Shown piece after piece: positions 1 through 39,648 of a DNA stretch of 39,648 nt; position 1 is the first letter of the stretch, and each line of letters starts with the position of its first letter. The DNA is from an uncultured Prochlorococcus sp. Lineage in GTDB: Bacteria > Cyanobacteriota > Cyanobacteriia > PCC-6307 > Cyanobiaceae. The stretch lies in the NCBI GenBank assembly GCA_902564235.1, contig CACFAG010000010.1:1-39648 (forward strand), written 5' to 3'. The notes beneath the pieces were generated by a model, which did no database searches, was not told where the DNA came from, and saw only the letters and a program-made list of their open reading frames with translations. A program made the translations under genes and the position numbers.

Positions 1-82
1 AAAGAAAAAAGGTTTTGCTGATTTATAGTTTCTATATTTTTACCTTTAAATGATATTATTATTAAAAACGCATTAATTTAAG

Positions 83-427
83 ATGATTAAATTGCGCCTT
101 AAGCGCTTTGGAAAGAAAAAAGAGGCAAGTTTCAGAATTGTTGCATGCAATAGTACTTCCAGAAGAGATGGCAGACCTCTACAAGAACTAGGTTTTTATA
201 ATCCAAGAACTAAGGAAACTAGGCTTGACACAGAAGCTTTAAGAACAAGACTTACACAGGGTGCTCAGCCAACTGATGTTGTGAGAACTTTATTAGAAAA
301 GGGTGGGTTATTAGAAAAAACAGAAAGACCCTCAATCGCAATTGGTAAAGCAAAGTTAGAGAAGGAAAAATTAGCTAAGACTAAAACTAAAGATGAAGAA
401 AATGATACTAGTAAAGCTGAAAGCTAG
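83..427 (+). CDS. rpsP: 30S ribosomal protein S16
   Basis: Component of the small ribosomal subunit that binds 16S rRNA and helps 30S assembly. The N-terminus [20 protein letters not shown] and the later motif GFYNPRT are typical of S16. The protein has 114 residues, longer than the roughly 80-90 usual in bacteria; the excess is a Lys/Glu-rich tail after about residue 85, which is common in cyanobacterial S16. The ATG start lies just after an AT-rich leader. It is 30 bases ahead of the PhoH-like gene and probably cotranscribed with it. The gene upstream is outside the window. Confidence 0.97.
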
Positions 428-457
428 TGAATTGATAAATCTTTATTCAATAACTAG

Positions 458-1414
458 ATGAAGGAAGTTTCCAAAACTGGTCACTTCAAAATAGATCTGC
501 CAAGCTCTGATGCCGCTACAGCATTATCTGGACCTGGTAATTCTTTCTTAAAAAAATTTGAGTCTCTTACAGGAGTTTCTTTAACAATAAGAGGCTTACA
601 ACTTGAGATGAATGGTGTCATATCTAAAATTGAGAGAGCCTCAGCATTGGTAGAATTAACAAGACCAATTTGGGAACAAGGGTTAGAAGTCCCAGAGGTG
701 GATCTTAAAGCGGCTTTAAGTTCTTTAAATATGGGCGAATCGTCTTCACATGCTGAACTAGGAAAAAAAATTCTTGCGCGTTCCAAAGAAGGAAGATATT
801 TAAGACCAAGAACTATAAGGCAAAAAGAATATGTTGAATCAATTGAAAACTTTGATCTTACCTTTGCGATTGGCCCAGCTGGAACTGGTAAGACATTTTT
901 AGCAACTGTTTGCGCGGCTCGACTATTGAACGAGAAAAAAATTGAAAAAATTGTTTTAACCAGACCAGCTGTAGAAGCTGGTGAAAGTTTGGGATTCCTA
1001 CCTGGTGATTTGCAACAAAAAGTAGATCCATATTTAAGACCTCTATTTGATTCTTTACATAGTATTTTCGGGATTGACAGAACAAATTCGTTAATTGATA
1101 AGGGAATTATTGAAGTTGCTCCTTTGGCATTTATGAGAGGCAGAACCTTAGACAACTCAATAGTTATCCTAGATGAAGCACAAAATACTACTTGCTCTCA
1201 AATGAGAATGTTTTTGACCAGATTAGGAGAGAGGTCAAAAATGGTTGTAAATGGAGATATTACACAAATTGATTTAAAAAAAGATCAGGAAAGCGGCCTC
1301 ATCGAAGCATCGAGAATTTTCTCTGAAACTCAAGGTATAAAATTTTGTTATTTAACTGTTGAAGATGTAGTTCGTCATCCTTTAGTTCAGAAAATTATTG
1401 AGGCTTATCAATAA
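458..1414 (+). CDS. phoH: PhoH-like family ATPase
   Basis: Cytoplasmic P-loop ATPase of the PhoH/YbeZ family (318 residues, normal length). The Walker A motif GPAGTGKT is at residues 139-146 and the Walker B motif IVILDEAQN at 235-243. The segment TRPAVEAGESLGFLPGD between them is characteristic of PhoH. The N-terminal 100 residues form the KH-like part found in YbeZ-type members. Family members are linked to RNA metabolism and ribosome maturation, which fits the position right after rpsP. The exact substrate is unknown. Confidence 0.92.
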   Translation: MKEVSKTGHFKIDLPSSDAATALSGPGNSFLKKFESLTGVSLTIRGLQLEMNGVISKIERASALVELTRPIWEQGLEVPEVDLKAALSSLNMGESSSHAELGKKILARSKEGRYLRPRTIRQKEYVESIENFDLTFAIGPAGTGKTFLATVCAARLLNEKKIEKIVLTRPAVEAGESLGFLPGDLQQKVDPYLRPLFDSLHSIFGIDRTNSLIDKGIIEVAPLAFMRGRTLDNSIVILDEAQNTTCSQMRMFLTRLGERSKMVVNGDITQIDLKKDQESGLIEASRIFSETQGIKFCYLTVEDVVRHPLVQKIIEAYQ

Positions 1415-1488
1415 CTTTATAACTCTGGAGATCCGTACCCTGAAATTTTAAAAATCGAGTAGAATAAGATCATATTTAAAAAAAGAAA

Positions 1489-2226
1489 ATGCCAGCAAGT
1501 AGTAATTTCAATCAAGCTATTCGTGAAGCACAAACTAGTTCAATTGTTGGACCTAATGTTGTTCAAAAAGCTTTACCTTACGTTGGTGGAGGTATGGTTT
1601 TAACTTCTTTAGGCGTTTTAGCAGGTGTCTCACTAATAGCAACAAATCCTAGGCTTTTCCAGCCTCTTTCAATAGTTGCATTAATTGCAGAATTGATTTT
1701 GTTTTTTATTGCTACAAGTGCTGCAAATAATGCAAATAATGCTAAGGCCCTACCCTTGTTGACAGGATTTAGTTTGTTAACTGGATTCACCTTAAGTGGA
1801 ATAGTTGCTTTAGCAATAGGAACAATTGGTATTGGTTCTGTTGGAACAGCTGCCCTAGCCACTGGTATAACTTTCGTTATTGCCTCTTACACTGGCCAAA
1901 GAATGAGTGATAGTGTTGGTCAAGCACTAAGCGGAGTAGTTGGTCTTGGATTGATAGGTCTGCTTATAGCGATGTTTGTCCAATTAATTGGAGGATTCTT
2001 TGCTCCAGGAGTTTTTGGAGGTTCAGGACTCGAATTGATAATTGCAGGATTTGGAACTGTCTTATTTGTTGCAATGTCTTTCGTTGATTTCTATACAATG
2101 CCTAGAAGATATAATGACGATCAATACCTTGCAGGAGCTTTAGGTATGTATCTAACTTATATAAATCTTTTTGTTTTTATATTGAGATTAATGATTGCAT
2201 TACAAGGTGGTGGAAGAAGAGACTAA
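1489..2226 (+). CDS. Bax inhibitor-1 / YccA-family integral membrane protein
   Basis: Multi-spanning membrane protein of 245 residues. After a polar N-terminus of about 30 residues there are around seven hydrophobic segments, with the arrangement and the late DFYTMPRRYNDDQ / YLTYINLFVFILRL region typical of the BI-1 (UPF0005) family. In bacteria these proteins are proposed to be pH-sensitive calcium-leak channels or regulators of membrane proteases such as FtsH; the role here is inferred only from family. It stands alone on the plus strand and ends just before a strong hairpin terminator. Confidence 0.85.
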   Translation: MPASSNFNQAIREAQTSSIVGPNVVQKALPYVGGGMVLTSLGVLAGVSLIATNPRLFQPLSIVALIAELILFFIATSAANNANNAKALPLLTGFSLLTGFTLSGIVALAIGTIGIGSVGTAALATGITFVIASYTGQRMSDSVGQALSGVVGLGLIGLLIAMFVQLIGGFFAPGVFGGSGLELIIAGFGTVLFVAMSFVDFYTMPRRYNDDQYLAGALGMYLTYINLFVFILRLMIALQGGGRRD

Positions 2227-2250
2227 ATACATTACGTAAATAACTAAACT

Positions 2251-2279
2251 AAAGCGTAGATTTGTTTCTACGCTTTTTT
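2251..2279. terminator. Rho-independent terminator, probably bidirectional
   Basis: A perfect 10-bp stem (AAAGCGTAGA at 2251-2260 pairing with TCTACGCTTT at 2267-2276) with a 6-base loop, followed by a T run. Read on the other strand the hairpin is likewise preceded and followed by A/T runs, so it can end both the BI-1-like gene from the left and the convergent hypothetical gene, whose stop codon overlaps its edge. Confidence 0.85.
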
Positions 2280-2805
2280 AATGGGTGATATCAAGAATTT
2301 GTTTTTTTATAAATTCCTTTTGCTCTGAGTCATACTTTACTGAATTATCAAAACTATTGCCCATATCATCTAAGTCTCTAAGGACTTGATTGACAGACTT
2401 TGTAACTGACTTAGTTTCTAGCAGTCTTAAAATACCCTTACATCTATCTGAAATGTTTTCTGATGTTATCTCATATTCATGATTATTATCTCTTCGATGA
2501 ATAATAATTTGAGCGGAACTCATTATTAAATTTTTTACTACTATTTCTGTTACAGCATCACCACCTTCGTTCAGTTTGTAAATTAGTGAAAAAGGGAGTT
2601 TATCTAGCAAAAAACAATCTTTATCTGATAAAGCGTATGCAAAAAATCCTCTAAGTCCATTTCTTGTTTTAGTTAGCTCTGAGATTCTATCTGCTAAAAC
2701 CTCTTCGCTGAGTAAATCTTCACCCCACTCTTTGCACCATTGTGCGGATATGTTTATTGCTTGCGTGAACGAAGCTTCTTTTAAATTTATGGTTTTTTTT
2801 TCCAT
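2278..2805 (-). CDS. conserved hypothetical protein (picocyanobacterial type)
   Basis: I do not recognise a named family. The 175-residue product is soluble and acidic with no signal peptide or membrane segment. It reads as well-formed coding sequence (MEKKTINLKEASFTQAINIS..., ending DITH) with an ATG start. Its 3' end abuts the bidirectional terminator shared with the BI-1-like gene, and it is divergent from era, with a 38-base gap that must hold both promoters. Function unknown; lack of flanking partners gives no clue. Confidence 0.75.
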   Translation of the reverse strand: MEKKTINLKEASFTQAINISAQWCKEWGEDLLSEEVLADRISELTKTRNGLRGFFAYALSDKDCFLLDKLPFSLIYKLNEGGDAVTEIVVKNLIMSSAQIIIHRRDNNHEYEITSENISDRCKGILRLLETKSVTKSVNQVLRDLDDMGNSFDNSVKYDSEQKEFIKKQILDITH

Positions 2806-2843
2806 TTTTGATCAGAATTTTATTATTGATGCATTAAAAGTCT

Positions 2844-3755
2844 TTGGCCAATTATAGATCTGGGTTTGTAACTTTACTAGGGAGGCCAAATGTGGGTAAA
2901 TCTACTTTAATAAATAAATTGATTGGAGAAAAAATAACAATTACTTCTCCAATAGCGCAAACTACTAGAAATAAGTTAAAAGGAATACTTACTACTGACA
3001 ATGGGCAAATAATTTTTGTTGATACGCCAGGTGTTCATAAACCTCATCATAGACTTGGAGAGATATTAGTAAAAAACGCAAAATCTGCAATTAATGGAGT
3101 TGATATGGTAATTTTTGTAATTGATTCAAGTGAAGAACCTGGTAGAGGTGATGAATATATTTTGAACTTTCTACTCGCAAATAAAGCTGAGTTTATTGTT
3201 GCATTAAATAAGTGGGATTTGGTTAATAAAGAATTTAGGAATTTACGATTAAATCAATATAGAAGATTATTTGGAATTAATAGAAAATTTCAAATTGTAA
3301 GTGCTTATGAAGGAGAAGGATGTTCTGAACTAGTCGATATGGCTCTTAATTTTCTTCCTGAGGGACCAAAACTTTATGGCGAAGAGACGATTTGCGACCA
3401 ACCATTAGATAACTTATTATCTGATCTAGTAAGAGAACAGGTATTAATAAATACAAGAGAAGAAGTACCTCATAGTGTCGCAGTAAAGATAGAAAAGAGA
3501 GAGGAAATGAAAAGGAAAAATGGAAAAGTTTTTACTGCTATTTTGGCTACTATTATTGTTGAAAGGTCCACTCAAAAAGGCATTCTTATTGGGAAGGAAG
3601 GTTCAATGTTAAAAATGATTGGTCAGTCAGCAAGATCAAATATGTCAAAATTAATTGATGGTCCAGTTCACTTAGAGTTGTTTGTGAAAGTTGTTCCAAA
3701 TTGGAGAAAAAAAGAATCAAGGTTAATTGAGTTTGGTTTTGAGGAAGAACTCTAG
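2844..3755 (+). CDS. era: GTPase Era
   Basis: Ribosome-assembly GTPase that binds the 3' end of 16S rRNA during 30S maturation. G1 motif GRPNVGKS at residues 13-20, a G3 DTPG followed by VHKPHH, G4 NKWD, then a C-terminal KH domain with IGKEGSMLKMIGQ near residues 250-265. Length of 303 residues is normal. The start is TTG (reading M-A-N-Y-R-S-G), the only start that keeps the usual short lead into the G domain. The stop codon is followed immediately, with no spacer, by the ATG of the TrmD-IspF frame, so the two are very probably cotranslated. Confidence 0.96.
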   Translation: MANYRSGFVTLLGRPNVGKSTLINKLIGEKITITSPIAQTTRNKLKGILTTDNGQIIFVDTPGVHKPHHRLGEILVKNAKSAINGVDMVIFVIDSSEEPGRGDEYILNFLLANKAEFIVALNKWDLVNKEFRNLRLNQYRRLFGINRKFQIVSAYEGEGCSELVDMALNFLPEGPKLYGEETICDQPLDNLLSDLVREQVLINTREEVPHSVAVKIEKREEMKRKNGKVFTAILATIIVERSTQKGILIGKEGSMLKMIGQSARSNMSKLIDGPVHLELFVKVVPNWRKKESRLIEFGFEEEL

Positions 3756-4976
3756 ATGAATGGTTTTGATTTTGATGTAATTACATTGTTCCCTAAAGCT
3801 TTTGAATTAATAAATAATTTAGGGGTCATTTCAAGAGCTCTAGATAAGAATTTAATCAATGTAAATTTACATGATTTAAGAGAATATGGAGAAGGTTCTT
3901 ACAGACAAGTAGACGATAAGCCTTATGGAGGAGGAGCAGGTATGGTATTAAAACCTGAACCTATTTATAAGGCATATGAATCAATTAGAAAATCACCTAA
4001 AAGTAAAACTTTGCTGATGACCCCTCAGGGTAAAGTTTTAAAGCAAAAGGATCTTGCGAGATGGTCCACTTTGGATCAAATAATAATTATTTGTGGTCAA
4101 TATGAAGGTTTTGATGAAAGGATTAGATGTTTAGCTGATGAAGAGATATCGATAGGCGATTATGTCCTTTCTGGAGGCGAAATACCTGCTATATCAATAA
4201 TTAATGGTTTGACTAGGTTATTACCAGGGGCTCTTGGTGATCCAGACTCCTTAGTCGATGAGAGTCATAATTCCTCTTTATTAGAATATCCTCAATACAC
4301 AAGGCCTTTAACTTTTAAAGATATGAAAGTGCCAGATATTTTAGTGAGCGGTAATCATGAAGAGATTAAATCGTGGAGAAGAAAAAAAAGTTTTGAAAGA
4401 ACATTGGAGAGAAGAAGTGACTTAATTTCAAATGAAAACTACAAAAAATCCCCACAAAGTAAGAGAATAATAAAAGAAAATAATCAATTCATGAAATTTA
4501 GAATAGGTAATGGATACGATATTCACAGACTAGTAGAGGATAGAGATTTAATTATTGGAGGTGTAAAATTGCATCACCCTGAAAGTTTAGGATTGGATGG
4601 GCATAGTGATGCTGATGTTTTAAGTCACTCAATAATGGATGCATTATTGGGAGCTCTTTCGTTGGGTGACATAGGAAAGTATTTCCCCCCATCTGATGAA
4701 AAATGGAAAAATGCTGATAGCTTGTTTTTATTATCAAAAGTAATTGACTTGATAAGACAAGATGGTTGGGAAATAAATAATATTGATAGTGTTCTTGTTG
4801 CTGAAAGGCCAAAAATCATGCCACATATAAAACTAATGAAAAAAAACATTTCTGAAATTTTAAAAATTGATGAAAATTTAATTGGGATTAAAGCAACCAC
4901 GAATGAAAAATTGGGACCAGAAGGGAGAGAAGAGGGTATAAGTTGCCATTCAGTAGTTCTTCTTGAGAAAAAATGA
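3756..4976 (+). CDS. trmD-ispF: TrmD-IspF fusion: tRNA m1G37 methyltransferase joined to MEcPP synthase
   Basis: One uninterrupted 406-residue frame. Residues 1 to about 225 are TrmD, which methylates G37 of tRNA using SAM; the SPOUT-knot motif GDYVLSGGE is at 134-142, with YGGGAGMV earlier. Residues 246-406 are a full-length IspF, which makes 2-C-methyl-D-erythritol 2,4-cyclodiphosphate in the non-mevalonate isoprenoid pathway; its metal ligands are D255 and H257 in GYDIHRL and H291 in [10 protein letters not shown] Lys/Asn-rich linker of about 20 residues joins them. An in-frame ATG at 4491 sits exactly where a separate IspF would begin, so internal initiation is possible. The end overlaps the next gene by ATGA. 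Both halves look catalytically complete. Confidence 0.9.
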
Positions 4977-5419
4977 GATTTAATTTAAATTTGAAAAAAA
5001 AAATTCAAAGATTTTGTTTATTATTAATTTGCTTAGTAGTTTTAATTTTTCAATCTGACATTCCCAATTTAAAAGCTCTTACAATGGATAATTTTCAAAG
5101 TGAAATGGTCATAGAGGAATTAAGACTTAAAGTACCTGCTGACGTAAAAGCAGCTTGGCTACATGCGGAAAAAGAAATATGGGAGCCATGGTTATCTTCT
5201 CAAGATGGTTTTTTGGGAAGACAATTATTTTGGGATAAAGAAAAAGAAGAAGCTTTAATATTGGTAAATTGGAAAAGTAAGAAATTATGGAAAAGCATAC
5301 CAATGTCAGAAGTAAATGTAGTTCAACAGAAATTTGAAGATAATGTTAAAGCTGCTCTAAATGTAGGCGATAATCCTTTTAAATTGATTTATGAGGGAGA
5401 ATTAGATAAACAAAGATGA
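4973..5419 (+). CDS. TIGR03792-type secreted or membrane-anchored protein
   Basis: A 148-residue protein with a basic N-terminus and a hydrophobic stretch at about residues 12-28 ([13 protein letters not shown]), consistent with a signal peptide or membrane anchor. The remaining domain ([38 protein letters not shown]) resembles the cyanobacterial TIGR03792 family, which has a dimeric alpha-beta barrel (ABM-like) look. Biochemical role is unknown. Its ATG overlaps the IspF stop by ATGA, and its own stop overlaps the following larB-like start the same way, so the three genes are translationally coupled. Confidence 0.7.
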
Positions 5420-6072
5420 ATTTTGACATCAAGTTTGATTTTCAAAGAAGAGATAGGCTTGGACTCATTGAGGCTATTTGGGGGCAAGATAAGAGTATCG
5501 ACCAATTAGAAAGATTATGTGGAAATGTATTAAGTAAAAATGAGGTTGTTTTCATTACTAGGATTAATAGTGAAAAGGCTAATTATCTTTTAGATTTGTA
5601 TGTTGATGCACGATTCCATGAAGAAGCAAATTGCCTAACAATTGGGAAAAATTTTAATAAAATAATTACGAATAAAAAAGTTGCCATAATTTCAGGCGGC
5701 TCAAGCGATTTGGCCGTAACACTTGAAGCACAATTAGCGCTCGAAATTTATGGAGTGAATTGTCAATCTTTTATAGATGTTGGAGTGGCGGGACTTCATC
5801 GATTGATGAGTCAGTTAGAAGAAATCAATAAATATGATGTATTAATAGTTTGTGCTGGAATGGAAGGAGCTTTAGCAACAGTTGTGGGCGGATTGTTGGC
5901 TCAACCGATAATTGCAGTACCTGTCTCAGTAGGATACGGCGTTAGCAAGGATGGAGAAACTGCTTTAAATAGTATGTTGTCAAGCTGTTCTCCAGGTATT
6001 GCAGTTATGAATATAGATAATGGTTACGGAGCAGCAATGGCGGCTCTCAGAATTATTAAAAGTATTTCCTAA
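5416..6072 (+). CDS. larB: LarB-like (AIR-carboxylase-related) protein
   Basis: Resembles LarB, which carboxylates nicotinic acid adenine dinucleotide in the first step of nickel-pincer cofactor synthesis and is related to PurE. Visible motifs are IISGGSSDLAV, DVGVAGLHR, CAGMEGALATVVGGL and CSPGIAVMNIDNGYGAA. From memory of the characterised enzyme, Cys191 in the last motif lies where LarB holds its substrate-linked cysteine. Length of 218 residues is slightly short for LarB, which often has about 245. No larC, larE or larA lies in this window, so the role in this organism is uncertain. It overlaps the previous gene by ATGA. Confidence 0.8.
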   Translation: MNFDIKFDFQRRDRLGLIEAIWGQDKSIDQLERLCGNVLSKNEVVFITRINSEKANYLLDLYVDARFHEEANCLTIGKNFNKIITNKKVAIISGGSSDLAVTLEAQLALEIYGVNCQSFIDVGVAGLHRLMSQLEEINKYDVLIVCAGMEGALATVVGGLLAQPIIAVPVSVGYGVSKDGETALNSMLSSCSPGIAVMNIDNGYGAAMAALRIIKSIS

Positions 6073-6076
6073 ATAA

Positions 6077-6208
6077 TCACTTTTTTTCTATTTCTAATAG
6101 CTTTTCTATCCATAAATTTAGTTGTTTTGATAGCATTCCTTCTTCTCTCATTTTGATTGCTCGTATCACGACTTCAGTATTTACCCACTCTGGAAATCTT
6201 TTCGGCAT
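6077..6208 (-). CDS. small protein, 43 residues, unknown
   Basis: A short reverse-strand frame starting ATG (MPKRFPEWVNTEVVIRAIKM) and ending LLEIEKK. It is charged, has no membrane segment and looks helical. It fills the space just downstream of larB, with which it is convergent. The composition reads as coding, including Trp at two positions and Arg/Lys/Glu-rich helices, but there is no clear ribosome binding site. I know no function; small conserved proteins of this size are frequent in Prochlorococcus. Confidence 0.5.
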   Translation of the reverse strand: MPKRFPEWVNTEVVIRAIKMREEGMLSKQLNLWIEKLLEIEKK

Positions 6209-6275
6209 TTATTTTTATATTCAGTATTTTTAATTTGGTACAAATTTTTATAAAAACAAGATCTAAGTAACAAAT

Positions 6276-6443
6276 TTAATCTTTAATGTTTGATTTTGTA
6301 CCTAATCTAGACAGCTCAGATGAGGTATGTTCACTTTCTACGTTTTTTAATCTTTCAATCAACTCGGAGAGATCTTTATGTGCTAATTCCCCATTTTGCT
6401 CCCATTTTAGAGACCTTGAGTTGTTATCAATTTTTTCTTTCAT
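6276..6443 (-). CDS. small protein, 55 residues, unknown
   Basis: Reverse-strand frame starting ATG (MKEKIDNNSRSLKWEQNGEL) and ending GTKSNIKD. It is strongly hydrophilic, with a predicted central helix (LSELIERLKNVESEH) that could form a short coiled coil. It lies 67 bases upstream of the 43-residue frame on the same strand, so the two may share a transcript. A plus-strand frame over the same bases has an unlikely, Phe/Arg-rich translation, so the reverse strand is preferred. No function is recognised. Confidence 0.5.
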   Translation of the reverse strand: MKEKIDNNSRSLKWEQNGELAHKDLSELIERLKNVESEHTSSELSRLGTKSNIKD

Positions 6444-6555
6444 TGTTAGATTTAAGTATTAAAAATATAAAACGAAAAAAGATGAAATTTGGTTATTGTT
6501 TCAAGCCTAAACTTAAAAAAATATGAAGATTTTTAATACATTTAATATTTTTCTT

Positions 6556-6765
6556 TTATCCGCCACCAACTATTGAAACAATTTCTAAATTATCACCATC
6601 TTTAAGCTTCACTTTTTCCCATTTCATTGAATTTATAATTAAATTATTTAACTCAACTACAATTGTGTTTGGTTTATATCCCATATGGTGAAGAGCTTTA
6701 GATAGTAGAGCATTTTCTTGATCAAGTTCTATTTTTTTTTCTTCTCCATTTACCCTAATTTTCAT
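6556..6765 (-). CDS. thiS: sulfur carrier protein ThiS
   Basis: Ubiquitin-like carrier that delivers sulfur, as a C-terminal thiocarboxylate, for the thiazole ring of thiamine. It has 69 residues, a beta-grasp pattern (MKIRVNGEEKKI at the start) and ends in VGGG, giving the required terminal Gly-Gly. The ATG start lies inside the end of thiE, an 11-base overlap, so the two are coupled. The order thiE-thiS places a thiamine precursor gene with the enzyme that uses the thiazole. Confidence 0.93.
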   Translation of the reverse strand: MKIRVNGEEKKIELDQENALLSKALHHMGYKPNTIVVELNNLIINSMKWEKVKLKDGDNLEIVSIVGGG

Positions 6766-7810
6766 AAGACAACTTTTTTAGAATCATCATAGCGTCTTCT
6801 TTAGGATCTTCAGAATTCATTAATTCCGAAACTAAGGCAACTTTGTTAAACCCATTTCTTTTTAAATATGAAATATTATTTGACTTGATTCCTCCAATAG
6901 CAAACCAAGGAATATTTAAATCCTTTGTTAATGTTTTGATATTTTCAATACCTAAAGGTAATTTATTCTTTTTTGTTGTAGTTTCAAATACTGGCCCTAT
7001 TCCTATGTAATCACAACCCTCCTTAAGAGCATTTGAAATATCAATTGCATTATTTGCACTTATACCGATAATTTTTGAATACCCTAATAGTTTTCTTGCG
7101 GTTTTTAAATCTAAATCGTCTTGACCAAGATGAATCCCATCAGCGTTAGATGCCAGAGCTATATCAAGTCTATCGTTAACGATAAATAAAGAATTATATC
7201 TTTTACATAGATTTTTAATCTGAATTGCTTCTTCAAGATGATCTTGATCAGTTCCCGTTTTAAATCTATGTTGAATAATTCTTACTCCAGCAATTAAAAT
7301 TTCTTCTATTATTTCCAATAAATTGTCTTTTTTATCTGTTATTACATATAAGTCATTTTCCTTTAATATTTCCTCCGACTTCTTAAACTTGCTATGACTC
7401 AATAAGTCAATTTCAATAGTATAAATTTCATATCTAATTCCAGAAGCGATTTTTGAAAGCTCATGATTCTGCGCCCTTGAAAATTCTTCTATGACTCGTA
7501 ATGCTTCTTGAACTCTGGCTGAATTAGAACTTATAATTTGCTCAGAATTTTTTCTGTTGAATTGCGCTTGATGAGTCAATCCTTTACAATTGTCCTCAGT
7601 ATGATTTCTAGATTGTTTATAAACTTCTAAATGATTTTTTCCTAAAATTTGTCTAAAGTTTTTAATCTTTTCAACATATTTTTCTTTGCCTAGGCCAAAT
7701 CTAGCCCAATCCTCTAATACCCTTAGTCCTTCTCTGGCTCTATCTAGATTAGCGTCAATAATTTGATAAATTCTTAAATCTTCAGCGTCTTTAGGATTGG
7801 AATTCAGCAT
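6755..7810 (-). CDS. thiE: ThiD2-ThiE: HMP-P kinase-like domain fused to thiamine phosphate synthase
   Basis: A 351-residue protein. Residues from about 140 to the end are thiamine phosphate synthase, which joins HMP-pyrophosphate and thiazole phosphate: QHRFKTG, VNDRLDIALASNADGIHLGQ, GIGPVFETTTKKN and AIGGI are all present. The first 130 residues (YQIIDANLDRAREGLRVLED, then EEFSRAQNHELSKIA) match the ThiD2 type domain known to be fused to ThiE in cyanobacteria. ThiD2 has been described as an HMP-P kinase unrelated to ThiD, so this one polypeptide may carry two consecutive steps. It is followed by thiS with an 11-base overlap and preceded by ribF at a 7-base gap. Confidence 0.92.
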   Translation of the reverse strand: MLNSNPKDAEDLRIYQIIDANLDRAREGLRVLEDWARFGLGKEKYVEKIKNFRQILGKNHLEVYKQSRNHTEDNCKGLTHQAQFNRKNSEQIISSNSARVQEALRVIEEFSRAQNHELSKIASGIRYEIYTIEIDLLSHSKFKKSEEILKENDLYVITDKKDNLLEIIEEILIAGVRIIQHRFKTGTDQDHLEEAIQIKNLCKRYNSLFIVNDRLDIALASNADGIHLGQDDLDLKTARKLLGYSKIIGISANNAIDISNALKEGCDYIGIGPVFETTTKKNKLPLGIENIKTLTKDLNIPWFAIGGIKSNNISYLKRNGFNKVALVSELMNSEDPKEDAMMILKKLSYEN

Positions 7811-7817
7811 TTGTAAT

Positions 7818-8741
7818 TTATTTTTTGTAGTTTTTAAAAATTTTTAGAGCATTATCTCTATCTTTTTTAATTTGATTAGAAAGTTGATCTATATTTTTGA
7901 ACTTGATTTGAGATCTAAGTTTTTCAACTGGTTCTACAGATAGATTTAAACCATATAGATCGATATCTTTATTTATTAAATGTACTTCAACTGCAGATGG
8001 CAATAAAGGGTTTATTGTTGGTTGAGAGCCAAGATTCATAATAGATTCAATTTTTTGATTGGAATTTTCTATTTTTGTCCAAGATGCGTAAACTCCTTCT
8101 CCGGGTAAAAATTTTCTGCCATCTATTTCGAGATTTGCGGTAGGCCATCCTATACTTTTGCCAATTCCTTTACCTTTAACAACCTTGCCATTAAAACTAT
8201 AAGGCCTATTAAGAATTTTGAAAGCATTTTTCAGATCACTTTTTTCTAATAGATCTCTTATTCTACTGCTGCTAATTCTACCTTTATTGTCTTCTAATAT
8301 TGGAGTAATTTTTAGTTTAATATCCGTATCCTTAATGATATTTTTTATTGTATTTATGTCTCCACTTCGTCTGAAACCAAATTTAAAATTAGCACCTACA
8401 GAAATATTTTTTGCTTGTAATTGATTTATCAAAATATCTCTTACGAATCTTTCTGCACTTAATTTGGATAGTTCCTTATCAAAAGGAATCAAAACTAATT
8501 GTTCAATTCCAAGATCTTCAAGAATAGGTAGTTTTTCATAAGGGAGATCAAGTCTAAGACGTGTCTCTTTGTATAGAACTTCTCTGGGATGAGGCCAGAA
8601 GCTCGCAATTGTTGGGATATATTGAGTTTCTTCAACTACACTTTTAATTAATTTCCTATGGCCAGCATGTAGGCCATCAAAACTTCCAATAGCTATTGAA
8701 GTAGGATTCTTAACTTCAGATGGCGATATTAAAGAGATCAA
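7818..8741 (-). CDS. ribF: bifunctional riboflavin kinase / FAD synthetase
   Basis: Converts riboflavin to FMN and FMN to FAD. The adenylyltransferase motif GSFDGLHAGH is at residues 19-28, with GRISSSRIRDLL later in that domain; the C-terminal kinase half has GKGIGKSIGWPTANL and NLGSQPTI. Length of 307 residues is normal. The start is TTG, read from the position that leaves the usual short segment before the first motif. It lies 7 bases upstream of the thiE gene and probably heads a cofactor operon ribF-thiE-thiS. Confidence 0.95.
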   Translation of the reverse strand: MISLISPSEVKNPTSIAIGSFDGLHAGHRKLIKSVVEETQYIPTIASFWPHPREVLYKETRLRLDLPYEKLPILEDLGIEQLVLIPFDKELSKLSAERFVRDILINQLQAKNISVGANFKFGFRRSGDINTIKNIIKDTDIKLKITPILEDNKGRISSSRIRDLLEKSDLKNAFKILNRPYSFNGKVVKGKGIGKSIGWPTANLEIDGRKFLPGEGVYASWTKIENSNQKIESIMNLGSQPTINPLLPSAVEVHLINKDIDLYGLNLSVEPVEKLRSQIKFKNIDQLSNQIKKDRDNALKIFKNYKK

Positions 8742-8765
8742 AAGATTACGTGCAATTTTATGATT

Positions 8766-8793
8766 TTGATGGCAAATTTGAATAGGTTATAGT
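8766..8793 (+). promoter_or_regulatory. candidate promoter for the DUF3611 gene
   Basis: A -35-like TTGATG (8766-8771), a 16-base spacer and a -10-like TATAGT (8788-8793) lie 16 bases before the ATG of the DUF3611 gene, in the 68-base gap that is divergent with ribF. This is a sequence-only call; the very short leader would be unusual but not impossible in this group. Confidence 0.4.
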
Positions 8794-8809
8794 TTATTCA
8801 ATCAAATGA

Positions 8810-9343
8810 ATGTCTGACAAAATTGATTTTCAGTCCCTTTCATTTGGAATGCGACGCATTGGATGGATACGATTTTGGGTTCAATCCATTTTAGGTGTTG
8901 TTGTTGCAGCTGTTTTGCTTTTTTCAAATGTTGTAAATAATAGCGAAGGACAGCTTGGCTTAGCGCCTGGTCTATCACTTACAACAATATCTTTGATTTT
9001 ACTACTTTTTAGTCTTTGGCAAGGTTGGTTAATAGTTAAAACAGGAAGAGCAATTGCAAGTAACGCAAGACCCTCAAGAGGACAAACAAGTAAATTGATA
9101 AAACGAGGCCTAATAGTTGATTTATTAGGAATTTTGTTTGGATTAATTGGATATCAAGCTCTTATGGGTGCCTTATTTATCCAAGCATCTTCCCAAACAA
9201 CTGGACAATTAATAACAGCGACATCTGATATCCCAATTACTGGACTTGAAATATTATCAGTTCTCAGTAACACACAAGTTATTGCCGCTCACTTTTTTGG
9301 ACTTTGCTTTTCGTTGTGGCTTTTAAGAAGGATTTATAAATAA
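8810..9343 (+). CDS. DUF3611 (Tic21-like) membrane protein
   Basis: A 177-residue integral membrane protein with about four hydrophobic segments (near residues 20-42, 55-76, 100-122 and 150-172). It fits the cyanobacterial DUF3611 family, whose plastid relatives are Tic21/PIC1, implicated in protein import or iron transport at the inner envelope. The function in cyanobacteria is not settled. Start is ATG reading [10 protein letters not shown]. Its last 21 bases overlap the end of surE on the opposite strand. Confidence 0.75.
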
Positions 9344-10132
9344 ATTATTAATTTTAGGTAATTTGTCTAAATTACCCCTCCAAAATAAATCTGGTTCAAC
9401 TGGTGTAAGAGATATTATATTCTCTTGTATTTGGGATACGTCACTTGGCCATTTCTTTGGACCATAACCTTTTGATTTAAGATCTAAAACTACCTCACCT
9501 GCGAGCCAATAATAATCATCACCCCTTGGGTCTTCTCTTTTGGAAAATTGATTTTTATATTTTCTTACTGATAATCTTGTCCATGAAAATTCTTTTATTT
9601 TGCTTTTTTCACAAGGGGGTATATTCAAGTTTAATAGAAGTGAAGTTGGCCAACTATCGTTAATTGCTTGCTCTGCAATATTCATTGCAATTTCTCCAGC
9701 AAATTCAAAATTCTTCCATTTGAAACTAGCCACACTAATTGCCATGGAGGGAACATTTTCTAAAGTGCCTTCCATAGCTGCAGCGACTGTGCCTGAACAA
9801 AAAATATCTGTCCCTAAATTTGGCCCATGATTTATTCCAGATAGTACTAGATCAGGTTTATGATCCAAGAGTTCAGATAGTGCTAATTTGACACAATCAG
9901 CAGGTGTTCCAGAACATCCCCAAGCTTCAATTCCTTCCCCAAATAATTCGTCAGCTTTTTCTACCCTTAATGGAGATTGTAAAGTAAGACCATGACCTGT
10001 AGCTGATCTTTCTTGGTCAGGACAAACTACTTTTACCTTATGCCCTCTTTTTTGCGCTGATTTTGCTAAAGCTCTTATCCCCGCTGCAAAAACACCATCA
10101 TCATTGCTAATTAATATATTTAAGGGTTTCAT
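9323..10132 (-). CDS. surE: 5'/3'-nucleotidase SurE
   Basis: Metal-dependent phosphatase that removes phosphate from nucleoside monophosphates. The metal-binding N10-D11-D12-G segment opens the protein (ILISNDDG), followed by [11 protein letters not shown] and [12 protein letters not shown], which are SurE signatures. Length of 269 residues is standard. It is encoded divergently from pheS (68-base gap) and converges with the DUF3611 gene, sharing 21 bases at their 3' ends. Confidence 0.95.
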
Positions 10133-10200
10133 TAATCAATAAATTTTATTTATGGACGATATTTAAGTAAGATAAAGCAATACTTATTTTTACTATATCA

Positions 10201-11208
10201 GTGAGTCAGATTGAATCATTAAGTCAAATTGAGGAAAAACTAAATAATCTTTCTCTAACAGCAAAAAATAATATAAGTAATGCTAGTACTCATGAAGAAC
10301 TGGATAAGTTAAGAGTTTCCTTGCTAGGAAAAAAAGGTGATTTATCAATTATCTTGAAAACAATGGGTCAATTATCTGCTACAGATAGACCAATTGTTGG
10401 CCAGAAGGCAAATTTAATAAAAATAAATTTGCAGGAATTAATAACTGAAAGAAAAAATCAACTAAATAGTGAAACCTTAGACAAAAAGATCAAAAAAGAA
10501 AAAATTGATGTAACTATTCCTTCAATTGGAACCCCCCCTGGAAATAAACATCCTTTAATTTCAACTCAAGATGAAATAATAGATATTTTTTGTGGTTTAG
10601 GTTACTCAGTTGAGAGCGGTCCTGAAATAGAAACTGATTTTTATAATTTTGAGTCACTCAATATCCCCAAAAATCATCCTGCTAGAGATATGCAGGACAC
10701 TTTTTACTTAGATGAAAATCGACTTTTAAGGACCCATACTTCTCCTGTTCAGATAAGATACTTAGAGAAAAACCCGCCCCCAGTAAGGATCATTGCTCCA
10801 GGGAGAGTGTATAGAAGAGATGCTGTAGATGCTACTCATTCCCCTGTATTTAATCAAGTTGAGGTTTTATGTATCGATCAAGATATTAATTTTAGTCATT
10901 TAAGAGGAACAGTTCTTACATTTTTAAAGACCTTTTTTGGAGATATTCCTGTAAGATTTAGAGCTAGTTATTTCCCATTTACTGAACCTTCAGCAGAAGT
11001 AGATGTCCAGTGGAAAGGTAAATGGTTAGAAGTAATGGGCTGCGGAATGGTAGATCCAAAGGTCTTAGAAAAATTAGGAATAGATTCCGAGAAATGGACT
11101 GGTTTTGCAGCAGGATTAGGAGTTGAGAGATTTTGTATGGTGAGACATCAGATCGACGATATCAGAAAATTCTATACAAATGATATTAGATTCTTAGAAC
11201 AGTTCTAA
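10201..11208 (+). CDS. pheS: phenylalanyl-tRNA synthetase alpha subunit
   Basis: Catalytic subunit of the heterotetrameric enzyme that charges tRNA-Phe. It has a helical N-terminal arm of about 90 residues and a class II core with [32 protein letters not shown] and [12 protein letters not shown], and ends in the motif 3 region [10 protein letters not shown]. The start is GTG and the length (335) is normal. The beta subunit pheT is not in the window. Confidence 0.97.
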
Positions 11209-11278
11209 TAGTATTTAATTCTTAAATTAGTATTGTCTAGCATCTTAGTTTAAGATAGTCCTAGTTTTAATTCTTTGA

Positions 11279-12187
11279 TTGGTACGTAAAGCAGGACTAA
11301 TCGTTAATGATGGAAAGGAACTAGCTGTTCAAACTGCAACTTCTGTTCAAAAAAAATTGGAAAAATCTAATTTTGAAGTTGTAAGAGTTAGTAGCTCTGG
11401 AGGGATGGTTGGTTTCGCAAATCCTGATCAACATGTTCGCCCTTTGGGATATACGAATTGCGTTCCTGAAGGGTTTGATTCATCAATGGAATTTGCAATT
11501 GTTCTTGGTGGAGATGGGACTGTGCTTTCCGCTGCAAGGCAAACGGCGCCCGCTAAAATTCCAATTCTTACAATAAATACCGGTCATTTAGGATTTCTTG
11601 CGGAAGCTTATTTATCTAACCTAAATGAGGCTATAGATAAAATAATTACTGGAAATTGGGATATTGAAGAAAGAACTTGCTTTATCATTAGTGTAATGAG
11701 AAATGATCAGAGGAGATGGGAATCTCTCTGTCTTAATGAGATGGCTCTTCATAGAGAGCCCCTGACAAGTATGTGTCATTTTGAGATTTCTATAGGACGA
11801 CATGCTCCCGTGGATATCTCAGCTGATGGAGTAATTTTATCCACTCCCACTGGCTCTACTGCATATTCGTTGAGTGCTGGAGGGCCAGTAATCACACCTG
11901 ATTGTCCAGTTGTACAATTGACTCCAATTGCACCACATTCATTGGCATCTAGGGCATTAGTTTTTAATGATTCAGAGCCAGTAACTGTTTTCCCTGCAAC
12001 TCCTGAAAGGTTGGTGATGGTTGTTGACGGAAACGCTGGTTGTTATGTTTGGCCTGAAGATAGAGTTTTAATAAGAAAAAGTAAACACTCAGTGAAGTTT
12101 ATTAGGCTTGAAGATCACGAATTTTTCCAAGTTTTAAGAAATAAACTAGGTTGGGGTTTGCCCCATGTGGCGAAACCTAACAAATAA
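11279..12187 (+). CDS. nadK: NAD kinase
   Basis: Phosphorylates NAD to NADP with ATP. The GGDGT motif is at residues 77-81, preceded by the cyanobacterial-style start [16 protein letters not shown]; the second signature [20 protein letters not shown] follows. It has 302 residues and a TTG start. Cyanobacteria usually encode two NAD kinases; this one could be either. It ends 7 bases from the stop codon of the convergent cobL, with no hairpin between them. Confidence 0.94.
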
Positions 12188-12194
12188 CAAATGT

Positions 12195-13475
12195 TTAAAT
12201 ATATTTTTTTCCTTTTAGTAAAAAAATAGGATTATTAGGTTCTAATCTTATTCCCTCAGCGATACTTAAGCTTTTATAGGTTTGAATTAAATTTAAATTT
12301 GTTTTGAAATTTTTATCTTTTAATTCCTCTTTTAATTCTTTGATAGTTTGAATGTCAATTATTGGGATAACGATAATATCGCCAATATTCATATCTATAG
12401 CCAGTTTTTTTATAATTTGAATTTTGGTCTTTTTATCACATCCTCCAATTATTAATCTATTAGGTTTTTCAAAAGAACTCAAATTTTTCGTATTTAATTT
12501 ATTATTTATGTCTTCTTCAAAAATAAATTTTGGTTTAACGCAAAGCCTTTTTGAGTTTTCTAGTATTAATGACTTTGAACCAATCCTTTTATCGAAACAA
12601 AACAAATTTAAATCAGGCCTTAATTTTAATGCCTCTAAACCAATTGACCCACAACCTGCTCCTATATCCCAGATGACCCCATTTTTAGGGAGCTCTAGAT
12701 CGGCCAAGATTTGAATGCGAACCTCCCTTTTAGTTAATAAGTTTGGTCTATCATCAAAAGTCTTAAAAATATGGTCACTGATTCCGAAGAGAGGGAGATT
12801 ATCATTTGAGTAATTTTTCTTTGTTTTTGTAAGAACAACAATGTTTAAACTTGATATATCAGAGGGTAATGATTCTTTAAGATTTAATTTTCTTATATTT
12901 TCTTTATCGAAGCCTATTTCTTCACAGAGCCAAAAATCATAAAAGTCAATCAGATTTAATTCTGATAAGTTTTCTTTAATTATTTCTAAACTTTTATTAT
13001 TTGAATCTGTAATAATAGACAAACTTGAAGGCCTTGCTTTAAGAGCCTTAACCAGCTTAGTAGAATCTCTGCCGTGAGTACTTACATTTACAGTATCTTG
13101 CCACGGAATCTTTAACTTACTAAAGGCTAATTGAATGCAAGTATTTGAAGGGTAGAAATTTAATTCATCTTTTGAAAAATTTTCTAGTAATATTCTCCCA
13201 ATTCCAAACCAAAGTGGATCTCCTCTAGAGATTAAAATAACATCATTTTTTTGAGTTCGAAGCCATTCAACAAGTGCGTTGTTACTTTTGCTCAAAAAAA
13301 ATGATTTCTTTTTTGATGAACCATTTTCGCTCCATGATTTAATTTCTTCAAAATATGAATTTGGAACTGCAATATTTTGTGTTTCTAAGAATAGATTTTG
13401 TAATTTGAAAGATAGATCCTTAAATCTATAAGAATTAATCCCAATTACATGAATTTTTCTATTTACCTTAGTCAT
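12195..13475 (-). CDS. cobL: precorrin-6Y C5,15-methyltransferase (CbiE-CbiT fusion, CobL)
   Basis: Acts in cobalamin (pseudocobalamin) ring synthesis: two SAM-dependent methylations and decarboxylation of the acetate side chain. The N-terminal half (to about 215) is CbiE-like, with VISRGDPLWFGIG; the C-terminal half is a class I methyltransferase of CbiT type with WDIGAGCGSIGLEAL and FDKRIGSK. The fused form is the aerobic-type CobL. I start it at the ATG at 13475; a TTG one codon upstream would give 427 residues. It is divergent from the small gene at 13559, and its 3' end is 7 bases from nadK. Confidence 0.92.
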   Translation of the reverse strand: MTKVNRKIHVIGINSYRFKDLSFKLQNLFLETQNIAVPNSYFEEIKSWSENGSSKKKSFFLSKSNNALVEWLRTQKNDVILISRGDPLWFGIGRILLENFSKDELNFYPSNTCIQLAFSKLKIPWQDTVNVSTHGRDSTKLVKALKARPSSLSIITDSNNKSLEIIKENLSELNLIDFYDFWLCEEIGFDKENIRKLNLKESLPSDISSLNIVVLTKTKKNYSNDNLPLFGISDHIFKTFDDRPNLLTKREVRIQILADLELPKNGVIWDIGAGCGSIGLEALKLRPDLNLFCFDKRIGSKSLILENSKRLCVKPKFIFEEDINNKLNTKNLSSFEKPNRLIIGGCDKKTKIQIIKKLAIDMNIGDIIVIPIIDIQTIKELKEELKDKNFKTNLNLIQTYKSLSIAEGIRLEPNNPIFLLKGKKYI

Positions 13476-13558
13476 CAATATTTAATGAAATGGAACTAAA
13501 TTATTTGAATGTTTTATTAAATTATCTTATTATTATTCGAGTTATAATAGTAAATTAA

Positions 13559-13810
13559 TTGTCTGAAAGGAGAAAGAGATTACATGATTTATTATTAACT
13601 CTTATCAATAAAGATAGTGAATTTGAGTTTATTGAAGAAGATTCTAGCGATTTAACATCAAGCTATTCTGAAAAAGACACTTTGAAATTATCTCGAGTTA
13701 TAGAAAAAAATCGTAAAATAATCAAAAGATACCAAGCTATAGTAAGAACAGCTGTAACTCTAGATGCCCTGATGGATTCTGAAAATGAAGAAAATTACAA
13801 AATCAAATAA
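13559..13810 (+). CDS. small conserved hypothetical protein
   Basis: An 83-residue hydrophilic protein, TTG start, with a central acidic stretch (EFEFIEEDSSD) and a predicted helix (LKLSRVIEKNRKIIKRYQAIV). No motif is recognised. It overlaps the following gene by 26 bases, so the two are likely coupled. The start lies 83 bases from that of cobL on the other strand. It reads as real coding sequence by composition; function unknown. Confidence 0.6.
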   Translation: MSERRKRLHDLLLTLINKDSEFEFIEEDSSDLTSSYSEKDTLKLSRVIEKNRKIIKRYQAIVRTAVTLDALMDSENEENYKIK

Positions 13811-14285
13811 AAATTTTTTTTTAAAAGGAATGTTACCTTTACTTTTACTACTATCCTGTGTTTTTAGCCCATTAAAAGTATCCGCAGAAGTTACAGAAAC
13901 AGAAATAAATGGAGAATTAATGAATGCTAGCAGTGAGTTTTTAAGGGACTTGGACTTTGAAACTTGGCAATTAGTAGCTTATAAATCACCTCTTTTTGAA
14001 GATAAATTGATCTTGAGAGTAATAGGATATCCGGGAAATCTCAGGATTGATCATCCCACTGACTTGAGAGTTGACTCAGGCAGAAAACAGTGGCTTTTAG
14101 ATGATAAAACATTTCTTAATGTGGAATTAGCAAATGATGGAAGACAAGCTGCAGCTGAATTCGATCTTGATCAATTGATTAAAAATTTAGATAAAAATAG
14201 ACCATTAAGACTATCTTTGTCAGGAGTTTTTTCTGAGTTACCTGTTCCTCCTTTTGTCGTAAAAGAGTGGAGATCAATAAACTGA
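13785..14285 (+). CDS. secreted hypothetical protein (possible DUF3122)
   Basis: A 166-residue protein with a clear N-terminal signal: basic residues, a hydrophobic core (MLPLLLLLSCVFSP) at about 16-29 and a likely cleavage after VSA near residue 34. The mature domain (WQLVAYKSPLFEDKLILRVIG, VKEWRSIN at the end) recalls the cyanobacterial DUF3122 group, but I hold this loosely. Probably periplasmic or thylakoid-lumenal. It begins inside the preceding small gene and is followed by ribD at a short gap. Confidence 0.6.
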   Translation: MKKITKSNKNFFLKGMLPLLLLLSCVFSPLKVSAEVTETEINGELMNASSEFLRDLDFETWQLVAYKSPLFEDKLILRVIGYPGNLRIDHPTDLRVDSGRKQWLLDDKTFLNVELANDGRQAAAEFDLDQLIKNLDKNRPLRLSLSGVFSELPVPPFVVKEWRSIN

Positions 14286-14300
14286 ATTTGATTATTGGAG

Positions 14301-15395
14301 ATGTCTGAAAAAAATGTAAGCCATATAAAATGGATGAAAAGAGCAATTTTTTTGGCTTCTTTAGGCAAAAATACAACGAGTCCTAACCCTAGGGTGGGAG
14401 CGGTGATTCTTGATAAGAATGGAAATCTTATTTCAGAAGGATTTCATCACAAGGCTGGCATGCCCCATGCTGAAGCAATGGCTTTTAATAATTTAAAAAA
14501 AGATGCTAAAGAAGGATCATTGTATGTAAATCTTGAACCTTGCTGTCACCATGGAACTACACCTCCGTGTGTAGACAAGGTTATAACCTCTGGGATAAAA
14601 AAAGTTTTTATATCAATTGAAGACCCTGATAAAAGAGTCTCTGGCAAAGGCATTAAAGTGCTAAGAGAAGCTGGAATAAAAGTTCACCTAGGATTATGTA
14701 AAAAAGAATCTTTAGATTTAAATAAGGCTTTTTTTCATAGGAATTTAACTAAAAAGGCATTTGGTGTTCTTAAATGGGCAATGAGTATTGATGGAAGAAT
14801 AGCTTTAAAAAATGGAAAAAGTAAATGGATTACTAATGAAAAATCAAGGTCATTAGTTCACTCTTTTAGAGCAGAATTTGATTCGATAATAATTGGTGGA
14901 AACACATTAAGGAAAGATAATCCAATTTTGACTACTAGAGGTTTAAAAAATCCTGAGCCTTTGCGAGTTGTTTTCACAAAAAGTTTAGATCTGCCTTCAA
15001 AATCTAACCTTTGGAATTGTAATAAGGCAAAAACCTTGGTTATTTATGATTCTTCTTCAGCAAATGAAAGATACCTCTCAAGGATTCCGAAATGTGTGGA
15101 GGTTGAAAAAGTATCATCAGATAATCCAGAGTTGATTTCAAAAATACTTGCTAAAAGAGGGTGTAATAAAGTTCTCTGGGAATGTGGCCCTAAATTGGCT
15201 ACCGCCGCTATTAAATCTAATTGTATTCAGGAAATTATTACCTTAATTGCTCCAAAAATTTTAGGTGGAGAAAATAGCATGAATCCCTTGGGTGATTTTG
15301 AATTTAAAGAAATGAACGAAATTATAAAATTAAATGATTCTCATTTTAACTTGATTGGGAATGATATATGCGTTAAAAGTTCATTCAAAAATTAA
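14301..15395 (+). CDS. ribD: riboflavin biosynthesis deaminase-reductase RibD
   Basis: Bifunctional enzyme of riboflavin synthesis: deaminates the pyrimidine intermediate, then reduces its ribosyl side chain with NADPH. The deaminase zinc site is complete: H56 and E58 in PHAEAMAF, C81 in PCCHHG and C90 in PPCVDK, with the spacing expected of RibD. The reductase half begins near residue 152 (FGVLKWAMSIDGRIALKNG). I take the ATG at 14301 (364 residues); a TTG two codons upstream is possible. It is followed by a 117-base gap to ftsH that holds a palindrome. Confidence 0.94.
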   Translation: MSEKNVSHIKWMKRAIFLASLGKNTTSPNPRVGAVILDKNGNLISEGFHHKAGMPHAEAMAFNNLKKDAKEGSLYVNLEPCCHHGTTPPCVDKVITSGIKKVFISIEDPDKRVSGKGIKVLREAGIKVHLGLCKKESLDLNKAFFHRNLTKKAFGVLKWAMSIDGRIALKNGKSKWITNEKSRSLVHSFRAEFDSIIIGGNTLRKDNPILTTRGLKNPEPLRVVFTKSLDLPSKSNLWNCNKAKTLVIYDSSSANERYLSRIPKCVEVEKVSSDNPELISKILAKRGCNKVLWECGPKLATAAIKSNCIQEIITLIAPKILGGENSMNPLGDFEFKEMNEIIKLNDSHFNLIGNDICVKSSFKN

Positions 15396-15427
15396 TTTTT
15401 TAAACTAATTTTTTTATGGGTCAAAGT

Positions 15428-15437
15428 ACCGTACGGT
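15428..15437. promoter_or_regulatory. perfect 10-bp palindrome upstream of ftsH
   Basis: ACCGTACGGT is a perfect inverted repeat, nested inside a wider imperfect hairpin (TGGGT at 15417-15421 and ACCCA at 15442-15446). A related GGTACGG occurs at 15461-15467. No T run follows on either strand, so it is not an ordinary terminator. It could be a regulator site for ftsH, whose -10-like TATAAT is at 15485-15490. The protein that binds is unknown. Confidence 0.35.
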
Positions 15438-15512
15438 TCTTACCCAAAAAAAACAATACAGGTACGGAAACTCATGGTTTAGTTTATAATAAGTTCTGAA
15501 TTGATAACAACT

Positions 15513-17375
15513 ATGCCAATAAGACAAGACGATAATCAACCTAATAGACGCTTTGGAATTGTAAATATCATTTTGATAGGAGTTGGAGCATTACTCCTAT
15601 TTAGTAGTCTTTTCCCTAATCAAAATATGCAAATCCCTAGGGTTCCTTATTCTTTATTTATTGATCAGGTTAATGATGGTGAAGTTAAGCGAGCATATAT
15701 TACTCAAGAACAGATTAGATATGAGTTAAATGGAGCTGAAGAAGGCGCCCCTTCTGTATTAGCAACAACACCCATTTTTGATATGGACCTTCCACAAAGG
15801 TTAGAAAGTAAAGGGGTTGAATTCGCTGCCGCTCCTCCCAAAAAACCCAACTTTTTCTCAACCATATTGAGTTGGGTTGTTCCTCCTTTAATTTTTATTC
15901 TTGTTTTACAGTTTTTCGCTAGAAGAAGTATGGGTGGAGGAGGTGCTCAGGGAGCTCTTAGTTTTACTAAAAGTAAAGCAAAAGTTTACGTACCCGATGA
16001 TGAATCAAAAGTGACATTTGCTGATGTGGCTGGCGTTGATGAAGCTAAGGATGAATTAACAGAAATAGTTGATTTTCTAAAAAAACCTGAGAGATACACT
16101 GATATCGGTGCGCGAATACCAAAAGGTGTACTTCTTGTGGGCCCTCCAGGTACAGGTAAAACTCTTCTTTCAAAAGCTGTTGCGGGAGAAGCAGAAGTTC
16201 CTTTCTTTATAATTTCAGGTTCTGAATTTGTTGAGCTTTTTGTTGGTGCTGGTGCCGCAAGAGTAAGAGATCTATTTGAACAAGCAAAGAAAAAAGCTCC
16301 ATGTATTATTTTTATTGATGAATTGGACGCTATTGGTAAAAGTCGTTCTGGATCTATGGGAGTCGTTGGTGGTAATGATGAAAGAGAACAAACTTTAAAT
16401 CAGCTTCTTACGGAAATGGATGGTTTTACCTCAACTGATAAGCCAGTTATAGTACTTGCGGCTACGAACCAGCCAGAGGTTCTTGATGCAGCACTTTTAA
16501 GACCAGGAAGATTTGATAGACAGGTTTTAGTCGATAGACCAGATTTATCCGGAAGAAAAACTATATTAGAGATCTATACAAAGAAAGTTAAACTTGCAGA
16601 TTCAATTGATTTAGATTCTATTGCTCAAGCTACTAGTGGATTTGCTGGAGCTGATTTAGCAAACATGGTTAATGAAGCTGCTTTACTTGCAGCCAGAGCA
16701 AAAAGAAAAAGTGTGGAGCAACAAGATTTAGGTGAGGCTATAGAGAGAGTTGTGGCTGGTCTGGAAAAGAAGAGTCGCGTTTTGCAGGACGATGAAAAGA
16801 AAGTCGTTGCTTATCATGAAGTCGGTCATGCAATAGTCGGTCATCTTATGCCCGGAGGTTCAAAAGTAGCAAAGATTTCTATTGTACCAAGAGGTATGAG
16901 TGCACTAGGTTATACCCTTCAGTTGCCAACTGAAGAAAGATTCTTGAACTCCAAAGAGGAACTAAAGGGACAAATAGCTACACTTCTTGGAGGAAGATCT
17001 GCAGAAGAGGTTGTTTTCGGAAAAATTACAACGGGTGCGTCAAACGATTTACAAAGAGCAACTGACATAGCAGAACAAATGGTTGGTACATTCGGAATGA
17101 GTGATATTCTTGGGCCTCTCGCTTATGACAAACAAGGTGGAGGTCAGTTTTTAGGTAATGGTAATAACCCAAGAAGATCTGTTAGTGATGCTACTGCACA
17201 AGCAATAGACAAAGAGGTTCGAGATTTAGTTGATGATGCTCATGAAACTGCACTTAATATTTTGAGGAACAATTTACCATTACTTGAATCGATTTCTCAA
17301 AAGATTCTTCAAGAAGAAGTTATTGAGGGTGAGGATTTAAAAACCTTGCTTGCTGAAAGTAAAATGCCTACATAA
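15513..17375 (+). CDS. ftsH: ATP-dependent zinc metalloprotease FtsH
   Basis: Membrane-bound AAA protease; cyanobacterial members degrade damaged photosystem II D1 and other membrane proteins. Two N-terminal membrane segments flank a lumenal/periplasmic loop (about 17-36 and 115-135). The AAA core has Walker A GPPGTGKT at residues 210-217 and [11 protein letters not shown] as Walker B. The protease domain has HEVGH at 435-439, with D512 in GASNDL as the third zinc ligand. I take the ATG reading [10 protein letters not shown] (620 residues); an upstream TTG would add four residues. The HEVGH middle residue is Val where many FtsH proteins have Ala, which is not disabling. Confidence 0.97.
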
Positions 17376-17403
17376 TAGGATTTAGGTTTTCTTTCAATTA
17401 TTC

Positions 17404-18333
17404 ATGATGAAACTAATCAAGCTAGCTAAAAAAAATTTTTTATCAAGCTTTGATATGTCAAAAGAAGAAATAATTCATATTTTTAATATCGCAGATAATT
17501 TTAAAAATAATGATTTTGATATAAAACTTGAAAAAAAAGTTTTAGGTTTAATTTTTGATAAGTCCTCCACTCGCACAAGAGTTAGTTTTCAAGTAGCTAT
17601 GTCAAGACTTGGTGGAACTACAATTGACTTAAATCCTACAACTTCGCAAATTGGTAGGGGAGAGCCAATTAGAGATACCTCTAGAGTACTTAGTAGATAT
17701 TGCGATGTGCTTGCAATAAGAACTTTCAATCAAGCTGATATAAAAGAGTACGCAAAGTGGTCTTCTAAACCAGTTATCAATGCTCTTACGGATACGGAAC
17801 ACCCATGTCAAGCTTTAGCTGATTATATGACAATTAAAGAGGAATTTAATGGCTTTAAAAACGTAGTATTGACATTTGTAGGAGACGGAAATAATGTTGC
17901 AAATTCTCTGATCTTGTGTGGAGCACTACTAGGAGTTGAAGTTAGAATAGCTTGCCCAAAAGGATATGAACCAAATCCACTTATAGTTAAAAAAGCAAAG
18001 GAAACATATACGGACAAAAATTTATTGAAAATCACTAATGATCCTAATTCTGCAGTTCAAGGTGCAAATGTTATTTATACAGATGTTTGGTCATCTATGG
18101 GCGAAGAAAATAAAAAAGAATCAAAAGATAAAGACTTTGAAGGATTTACAATAGACAATCATTTGTTAAGTAAGGCAAAAAAAGATGCAATTATTCTTCA
18201 TTGCCTTCCCGCTTATAGGTCTAAAGAAATAACAGATGAAGTAATGGAGAGTAAGAATAGTAGAATTTTCGAGCAGGCTGAAAATAGATTACACGTTCAA
18301 CAAGCATTATTAGCATGCATGCTTTCTTCTTGA
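17404..18333 (+). CDS. argF: ornithine carbamoyltransferase
   Basis: Makes citrulline from ornithine and carbamoyl phosphate in arginine synthesis. The carbamoyl-phosphate motif STRTR, then HPCQALADYM and the catalytic HCLPAYR are all present, in 309 residues of normal spacing. The ATG start is doubled (ATGATG). It sits 28 bases downstream of ftsH without an obvious terminator, so readthrough is likely. Confidence 0.97.
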   Translation: MMKLIKLAKKNFLSSFDMSKEEIIHIFNIADNFKNNDFDIKLEKKVLGLIFDKSSTRTRVSFQVAMSRLGGTTIDLNPTTSQIGRGEPIRDTSRVLSRYCDVLAIRTFNQADIKEYAKWSSKPVINALTDTEHPCQALADYMTIKEEFNGFKNVVLTFVGDGNNVANSLILCGALLGVEVRIACPKGYEPNPLIVKKAKETYTDKNLLKITNDPNSAVQGANVIYTDVWSSMGEENKKESKDKDFEGFTIDNHLLSKAKKDAIILHCLPAYRSKEITDEVMESKNSRIFEQAENRLHVQQALLACMLSS

Positions 18334-18389
18334 TCGCTTGCAATTCTAAAATAAAAGAGGTACAAATGTATTAGTAAGTCATTGTTCTA

Positions 18390-19007
18390 GTGTTAAATTC
18401 TAGTAAGAGAAATCTTTCAAAAGCTCAAAATGAGTTATATGAATGGATAAAAAATTATATGCACGACTTTCAACATAGCCCAACTATAAGGCAAATGATG
18501 AAAGGTATGGGACTTAAGTCGCCTGCCCCTATTCAAAGTCGTCTTAAACACTTACAAGAAAAGGGATACATATCATGGCAAGAAGGTAAAGCTAGGACAC
18601 TTCAAATTGTAGATGAAATTTTTGAAGGCATACCCGTAATGGGATCAGTAGCAGCTGGAGGATTGATTGATACTTTTTCCGATATTAGTGAGAATTTAGA
18701 CATATCTGATATTTTTAAGAAAAAGGGTGTTTTTGCACTCACGGTAAATGGAGATTCTATGATTGATGCTTGTATTGATGATGGAGATATGGTTTTGATG
18801 GAGCCCATAAAAGATAAATATTCACTAAAGAACGGCACAATAGTAAGCGCAATGGTTCCAGGTTTGGGAACGACATTAAAATATTTTATAAAAAAAGGTG
18901 AGAAAATTTATTTAGAAGCGGCTAATCCAGCTTATGAGCCAATTGTACTAAATTTGAATGAAGTTGTTTTTCAGGGAAAACTTCTCGCAGTTTGGAGAAG
19001 AGTGTGA
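18390..19007 (+). CDS. lexA: LexA repressor
   Basis: SOS-type transcriptional repressor, 205 residues, GTG start. The N-terminal winged helix (SPTIRQMMKGMGLKSPAPIQ) precedes a self-cleavage peptidase. The scissile bond would be A89-G90, the nucleophile S123 (NGDSMIDA) and the general base K164 (TTLKYF); all are intact, so RecA-induced cleavage is expected. Its leader has no convincing LexA box. It is the last recognisably core gene before the polysaccharide island. Confidence 0.95.
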   Translation: MLNSSKRNLSKAQNELYEWIKNYMHDFQHSPTIRQMMKGMGLKSPAPIQSRLKHLQEKGYISWQEGKARTLQIVDEIFEGIPVMGSVAAGGLIDTFSDISENLDISDIFKKKGVFALTVNGDSMIDACIDDGDMVLMEPIKDKYSLKNGTIVSAMVPGLGTTLKYFIKKGEKIYLEAANPAYEPIVLNLNEVVFQGKLLAVWRRV

Positions 19008-19017
19008 AGTTAATAAA

Positions 19018-19050
19018 CTACATTAATAATTTTTCTTATGTAGATTTTTG
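19018..19050 (+). terminator. weak candidate terminator after lexA
   Basis: CTACAT (19018-19023) can pair with ATGTAG (19038-19043) around a 14-base AT-rich loop, followed by a short T run. The stem is only 6 bp, so the call is weak. It sits 10 bases past the lexA stop. Confidence 0.3.
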
Positions 19051-19214
19051 TATTAGTGTGTTCTAAATCAATTATTTACAAAATAAAATTATTTAAAGAG
19101 AAATAAGAAGAAAATCTCTTAAAGATTGAATTTTTAAATTTAGAAAAGATCTGAAAATTTTGAAGTAAACATTCATTGCAATATAATTCAAAGAGATTTA
19201 TACCCCAAATCTGC

Positions 19215-20243
19215 ATGTTTAAGAGGATTCTTGTTACTGGTGGAGCAGGTTTTATAGGCTTTCATTTATGTAAGCGTTTAATAAATGAAAATTTTATTGT
19301 TTATTCTATCGATAACCTTAATAATTATTATGATGTCAGTTTAAAAGAGAAAAGAAATAAAGAACTTGAATATATTTCCCAAGAAAAAAAATCGAACTTC
19401 AAGTTTTCTAAATTAGATATTACAGATAAAAAAAATCTAGAAAAAATTTTTTGTGAATTCAAACCTTCTGCAGTAGTTAATCTGGCAGCTCAGGCAGGAG
19501 TTCGATATTCTATAGAAAATCCAACTGCTTACATCCAATCAAATATAGTTGGATTTGTAAATATTTTAGAAGAATGCCAAAAAAATAATGTAGGACATTT
19601 AGTCTATGCAAGTAGCAGCTCTGTTTATGGTGGTAATAACGAATTCCCATTTTGTGAAGATTCAGGAGTCGATCATCCTGTAAGCCTTTATGCTGCCACA
19701 AAAAGATCTAATGAACTCATGGCACATACCTATAGTCATATTCATAACTTACCAGCAACTGGCCTAAGATTCTTTACTGTTTACGGACCTTGGGGGAGAC
19801 CTGATATGGCTTTGTTCAAGTTTACTAACTCAATATACAATGGGGTTCCAATAGATGTTTTTAATAACGGCGAAATGAGCAGATCATTCACTTATATTGA
19901 CGATATTATTGAGGGATTGTACAGAGTTCTAATTAAACCACCAAAACCTGATAATCATTTCCACGAAAAACCTAAAAACCCCTCTTCAAGTTGGGCTCCA
20001 CATAAAATCTTTAATATAGGAAATAGTAGTTGTACAAACTTGTTGGATTATATTGAAGAGATAGAAAATGCAATGAATAAAAAAGCGAAAAAAAATTACC
20101 TTCCTATGCAACCTGGAGATGTTCGCGTAACTTCAGCTAATACTGATTTACTTGAAGAGTATATAGGTTATAAGCCAAAAATATCTATTAAAGAGGGAAT
20201 TAAAGAATTTATTAAATGGTATGAAATTCACGTAAAAAATTAA
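19215..20243 (+). CDS. UDP-glucuronate 4-epimerase-like NAD-dependent epimerase
   Basis: Extended short-chain dehydrogenase that interconverts nucleotide-sugar epimers, probably UDP-glucuronate to UDP-galacturonate. The Rossmann motif TGGAGFIG opens the protein, the catalytic YAATK is present, and FFTVYGPWGRPDMA is the signature of the CapI/glucuronate-epimerase subgroup. I start at the ATG reading MFKRILVTGG (342 residues); a TTG 13 codons upstream would add residues with no role in the fold. First gene of the surface polysaccharide island, on the plus strand with lexA. Confidence 0.88.
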   Translation: MFKRILVTGGAGFIGFHLCKRLINENFIVYSIDNLNNYYDVSLKEKRNKELEYISQEKKSNFKFSKLDITDKKNLEKIFCEFKPSAVVNLAAQAGVRYSIENPTAYIQSNIVGFVNILEECQKNNVGHLVYASSSSVYGGNNEFPFCEDSGVDHPVSLYAATKRSNELMAHTYSHIHNLPATGLRFFTVYGPWGRPDMALFKFTNSIYNGVPIDVFNNGEMSRSFTYIDDIIEGLYRVLIKPPKPDNHFHEKPKNPSSSWAPHKIFNIGNSSCTNLLDYIEEIENAMNKKAKKNYLPMQPGDVRVTSANTDLLEEYIGYKPKISIKEGIKEFIKWYEIHVKN

Positions 20244-20371
20244 ATAAGTTATTTATATTTAAATCATGAAAAGCAAAAATATTATAAAGCCTTATTTACT
20301 TCAAATTTAGATTACGAAACTTAAATTATTCAAGGTTACTAAGCGATAAAAGATTTAGATTTGCTATTTAC

Positions 20372-21385
20372 TTAAAAGATTGACATATTTTTTTTGACTA
20401 ATTCTGCTATGGATGGCCATAAACATAAAGGACTTAAATTATCCTGTTCATTTTTATTATAAGTTGATATATTGCAGCCTTTTTTTTCGATGTAATTCAA
20501 CCAATTTTCAGGGCAGCTTACAATTCCCTCTCTATATAATTGTCCTACACCACTCCAGCTTGAAATATTCGTGTTAGATGTATTTGTCGGGAAGCCGATT
20601 GAAAACGCGCTATCGTAAGCTCTATATTCGATAGCTCCTTCAAAATGCTCTCGCCTTGAAACTTCTTCTTTTGCATGATTAGGTAAATAGCCATTGATTT
20701 TAAAATGAAGGAGTGCTCCTGTTAGATCACTTGGAGGTAATATCTTCGTCGTGTGGACAGTTAAATATTCATTACCATCTTCACAAAAAATTAAAGGGAT
20801 TTTACGAAGGTTTGTTGACCGTTGTTTTGATACTTCTAATAGACTTTTTCCGAAAAAATATTCTCTAGCACCACCACGTACACCCATATAAGGATACTGA
20901 TCAGAGGAGAAAAATCTAATGTAAGCTGGCATATAGTTAGGATAAATTTTTTCAGGGAGGCTGCTCTCTTCATGAGTTTTAAGAAATGTAGATTGTGCGT
21001 TAAACATATCAATCATGGGAGCGATTAGACAGCGCTGTCCCAAACGTTCGAGCTTTATTGTGAGTTTAGTTAATGGCAAATCAGGATAGCCGGGATAGAC
21101 AAACATTTCGTCCGCATCTACAAAAAGACACCATTTATTCTTCCCTACTTTGCTACGTATTTCGTTAAGCCAATTGACACCGAACTTTGCGGCTCTAAAG
21201 CTGGCATCCGATCTGTCATATAATTTGACATCTGGTTCTTTTTCAAGAAACTCCTTTGTTCCATCTGTAGATCCATTGTCAACTATATGAAATTCAGTTA
21301 CTCCAATTTCTCGGTAATGTCGGAAAAACCATCCAACATTTTTAAATTCGTTTCTGAAATTTGCAAGTAGTAGTAAATCACACAT
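20372..21385 (-). CDS. GT2-like glycosyltransferase
   Basis: A 337-residue soluble protein of the Glyco_tranf_2_4 type. It begins with MCDLLLLANFRNEFKNVGWF and has FHIVDNGSTDGT (nucleotide-sugar binding) and CLFVDADEMFVYP, the D-x-D-like metal site of a GT-A fold. The C-terminal part contains LLHFKINGYLP, seen in this group. Likely adds a sugar to a surface glycan; donor and acceptor are not readable. Its base composition is visibly more GC-rich than the exporter genes (26 of 60 bases G or C in 20701-20760). It faces away from the gene at 21728. Confidence 0.8.
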   Translation of the reverse strand: MCDLLLLANFRNEFKNVGWFFRHYREIGVTEFHIVDNGSTDGTKEFLEKEPDVKLYDRSDASFRAAKFGVNWLNEIRSKVGKNKWCLFVDADEMFVYPGYPDLPLTKLTIKLERLGQRCLIAPMIDMFNAQSTFLKTHEESSLPEKIYPNYMPAYIRFFSSDQYPYMGVRGGAREYFFGKSLLEVSKQRSTNLRKIPLIFCEDGNEYLTVHTTKILPPSDLTGALLHFKINGYLPNHAKEEVSRREHFEGAIEYRAYDSAFSIGFPTNTSNTNISSWSGVGQLYREGIVSCPENWLNYIEKKGCNISTYNKNEQDNLSPLCLWPSIAELVKKNMSIF

Positions 21386-21727
21386 ATCGATAATCTTTAG
21401 ATATTAAAAAATACAGACACTTAAAATAAAAAAATGAAAATGCGTAGTCATTGATTAAGATAGCCAAATATTTGAAATTTAGCTTGCTATAGAATGACTG
21501 CTTTGGAGCAAATCAATATGCTAGTATAATCAAGTTGAATTTTAAGTTCGATTAAATGAAAGATTAACCGTAAATTTTTTATTCGTAACTATTTCTCCAA
21601 CATATTTACGTTAATGTTAATTTATAATAAAAATAGAAATTTTTAAGCAGGTGAATATTCAATTGATAAAAACTTTTACAAACACTACCATTTATAAAAA
21701 GTAATCAATTTTCCTTAAATAGATCAA
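21386..21727. other. divergent intergenic region, 342 bases
   Basis: AT-rich gap between two divergent island genes. I see no coding frame worth reporting, no tRNA and no repeat. It must hold promoters for both genes; the best candidate is listed separately. Confidence 0.6.
21503..21530 (+). promoter_or_regulatory. candidate promoter
   Basis: TTGGAG (21503-21508), a 16-base spacer and a perfect TATAAT (21525-21530) point toward the CmcI-like gene, leaving a leader near 190 bases. Sequence-only call. Confidence 0.4.
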
Positions 21728-22429
21728 ATGACAATGAAAATATATCGAGATCAAACATTTCAAAAATTTAAACCAGTAATTTTGGAGAATGGCTTACGTA
21801 GTCCAATATGCGACGTTGATGCCAAAACACTTCGGCGAATTCAAAAAGGAACGATGCAGCATAGTTGGAAAGGTGTAATGTGTAACAAAAATCCGTTCGA
21901 TATGGCATTGTATGGAATGCTCCTTTACGAAATTAAACCCAAAACAATAATAGAAATCGGATATAAATTTGGAGGGAGTGCGCTTTGGTTCGCAGACCAA
22001 GCTAACATAATGGGATTAGAACCAGAGTTGTTGTGTATAGATATCGAACAACGAGAAATGGTGGCAGATCCTCGAATAAAGTTCATGCATGGAGATGGAC
22101 GTGACCTCTCTAAAAGTCTACCCATTGATTTATTATCTAAGTTGGATCATCCATGGCTTGTAATAGAAGATGCTGACCATTCTTTTGATACAACTTTATC
22201 AGTTCTTAAATTTTTTAACAGATATATGAAGACTGGTGACTATATCGCAGTCGAAGATGGAATATGTGACACCTTCGGTAACCAAGATATATATGATGGT
22301 GGTCCGAACAAAGCTATTTATAATTTTTTGGAAGACGAATCTTCAATGTTTGAAGTCGATGCTTATTATTGTGATTTCTTCGGAAACAATGTAACCTGGT
22401 GCACTAATGGATTTTTACGGCGTTCTTGA
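21728..22429 (+). CDS. CmcI-like (cephalosporin hydroxylase family) methyltransferase
   Basis: A 233-residue class I SAM-dependent methyltransferase of the CmcI / rhamnosyl O-methyltransferase group. The SAM motif is EIGYKFGGSALWFA near residues 77-90, followed by CIDIEQRE, a MHGDGRD segment and LVIEDADHS, with AVEDG further on as in the metal-dependent members. In this setting it probably O-methylates a sugar of the surface polymer; the name hydroxylase is historical. It stands alone on the plus strand between long gaps. Confidence 0.82.
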   Translation: MTMKIYRDQTFQKFKPVILENGLRSPICDVDAKTLRRIQKGTMQHSWKGVMCNKNPFDMALYGMLLYEIKPKTIIEIGYKFGGSALWFADQANIMGLEPELLCIDIEQREMVADPRIKFMHGDGRDLSKSLPIDLLSKLDHPWLVIEDADHSFDTTLSVLKFFNRYMKTGDYIAVEDGICDTFGNQDIYDGGPNKAIYNFLEDESSMFEVDAYYCDFFGNNVTWCTNGFLRRS

Positions 22430-22935
22430 TAGTTGGTATTGTTTAAGAGATACAATCTGATAGTAAAAATTGATATTACAACTATCTCTATTTAAGTCTT
22501 TAGAAAATTCACATATTTGATCGATCCTCAACTAATAAACTTTTCTGGTTTTTATTTATTAATTTTTTATTGAAGTAAAGCACTTATTTATTAGTGACTT
22601 TAAGCTATTACAGATTATTGGGATATTGAAGAAATATGGAAATGGAATTGTATTGAAACTAATTCATTAATTTTATCCATGCTGGAAGAGTAGAGGTTCG
22701 TTTACTTCAGCTATAAAACTTAGCCTTGCTTAAATTCGCCTTTAGACAAACCTTGCTTCTTCAGATTTCTTCAAAACAGAGTATATGTACGCTCCCGAAA
22801 ATTTAGAAAATTTCGTAAAATTTACTTATATTTGCAGGGATTAAAATTGCACATAAGCAACTTTAAATGAACTTTTTTGATGCAGTCAGAGATATAGTTA
22901 TCGGTGCCACGGGAAAGTTGGGTTAGACGAGCCAA
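22430..22935. other. intergenic region, 506 bases, with phased A-tracts and a tiny ORF
   Basis: No gene of normal size is seen. Three AAAATTT blocks at 22798, 22807 and 22817 are 9-10 bases apart, the spacing that bends DNA. A 19-residue frame at 22867-22926 (ATG, reading MNFFDAVRDIVIGATGKLG) ends in TAG; it could be a chance frame or the beginning of a lost Rossmann-fold gene. Nothing else is recognised. Confidence 0.45.
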
Positions 22936-24294
22936 TCACTTCTTTACGCCAGATAAAGCAAAAACTACATTTATTTCTAAATCTCTTCGTGTTAGATATG
23001 GACGTGACTTTTGTACAGACGATAATATATCAGGAGTTAGACGTTCAAGGGTTTGATTATTTGATGGTATTTCATTCCATTCCTCTATATCGAAATATCT
23101 TTCTGTAATCTCCTTCATCTCGTCTAATGTAACACGATTAAGATGTGTTTTAATGTAATGATCGTCTGAGACTTCATCTATGAGAGAAATGTGTCGCCAG
23201 TCCATTACTTTGGTTTGCTCCCCCTCTCCATTTTCGCCTTTTATTTGATGCGGTTGATTAGGTGACAAATGATGACCATTCCAGCAGTAATAATTATGAT
23301 GCATGAATATTATTTTTGTTTCTGCATGACATAGTTTAACTAACCCTTTAAATACAAGATCAAGCTGCATGAGATGTTCAGTCACATTATGCAATGAAAT
23401 GACATCAAATTTCTCATTAAACGTCAATTCTTCTGACGTTCCTAGAAAAAGTCTTATGTCCGGACATCTTCTAGAAATTTCATCAGGAGTAATGCCCATA
23501 TCAGACCATTTCCTTGTACGTTTGTTCTTTGCTCTGGTGCTTGATAGATTCATTTCTGGATCCAAACCCAAATAGCTTTTCGCACCAGCAGTTAGAAAGC
23601 CTGTTCCATAACCGCCAAAGCCACATCCAACGTCGATTACTTTTTTGTGAGATATGTAATTATGTATTCTTTTTGGCCACGATAAATAATCGAATTCAAC
23701 AGTAATTTCCAGCAAATCAGGAATATAGTTTTTTAATGCGTGATCGACTGATTCAGCAAAATGAAAAAAAGCAATTTTTGCTTGTACTACATCTTTTGAC
23801 CAGTTTCCAATTGGTTTTAATTCAGCTAACGCCTCTGCTGCTCTAATAACATCAGTGTTGGGATAGCTGTCTTTATGTTCTCTGAAGAATTGGTCGATTA
23901 TCTCTATGCTGGAAATTGCGCACTTTTCGTTCTCGATCATCTTTATCTCGCGTTCAAGTTGTTGTATTCTTGTATTTGAGGTGTCAACATGTTTGGTAGC
24001 TTTTTCTAACAATGATTTAGCCTCAAGGAACTTCTCCTCTCGAAGATATAATCGTCCAAGAAGTAAATAAATACCTGCATGATTTGGATTGTTCTCAATA
24101 AATGATTTGGAATATATTTTTGCTTTTTCAAAATCGCCGAAATTGAATTCTGCCAATGCTAAAAAGTAGGCTGCTGGATGGTCTCCTTTAAATTTTGCTA
24201 TTGGCAATAAAATTTCACGCGCTAGGATTATATCTCCGGCAATTGCAGCTTCTTTACCTCTTAGATAATTTTCGCGATCTATTATGTAAGTCAT
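22936..24294 (-). CDS. TPR domain plus class I SAM methyltransferase
   Basis: A 452-residue protein in two parts. Residues about 10-125 are TPR-like helical repeats (AAYFLALAEFNFGDFEKAKIY, IYLLLGRLYLREEKFLEAKS). Residues about 210-400 are a methyltransferase with KVIDVGCGFGGYGTGF (SAM binding), LGLDPEMN and the post-motif SLHNVTEHL. The segment MDWRHISLIDEV is unusual and unassigned. Likely methylates a glycan with the TPR part guiding a partner protein; this is inference. It follows the gene at 24307 by 12 bases and is probably cotranscribed. Confidence 0.8.
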   Translation of the reverse strand: MTYIIDRENYLRGKEAAIAGDIILAREILLPIAKFKGDHPAAYFLALAEFNFGDFEKAKIYSKSFIENNPNHAGIYLLLGRLYLREEKFLEAKSLLEKATKHVDTSNTRIQQLEREIKMIENEKCAISSIEIIDQFFREHKDSYPNTDVIRAAEALAELKPIGNWSKDVVQAKIAFFHFAESVDHALKNYIPDLLEITVEFDYLSWPKRIHNYISHKKVIDVGCGFGGYGTGFLTAGAKSYLGLDPEMNLSSTRAKNKRTRKWSDMGITPDEISRRCPDIRLFLGTSEELTFNEKFDVISLHNVTEHLMQLDLVFKGLVKLCHAETKIIFMHHNYYCWNGHHLSPNQPHQIKGENGEGEQTKVMDWRHISLIDEVSDDHYIKTHLNRVTLDEMKEITERYFDIEEWNEIPSNNQTLERLTPDILSSVQKSRPYLTRRDLEINVVFALSGVKK

Positions 24295-24306
24295 GATATC
24301 TTTTAT

Positions 24307-25317
24307 CTAGGATACTTTAAAAATAACACCATTTGTAATTTGCCTTCTAGCACGTTCTACCCTGAACGCATTTCCACGATCTGCGTCTAAGTCGTCAAGA
24401 AGCTCTTCATATTTATTTTCAATTTCTTCCAGATAATTGAGAGCATCATCCTTGGTGCCCTTTAGAGCAATTAGATATGTTTTAGAAAGATCCATGTAGA
24501 AACTGTATCTCCGATCTAGAAATTGTGATGGATGCTTATCATGTAGCTTCAGGCATTCATCCAATTCGAATTCATGGTAGGGATCCACGTTTGCAATTTC
24601 CAAAGGTACTTCCTTAATATTCTTGTAAATCGAGCTTGTAGCAATTTGTCCTTGCCATTCGAAATATTCTTCTAAATACCCCATGGTTACTTTGATCCAA
24701 GGGAGACGATCAAAGAAAAAATCTTGATTAATTAGCCAAGATTCATTGGGTATTAAATTTGGGTAAAATTGCTTAGAGACATGGCGGTTAAGTGTTGCTG
24801 TCTTACAAACATCAATAAAACATATTTCAATGGGTGAATCTGGCCAAACTTGCTCCACAAGATCGCCGATTTTGAGCTCGATTTGGTCTTTATACTCAGA
24901 AATTGTATCCATTAATATTGGAACAAATGATTCGCCAAGAACATAATCCACGCCTCCAAACACCCTTTTTTTGTTGATGTCTTTATTTTTTGGAGCAGGG
25001 AGAAAGCCAAGTTCAAACCCGTGAATAGGTTTTTTGTTAGGAAACTTACTAAAGTCTATTTTCTCTTTTGACAAATTTGCGTTCAAGCCGGCTGCAGAGG
25101 AAACGAGAGAAGAGCCAAAAAAACTTCCTCCATCTATTATTACCCCTTTGCCTTCATAAATTTTTGAAGCTAAATAAAATAACATCTGACGCTCGCTGTA
25201 AGACAGCATGCCTGCCGCATTCTCAACTTCAGGTTTAAGGTCAACATTTTGGCTTAAAAATGTTTCTCTTAATGCACCTGTTTTAAAAATTTTAAAATTT
25301 GAATGATTAGTCTGCAT
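24307..25317 (-). CDS. methyltransferase-like protein of the FGSS type
   Basis: A 336-residue protein with a Rossmann-like start, VIIDGGSFFGSSLVSSAAGL, comparable to the SAM-binding loop of the methyltransferases at 31069 and 37606, which read LELGPLFGSSTD. Later EICFIDVCKTATLNRHV and LINQDFFFDRLPWI parallel their YFDDATHG and GDDF segments. I infer a distant relative acting on the same polymer. No membrane segment is seen. It starts with ATG, lies between the large glycosyltransferase (88-base gap) and the TPR-methyltransferase (12 bases), and may form an operon with both. Confidence 0.65.
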   Translation of the reverse strand: MQTNHSNFKIFKTGALRETFLSQNVDLKPEVENAAGMLSYSERQMLFYLASKIYEGKGVIIDGGSFFGSSLVSSAAGLNANLSKEKIDFSKFPNKKPIHGFELGFLPAPKNKDINKKRVFGGVDYVLGESFVPILMDTISEYKDQIELKIGDLVEQVWPDSPIEICFIDVCKTATLNRHVSKQFYPNLIPNESWLINQDFFFDRLPWIKVTMGYLEEYFEWQGQIATSSIYKNIKEVPLEIANVDPYHEFELDECLKLHDKHPSQFLDRRYSFYMDLSKTYLIALKGTKDDALNYLEEIENKYEELLDDLDADRGNAFRVERARRQITNGVIFKVS

Positions 25318-25404
25318 AAAATTTAAATTTATCCTATTACAAGCATTTATATTGCTTGAATTTTAACATAGTTTTTTGGAATCTATTCACTCTTTTAAGA
25401 CACT

Positions 25405-28400
25405 TTAGTTGTGAAGGTTGTCGTTCTCGGACTTATTTGGTGATTCAAATTTTGTTTCCTTTTCATTTTTTTTAGGCCTTAAATTAGTAAGTTTTGATTT
25501 TATTGAAGAGAATAAACCTCGTAATTTGTTTTTATTTCTTAAAGACTTATCTTCGCCTCCAGATTTCCGTTGAGCTAACTTTTTTTTGAGCTCACGAACC
25601 TCGGAGTTGCGTTCTTTTAGCTTCGATGCTGTTAAATTTAAATTCTTTTTAAACTTATCCAACTCGGAATTACGAGCTTTCAATTTTGTTTCCTTTTCGT
25701 TCCTTTCTGCCCTTACATGATTAAGTTTTTCATTTTGAGCTTTTAATTTTGCTTCCTTTTCATTCCTTTGCGCCCTTACGTGATTTAGTTTTTCATTTTG
25801 AGCTTTCAATTTTGCTTCCTTTTCATTCCTTTGCTCCCTAACCTTATTTAGTTTTGCTTCCTTTTCATTCCTTTGCTCCCTAACCTTATTTAGTTTGTCA
25901 ATTCGATTCTTTAAATTTTCTTCTTTTTTACTATTTTCACCCCTTAAAAAAGTAAGTTTGTCATTGATAGACGCAAAGAGACTTCGTGATTTTTGTTTGA
26001 GGATAAGATCCTTATTTTCTGAGATAATAGCATCACGTAGTTTCAGCTTTTCTCTGGCAGAATTTAGTTCAGAAACTCTCTCCTTCTTAATTTTTTTTAG
26101 CTTATCAATTTCTTTGATCCGCTTAAGTTTTAGCTCTTTTTGCTTGCTGCGATCTTTTCGAAGTCGTTTGTTGTCACGTTCGAGTTTTGATGTTTTATGA
26201 AATAGACCATAAAAGAGAAGGAAAAGATTTCGATAAATCAAGGGGCCATAACGAAGGCTTGGCCGTAATGCACGAAAAGTTGAAGCTCTTAAATTATATC
26301 CATCGAGATTGATGGCATTGTTATCAATTTTCCTATTCCAATACAAAGGTAAAGGAATAGTTTCTCCTTTATGTCCATTGAACTCTAACGCATGGTATAG
26401 TTCCTTTTCTGCATTTAATTGTCTGTAATCTCCAGTAAACCCTCCCACTTCAAGAAAGGCTTGCCTATCGACAAGTAAATCCCAGTGTTCTAAATCATTT
26501 TTTAGTAATGTATAGCCTATATTACCTAATATTGGCATTTTAATTTTTTCTGCCAAATCAGTGGACGATGGTATTGAGTTACTGGAATATTCTAGTGAAA
26601 ATGATGTTAATACCTTTAAATCTCTTTTTTGTAGTACCTTTACCATTTTCGACAGACTGCCAGGTAGGACTGCATTCCCTGGTTGTGTGAAGTATAAAAA
26701 CTGGGCCTCGGTATTTTTGACTGCGGTATTTGCTGCCAAGCCATATTCAATTCCTGGTGTCTCGTAAAAAGACCAGCCTTTTTTTCTAATTTTCAGCTTA
26801 ATATGATCTAGTTCAGTTAATGTTTTCGTATTTCTACTGCCATCATCGACAACAATAACATCTAGCTTTACGTCACTTTCTTTAGCAAGGTTGTTAAGAG
26901 TATTTTTTAATCCTTCAATATCGTCTCTGTGCGGAATAATTACACAAATATCAACTTTTGCTTGTTTGGGTTCTTCTGACGAGTGATTTTCGTTTTGAAT
27001 GATTTTTTTTATATTACGATGGTATGAGATCCAAGTTTTTGTATTTTCTTTATTGTCAAAAGTGGGTGCAGCGACTATCGCGCCATTAGTGAGGGCAGCT
27101 TTGAGTTGCTTTTGTAAGGTTAGGGGATGGGCATCGCACAAAACGTCTTTATGATATTTCTCCTCAACTAGTTCGGGTGTTCCGCCAGAGTTTGATGCAA
27201 TGAAGGGAATCCCACATATAGAAGCTTCGTAAACTGCTAGAGAAGAGTTTTCAATGTGACTTGGCATCACAGCCAAACGATTGCCATCAAGTAAATAACT
27301 CAGGGCAGCTTCCTGCTGAAATTCTGTTAATATTTGAACTTCGGTAGGCCAATGGTCCGAGCTTTCTTTGATGAATTCCAACACGTTTAAATCGGGACGG
27401 GTTTCTATTCTTGCACCAGGTTTCCCCATGAAGGATATTTTTGAAGGTAGTTTGACTTCGCTATTGATCAGATTGTTTATGGAGTTAATAAAGATATCTA
27501 GTCCTTTCCTAGCTTCAAGGCGGCCAAAAAATACTATTTCATCAATTGATACTCGATCACCAGGTTTTAATGATCTTTTCGAAATGACTCCATCAAGCAC
27601 TTCGGTTGATAGGATATTAGGCTGAACAAAGATTTTTTCATTTAATAAATCATATCCTTGACTTAACATCCATCTTAATAAATGGGTTGAACCTCCAATT
27701 ATGTGATCACCGAGTTCTACAGACATCCTCTCACAAAACATCTTATCTATATCATCAATTGTATTTAGAGGAAGCGATCCGTAGGTCCTATTCCAAAGCC
27801 ATGGCGAAGAGCATTTCACAATGAAATGAGTATTTTTTAATGCAAGGCCTTGACGTTTAGCCAGTAGGCTAAGGTAACCGCTTCCTCTCCATTCAGATAC
27901 ATGAACTACATCATAATGAAACTCTTGCAAATGACGTAACATGTTGTACATTGGTGCGGTCCATCGATCGTTGTTCCCTGCACATCTATCTGATAAGTAA
28001 TAGTCATCTACTCCTATAAACTTCACCCCAAATTCTGCATAGTGTTTGATCCATTCCTCCAACGTACCAATCTCAACATAGTCTTTTCGCAAATAGAGGA
28101 TGGTAACATCGAACCCCTCTGCTGCCAGTAATTTCGCCAAATAGGAATAAGTAGTGCCTATTCCTCCATTCCTTACTGGACCAACTATGTCTTCTGTTGC
28201 AATACAAATCTTCGAGGAGGTGTTTCCAATATCGCCGATGTCAAGACTATTCAGATCAGGAAAATTGATTTCCCAAGAATTAGTCTCTGGGGACAAAAGT
28301 TCACGTGTGTCTGGCCTAGGCAAGCAACTTGCAATAACTGTTTCAAGAAGACGAGTTCCTAATTTATCTTCTTTCTGCAGTTTTTTTGAGGATTTTAAAT

Positions 28401-28416
28401 GCTCATACTTTGACAC
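25405..28416 (-). CDS. GT4-GT2 bifunctional glycosyltransferase with C-terminal coiled coil
   Basis: A 1003-residue protein starting with GTG. Residues about 68-460 form a GT4 (GT-B) enzyme: the N-terminal glycine loop GPVRNGGIGTTYSYL near 79, FFGRLEARKGLDIFI, and the E-x7-E-like ENSSLAVYEASICGIPF. Residues about 487-740 form a GT2 (GT-A) domain beginning VDICVIIPHRDDIEG with VIVVDDGSRNTK. From about 765 a Lys/Glu/Arg-rich coiled coil runs to near 930, with tandem units of 14 and 21 residues (RNEKEAKLNKV type). The tail ends KSENDNLHN. It could add two sugars in turn while held on a partner or on itself through the coiled coil; donors and acceptors are unknown. Base composition is higher than in the exporter genes. 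Confidence 0.85.
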   Translation of the reverse strand: MSKYEHLKSSKKLQKEDKLGTRLLETVIASCLPRPDTRELLSPETNSWEINFPDLNSLDIGDIGNTSSKICIATEDIVGPVRNGGIGTTYSYLAKLLAAEGFDVTILYLRKDYVEIGTLEEWIKHYAEFGVKFIGVDDYYLSDRCAGNNDRWTAPMYNMLRHLQEFHYDVVHVSEWRGSGYLSLLAKRQGLALKNTHFIVKCSSPWLWNRTYGSLPLNTIDDIDKMFCERMSVELGDHIIGGSTHLLRWMLSQGYDLLNEKIFVQPNILSTEVLDGVISKRSLKPGDRVSIDEIVFFGRLEARKGLDIFINSINNLINSEVKLPSKISFMGKPGARIETRPDLNVLEFIKESSDHWPTEVQILTEFQQEAALSYLLDGNRLAVMPSHIENSSLAVYEASICGIPFIASNSGGTPELVEEKYHKDVLCDAHPLTLQKQLKAALTNGAIVAAPTFDNKENTKTWISYHRNIKKIIQNENHSSEEPKQAKVDICVIIPHRDDIEGLKNTLNNLAKESDVKLDVIVVDDGSRNTKTLTELDHIKLKIRKKGWSFYETPGIEYGLAANTAVKNTEAQFLYFTQPGNAVLPGSLSKMVKVLQKRDLKVLTSFSLEYSSNSIPSSTDLAEKIKMPILGNIGYTLLKNDLEHWDLLVDRQAFLEVGGFTGDYRQLNAEKELYHALEFNGHKGETIPLPLYWNRKIDNNAINLDGYNLRASTFRALRPSLRYGPLIYRNLFLLFYGLFHKTSKLERDNKRLRKDRSKQKELKLKRIKEIDKLKKIKKERVSELNSAREKLKLRDAIISENKDLILKQKSRSLFASINDKLTFLRGENSKKEENLKNRIDKLNKVREQRNEKEAKLNKVREQRNEKEAKLKAQNEKLNHVRAQRNEKEAKLKAQNEKLNHVRAERNEKETKLKARNSELDKFKKNLNLTASKLKERNSEVRELKKKLAQRKSGGEDKSLRNKNKLRGLFSSIKSKLTNLRPKKNEKETKFESPNKSENDNLHN
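25690..25895 (-). repeat. tandem repeats coding for coiled-coil units (42 and 63 bp)
   Basis: Two identical 42-base units start at 25812 and 25854 (TTGCTTCCTTTTCATTCCTT at the start of each on the plus strand) and encode 14-residue units. Adjacent 63-base units, with small differences, encode 21 residues (LNHVRAQRNEKEAKLKAQNEK-type). Both lengths are whole heptads, so changes in copy number keep the coiled-coil phase. Confidence 0.9.
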
Positions 28417-29119
28417 TTCAAATTTGCCCTTTATCCAATGTTTTGTTTATCTTATCACTATAGTATTGGTAACATTTTCTAATGTTTTTATCTGAAGAAG
28501 TAATTGGCTTAAATCGATACATATATATACTCTTAAAATTTGTGCTGAATCCAGAGATTAATTTAAGACTTTATCGATTTCTAAGGTTGCATGTAGTTCC
28601 TACATTTTTGTAGTAAAGAGTTTTTTAGACATCTTCGGATTTCATTTCTTGCTGATTTAACTAAACTAGTGATGAAAGTTTTTTTCTTTAATATTTTCAT
28701 CATGATTGATTAAATAAGTTCTTGTAGGGATTGGGTAGTTCTTAATAAAAGATCTTTCTTTCTTATTGTCTCAATATTCCAGAAATTAAAAATGGGAAAG
28801 TCGCCTTTAATGAAAACAGCATAAGACTTTGATGAACTACTAAACTGGGATAAGTTAATCGGCTAAATTATATCCTGAAATTGTTAATGATAAAAATATA
28901 GGAATGATTCTTTAGGAAAATACTAATGAAACAATTTAAGCACATCAAATATGACTACTGATGGAAACGATTTTAAATATGCTTTGGGAGAAAGACTAAT
29001 CTTCAATGGAAGAGATAATTATTTTAAGATTGGCGATATGGATACCGCTTAGAAAAGTTAAATCAATAAACCAGAAGATAAGATACTCTAAAAAGTGCTC
29101 AAAGGAAGTATATGGTTTA
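28417..29119. other. long intergenic region, 703 bases, with decayed coding traces
   Basis: No intact gene is convincing. Between about 28791 and 29052 plus-strand fragments read as protein but are cut by stops and a frame change: MGKSPLMKTA, stop, DFDELLNWDKLIG, stop, then in the next frame KLYPEIVNDKNIGMIL, stop, and finally a 33-residue piece from an ATG at 28951 (MTTDGNDFKYALGERLIFNG and onward to DMDTA). The first 370 bases show nothing. Probably the remains of one or more island genes. Confidence 0.5.
28791..29052 (+). pseudogene. probable decayed gene fragment
   Basis: Several in-register peptide stretches with coding-like composition are broken by TAA/TAG codons and one frame change (see the intergenic entry). 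DFDELLNWDKLIG recalls the start of small SAM-methyltransferases, and the last piece contains GRDNYFKIGDMDTA, but neither is a firm match. Family not established; confidence rests on the string of plausible fragments only. Confidence 0.3.
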
Positions 29120-29923
29120 TTAGGAAATACGACTTTTTATTTTATATTTTTTAAAAAAATTATCTCTGATCTGACGAGCAAATCGTATAGGCAATAACCA
29201 TCGAAGTAAAAATATAAGAAAAGCTAGAAAATAGAATTGTACATGCATGGGTTTAAGCTGAGCAGTAAGTTTTAGGTCATAAAAAAAATTTTTTAATGCA
29301 ATTTGCGCAGACGCTCTGGCATTTTCATGGAGATTGTAATCAATCAATATTTCAGGTTGGTTGAATATTTTTGAGAATGTTTCTTTTCGAGAAAAGAAAT
29401 GTTTGTCTTCCAAAAATGGAGTAGTTTTAAATTCTTTCCCAGTAAGCATATTGAGATTTATAGCTAAAGAACAGTTTGCGAAAGAAATATTACTCAAATA
29501 ATGAAATAAGGTAGGTTTTTGGGGATATATTCTGACCTGTTTAAATTCTGGGTCTCCTATTCTATTAATTTTTAATGCAGTAGAGAAAAAAACCTTATCA
29601 GGATTTGATTTCATGCACTGTAGTTGTGATACTACTCGGTTAGGAAATGGACGATCATCAGCATCTGATTTGAAGAAGTAATCATACTTTCTATTTCTAG
29701 CGATATCTAATGCTTGGTTGAGCAACACACCTGATGAATCTGTATCGACAAATATAACTTCATTACTTAATGTTCCAAAGTCTTTTCTGTTAGTGATTAC
29801 TATGAAGTCTAAAGTTGAGCATTTAGGGATTTCTTGAGAACGAAAAATATCTTCTAAATTATTTATGTACTCGATACTATGCCATTTATTTAGTAATACA
29901 CAGTAAATCAGTTTATTTGGCAT
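29120..29923 (-). CDS. GT2-family glycosyltransferase with C-terminal membrane segment
   Basis: A glycosyltransferase of about 267 residues (two more if the upstream TTG is used). FIVITNRKDFG, VDTDSSGVLLNQALDIA and the metal-site FFKSDADDRPFPNRV indicate a GT-A fold of the GT2 type. FLEDKHFFSRKETF lies where the acceptor base ED-motif is usually seen. A hydrophobic stretch (FYFLAFLIFLLRWLLPI) near the end may anchor it at the inner membrane. It begins inside the 3' end of the GT4 gene, so the two are translationally coupled. Confidence 0.8.
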   Translation of the reverse strand: MPNKLIYCVLLNKWHSIEYINNLEDIFRSQEIPKCSTLDFIVITNRKDFGTLSNEVIFVDTDSSGVLLNQALDIARNRKYDYFFKSDADDRPFPNRVVSQLQCMKSNPDKVFFSTALKINRIGDPEFKQVRIYPQKPTLFHYLSNISFANCSLAINLNMLTGKEFKTTPFLEDKHFFSRKETFSKIFNQPEILIDYNLHENARASAQIALKNFFYDLKLTAQLKPMHVQFYFLAFLIFLLRWLLPIRFARQIRDNFFKKYKIKSRIS

Positions 29924-31067
29924 TATCAAGATATACGGGTAAAACTTGGTCTACAAATAATTGGGAAAATGCAAACTCATCTCTTCTTTTCCATTCTGGA
30001 TTTTTCTTTTGATTAATTAAACTCATAACAGATTCAGCAAAAAGTTCTGGTGTGTTTTCAGAGAATGCTCCAACTTCTAATCCGAAACGTTTAGCTTGTT
30101 GATGCATTCCGATTGTATTGCTAGCTACAATTTTAAACCCTGCTAAGGCATATTCAACGATTTTTAACGAAGGAGCCATTTGGTGTCGTAAAGATGCCAT
30201 ATATGCCATTCCAATTGTGTTTTTTTGACTATCACTATTCATATTTTGATAAAGTTTGCTTTGTTTGATGTTCCCTAAAATTTTGGTGTTTTTTATTTTT
30301 TTTAAGTAGTTAAAAACTTCCTCTGAACAAGGTCCGGCAATTTTAAAAACGTGATCAGAATTACGCAAGTCATGAGATAAGATCTCAAGGGTTTTTGGTA
30401 TAAAAAGTGGTTCCCTATTGGCTTTTGATAGTGTCCCAATATACCAAATAACTATCTTGTCCTCCCTTCTCTTATTCGTAGCGGCATCCAATTCAGAGAA
30501 TTGTTGATAATGTAAGTCGTATTTTTTATTTATTGTATTAAAAACAAAATCGTTCCAACCTAAGTCAAAAATTTTTGCCTCCTTTTTTTTCTTTGAATTA
30601 AGAAAGAAATGATTTGTTTTAACGGCGTTAATATTCCCAGCGTAAATATCGATAGGAAATAAAAACAAGTTAAAAGCTTTTCTTAAAAAAGGATTAGCAG
30701 AAATGTTTACAGATCGATGGTCGCAAATGAAAGTGCACTTAACATCAAAAAAGATACATAAAATCTTTGCCAACGATATAGAAGGAACATTGTTTAATCG
30801 GTAAAAAAAGTGCAAAACTTGAATTTTGTTACATTTAATAATTCTAAACAAACGAATAGCATTCAAAAATCTATTAATCAGTCTTTTATTAGGACGCAGT
30901 TTCTGAAATATTGAACCTAAGTCTTCGATTTTACTTCTATTTCTGACGGTGTCAAAAACAAAAACTTTGTTTATTTTATCTTGATTTGATGCTTCTCTAA
31001 TGTATGTTTCAGCAGCAATAGCACCTTGTGTACCGAGTACTTCTAAACTAAAAAATCCTATATTCAT
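29913..31067 (-). CDS. GT4-family glycosyltransferase
   Basis: A GT-B enzyme of 384 residues from the ATG reading MNIGFFSLEVLGTQGAIA (a TTG three codons upstream is possible). The C-terminal domain has VIWYIGTLSKANREPLF, VFKIAGPC and the nucleotide-sugar region SLKIVEYALAGFKIVASN, whose Glu fits the E-x7-E site. It starts one base after the stop of the upstream methyltransferase and overlaps the next GT2 gene, forming a tight three-gene operon. Sugar specificity is unknown. Confidence 0.82.
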   Translation of the reverse strand: MNIGFFSLEVLGTQGAIAAETYIREASNQDKINKVFVFDTVRNRSKIEDLGSIFQKLRPNKRLINRFLNAIRLFRIIKCNKIQVLHFFYRLNNVPSISLAKILCIFFDVKCTFICDHRSVNISANPFLRKAFNLFLFPIDIYAGNINAVKTNHFFLNSKKKKEAKIFDLGWNDFVFNTINKKYDLHYQQFSELDAATNKRREDKIVIWYIGTLSKANREPLFIPKTLEILSHDLRNSDHVFKIAGPCSEEVFNYLKKIKNTKILGNIKQSKLYQNMNSDSQKNTIGMAYMASLRHQMAPSLKIVEYALAGFKIVASNTIGMHQQAKRFGLEVGAFSENTPELFAESVMSLINQKKNPEWKRRDEFAFSQLFVDQVLPVYLDNAK

Positions 31068-31068
31068 C

Positions 31069-32088
31069 TTAACCAATTAAACGTAAACAATTAATTCTAT
31101 CGTTATCTAAAACAAAGGTTGATCCAAAAGCAATCATCTCGTTGTTAGAGCTCTTCTTTTTGATTATGGTGGATATTTGAAAAAATTTATTTATGTTATG
31201 TATTCTATTTAAGAAAGAAAAGGAGATGGATTTAATATCCTTAAGTTCAATCCACTGATTTTCATGATATTCCTTTTTGAGTCCTTGCAAAGTTTCAATC
31301 GATATAATTAAGCTAGTCTTTTCTTTCCCTAATTGCCCTTTCTTATTGCGAGTAATCTTGAATTTCTCGAGTTGATTTGCATTTATATGAAGATTTTCAG
31401 ACCAACATGGCGCTAGTGATTGGCCAGATGATAATTGAGATACTGTATGGATGTTGTATCCAATCATTTTTGGGTAAAGATTATTTAACGCTCTTTGTAT
31501 AACCAAGTCTGCCCTATTGGATAAACCCATTGCCCATAATCTCCCGATAACATAAAAATTTTTTTTGTATTTTTCAGAAAGCTGTCTAACGTTTTTTACA
31601 ATATCCGGCCAACCATAGGCAAAGTCGTCGCCGCAAATAATCGTGTTTTTCCCAAAGAATGGTTTATAGAAATTAAAGTTTTCCATCCAATTTGGGTTGC
31701 CATGTGTAGCGTCATCAAAATAAATGTCTATTTTTTGTTTCCAAGTATTTTCAACAACGCCTGGTGAAAATCCTTCTATCACTTCAAGATTTTTGATGTG
31801 GGATGTGTAATGATCAAATCTCTCCCTACTTAAGTCAAAACCTAATCTCTTCTTAACCCATGGAGCTGCTTCAAAAGTATCTATAGAAACAATTTTAGAA
31901 GGATTGACTTCAGACCTCCCTTTGGATATTGCATCGGTTGAAGATCCAAATAATGGTCCAAGTTCTAAGATTACACCTTCATTATTTTCTTTACTCTGTT
32001 CGCTGACTATTGAGGTGAGTAAATTAAGTCCCTCTTTTGTCATAGTTCTTGGAATATCGATACTCTTCAATGTTCTTGCTATCTTCAT
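31069..32088 (-). CDS. class I methyltransferase-like protein, copy 1
   Basis: A 339-residue protein with a SAM-binding-like motif LELGPLFGSSTDAISKGR, then IVSIDTFEAAPWVKK and DIYFDDATHGNPNW, a pattern seen in class I methyltransferases acting on sugars. The N-terminal 240 residues are about 83% identical, by hand alignment, to the protein at 37606-38703, while the C-terminal 95 residues have diverged. ATG start. It heads the operon with GT4 and GT2 and probably modifies the glycan they build. Function is inferred from motif and setting. Confidence 0.7.
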   Translation of the reverse strand: MKIARTLKSIDIPRTMTKEGLNLLTSIVSEQSKENNEGVILELGPLFGSSTDAISKGRSEVNPSKIVSIDTFEAAPWVKKRLGFDLSRERFDHYTSHIKNLEVIEGFSPGVVENTWKQKIDIYFDDATHGNPNWMENFNFYKPFFGKNTIICGDDFAYGWPDIVKNVRQLSEKYKKNFYVIGRLWAMGLSNRADLVIQRALNNLYPKMIGYNIHTVSQLSSGQSLAPCWSENLHINANQLEKFKITRNKKGQLGKEKTSLIISIETLQGLKKEYHENQWIELKDIKSISFSFLNRIHNINKFFQISTIIKKKSSNNEMIAFGSTFVLDNDRINCLRLIG

Positions 32089-32094
32089 TAGAAG

Positions 32095-32123
32095 ATATTA
32101 CCGAATAAGAATAAATTTTTCAA
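32095..32123 (-). promoter_or_regulatory. candidate promoter of methyltransferase copy 1
   Basis: On the minus strand TTGAAA (32118-32123), a 17-base spacer and TAATAT (32095-32100) precede the ATG at 32088 by only six bases, so the message would be leaderless or nearly so. The same block upstream of copy 2 reads TTGATA, 17 bases, TTAAAA. Confidence 0.45.
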
Positions 32124-32169
32124 CATATTCTTTAATTATATTTTTATTTGAATAAAACGTATTTTGATA

Positions 32170-32199
32170 TTGACAACTAATTCCTTAATAATGTAAAAG
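32170..32199 (+). promoter_or_regulatory. candidate promoter of the second epimerase
   Basis: A perfect -35 TTGACA (32170-32175), followed after 18 bases by a weak -10-like TAAAAG (32194-32199), in the direction of the epimerase. The -10 is poor, so this is tentative. Confidence 0.3.
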
Positions 32200-32391
32200 T
32201 TTGGAGGGTTGTTCTTTAATGTAGGAATCTTATAAGAGTTTTTGTTATGAGTGAAGATGATTTTCTTTAGATGGCCAGTTGCATTAAAGTTTTTTATTAA
32301 TTATCATTTTTTTTTATATTAAGAGGTATTTTATTAATGAGATTATTTTATCCAACCTTTGTTTTGAATTCACCTAAAAGGGATTAGTAAA

Positions 32392-33315
32392 TTGAAAAAA
32401 GTATTTGTTACCGGTGGAGCAGGATTTGTCGGGTCTTCTCTTATCAATGTTTTGCTCAATTCTGAGTTGGAAATTGTTAGTTTTGATAATCTTTCAGGAA
32501 GTCCAAAGCCATATATTAATCATCCAAATATTAAAAATATTGTAGGAGATATAAAGAATTTCAATGAGGTGTTTGAGGCGTCTTCAGGCTGTGATACTTT
32601 TTTTCATCTTGCAGCTTCTGGAAATGTTATTGATTCAATAAAAGATCCAATTGCTAATTTAGAAAGTAATGTCTTAGGAACATTAAATTGTCTTCGTGCA
32701 GCTTCTGCGAACAATGTAAATAAATTTATATTCTCGTCAACCGGTGGAGCACTTATGGGGAATACTCCTCCTCCTGTTAACGAGGAGAGTGTACCTTCTC
32801 CAATATCACCTTATGGAGCTAGTAAGTTAGCTTGTGAAGGCTATTGCAAAGCCTTTTCATCTTCTTTTGGCTTGCATACGACAATATTTAGGTTTGCAAA
32901 TGTTATTGGTGAATTCTCTGCGCATAAAAAGGGAGTAATAAATAGATTTTATAAAAATCTTAAAAATGATAAAGAACTCGTTATCTTTGGTAACCCTACT
33001 CGCGATTTTATTTATGTAAGAGATCTAGTAAATGGGTTAATCTTGGGTGCTAAAGCAAATATTGATGCGGCAGAAATTTTTCATTTGTGCTCTGGGGTTG
33101 AGACCAAAATATCTGATGTAGCTGAATTAATGGCACAAATCTGTGGTAAGCAAAATATTAAAATCGAATTTCAAGGTTTTAGAGATGGCGAAGTTGAAAG
33201 AACATTTGCTTCAAATCAAAAAGCAAGTGAACTTTTAAATTTTAAATGTGAGCATGATATTCAATCTGCTTTAGAAAGTACCATTAACTGGTTTGATAAC
33301 TATAAATCTATTTAG
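32392..33315 (+). CDS. NAD-dependent sugar epimerase/dehydratase
   Basis: A 307-residue extended short-chain dehydrogenase. It has VFVTGGAGFVGSSLIN at the start, FHLAASGNV, the catalytic YGASKLACEGY and RDFIYVRDLVNGL. It acts on a nucleotide sugar, most likely as a UDP-glucose 4-epimerase-type enzyme. The start is TTG, preceded by AAAGGGA as a plausible ribosome site. The active-site Ser/Thr region reads FSSTGGALMGN, so Thr may serve as the catalytic hydroxyl. It converges with the exporter operon and sits apart from the other epimerase by 12 kb. Confidence 0.85.
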   Translation: MKKVFVTGGAGFVGSSLINVLLNSELEIVSFDNLSGSPKPYINHPNIKNIVGDIKNFNEVFEASSGCDTFFHLAASGNVIDSIKDPIANLESNVLGTLNCLRAASANNVNKFIFSSTGGALMGNTPPPVNEESVPSPISPYGASKLACEGYCKAFSSSFGLHTTIFRFANVIGEFSAHKKGVINRFYKNLKNDKELVIFGNPTRDFIYVRDLVNGLILGAKANIDAAEIFHLCSGVETKISDVAELMAQICGKQNIKIEFQGFRDGEVERTFASNQKASELLNFKCEHDIQSALESTINWFDNYKSI

Positions 33316-33390
33316 AAAACTATTTATTAAAATTTTTAAAATTAAAATCCATTTTTTTTTAAAGTAAATCTTAATTTTCTTTTTTTGAAT

Positions 33391-34686
33391 TTATTCTGTG
33401 TGATTTGTAGTTATTCCAAATATAAACTTCGAAATTGAAGATATTATTATTAGAAGAGATAGATATGTAAGGAAACCTCTATGTCTCCATACATGCCATG
33501 GTTCCTCAGGTTCAAGAGGCCTTGATAATATTGCTAAAAATATTTGTTGTTGAATACTGTCTATCCTATTGCTTTCAGTCTTTGCAAGAGTAGTTTTATA
33601 AAGCTCCTCAAAGAATAGTATATTGTTATTTATCTCATTTAGTTCAAAGGATCTTTGATTTAATGCATATTCATTTTCACTAACTAATTTTCCTCTTTCT
33701 AATTCAATTTGTTCCCTTAAACTTCTAATTTGGTTTTCAATTAATTCTATTTCGGGTACATCATCCATAACAAAAACCCTTTTTCTTTCTAAGAGTTTGA
33801 TATTTAATTTAATGATTTCCTCTTCTAGAGCAATAATTACTTTAGAAATAGATTCAGCCTCGGATCTTAAATCAATTGATTTATATTTTGCTTGGAATTC
33901 TTTTAATCTATCTTTTTCATAATCAAGTCTTTGCTTAGATAAATCAACTTGATTTTGAAAAAATTGTAATTGTTTCTTTGAAATATCATAATTTAATTCA
34001 TTAATAAATAATTCAGATTCCTTGACTAAAAACTGATTGATAAAAAGTGCATCTTCTGGGGTAAAGGCTTTTACTTTTATTTCTAGTACGCCATTTTCTT
34101 GGTTAGTAAAAATAGTGAGTTGCTTTTTAAAAAATTGATATTTTTTATCCTGATTAGAATTTGAATTTAAACCAGAAAACAAATCTATCCCTTTTTTTCT
34201 ATATATGTAACTAAAATTTAAATCCTTTTCTATTTTTTGAAACATTTCTGGTGACTTTAAATAGACTTCTAGATATTTTGATTCGTTCAAAGAAGCTTGA
34301 TTAGCTAATCCTGTAAATATAGAACTAAAATCGGTTGGGATACTATTTTTGTTTGCTGCTTTTCTTAAAACAACTGAAGAACTAACTAAATATTTGTTTC
34401 TTCCTATAAAATAATAATAAGAAAATAAAAAAGGGGTTAAAGTAATTAATATAAGTAAAATATATTTTTCTAAGGATGAAGTTCTTTTTAACTTACGTGT
34501 AAAAAAGGTAAGAAAATCTGAATTTAATTTAAAATTTTGTTTTTTTAAATAGTCCTTAAAAAATAATTTTGGTTTTTGTATAAACTTTGAAATTTCATCC
34601 TTTGATAATTTTGGTTTTTGTATAAATTTAAAAAATTTACTCTTTAATAATTTAGATTTTTGTATTAATTTTGAAAAATCACTCAT
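33391..34686 (-). CDS. KpsE/Wzz-type polysaccharide co-polymerase (capsule export inner-membrane protein)
   Basis: A 431-residue protein with an N-terminal membrane segment near residues 75-95 (LLILITLTPFLFSYYYF) and a second at about 408-425 (LTYLSLLIIISSISKFIF). Between them lies a long periplasmic coiled coil, and the Pro-rich RPLEPEEP precedes the second segment, as in KpsE/BexC/CtrB. Its job is to span the periplasm between the ABC pair and the outer-membrane channel. Odd: the cytoplasmic N-terminus has three 14-residue repeats built on KFIQKPKL. Last gene of the exporter operon, 3 bases from the ATPase gene. Confidence 0.85.
   Translation of the reverse strand: MSDFSKLIQKSKLLKSKFFKFIQKPKLSKDEISKFIQKPKLFFKDYLKKQNFKLNSDFLTFFTRKLKRTSSLEKYILLILITLTPFLFSYYYFIGRNKYLVSSSVVLRKAANKNSIPTDFSSIFTGLANQASLNESKYLEVYLKSPEMFQKIEKDLNFSYIYRKKGIDLFSGLNSNSNQDKKYQFFKKQLTIFTNQENGVLEIKVKAFTPEDALFINQFLVKESELFINELNYDISKKQLQFFQNQVDLSKQRLDYEKDRLKEFQAKYKSIDLRSEAESISKVIIALEEEIIKLNIKLLERKRVFVMDDVPEIELIENQIRSLREQIELERGKLVSENEYALNQRSFELNEINNNILFFEELYKTTLAKTESNRIDSIQQQIFLAILSRPLEPEEPWHVWRHRGFLTYLSLLIIISSISKFIFGITTNHTE
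34565..34676 (-). repeat. three 42-bp direct repeats in the KpsE-like N-terminus
   Basis: Copies begin at 34565, 34607 and 34649; the first two share AATTTTGGTTTTTGTATAAA on the plus strand and the third has drifted. Each codes a 14-residue unit such as ISKFIQKPKLFFKD or FFKFIQKPKLSKDE in the cytoplasmic tail. The low-complexity DNA invites slippage. Confidence 0.85.
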
Positions 34687-34689
34687 TGA

Positions 34690-35406
34690 TTATTCCTCCA
34701 GGTTTTCTTGAGAAAAATCGCTTTCTGAATCATTATTTTTTGTAAGTAATTTATTGCAATCTTTTAATGCTAGATATACATCATCATATTCTATCATTTT
34801 TTGATCATGCAAAATGAAACCCTTTTCAATATTATTATTCTTTAAAAATTCATAATTGTGAGTAACGATTATAAAGCTTGAAAACTGTTTTAATTCTTTT
34901 ACTGCCTGTTTACATTTTTCTCTAAATCCTATATCACCTCTTGCTAATACCTCGTCGAGTAAATATACGTCGAACTTAAAAGCTAATGATAATCCAAAAG
35001 AAAGTCTTCCCTTCATACCAGAAGAATAAGTTTTGTATGGTCTATCGAAATAATCACCTATATCTGCAAAGTCTCTTACTATTTCAATTTTTTCTTCAAT
35101 CCCCTTATTTGAATGAGTGCCGAAAATTTTACTTACAAATTTTACGTTTTCGCTAGCAGTCAAACCTGCTTGAAAACCTGAAGCGACTCCAAATGGCCAA
35201 CTTATAGAACAATTTTTGTTTATATAACCAGAATCTGGAAAGTCAATTCCTCCTAAAATTCTCAGAAGAGTAGATTTACCAACACCATTACCTCCAAGAA
35301 CACATACTGATTCCCCATCTTTAATACTAAAATTTAAATTTTTGAAAACATACTTTCGCTTGCCATTATGTGAATAACTTTTAGTAAGGTTTTTAACTTC
35401 TATCAT
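34690..35406 (-). CDS. polysaccharide ABC exporter ATPase (KpsT-like)
   Basis: ATP-binding subunit of a capsule or O-antigen exporter, 238 residues. Walker A is GGNGVGKST at 38-46, followed by the ABC signature YSSGMKGRLSFGL, Walker B VYLLDEVLARGD and the switch His in VTHNYEFL. The signature SSGM instead of SGGQ is typical of KpsT/Wzt-type ATPases. No long C-terminal carbohydrate-binding domain, so it is nearer KpsT than Wzt. Its ATG overlaps the permease stop by ATGA. Confidence 0.92.
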   Translation of the reverse strand: MIEVKNLTKSYSHNGKRKYVFKNLNFSIKDGESVCVLGGNGVGKSTLLRILGGIDFPDSGYINKNCSISWPFGVASGFQAGLTASENVKFVSKIFGTHSNKGIEEKIEIVRDFADIGDYFDRPYKTYSSGMKGRLSFGLSLAFKFDVYLLDEVLARGDIGFREKCKQAVKELKQFSSFIIVTHNYEFLKNNNIEKGFILHDQKMIEYDDVYLALKDCNKLLTKNNDSESDFSQENLEE

Positions 35407-36200
35407 TTTGTTTGCAATATCCTTTCATTCTTCGAATATATTAATAATCCCAAGAATAAAATAATTAATGTGCTTTTGGCTAGATAAGAAAATGATATCA
35501 ATGGATCGAGTAAATAAAGGTCTGAAAATCCTTTTCGAGAAAGTTCTATTGCTTGCAAAACAGGATTCCAACTTAACCATGGTTTAAGCCATTGAGGTAA
35601 TGCTGCAAGGGAAAAGAAAGTTCCGCTAAGAAAATATAAAGGCCTAAATATTATATTAACTATTTCTCTCATAAATAGATATCTACTACCTGCTACCATG
35701 ATTATCAGTCCAAGACCGAAAGAAAGAATTGCTATAAATAAGTAACATATTAAAATTAAAGGTAAATTATCTAAAACCCAAATATTTTTGAAATAGTAAT
35801 AACCAGACATAATTATTAGATAGATAGAACCATAAATGTATATTTCCACAAATGATCGAGCAGTCAGAGTATCAAATGGCTTTACTCTGGAGTAATAAAA
35901 AAGGGCATAATTAGAGTTAATAGAATCAACAGACCTTCGAGAAATTGAATTAAAAAGTCCGTAGACAATATTACCGCTGCTTAGAAATATTATAAGGTCA
36001 AGAGTGAAAACAGGTTCAAACCCTCTTCTAAATCCTAAAAGTAATAACCATATAATAATTAATCCTATCGGTTCAAATAGAATTCCAAATAAGCCAAATC
36101 TCACTTTCGAAATCCTAGTTAAAAGTTCTCTATAATAGAGTCCTCTTATGACATCTATTTGAATTTTCAAACCTTTTTTAATTTGTGAAAAGGAGGTCAT
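35403..36200 (-). CDS. polysaccharide ABC exporter permease (KpsM-like)
   Basis: ABC-2 type inner-membrane protein, 265 residues with about six membrane segments and a basic cytoplasmic N-terminus (LYYRELLTRISKVRFGL). The region LPQWLKPWLSWNPVLQAIE, before the last membrane segment, is characteristic of polysaccharide and polyol-phosphate exporters. A strong ribosome site AGGAGG lies directly before the start read on the plus strand as AGGAGGTCAT, but on the coding strand the leader is AT-rich. It overlaps the ATPase by 4 bases and follows the outer-membrane gene by 21. Confidence 0.9.
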   Translation of the reverse strand: MTSFSQIKKGLKIQIDVIRGLYYRELLTRISKVRFGLFGILFEPIGLIIIWLLLLGFRRGFEPVFTLDLIIFLSSGNIVYGLFNSISRRSVDSINSNYALFYYSRVKPFDTLTARSFVEIYIYGSIYLIIMSGYYYFKNIWVLDNLPLILICYLFIAILSFGLGLIIMVAGSRYLFMREIVNIIFRPLYFLSGTFFSLAALPQWLKPWLSWNPVLQAIELSRKGFSDLYLLDPLISFSYLAKSTLIILFLGLLIYSKNERILQTK

Positions 36201-36221
36201 TTAAATTTTTCTTAGAAATAC

Positions 36222-37316
36222 TTAGTCTGAGAAGACTCTATAAATTGTTACTGGTGCAATTAATTCTGAAAATGGTTCAACTATCGTTTTTATAGTTGCT
36301 GAACTTTTTGCCCAAGCATTTTTTTCAACAACTATCACATCTCCATCAATCAATGTAGGATTATTTAAAAGATCAGCTTTATTAGAAATACTATAGGAAG
36401 TTATTGATTTCGTAATTGTTCCATTAGGGTTCATTCTTATTAATGCGATTTTATTTTTATTACTTTTGTTTGTTATGCCTCCTGCGCTCAAAATTGCTTG
36501 AGATAGAGGACTATTTGTTTTTATGGTTTGTAAACCAGGATTATTGACTTCTCCTACTACATTAATAGTTATTGAGTCAGGAGAAAAACTAGATGAGGCT
36601 ATTGTGAATAGTTCATTATTCTCTCTTATTTTAATAGGATCTATTCTTACACTATCTCCATCATATATATAGTGATTTTCTATAGGTTTGCCATTTTTTA
36701 AGGTGTCCCAATAATTAACTTTTGTAATTTGAATTTGAGAGTTTTTCTTGTTTCCTCTAATTAAATTTACATTTTTAAGATCTCCTTTTTTGGTTATTCC
36801 ACCTGCTTTTTGTATGGCATCAACTAATGTTGGCCAGCCATAAGTTTTTATTGATGTTTGTTCTCCTCCGTCATTATTAACGAGTTGATTTTCACCTTGA
36901 ATATCAATACTATATATACCGGGCCGGTTAACCTCTCCTGTGATTGCTACTCTTATAGGTCTAGTTTTCAATAAATCTAAATATATAATAGGATTTCTAA
37001 GTATCTTTGAGTATGAATTGGAGAGTTTATTCTTGGCATCTTTTAGAGTCAAATCGTTAACATTTATTGTGCCTATTCTATTGACATTAATTGTTCCATC
37101 AGGCAAGACTATTACCTCTGAATTAAATTCGTCGTAGCCAAAAACTCTTATTAATAGCCTGTCTCCTGGACCTAAATGGTACATAGGTAATATTTTTGAT
37201 GAACTTAAAGAGCTATTATTGTATGTTTCTGCCTTGGATTCTTTAACGAAGAGATTGACTTTAGGTCCAAACAAAAAAAATATCACAAAGAAAGATATTA
37301 TCTTAAATTTTTTCAC
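36222..37316 (-). CDS. outer-membrane polysaccharide export protein (Wza/KpsD-like)
   Basis: A 364-residue exported protein, GTG start, with a signal peptide (ISFFVIFFLFGP core, probable cleavage after ESKA near residue 29). The polysaccharide-export domain follows (LGPGDRLLIRVFGYDEF, then VLPDGTINV) and one or two SLBB-type domains (VAITGEVNRPGIYSI and INVVGEVNNPGLQTI). It would form the outer-membrane channel for the polymer and contact the KpsE-like protein. No lipobox Cys is seen. First gene of the exporter operon. Confidence 0.9.
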   Translation of the reverse strand: MKKFKIISFFVIFFLFGPKVNLFVKESKAETYNNSSLSSSKILPMYHLGPGDRLLIRVFGYDEFNSEVIVLPDGTINVNRIGTINVNDLTLKDAKNKLSNSYSKILRNPIIYLDLLKTRPIRVAITGEVNRPGIYSIDIQGENQLVNNDGGEQTSIKTYGWPTLVDAIQKAGGITKKGDLKNVNLIRGNKKNSQIQITKVNYWDTLKNGKPIENHYIYDGDSVRIDPIKIRENNELFTIASSSFSPDSITINVVGEVNNPGLQTIKTNSPLSQAILSAGGITNKSNKNKIALIRMNPNGTITKSITSYSISNKADLLNNPTLIDGDVIVVEKNAWAKSSATIKTIVEPFSELIAPVTIYRVFSD

Positions 37317-37605
37317 TTCTATTGATATAGAAAAGTCTAAATAACTATATCATAAGGAGTTTGTATTACTAGGTTTAGATAAATCTTCAAAAAGTTAAAA
37401 AAATATTTATCCTGCTCAATTAATTATTCATAATTTAAAACTCTTCTCTTTTAATTAATGGACGTGGTTACTGCTTGTATTGAATTTTTGTAATAGGTTC
37501 ACCAAAATTTGATTCAAAAAATATTAAATTAAAGGATATTAGTAATAATCATCAAACAATTTTCGAAATAGAACCTACATGTCCTTGAGCAGTCAAATAT
37601 TAAAC
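37317..37605. other. intergenic region, 289 bases
   Basis: AT-rich gap upstream of the exporter operon. No gene or clear hairpin is seen; it presumably carries the exporter promoter. Confidence 0.5.
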
Positions 37606-38703
37606 TCATTTGTCCTCACTTTGGTAGTTTGCATATTGTATGTTCCCATCAACATGCATTAAAGCTTTTAAATAAGCAGTTCCATCAGTATCGCCAGTAA
37701 AACGCAAGCAATTAAGTCTGCTATTTTCTTTGAATTTATAAATTGAACCAAAAGAAAGCATCACACTATTTGCGGTAGTACGACCGGTTATATAGGATAC
37801 CTGGAAGAAGTGATTTTTGTTGAAACTTGGATTTTTGCAAGTAAGTGAGATGGATGTCATATTCTCAGTATTAACCCACTCATTTTCTTCATAAAAAATA
37901 GGACCATCAGGGGTGCCAACCGTGATTTTTATATCAGTATCCTTTTCTGTAATAGCATCTTTTTCAACATTATGATTATTGTGAGTAATTTTGAATGCCT
38001 TGAGTTGATTATCTTTTACATGAAGGTTCTCAGACCAACATGGTGCTGGCGATACACCAGAAGATATTTGTGATTTAGTCTGAATATTGTAATCAAAAGT
38101 TTTTGAGTATAAATTTTTTATCGAATTTCTTATAACTAAGTCTGATCTATCTGATAAACCCATTGCCCATAATCTACCTATTACATAAAATTTCTTATTA
38201 TATTTTTCAGAGAGTTGTCTGACATTTTTAACAATATCTGGCCACCCAGATGCGAAGTCGTCGCCGCAAATAATCGTGTTTTTTCCAAAAAATGGTTTAT
38301 AGAAATTAAAGTTTTCCATCCAATTTGGATTGCCATGAGTAGCATCGTCAAAATAAATATCTATTTTTTGGTCCCAAGTATCTTTAACAATATCTGGTGA
38401 AAATCCCTCTATTACTTCAAGATTTTTGATATGTGAGGTGAAAAAATTAAACTTCTCTCTGCTTAGATCAAAGCCTAATCGTTTCTTAACCCATGGTGCG
38501 GCTATGAAGGTATCTATTGATACGATTTTACTGGGATTTTCAGACGATCTTCCTTTGGATATAGCGTCTGTAGAGGAACCAAAAAGTGGACCAAGTTCTA
38601 GAATTACACCTTCGTTGTTCTCAAGACTCTGTTCTCTGACAATTGATGTTAGAAAGCTAAGGCCTTCCTTTGTCATAGTCCTTGGGATGTCGATGGAACT
38701 CAA
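37606..38703 (-). CDS. class I methyltransferase-like protein, copy 2
   Basis: Paralog of the protein at 31069-32088, with the same LELGPLFGSSTDAISKGR, DIYFDDATHGNPNW and IICGDDFASGWPDIV elements. Its C-terminal 120 residues differ from copy 1 and are about 25 longer (ending NIQYANYQSEDK). The start is TTG; upstream in-frame codons run into TAG, and the region that gives copy 1 its ATG has been altered. It lies 289 bases upstream of the exporter operon on the same strand. Probably a methyltransferase for another position on the same polymer; unproven. Confidence 0.68.
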   Translation of the reverse strand: MSSIDIPRTMTKEGLSFLTSIVREQSLENNEGVILELGPLFGSSTDAISKGRSSENPSKIVSIDTFIAAPWVKKRLGFDLSREKFNFFTSHIKNLEVIEGFSPDIVKDTWDQKIDIYFDDATHGNPNWMENFNFYKPFFGKNTIICGDDFASGWPDIVKNVRQLSEKYNKKFYVIGRLWAMGLSDRSDLVIRNSIKNLYSKTFDYNIQTKSQISSGVSPAPCWSENLHVKDNQLKAFKITHNNHNVEKDAITEKDTDIKITVGTPDGPIFYEENEWVNTENMTSISLTCKNPSFNKNHFFQVSYITGRTTANSVMLSFGSIYKFKENSRLNCLRFTGDTDGTAYLKALMHVDGNIQYANYQSEDK

Positions 38704-38965
38704 TTTATTGTTTAAACTCTATTGATTTTAACCGAATAAGATTAAATTTATCAATGAATATTCTCCAAAGGATATTTATTAGCATAAATTAGTAGTAATT
38801 TAAAAAACAATGAGTTAATAGTATTTATGGAATTTGCAGAAATTTTGTAAAACAAAATAAGGTTTAGTTATTTTATAAAGAATGTCTAAATAGACATTAT
38901 TAATGTTCTCGCAGTTTATTTAGTAAGGCATGGTAAGGTGGTGAAATATAAAAATACTTATTCCT
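38704..38965. other. intergenic region with small hairpin
   Basis: A 262-base AT-rich gap. A perfect 7-bp stem (AATGTCT at 38881-38887, AGACATT at 38892-38898) with a 4-base loop lies about 70 bases past the RTX gene stop and could end that transcript, though the T run on the minus strand is short. The candidate promoter of the methyltransferase (TTGATA at 38749-38754, 17 bases, TTAAAA at 38726-38731, minus strand) lies at the other end. Confidence 0.4.
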
Positions 38966-39648
38966 CTAGATGATGTTCAGGTCAGTTACTGTTAAGGTTG
39001 AATTCTGAATGATTGCCAAGAGGTCATCATTTAAATAAATATTTGTATGACCACTACCATAAGAGAATGTAAAATCATTTTGATTGTAACTCCCAGAGAT
39101 TGTTAAGCTATCTTCCCCTGTAGAGTAATCTGTAATCAAATCTCTACCAAAGCCAGTAACAATTTGGAAATTATCATTTCCACTCCCTCCAGTTAATTGA
39201 TCATTTCCAATTCCTCCAATGAGAGTATCACTTCCATTGTTGCCATATAAGAAATCATTATTATTTCCACCATTTAAAGTATCGTTGCCATTATGACCGT
39301 AAAGGGTATCAACGCCTGATTCTCCGTTTAGGATATTATTTTTACTATTCCCATTGAGAGTATTATTTAAATTATTACCAGTAGCGTTTATATTTCCAGT
39401 TCCTATAAGGGTTAAATTTTCCACATAATTAGAAGCTGTATAACTTACATAGGACCGAATTAAATCAGTTCCTCCAGTAGAAGAACTTTCAATAACATCA
39501 TCACTAGCATGATTTACAACATAAGTATCATTCCCATTCCCTCCAACCATTTGATCAATATCACCATTCCCATTAAGAATGTCATCTCCATCTCCGCCAT
39601 ATAAGTTGTCATTATTATTTCCACCATTTAGAGTGTCATTTCCATTAT
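38966..39648 (-). CDS. RTX calcium-binding repeat protein, C-terminal part (5' end outside window)
   Basis: The frame stays open to the window edge: codons upstream of the ATG at 39550 continue the repeats (NGNDTLNGGNNNDNLYGG, DGDDILNGNG), so that Met is internal. Glycine-rich nonapeptides of the form G-G-x-G-x-D-x-L-x bind calcium and form a beta-roll; at least a dozen are visible, interrupted by a spacer region (YVVNHASDDVIESSSTGG) typical of the M10/serralysin-like C-terminal units. Such proteins are usually large and secreted by type I export. The visible tail ends STLTVTDLNII. The secretion gene partners and N-terminal domain are not in view. Confidence 0.9.
   Translation of the reverse strand, partial: NGNDTLNGGNNNDNLYGGDGDDILNGNGDIDQMVGGNGNDTYVVNHASDDVIESSSTGGTDLIRSYVSYTASNYVENLTLIGTGNINATGNNLNNTLNGNSKNNILNGESGVDTLYGHNGNDTLNGGNNNDFLYGNNGSDTLIGGIGNDQLTGGSGNDNFQIVTGFGRDLITDYSTGEDSLTISGSYNQNDFTFSYGSGHTNIYLNDDLLAIIQNSTLTVTDLNII

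Follow-up and report, generated by a model that had tools for sequence, protein, structure and literature searches.

A diverged methyltransferase gene pair around a capsule-type exporter of Prochlorococcus suggests exchange of the methyltransferase gene, with the exporter left in place

In an uncultured Prochlorococcus, two related methyltransferase genes enclose a polysaccharide export cluster, which raises the question of what recombination has moved here: the exporter that lies between the two genes, or the methyltransferase genes themselves. According to the original prediction the two copies were near-identical, and recombination between them could delete, duplicate or swap the 5-kb exporter cassette. 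The window, that is the whole stretch of 39,648 nucleotides that we analysed, is an entire contig (GC 32%) of a 1.2-Mb genome that is 68% complete. Core genes extend up to lexA, which ends at about position 19007, and are followed by surface-glycan genes, among which the following features were considered:

29913 to 31076, minus strand: probable glycosyltransferase, directly after MT-A and overlapping its end
31069 to 32088, minus strand: MT-A, open reading frame for a Methyltransf_24-like O-methyltransferase with a beta-rich C-terminal domain (PF13578, E 5e-5)
31624 to 31797 (approximate), minus strand: tract of MT-A that resembles a conversion (codons about 98 to 155 of the alignment), with excess silent identity to MT-B
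32100 to 32123, minus strand: 24-bp box upstream of MT-A, inside which a promoter-like TTGAAA-N17-TAATAT starts
32392 to 33315, plus strand: NAD-dependent sugar epimerase/dehydratase (PF01370, E 4e-47; 90% identical to that of AG-422-F18)
33391 to 34686, minus strand: KpsE/BexC/CtrB-type inner-membrane export protein (TIGR01010, E 4e-57, below cutoff)
34690 to 35406, minus strand: KpsT/TagH-type ABC ATPase (PF00005; TagH-type models)
35403 to 36200, minus strand: KpsM-type ABC-2 permease (PF01061; NF050053, E 4e-31, below cutoff)
36222 to 37316, minus strand: KpsD/Wza-type outer-membrane export protein (Poly_export PF02563 and SLBB PF10531)
37606 to 38703, minus strand: MT-B, open reading frame for a paralog of MT-A, 69% identical to it and longer by about 28 residues at the C-terminus (PF13578 match)
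38731 to 38754, minus strand: 24-bp box upstream of MT-B, inside which a promoter-like TTGATA-N18-TAAAAT starts

Profile matches confirmed that the two methyltransferase genes, which have the same direction, bracket an epimerase and four export genes. KpsD, KpsM, KpsT and KpsE types are adjacent, the arrangement that defines a Kps-type locus, and as in the Kps, Ctr and Bex capsule loci they occur together beside sugar enzymes and glycosyltransferases. The window differs from those loci in its cyanobacterial host and in scores that remain below the NCBIfam cutoffs, the equivalog level not being reached (KpsM 108.8 of 300, KpsE family 194 of 437.5); no kpsC- or kpsS-type gene was identified in the stretch examined. 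Since the gene at 29913 to 31076 has no confident Pfam match, its glycosyltransferase role is assigned from synteny: a glycosyltransferase adjoins the methyltransferase also in AG-422-F18, a close relative, and in a Rhodobacteraceae MAG.

Some further features of the region were recorded. The KpsE-type gene contains three tandem 42-bp repeats at its 5' end (34562-34694), which encode 14-residue repeats, and a second KpsD/Wza-type gene, 41% identical, is found elsewhere in the source genome (G000:C23:7228-8172). Beside MT-B lies an RTX-type calcium-binding repeat gene (38966-39648) cut by the contig end; contig C26 of AG-422-F18 and the Rhodobacteraceae cluster (L004) contain RTX genes as well. 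Towards lexA the window encodes a CmcI/rhamnosyl O-methyltransferase-like protein (21728-22429, PF04989), a 336-aa protein with zero Pfam matches that appears methyltransferase-like by eye (24307-25317), and a protein of 1003 residues with GT4-type and GT2-type glycosyltransferases and a long, repetitive, charged C-terminal tail (25405-28416).

We compared the two methyltransferases with each other. Their N-terminal parts are identical at 198 of 239 residues (alignment columns 1-245), and the 41 differences agree with the roughly 40 in 240 first counted; the 40-residue stretch QKIDIYFDDATHGNPNWMENFNFYKPFFGKNTIICGDDFA, identical in both proteins, is present as described. The C-terminal parts are indeed strongly diverged, with 37% identity over 93 aligned positions. 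However, the pair cannot be called near-identical: the full proteins share about 70% of their residues, the DNA is 79% identical in the best 300 nt, with longest exact runs of 38, 29 and 23 bp in all, and over codons 1-100 the silent identity (0.451) is that of random codon choice (0.435 expected for codons of the same amino acid, given codon usage). From this saturation it follows that the pair is old, and a recent duplication is ruled out. Between repeats so old and diverged, homologous deletion would not be expected to occur often at present.

The matching upstream DNA that had been noticed corresponds to the two 24-bp boxes, which are 92% identical (chance expectation within the window 0.01) and of which no other copy exists in the whole genome assembly at up to three mismatches. 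Promoter-like sites overall are no commoner than in shuffled sequence, so that the promoter reading of the boxes relies on their being shared and not on the consensus; in this reading MT-A and MT-B would each possess their own promoter-like element. As the annotated ATG of MT-A at 32088 would coincide with the predicted transcription start, the TTG at 32070, which aligns with the starts of MT-B and of the AG-422-F18 gene, is probably the likelier start.

Concerning function, PF13578 is matched over the complete profile, with scores of 24.6 for MT-A, 24.8 for MT-B and 28.3 for the AG-422-F18 gene (gathering cutoff 26.3). Predicted structure models, which are weak (mean pLDDT about 60), match MeT1, MycF, SpnH and COMT with Z of 10-11 and rmsd of 3.5-3.8, over alignments of 158-174 residues within residues 6-192 at about 10% sequence identity, and Foldseek matched the low-confidence MT-B model to TrmR (E 4e-7); the models thereby point to a class I Rossmann methyltransferase fold over residues 10-192. 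A sequence search of the solved structures gave no matches. The middle block of the genes encodes a conserved YFDDATHGN and IICGDDF core. An acidic DD motif in the proteins may bind metal. A SAM-dependent fold with an acidic DD motif is shared with MycF, SpnH, NovP and MeT1 (Methyltransf_24 or TylF-CmcI-like), whereas MT-A and MT-B are extended at the C-terminus by a beta-rich domain of some 100 residues. This domain gave no fold match, all matches lying within residues 6-192, so that it was barely probed; its divergence makes it the likely site of acceptor specificity. From the fold and from the capsule-cluster context, both proteins are probably O-methyltransferases that act on sugars of the exported polysaccharide, and their targets in the glycan secreted by the KpsMTED-type system probably differ in position or residue. 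A rare methyltransferase family is named in this way, and its two forms could have different glycan targets.

Divergence along MT-A and MT-B is not uniform. Across codons 98 to 155 or so, 41 of the 50 degenerate codons for the same amino acid are identical between the two genes (permutation p=0.003, a value from one gene pair). Taking the AG-422-F18 gene as a third sequence, C, the silent identity between A and C is raised in the tract (0.735; codons 1-100 give 0.44), whereas that between B and C is ordinary there (0.698), with no rise relative to the neighbouring blocks, which indicates that the donor of the tract in MT-A was of B type. Nucleotide site patterns agree: those joining B and C against A and those joining A and B against C stand at 9:16 in the tract and at 168:64 elsewhere (Fisher p=0.0004, for blocks chosen after inspection of the data). 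By FastTree, MT-B groups with gene C (support 0.989), a grouping that is not resolved within the tract; a sister relation of A and B with the AG-422-F18 gene outside the pair was thus not supported. A local tract of silent identity that disagrees with the remaining gene is what gene conversion is expected to leave, here with moderate strength from a single pair, and the tract fits an old conversion of MT-A by B-type sequence. The overwriting would not be recent, because about 22% of the silent comparisons differ.

The same block could also be alike without any recombination between A and B, if the two were separately acquired xenologs held together there by protein and codon constraint on a SAM/metal core. 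That the block encodes the YFDDATHGN/IICGDDF core agrees with this, as does a random silent expectation that is itself higher in the block (0.54). However the observed A-B silent identity in the middle block is 0.78, above that expectation, B and C show no corresponding elevation, and the ratio of the two site patterns reverses in this block only. We therefore consider constraint an unlikely explanation.

What was exchanged can be judged from AG-422-F18. Its contig C52 (L003) carries, in order, the KpsE end, the epimerase, a methyltransferase and a glycosyltransferase, with amino acid identities to the window of 95% for the KpsE end (92% in nucleotides), 90% for the epimerase and 75% for the glycosyltransferase. 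The methyltransferase, the only one found in this assembly, occupies the position of MT-A (position A), and yet its protein resembles MT-B (83% identity) more than MT-A (67%); together with about 130 bp upstream it gives its best DNA alignment to MT-B (82%, against 71% for MT-A). By sequence it is the ortholog of MT-B. Along the A locus, identity to AG-422-F18 amounts to 77-94% as far as the epimerase; at the intergenic boundary between epimerase and MT-A it drops to 53-72%, and past this boundary it rises again only in the conserved core. On a second contig, C44 (L035), KpsD, KpsM and most of KpsT are present at 88-94% nucleotide identity; homology ends about 55 bp upstream of KpsD, and a short unrelated sequence then leads to tRNA-Ala GGC, with neither a methyltransferase nor an RTX gene between KpsD and the tRNA. 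The two contigs are unjoined, so the continuity of exporter and epimerase in AG-422-F18 is assumed, and an amplification chimera could conceivably lie behind the arrangement; the comparison involves one close relative, and both assemblies are single-cell-type drafts, about 68-69% complete.

The first idea, in which homologous recombination between the methyltransferase genes, acting as direct repeats, leads to loss, doubling or exchange of the complete exporter cassette, can be weighed against these data. In its favour are the common orientation of the two genes with the cassette in between, the exact matches 38 and 29 bp long and the exchange between MT-A and MT-B of which the tract is evidence. 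A hybrid copy lacking the exporter, or else two exporters, had been named as what to look for in strains, and neither is present in AG-422-F18: this genome, with its one methyltransferase gene, keeps the exporter, and the gene at position A is a full-length B-type copy and not a hybrid. Considering also that the DNA identity reaches just 79% even in the best 300 nt, we regard this account as very improbable. Recombination involving the methyltransferase genes is the part of the original prediction that finds support; movement of the exporter is the part that does not. Since in AG-422-F18 the exporter is kept and a B-type gene lies at position A, the comparison suggests that recombination moved or swapped the methyltransferase gene, leaving the exporter in place, and it indicates that this gene moved along with the DNA upstream of it.

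The direction of the change can be read in two ways. Both genes might be ancestral in their places, the B gene of AG-422-F18 having overwritten A and the B copy having then disappeared together with the stretch of the island next to the tRNA. This would account for the B-type gene at position A of that genome and for the empty interval between KpsD and tRNA-Ala. It requires, however, that an entire gene was replaced along with 130 bp upstream and that a loss took place separately, and the glycosyltransferase beside MT-A is unusually diverged from its AG-422-F18 counterpart (78% in nucleotides, against 88-92% for the epimerase and KpsE), which fits a replacement on the window side; we hold this order of events to be possible but doubtful. 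The reading we favour, with reasonable though not full confidence, is that MT-A and MT-B belong, as old paralogs or xenologs, to one sugar O-methyltransferase family within a replacement-type glycan island, A being a mosaic and a B-type gene now lying across the exporter. The order epimerase, methyltransferase, glycosyltransferase is found also in the Rhodobacteraceae MAG, and position A is therefore probably ancestral. In the simplest account a B-type gene would have been ancestral at this position; in the lineage of the window it would have been replaced by a diverged allele of A type, possibly along with the neighbouring glycosyltransferase, a B-type gene would have come to lie beyond KpsD, and codons 98-155 or thereabouts of MT-A would have been overwritten by B-type sequence.

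The phage sensitivity of marine picocyanobacteria is generally attributed to their surface-glycan islands, whose exchange has mostly been described for islands as a whole. The distance between lexA and tRNA-Ala(GGC) is roughly 6-44 kb in six near-complete congeners, with different content at the same site, which indicates that the site is fixed and the island in it varies; the KpsM type of the window is absent from most congeners, and the tRNA-Ala of the source genome is on another contig (L061). The interval from lexA to tRNA-Ala is then a replacement-type surface-polysaccharide island. Surface-glycan islands of this kind are exchanged by homologous recombination, as complete clusters at conserved flanks, between close strains (PMC4033161). 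The locus resembles these replacement flexible genomic islands, as an aquatic prokaryote here too has variable surface-glycan genes clustered at one constant place in the chromosome and recombination affects homologous genes, and differs from them because whole clusters are exchanged there, while here a single tailoring gene appears swapped or moved. Prochlorococcus also has tRNA-bounded islands and tycheposons (PMC10872708), which are likewise variable islands with a tRNA gene boundary; the cargo here, by contrast, is made of surface-glycan genes, and none of the ORFs of the window was noticed to encode a tyrosine recombinase, the end of the island next to the tRNA being on another contig. 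The exchange of a single tailoring gene is a fresh example of established surface-glycan recombination: it appears at this locus inside an export cluster that is conserved in other respects, and its breakpoints lie close to the gene ends. One might go further and imagine a promoter and methyltransferase unit that shuttles, in Prochlorococcus populations, between the two sites flanking the exporter, its core kept alike by conversion while the C-terminal acceptor domains diversify, as a slow switch of glycan methylation that alters phage recognition; this is a speculation that we consider very improbable.

Finally, the methyltransferase family was found in 2 of 266 congeneric genomes, both about 69% complete, G627 being evidently the AG-422-F18 assembly (its matches fall on the same contig numbers). 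A phage origin of the methyltransferases was rejected, as zero matches were obtained in the phage genomes searched, and viral contigs gave none with a single-protein query and only a 24% fragment in a profile search. In the Rhodobacteraceae MAG (L004) the epimerase, methyltransferase and glycosyltransferase adjoin capsule export genes of KpsE, KpsM and KpsT types, and the same stretch contains a second, distant methyltransferase and an RTX gene. Relatives on Azospirillum plasmids are likewise located in polysaccharide gene clusters; one of them (L039:14935-16155) apparently has two tandem methyltransferase domains in one protein.
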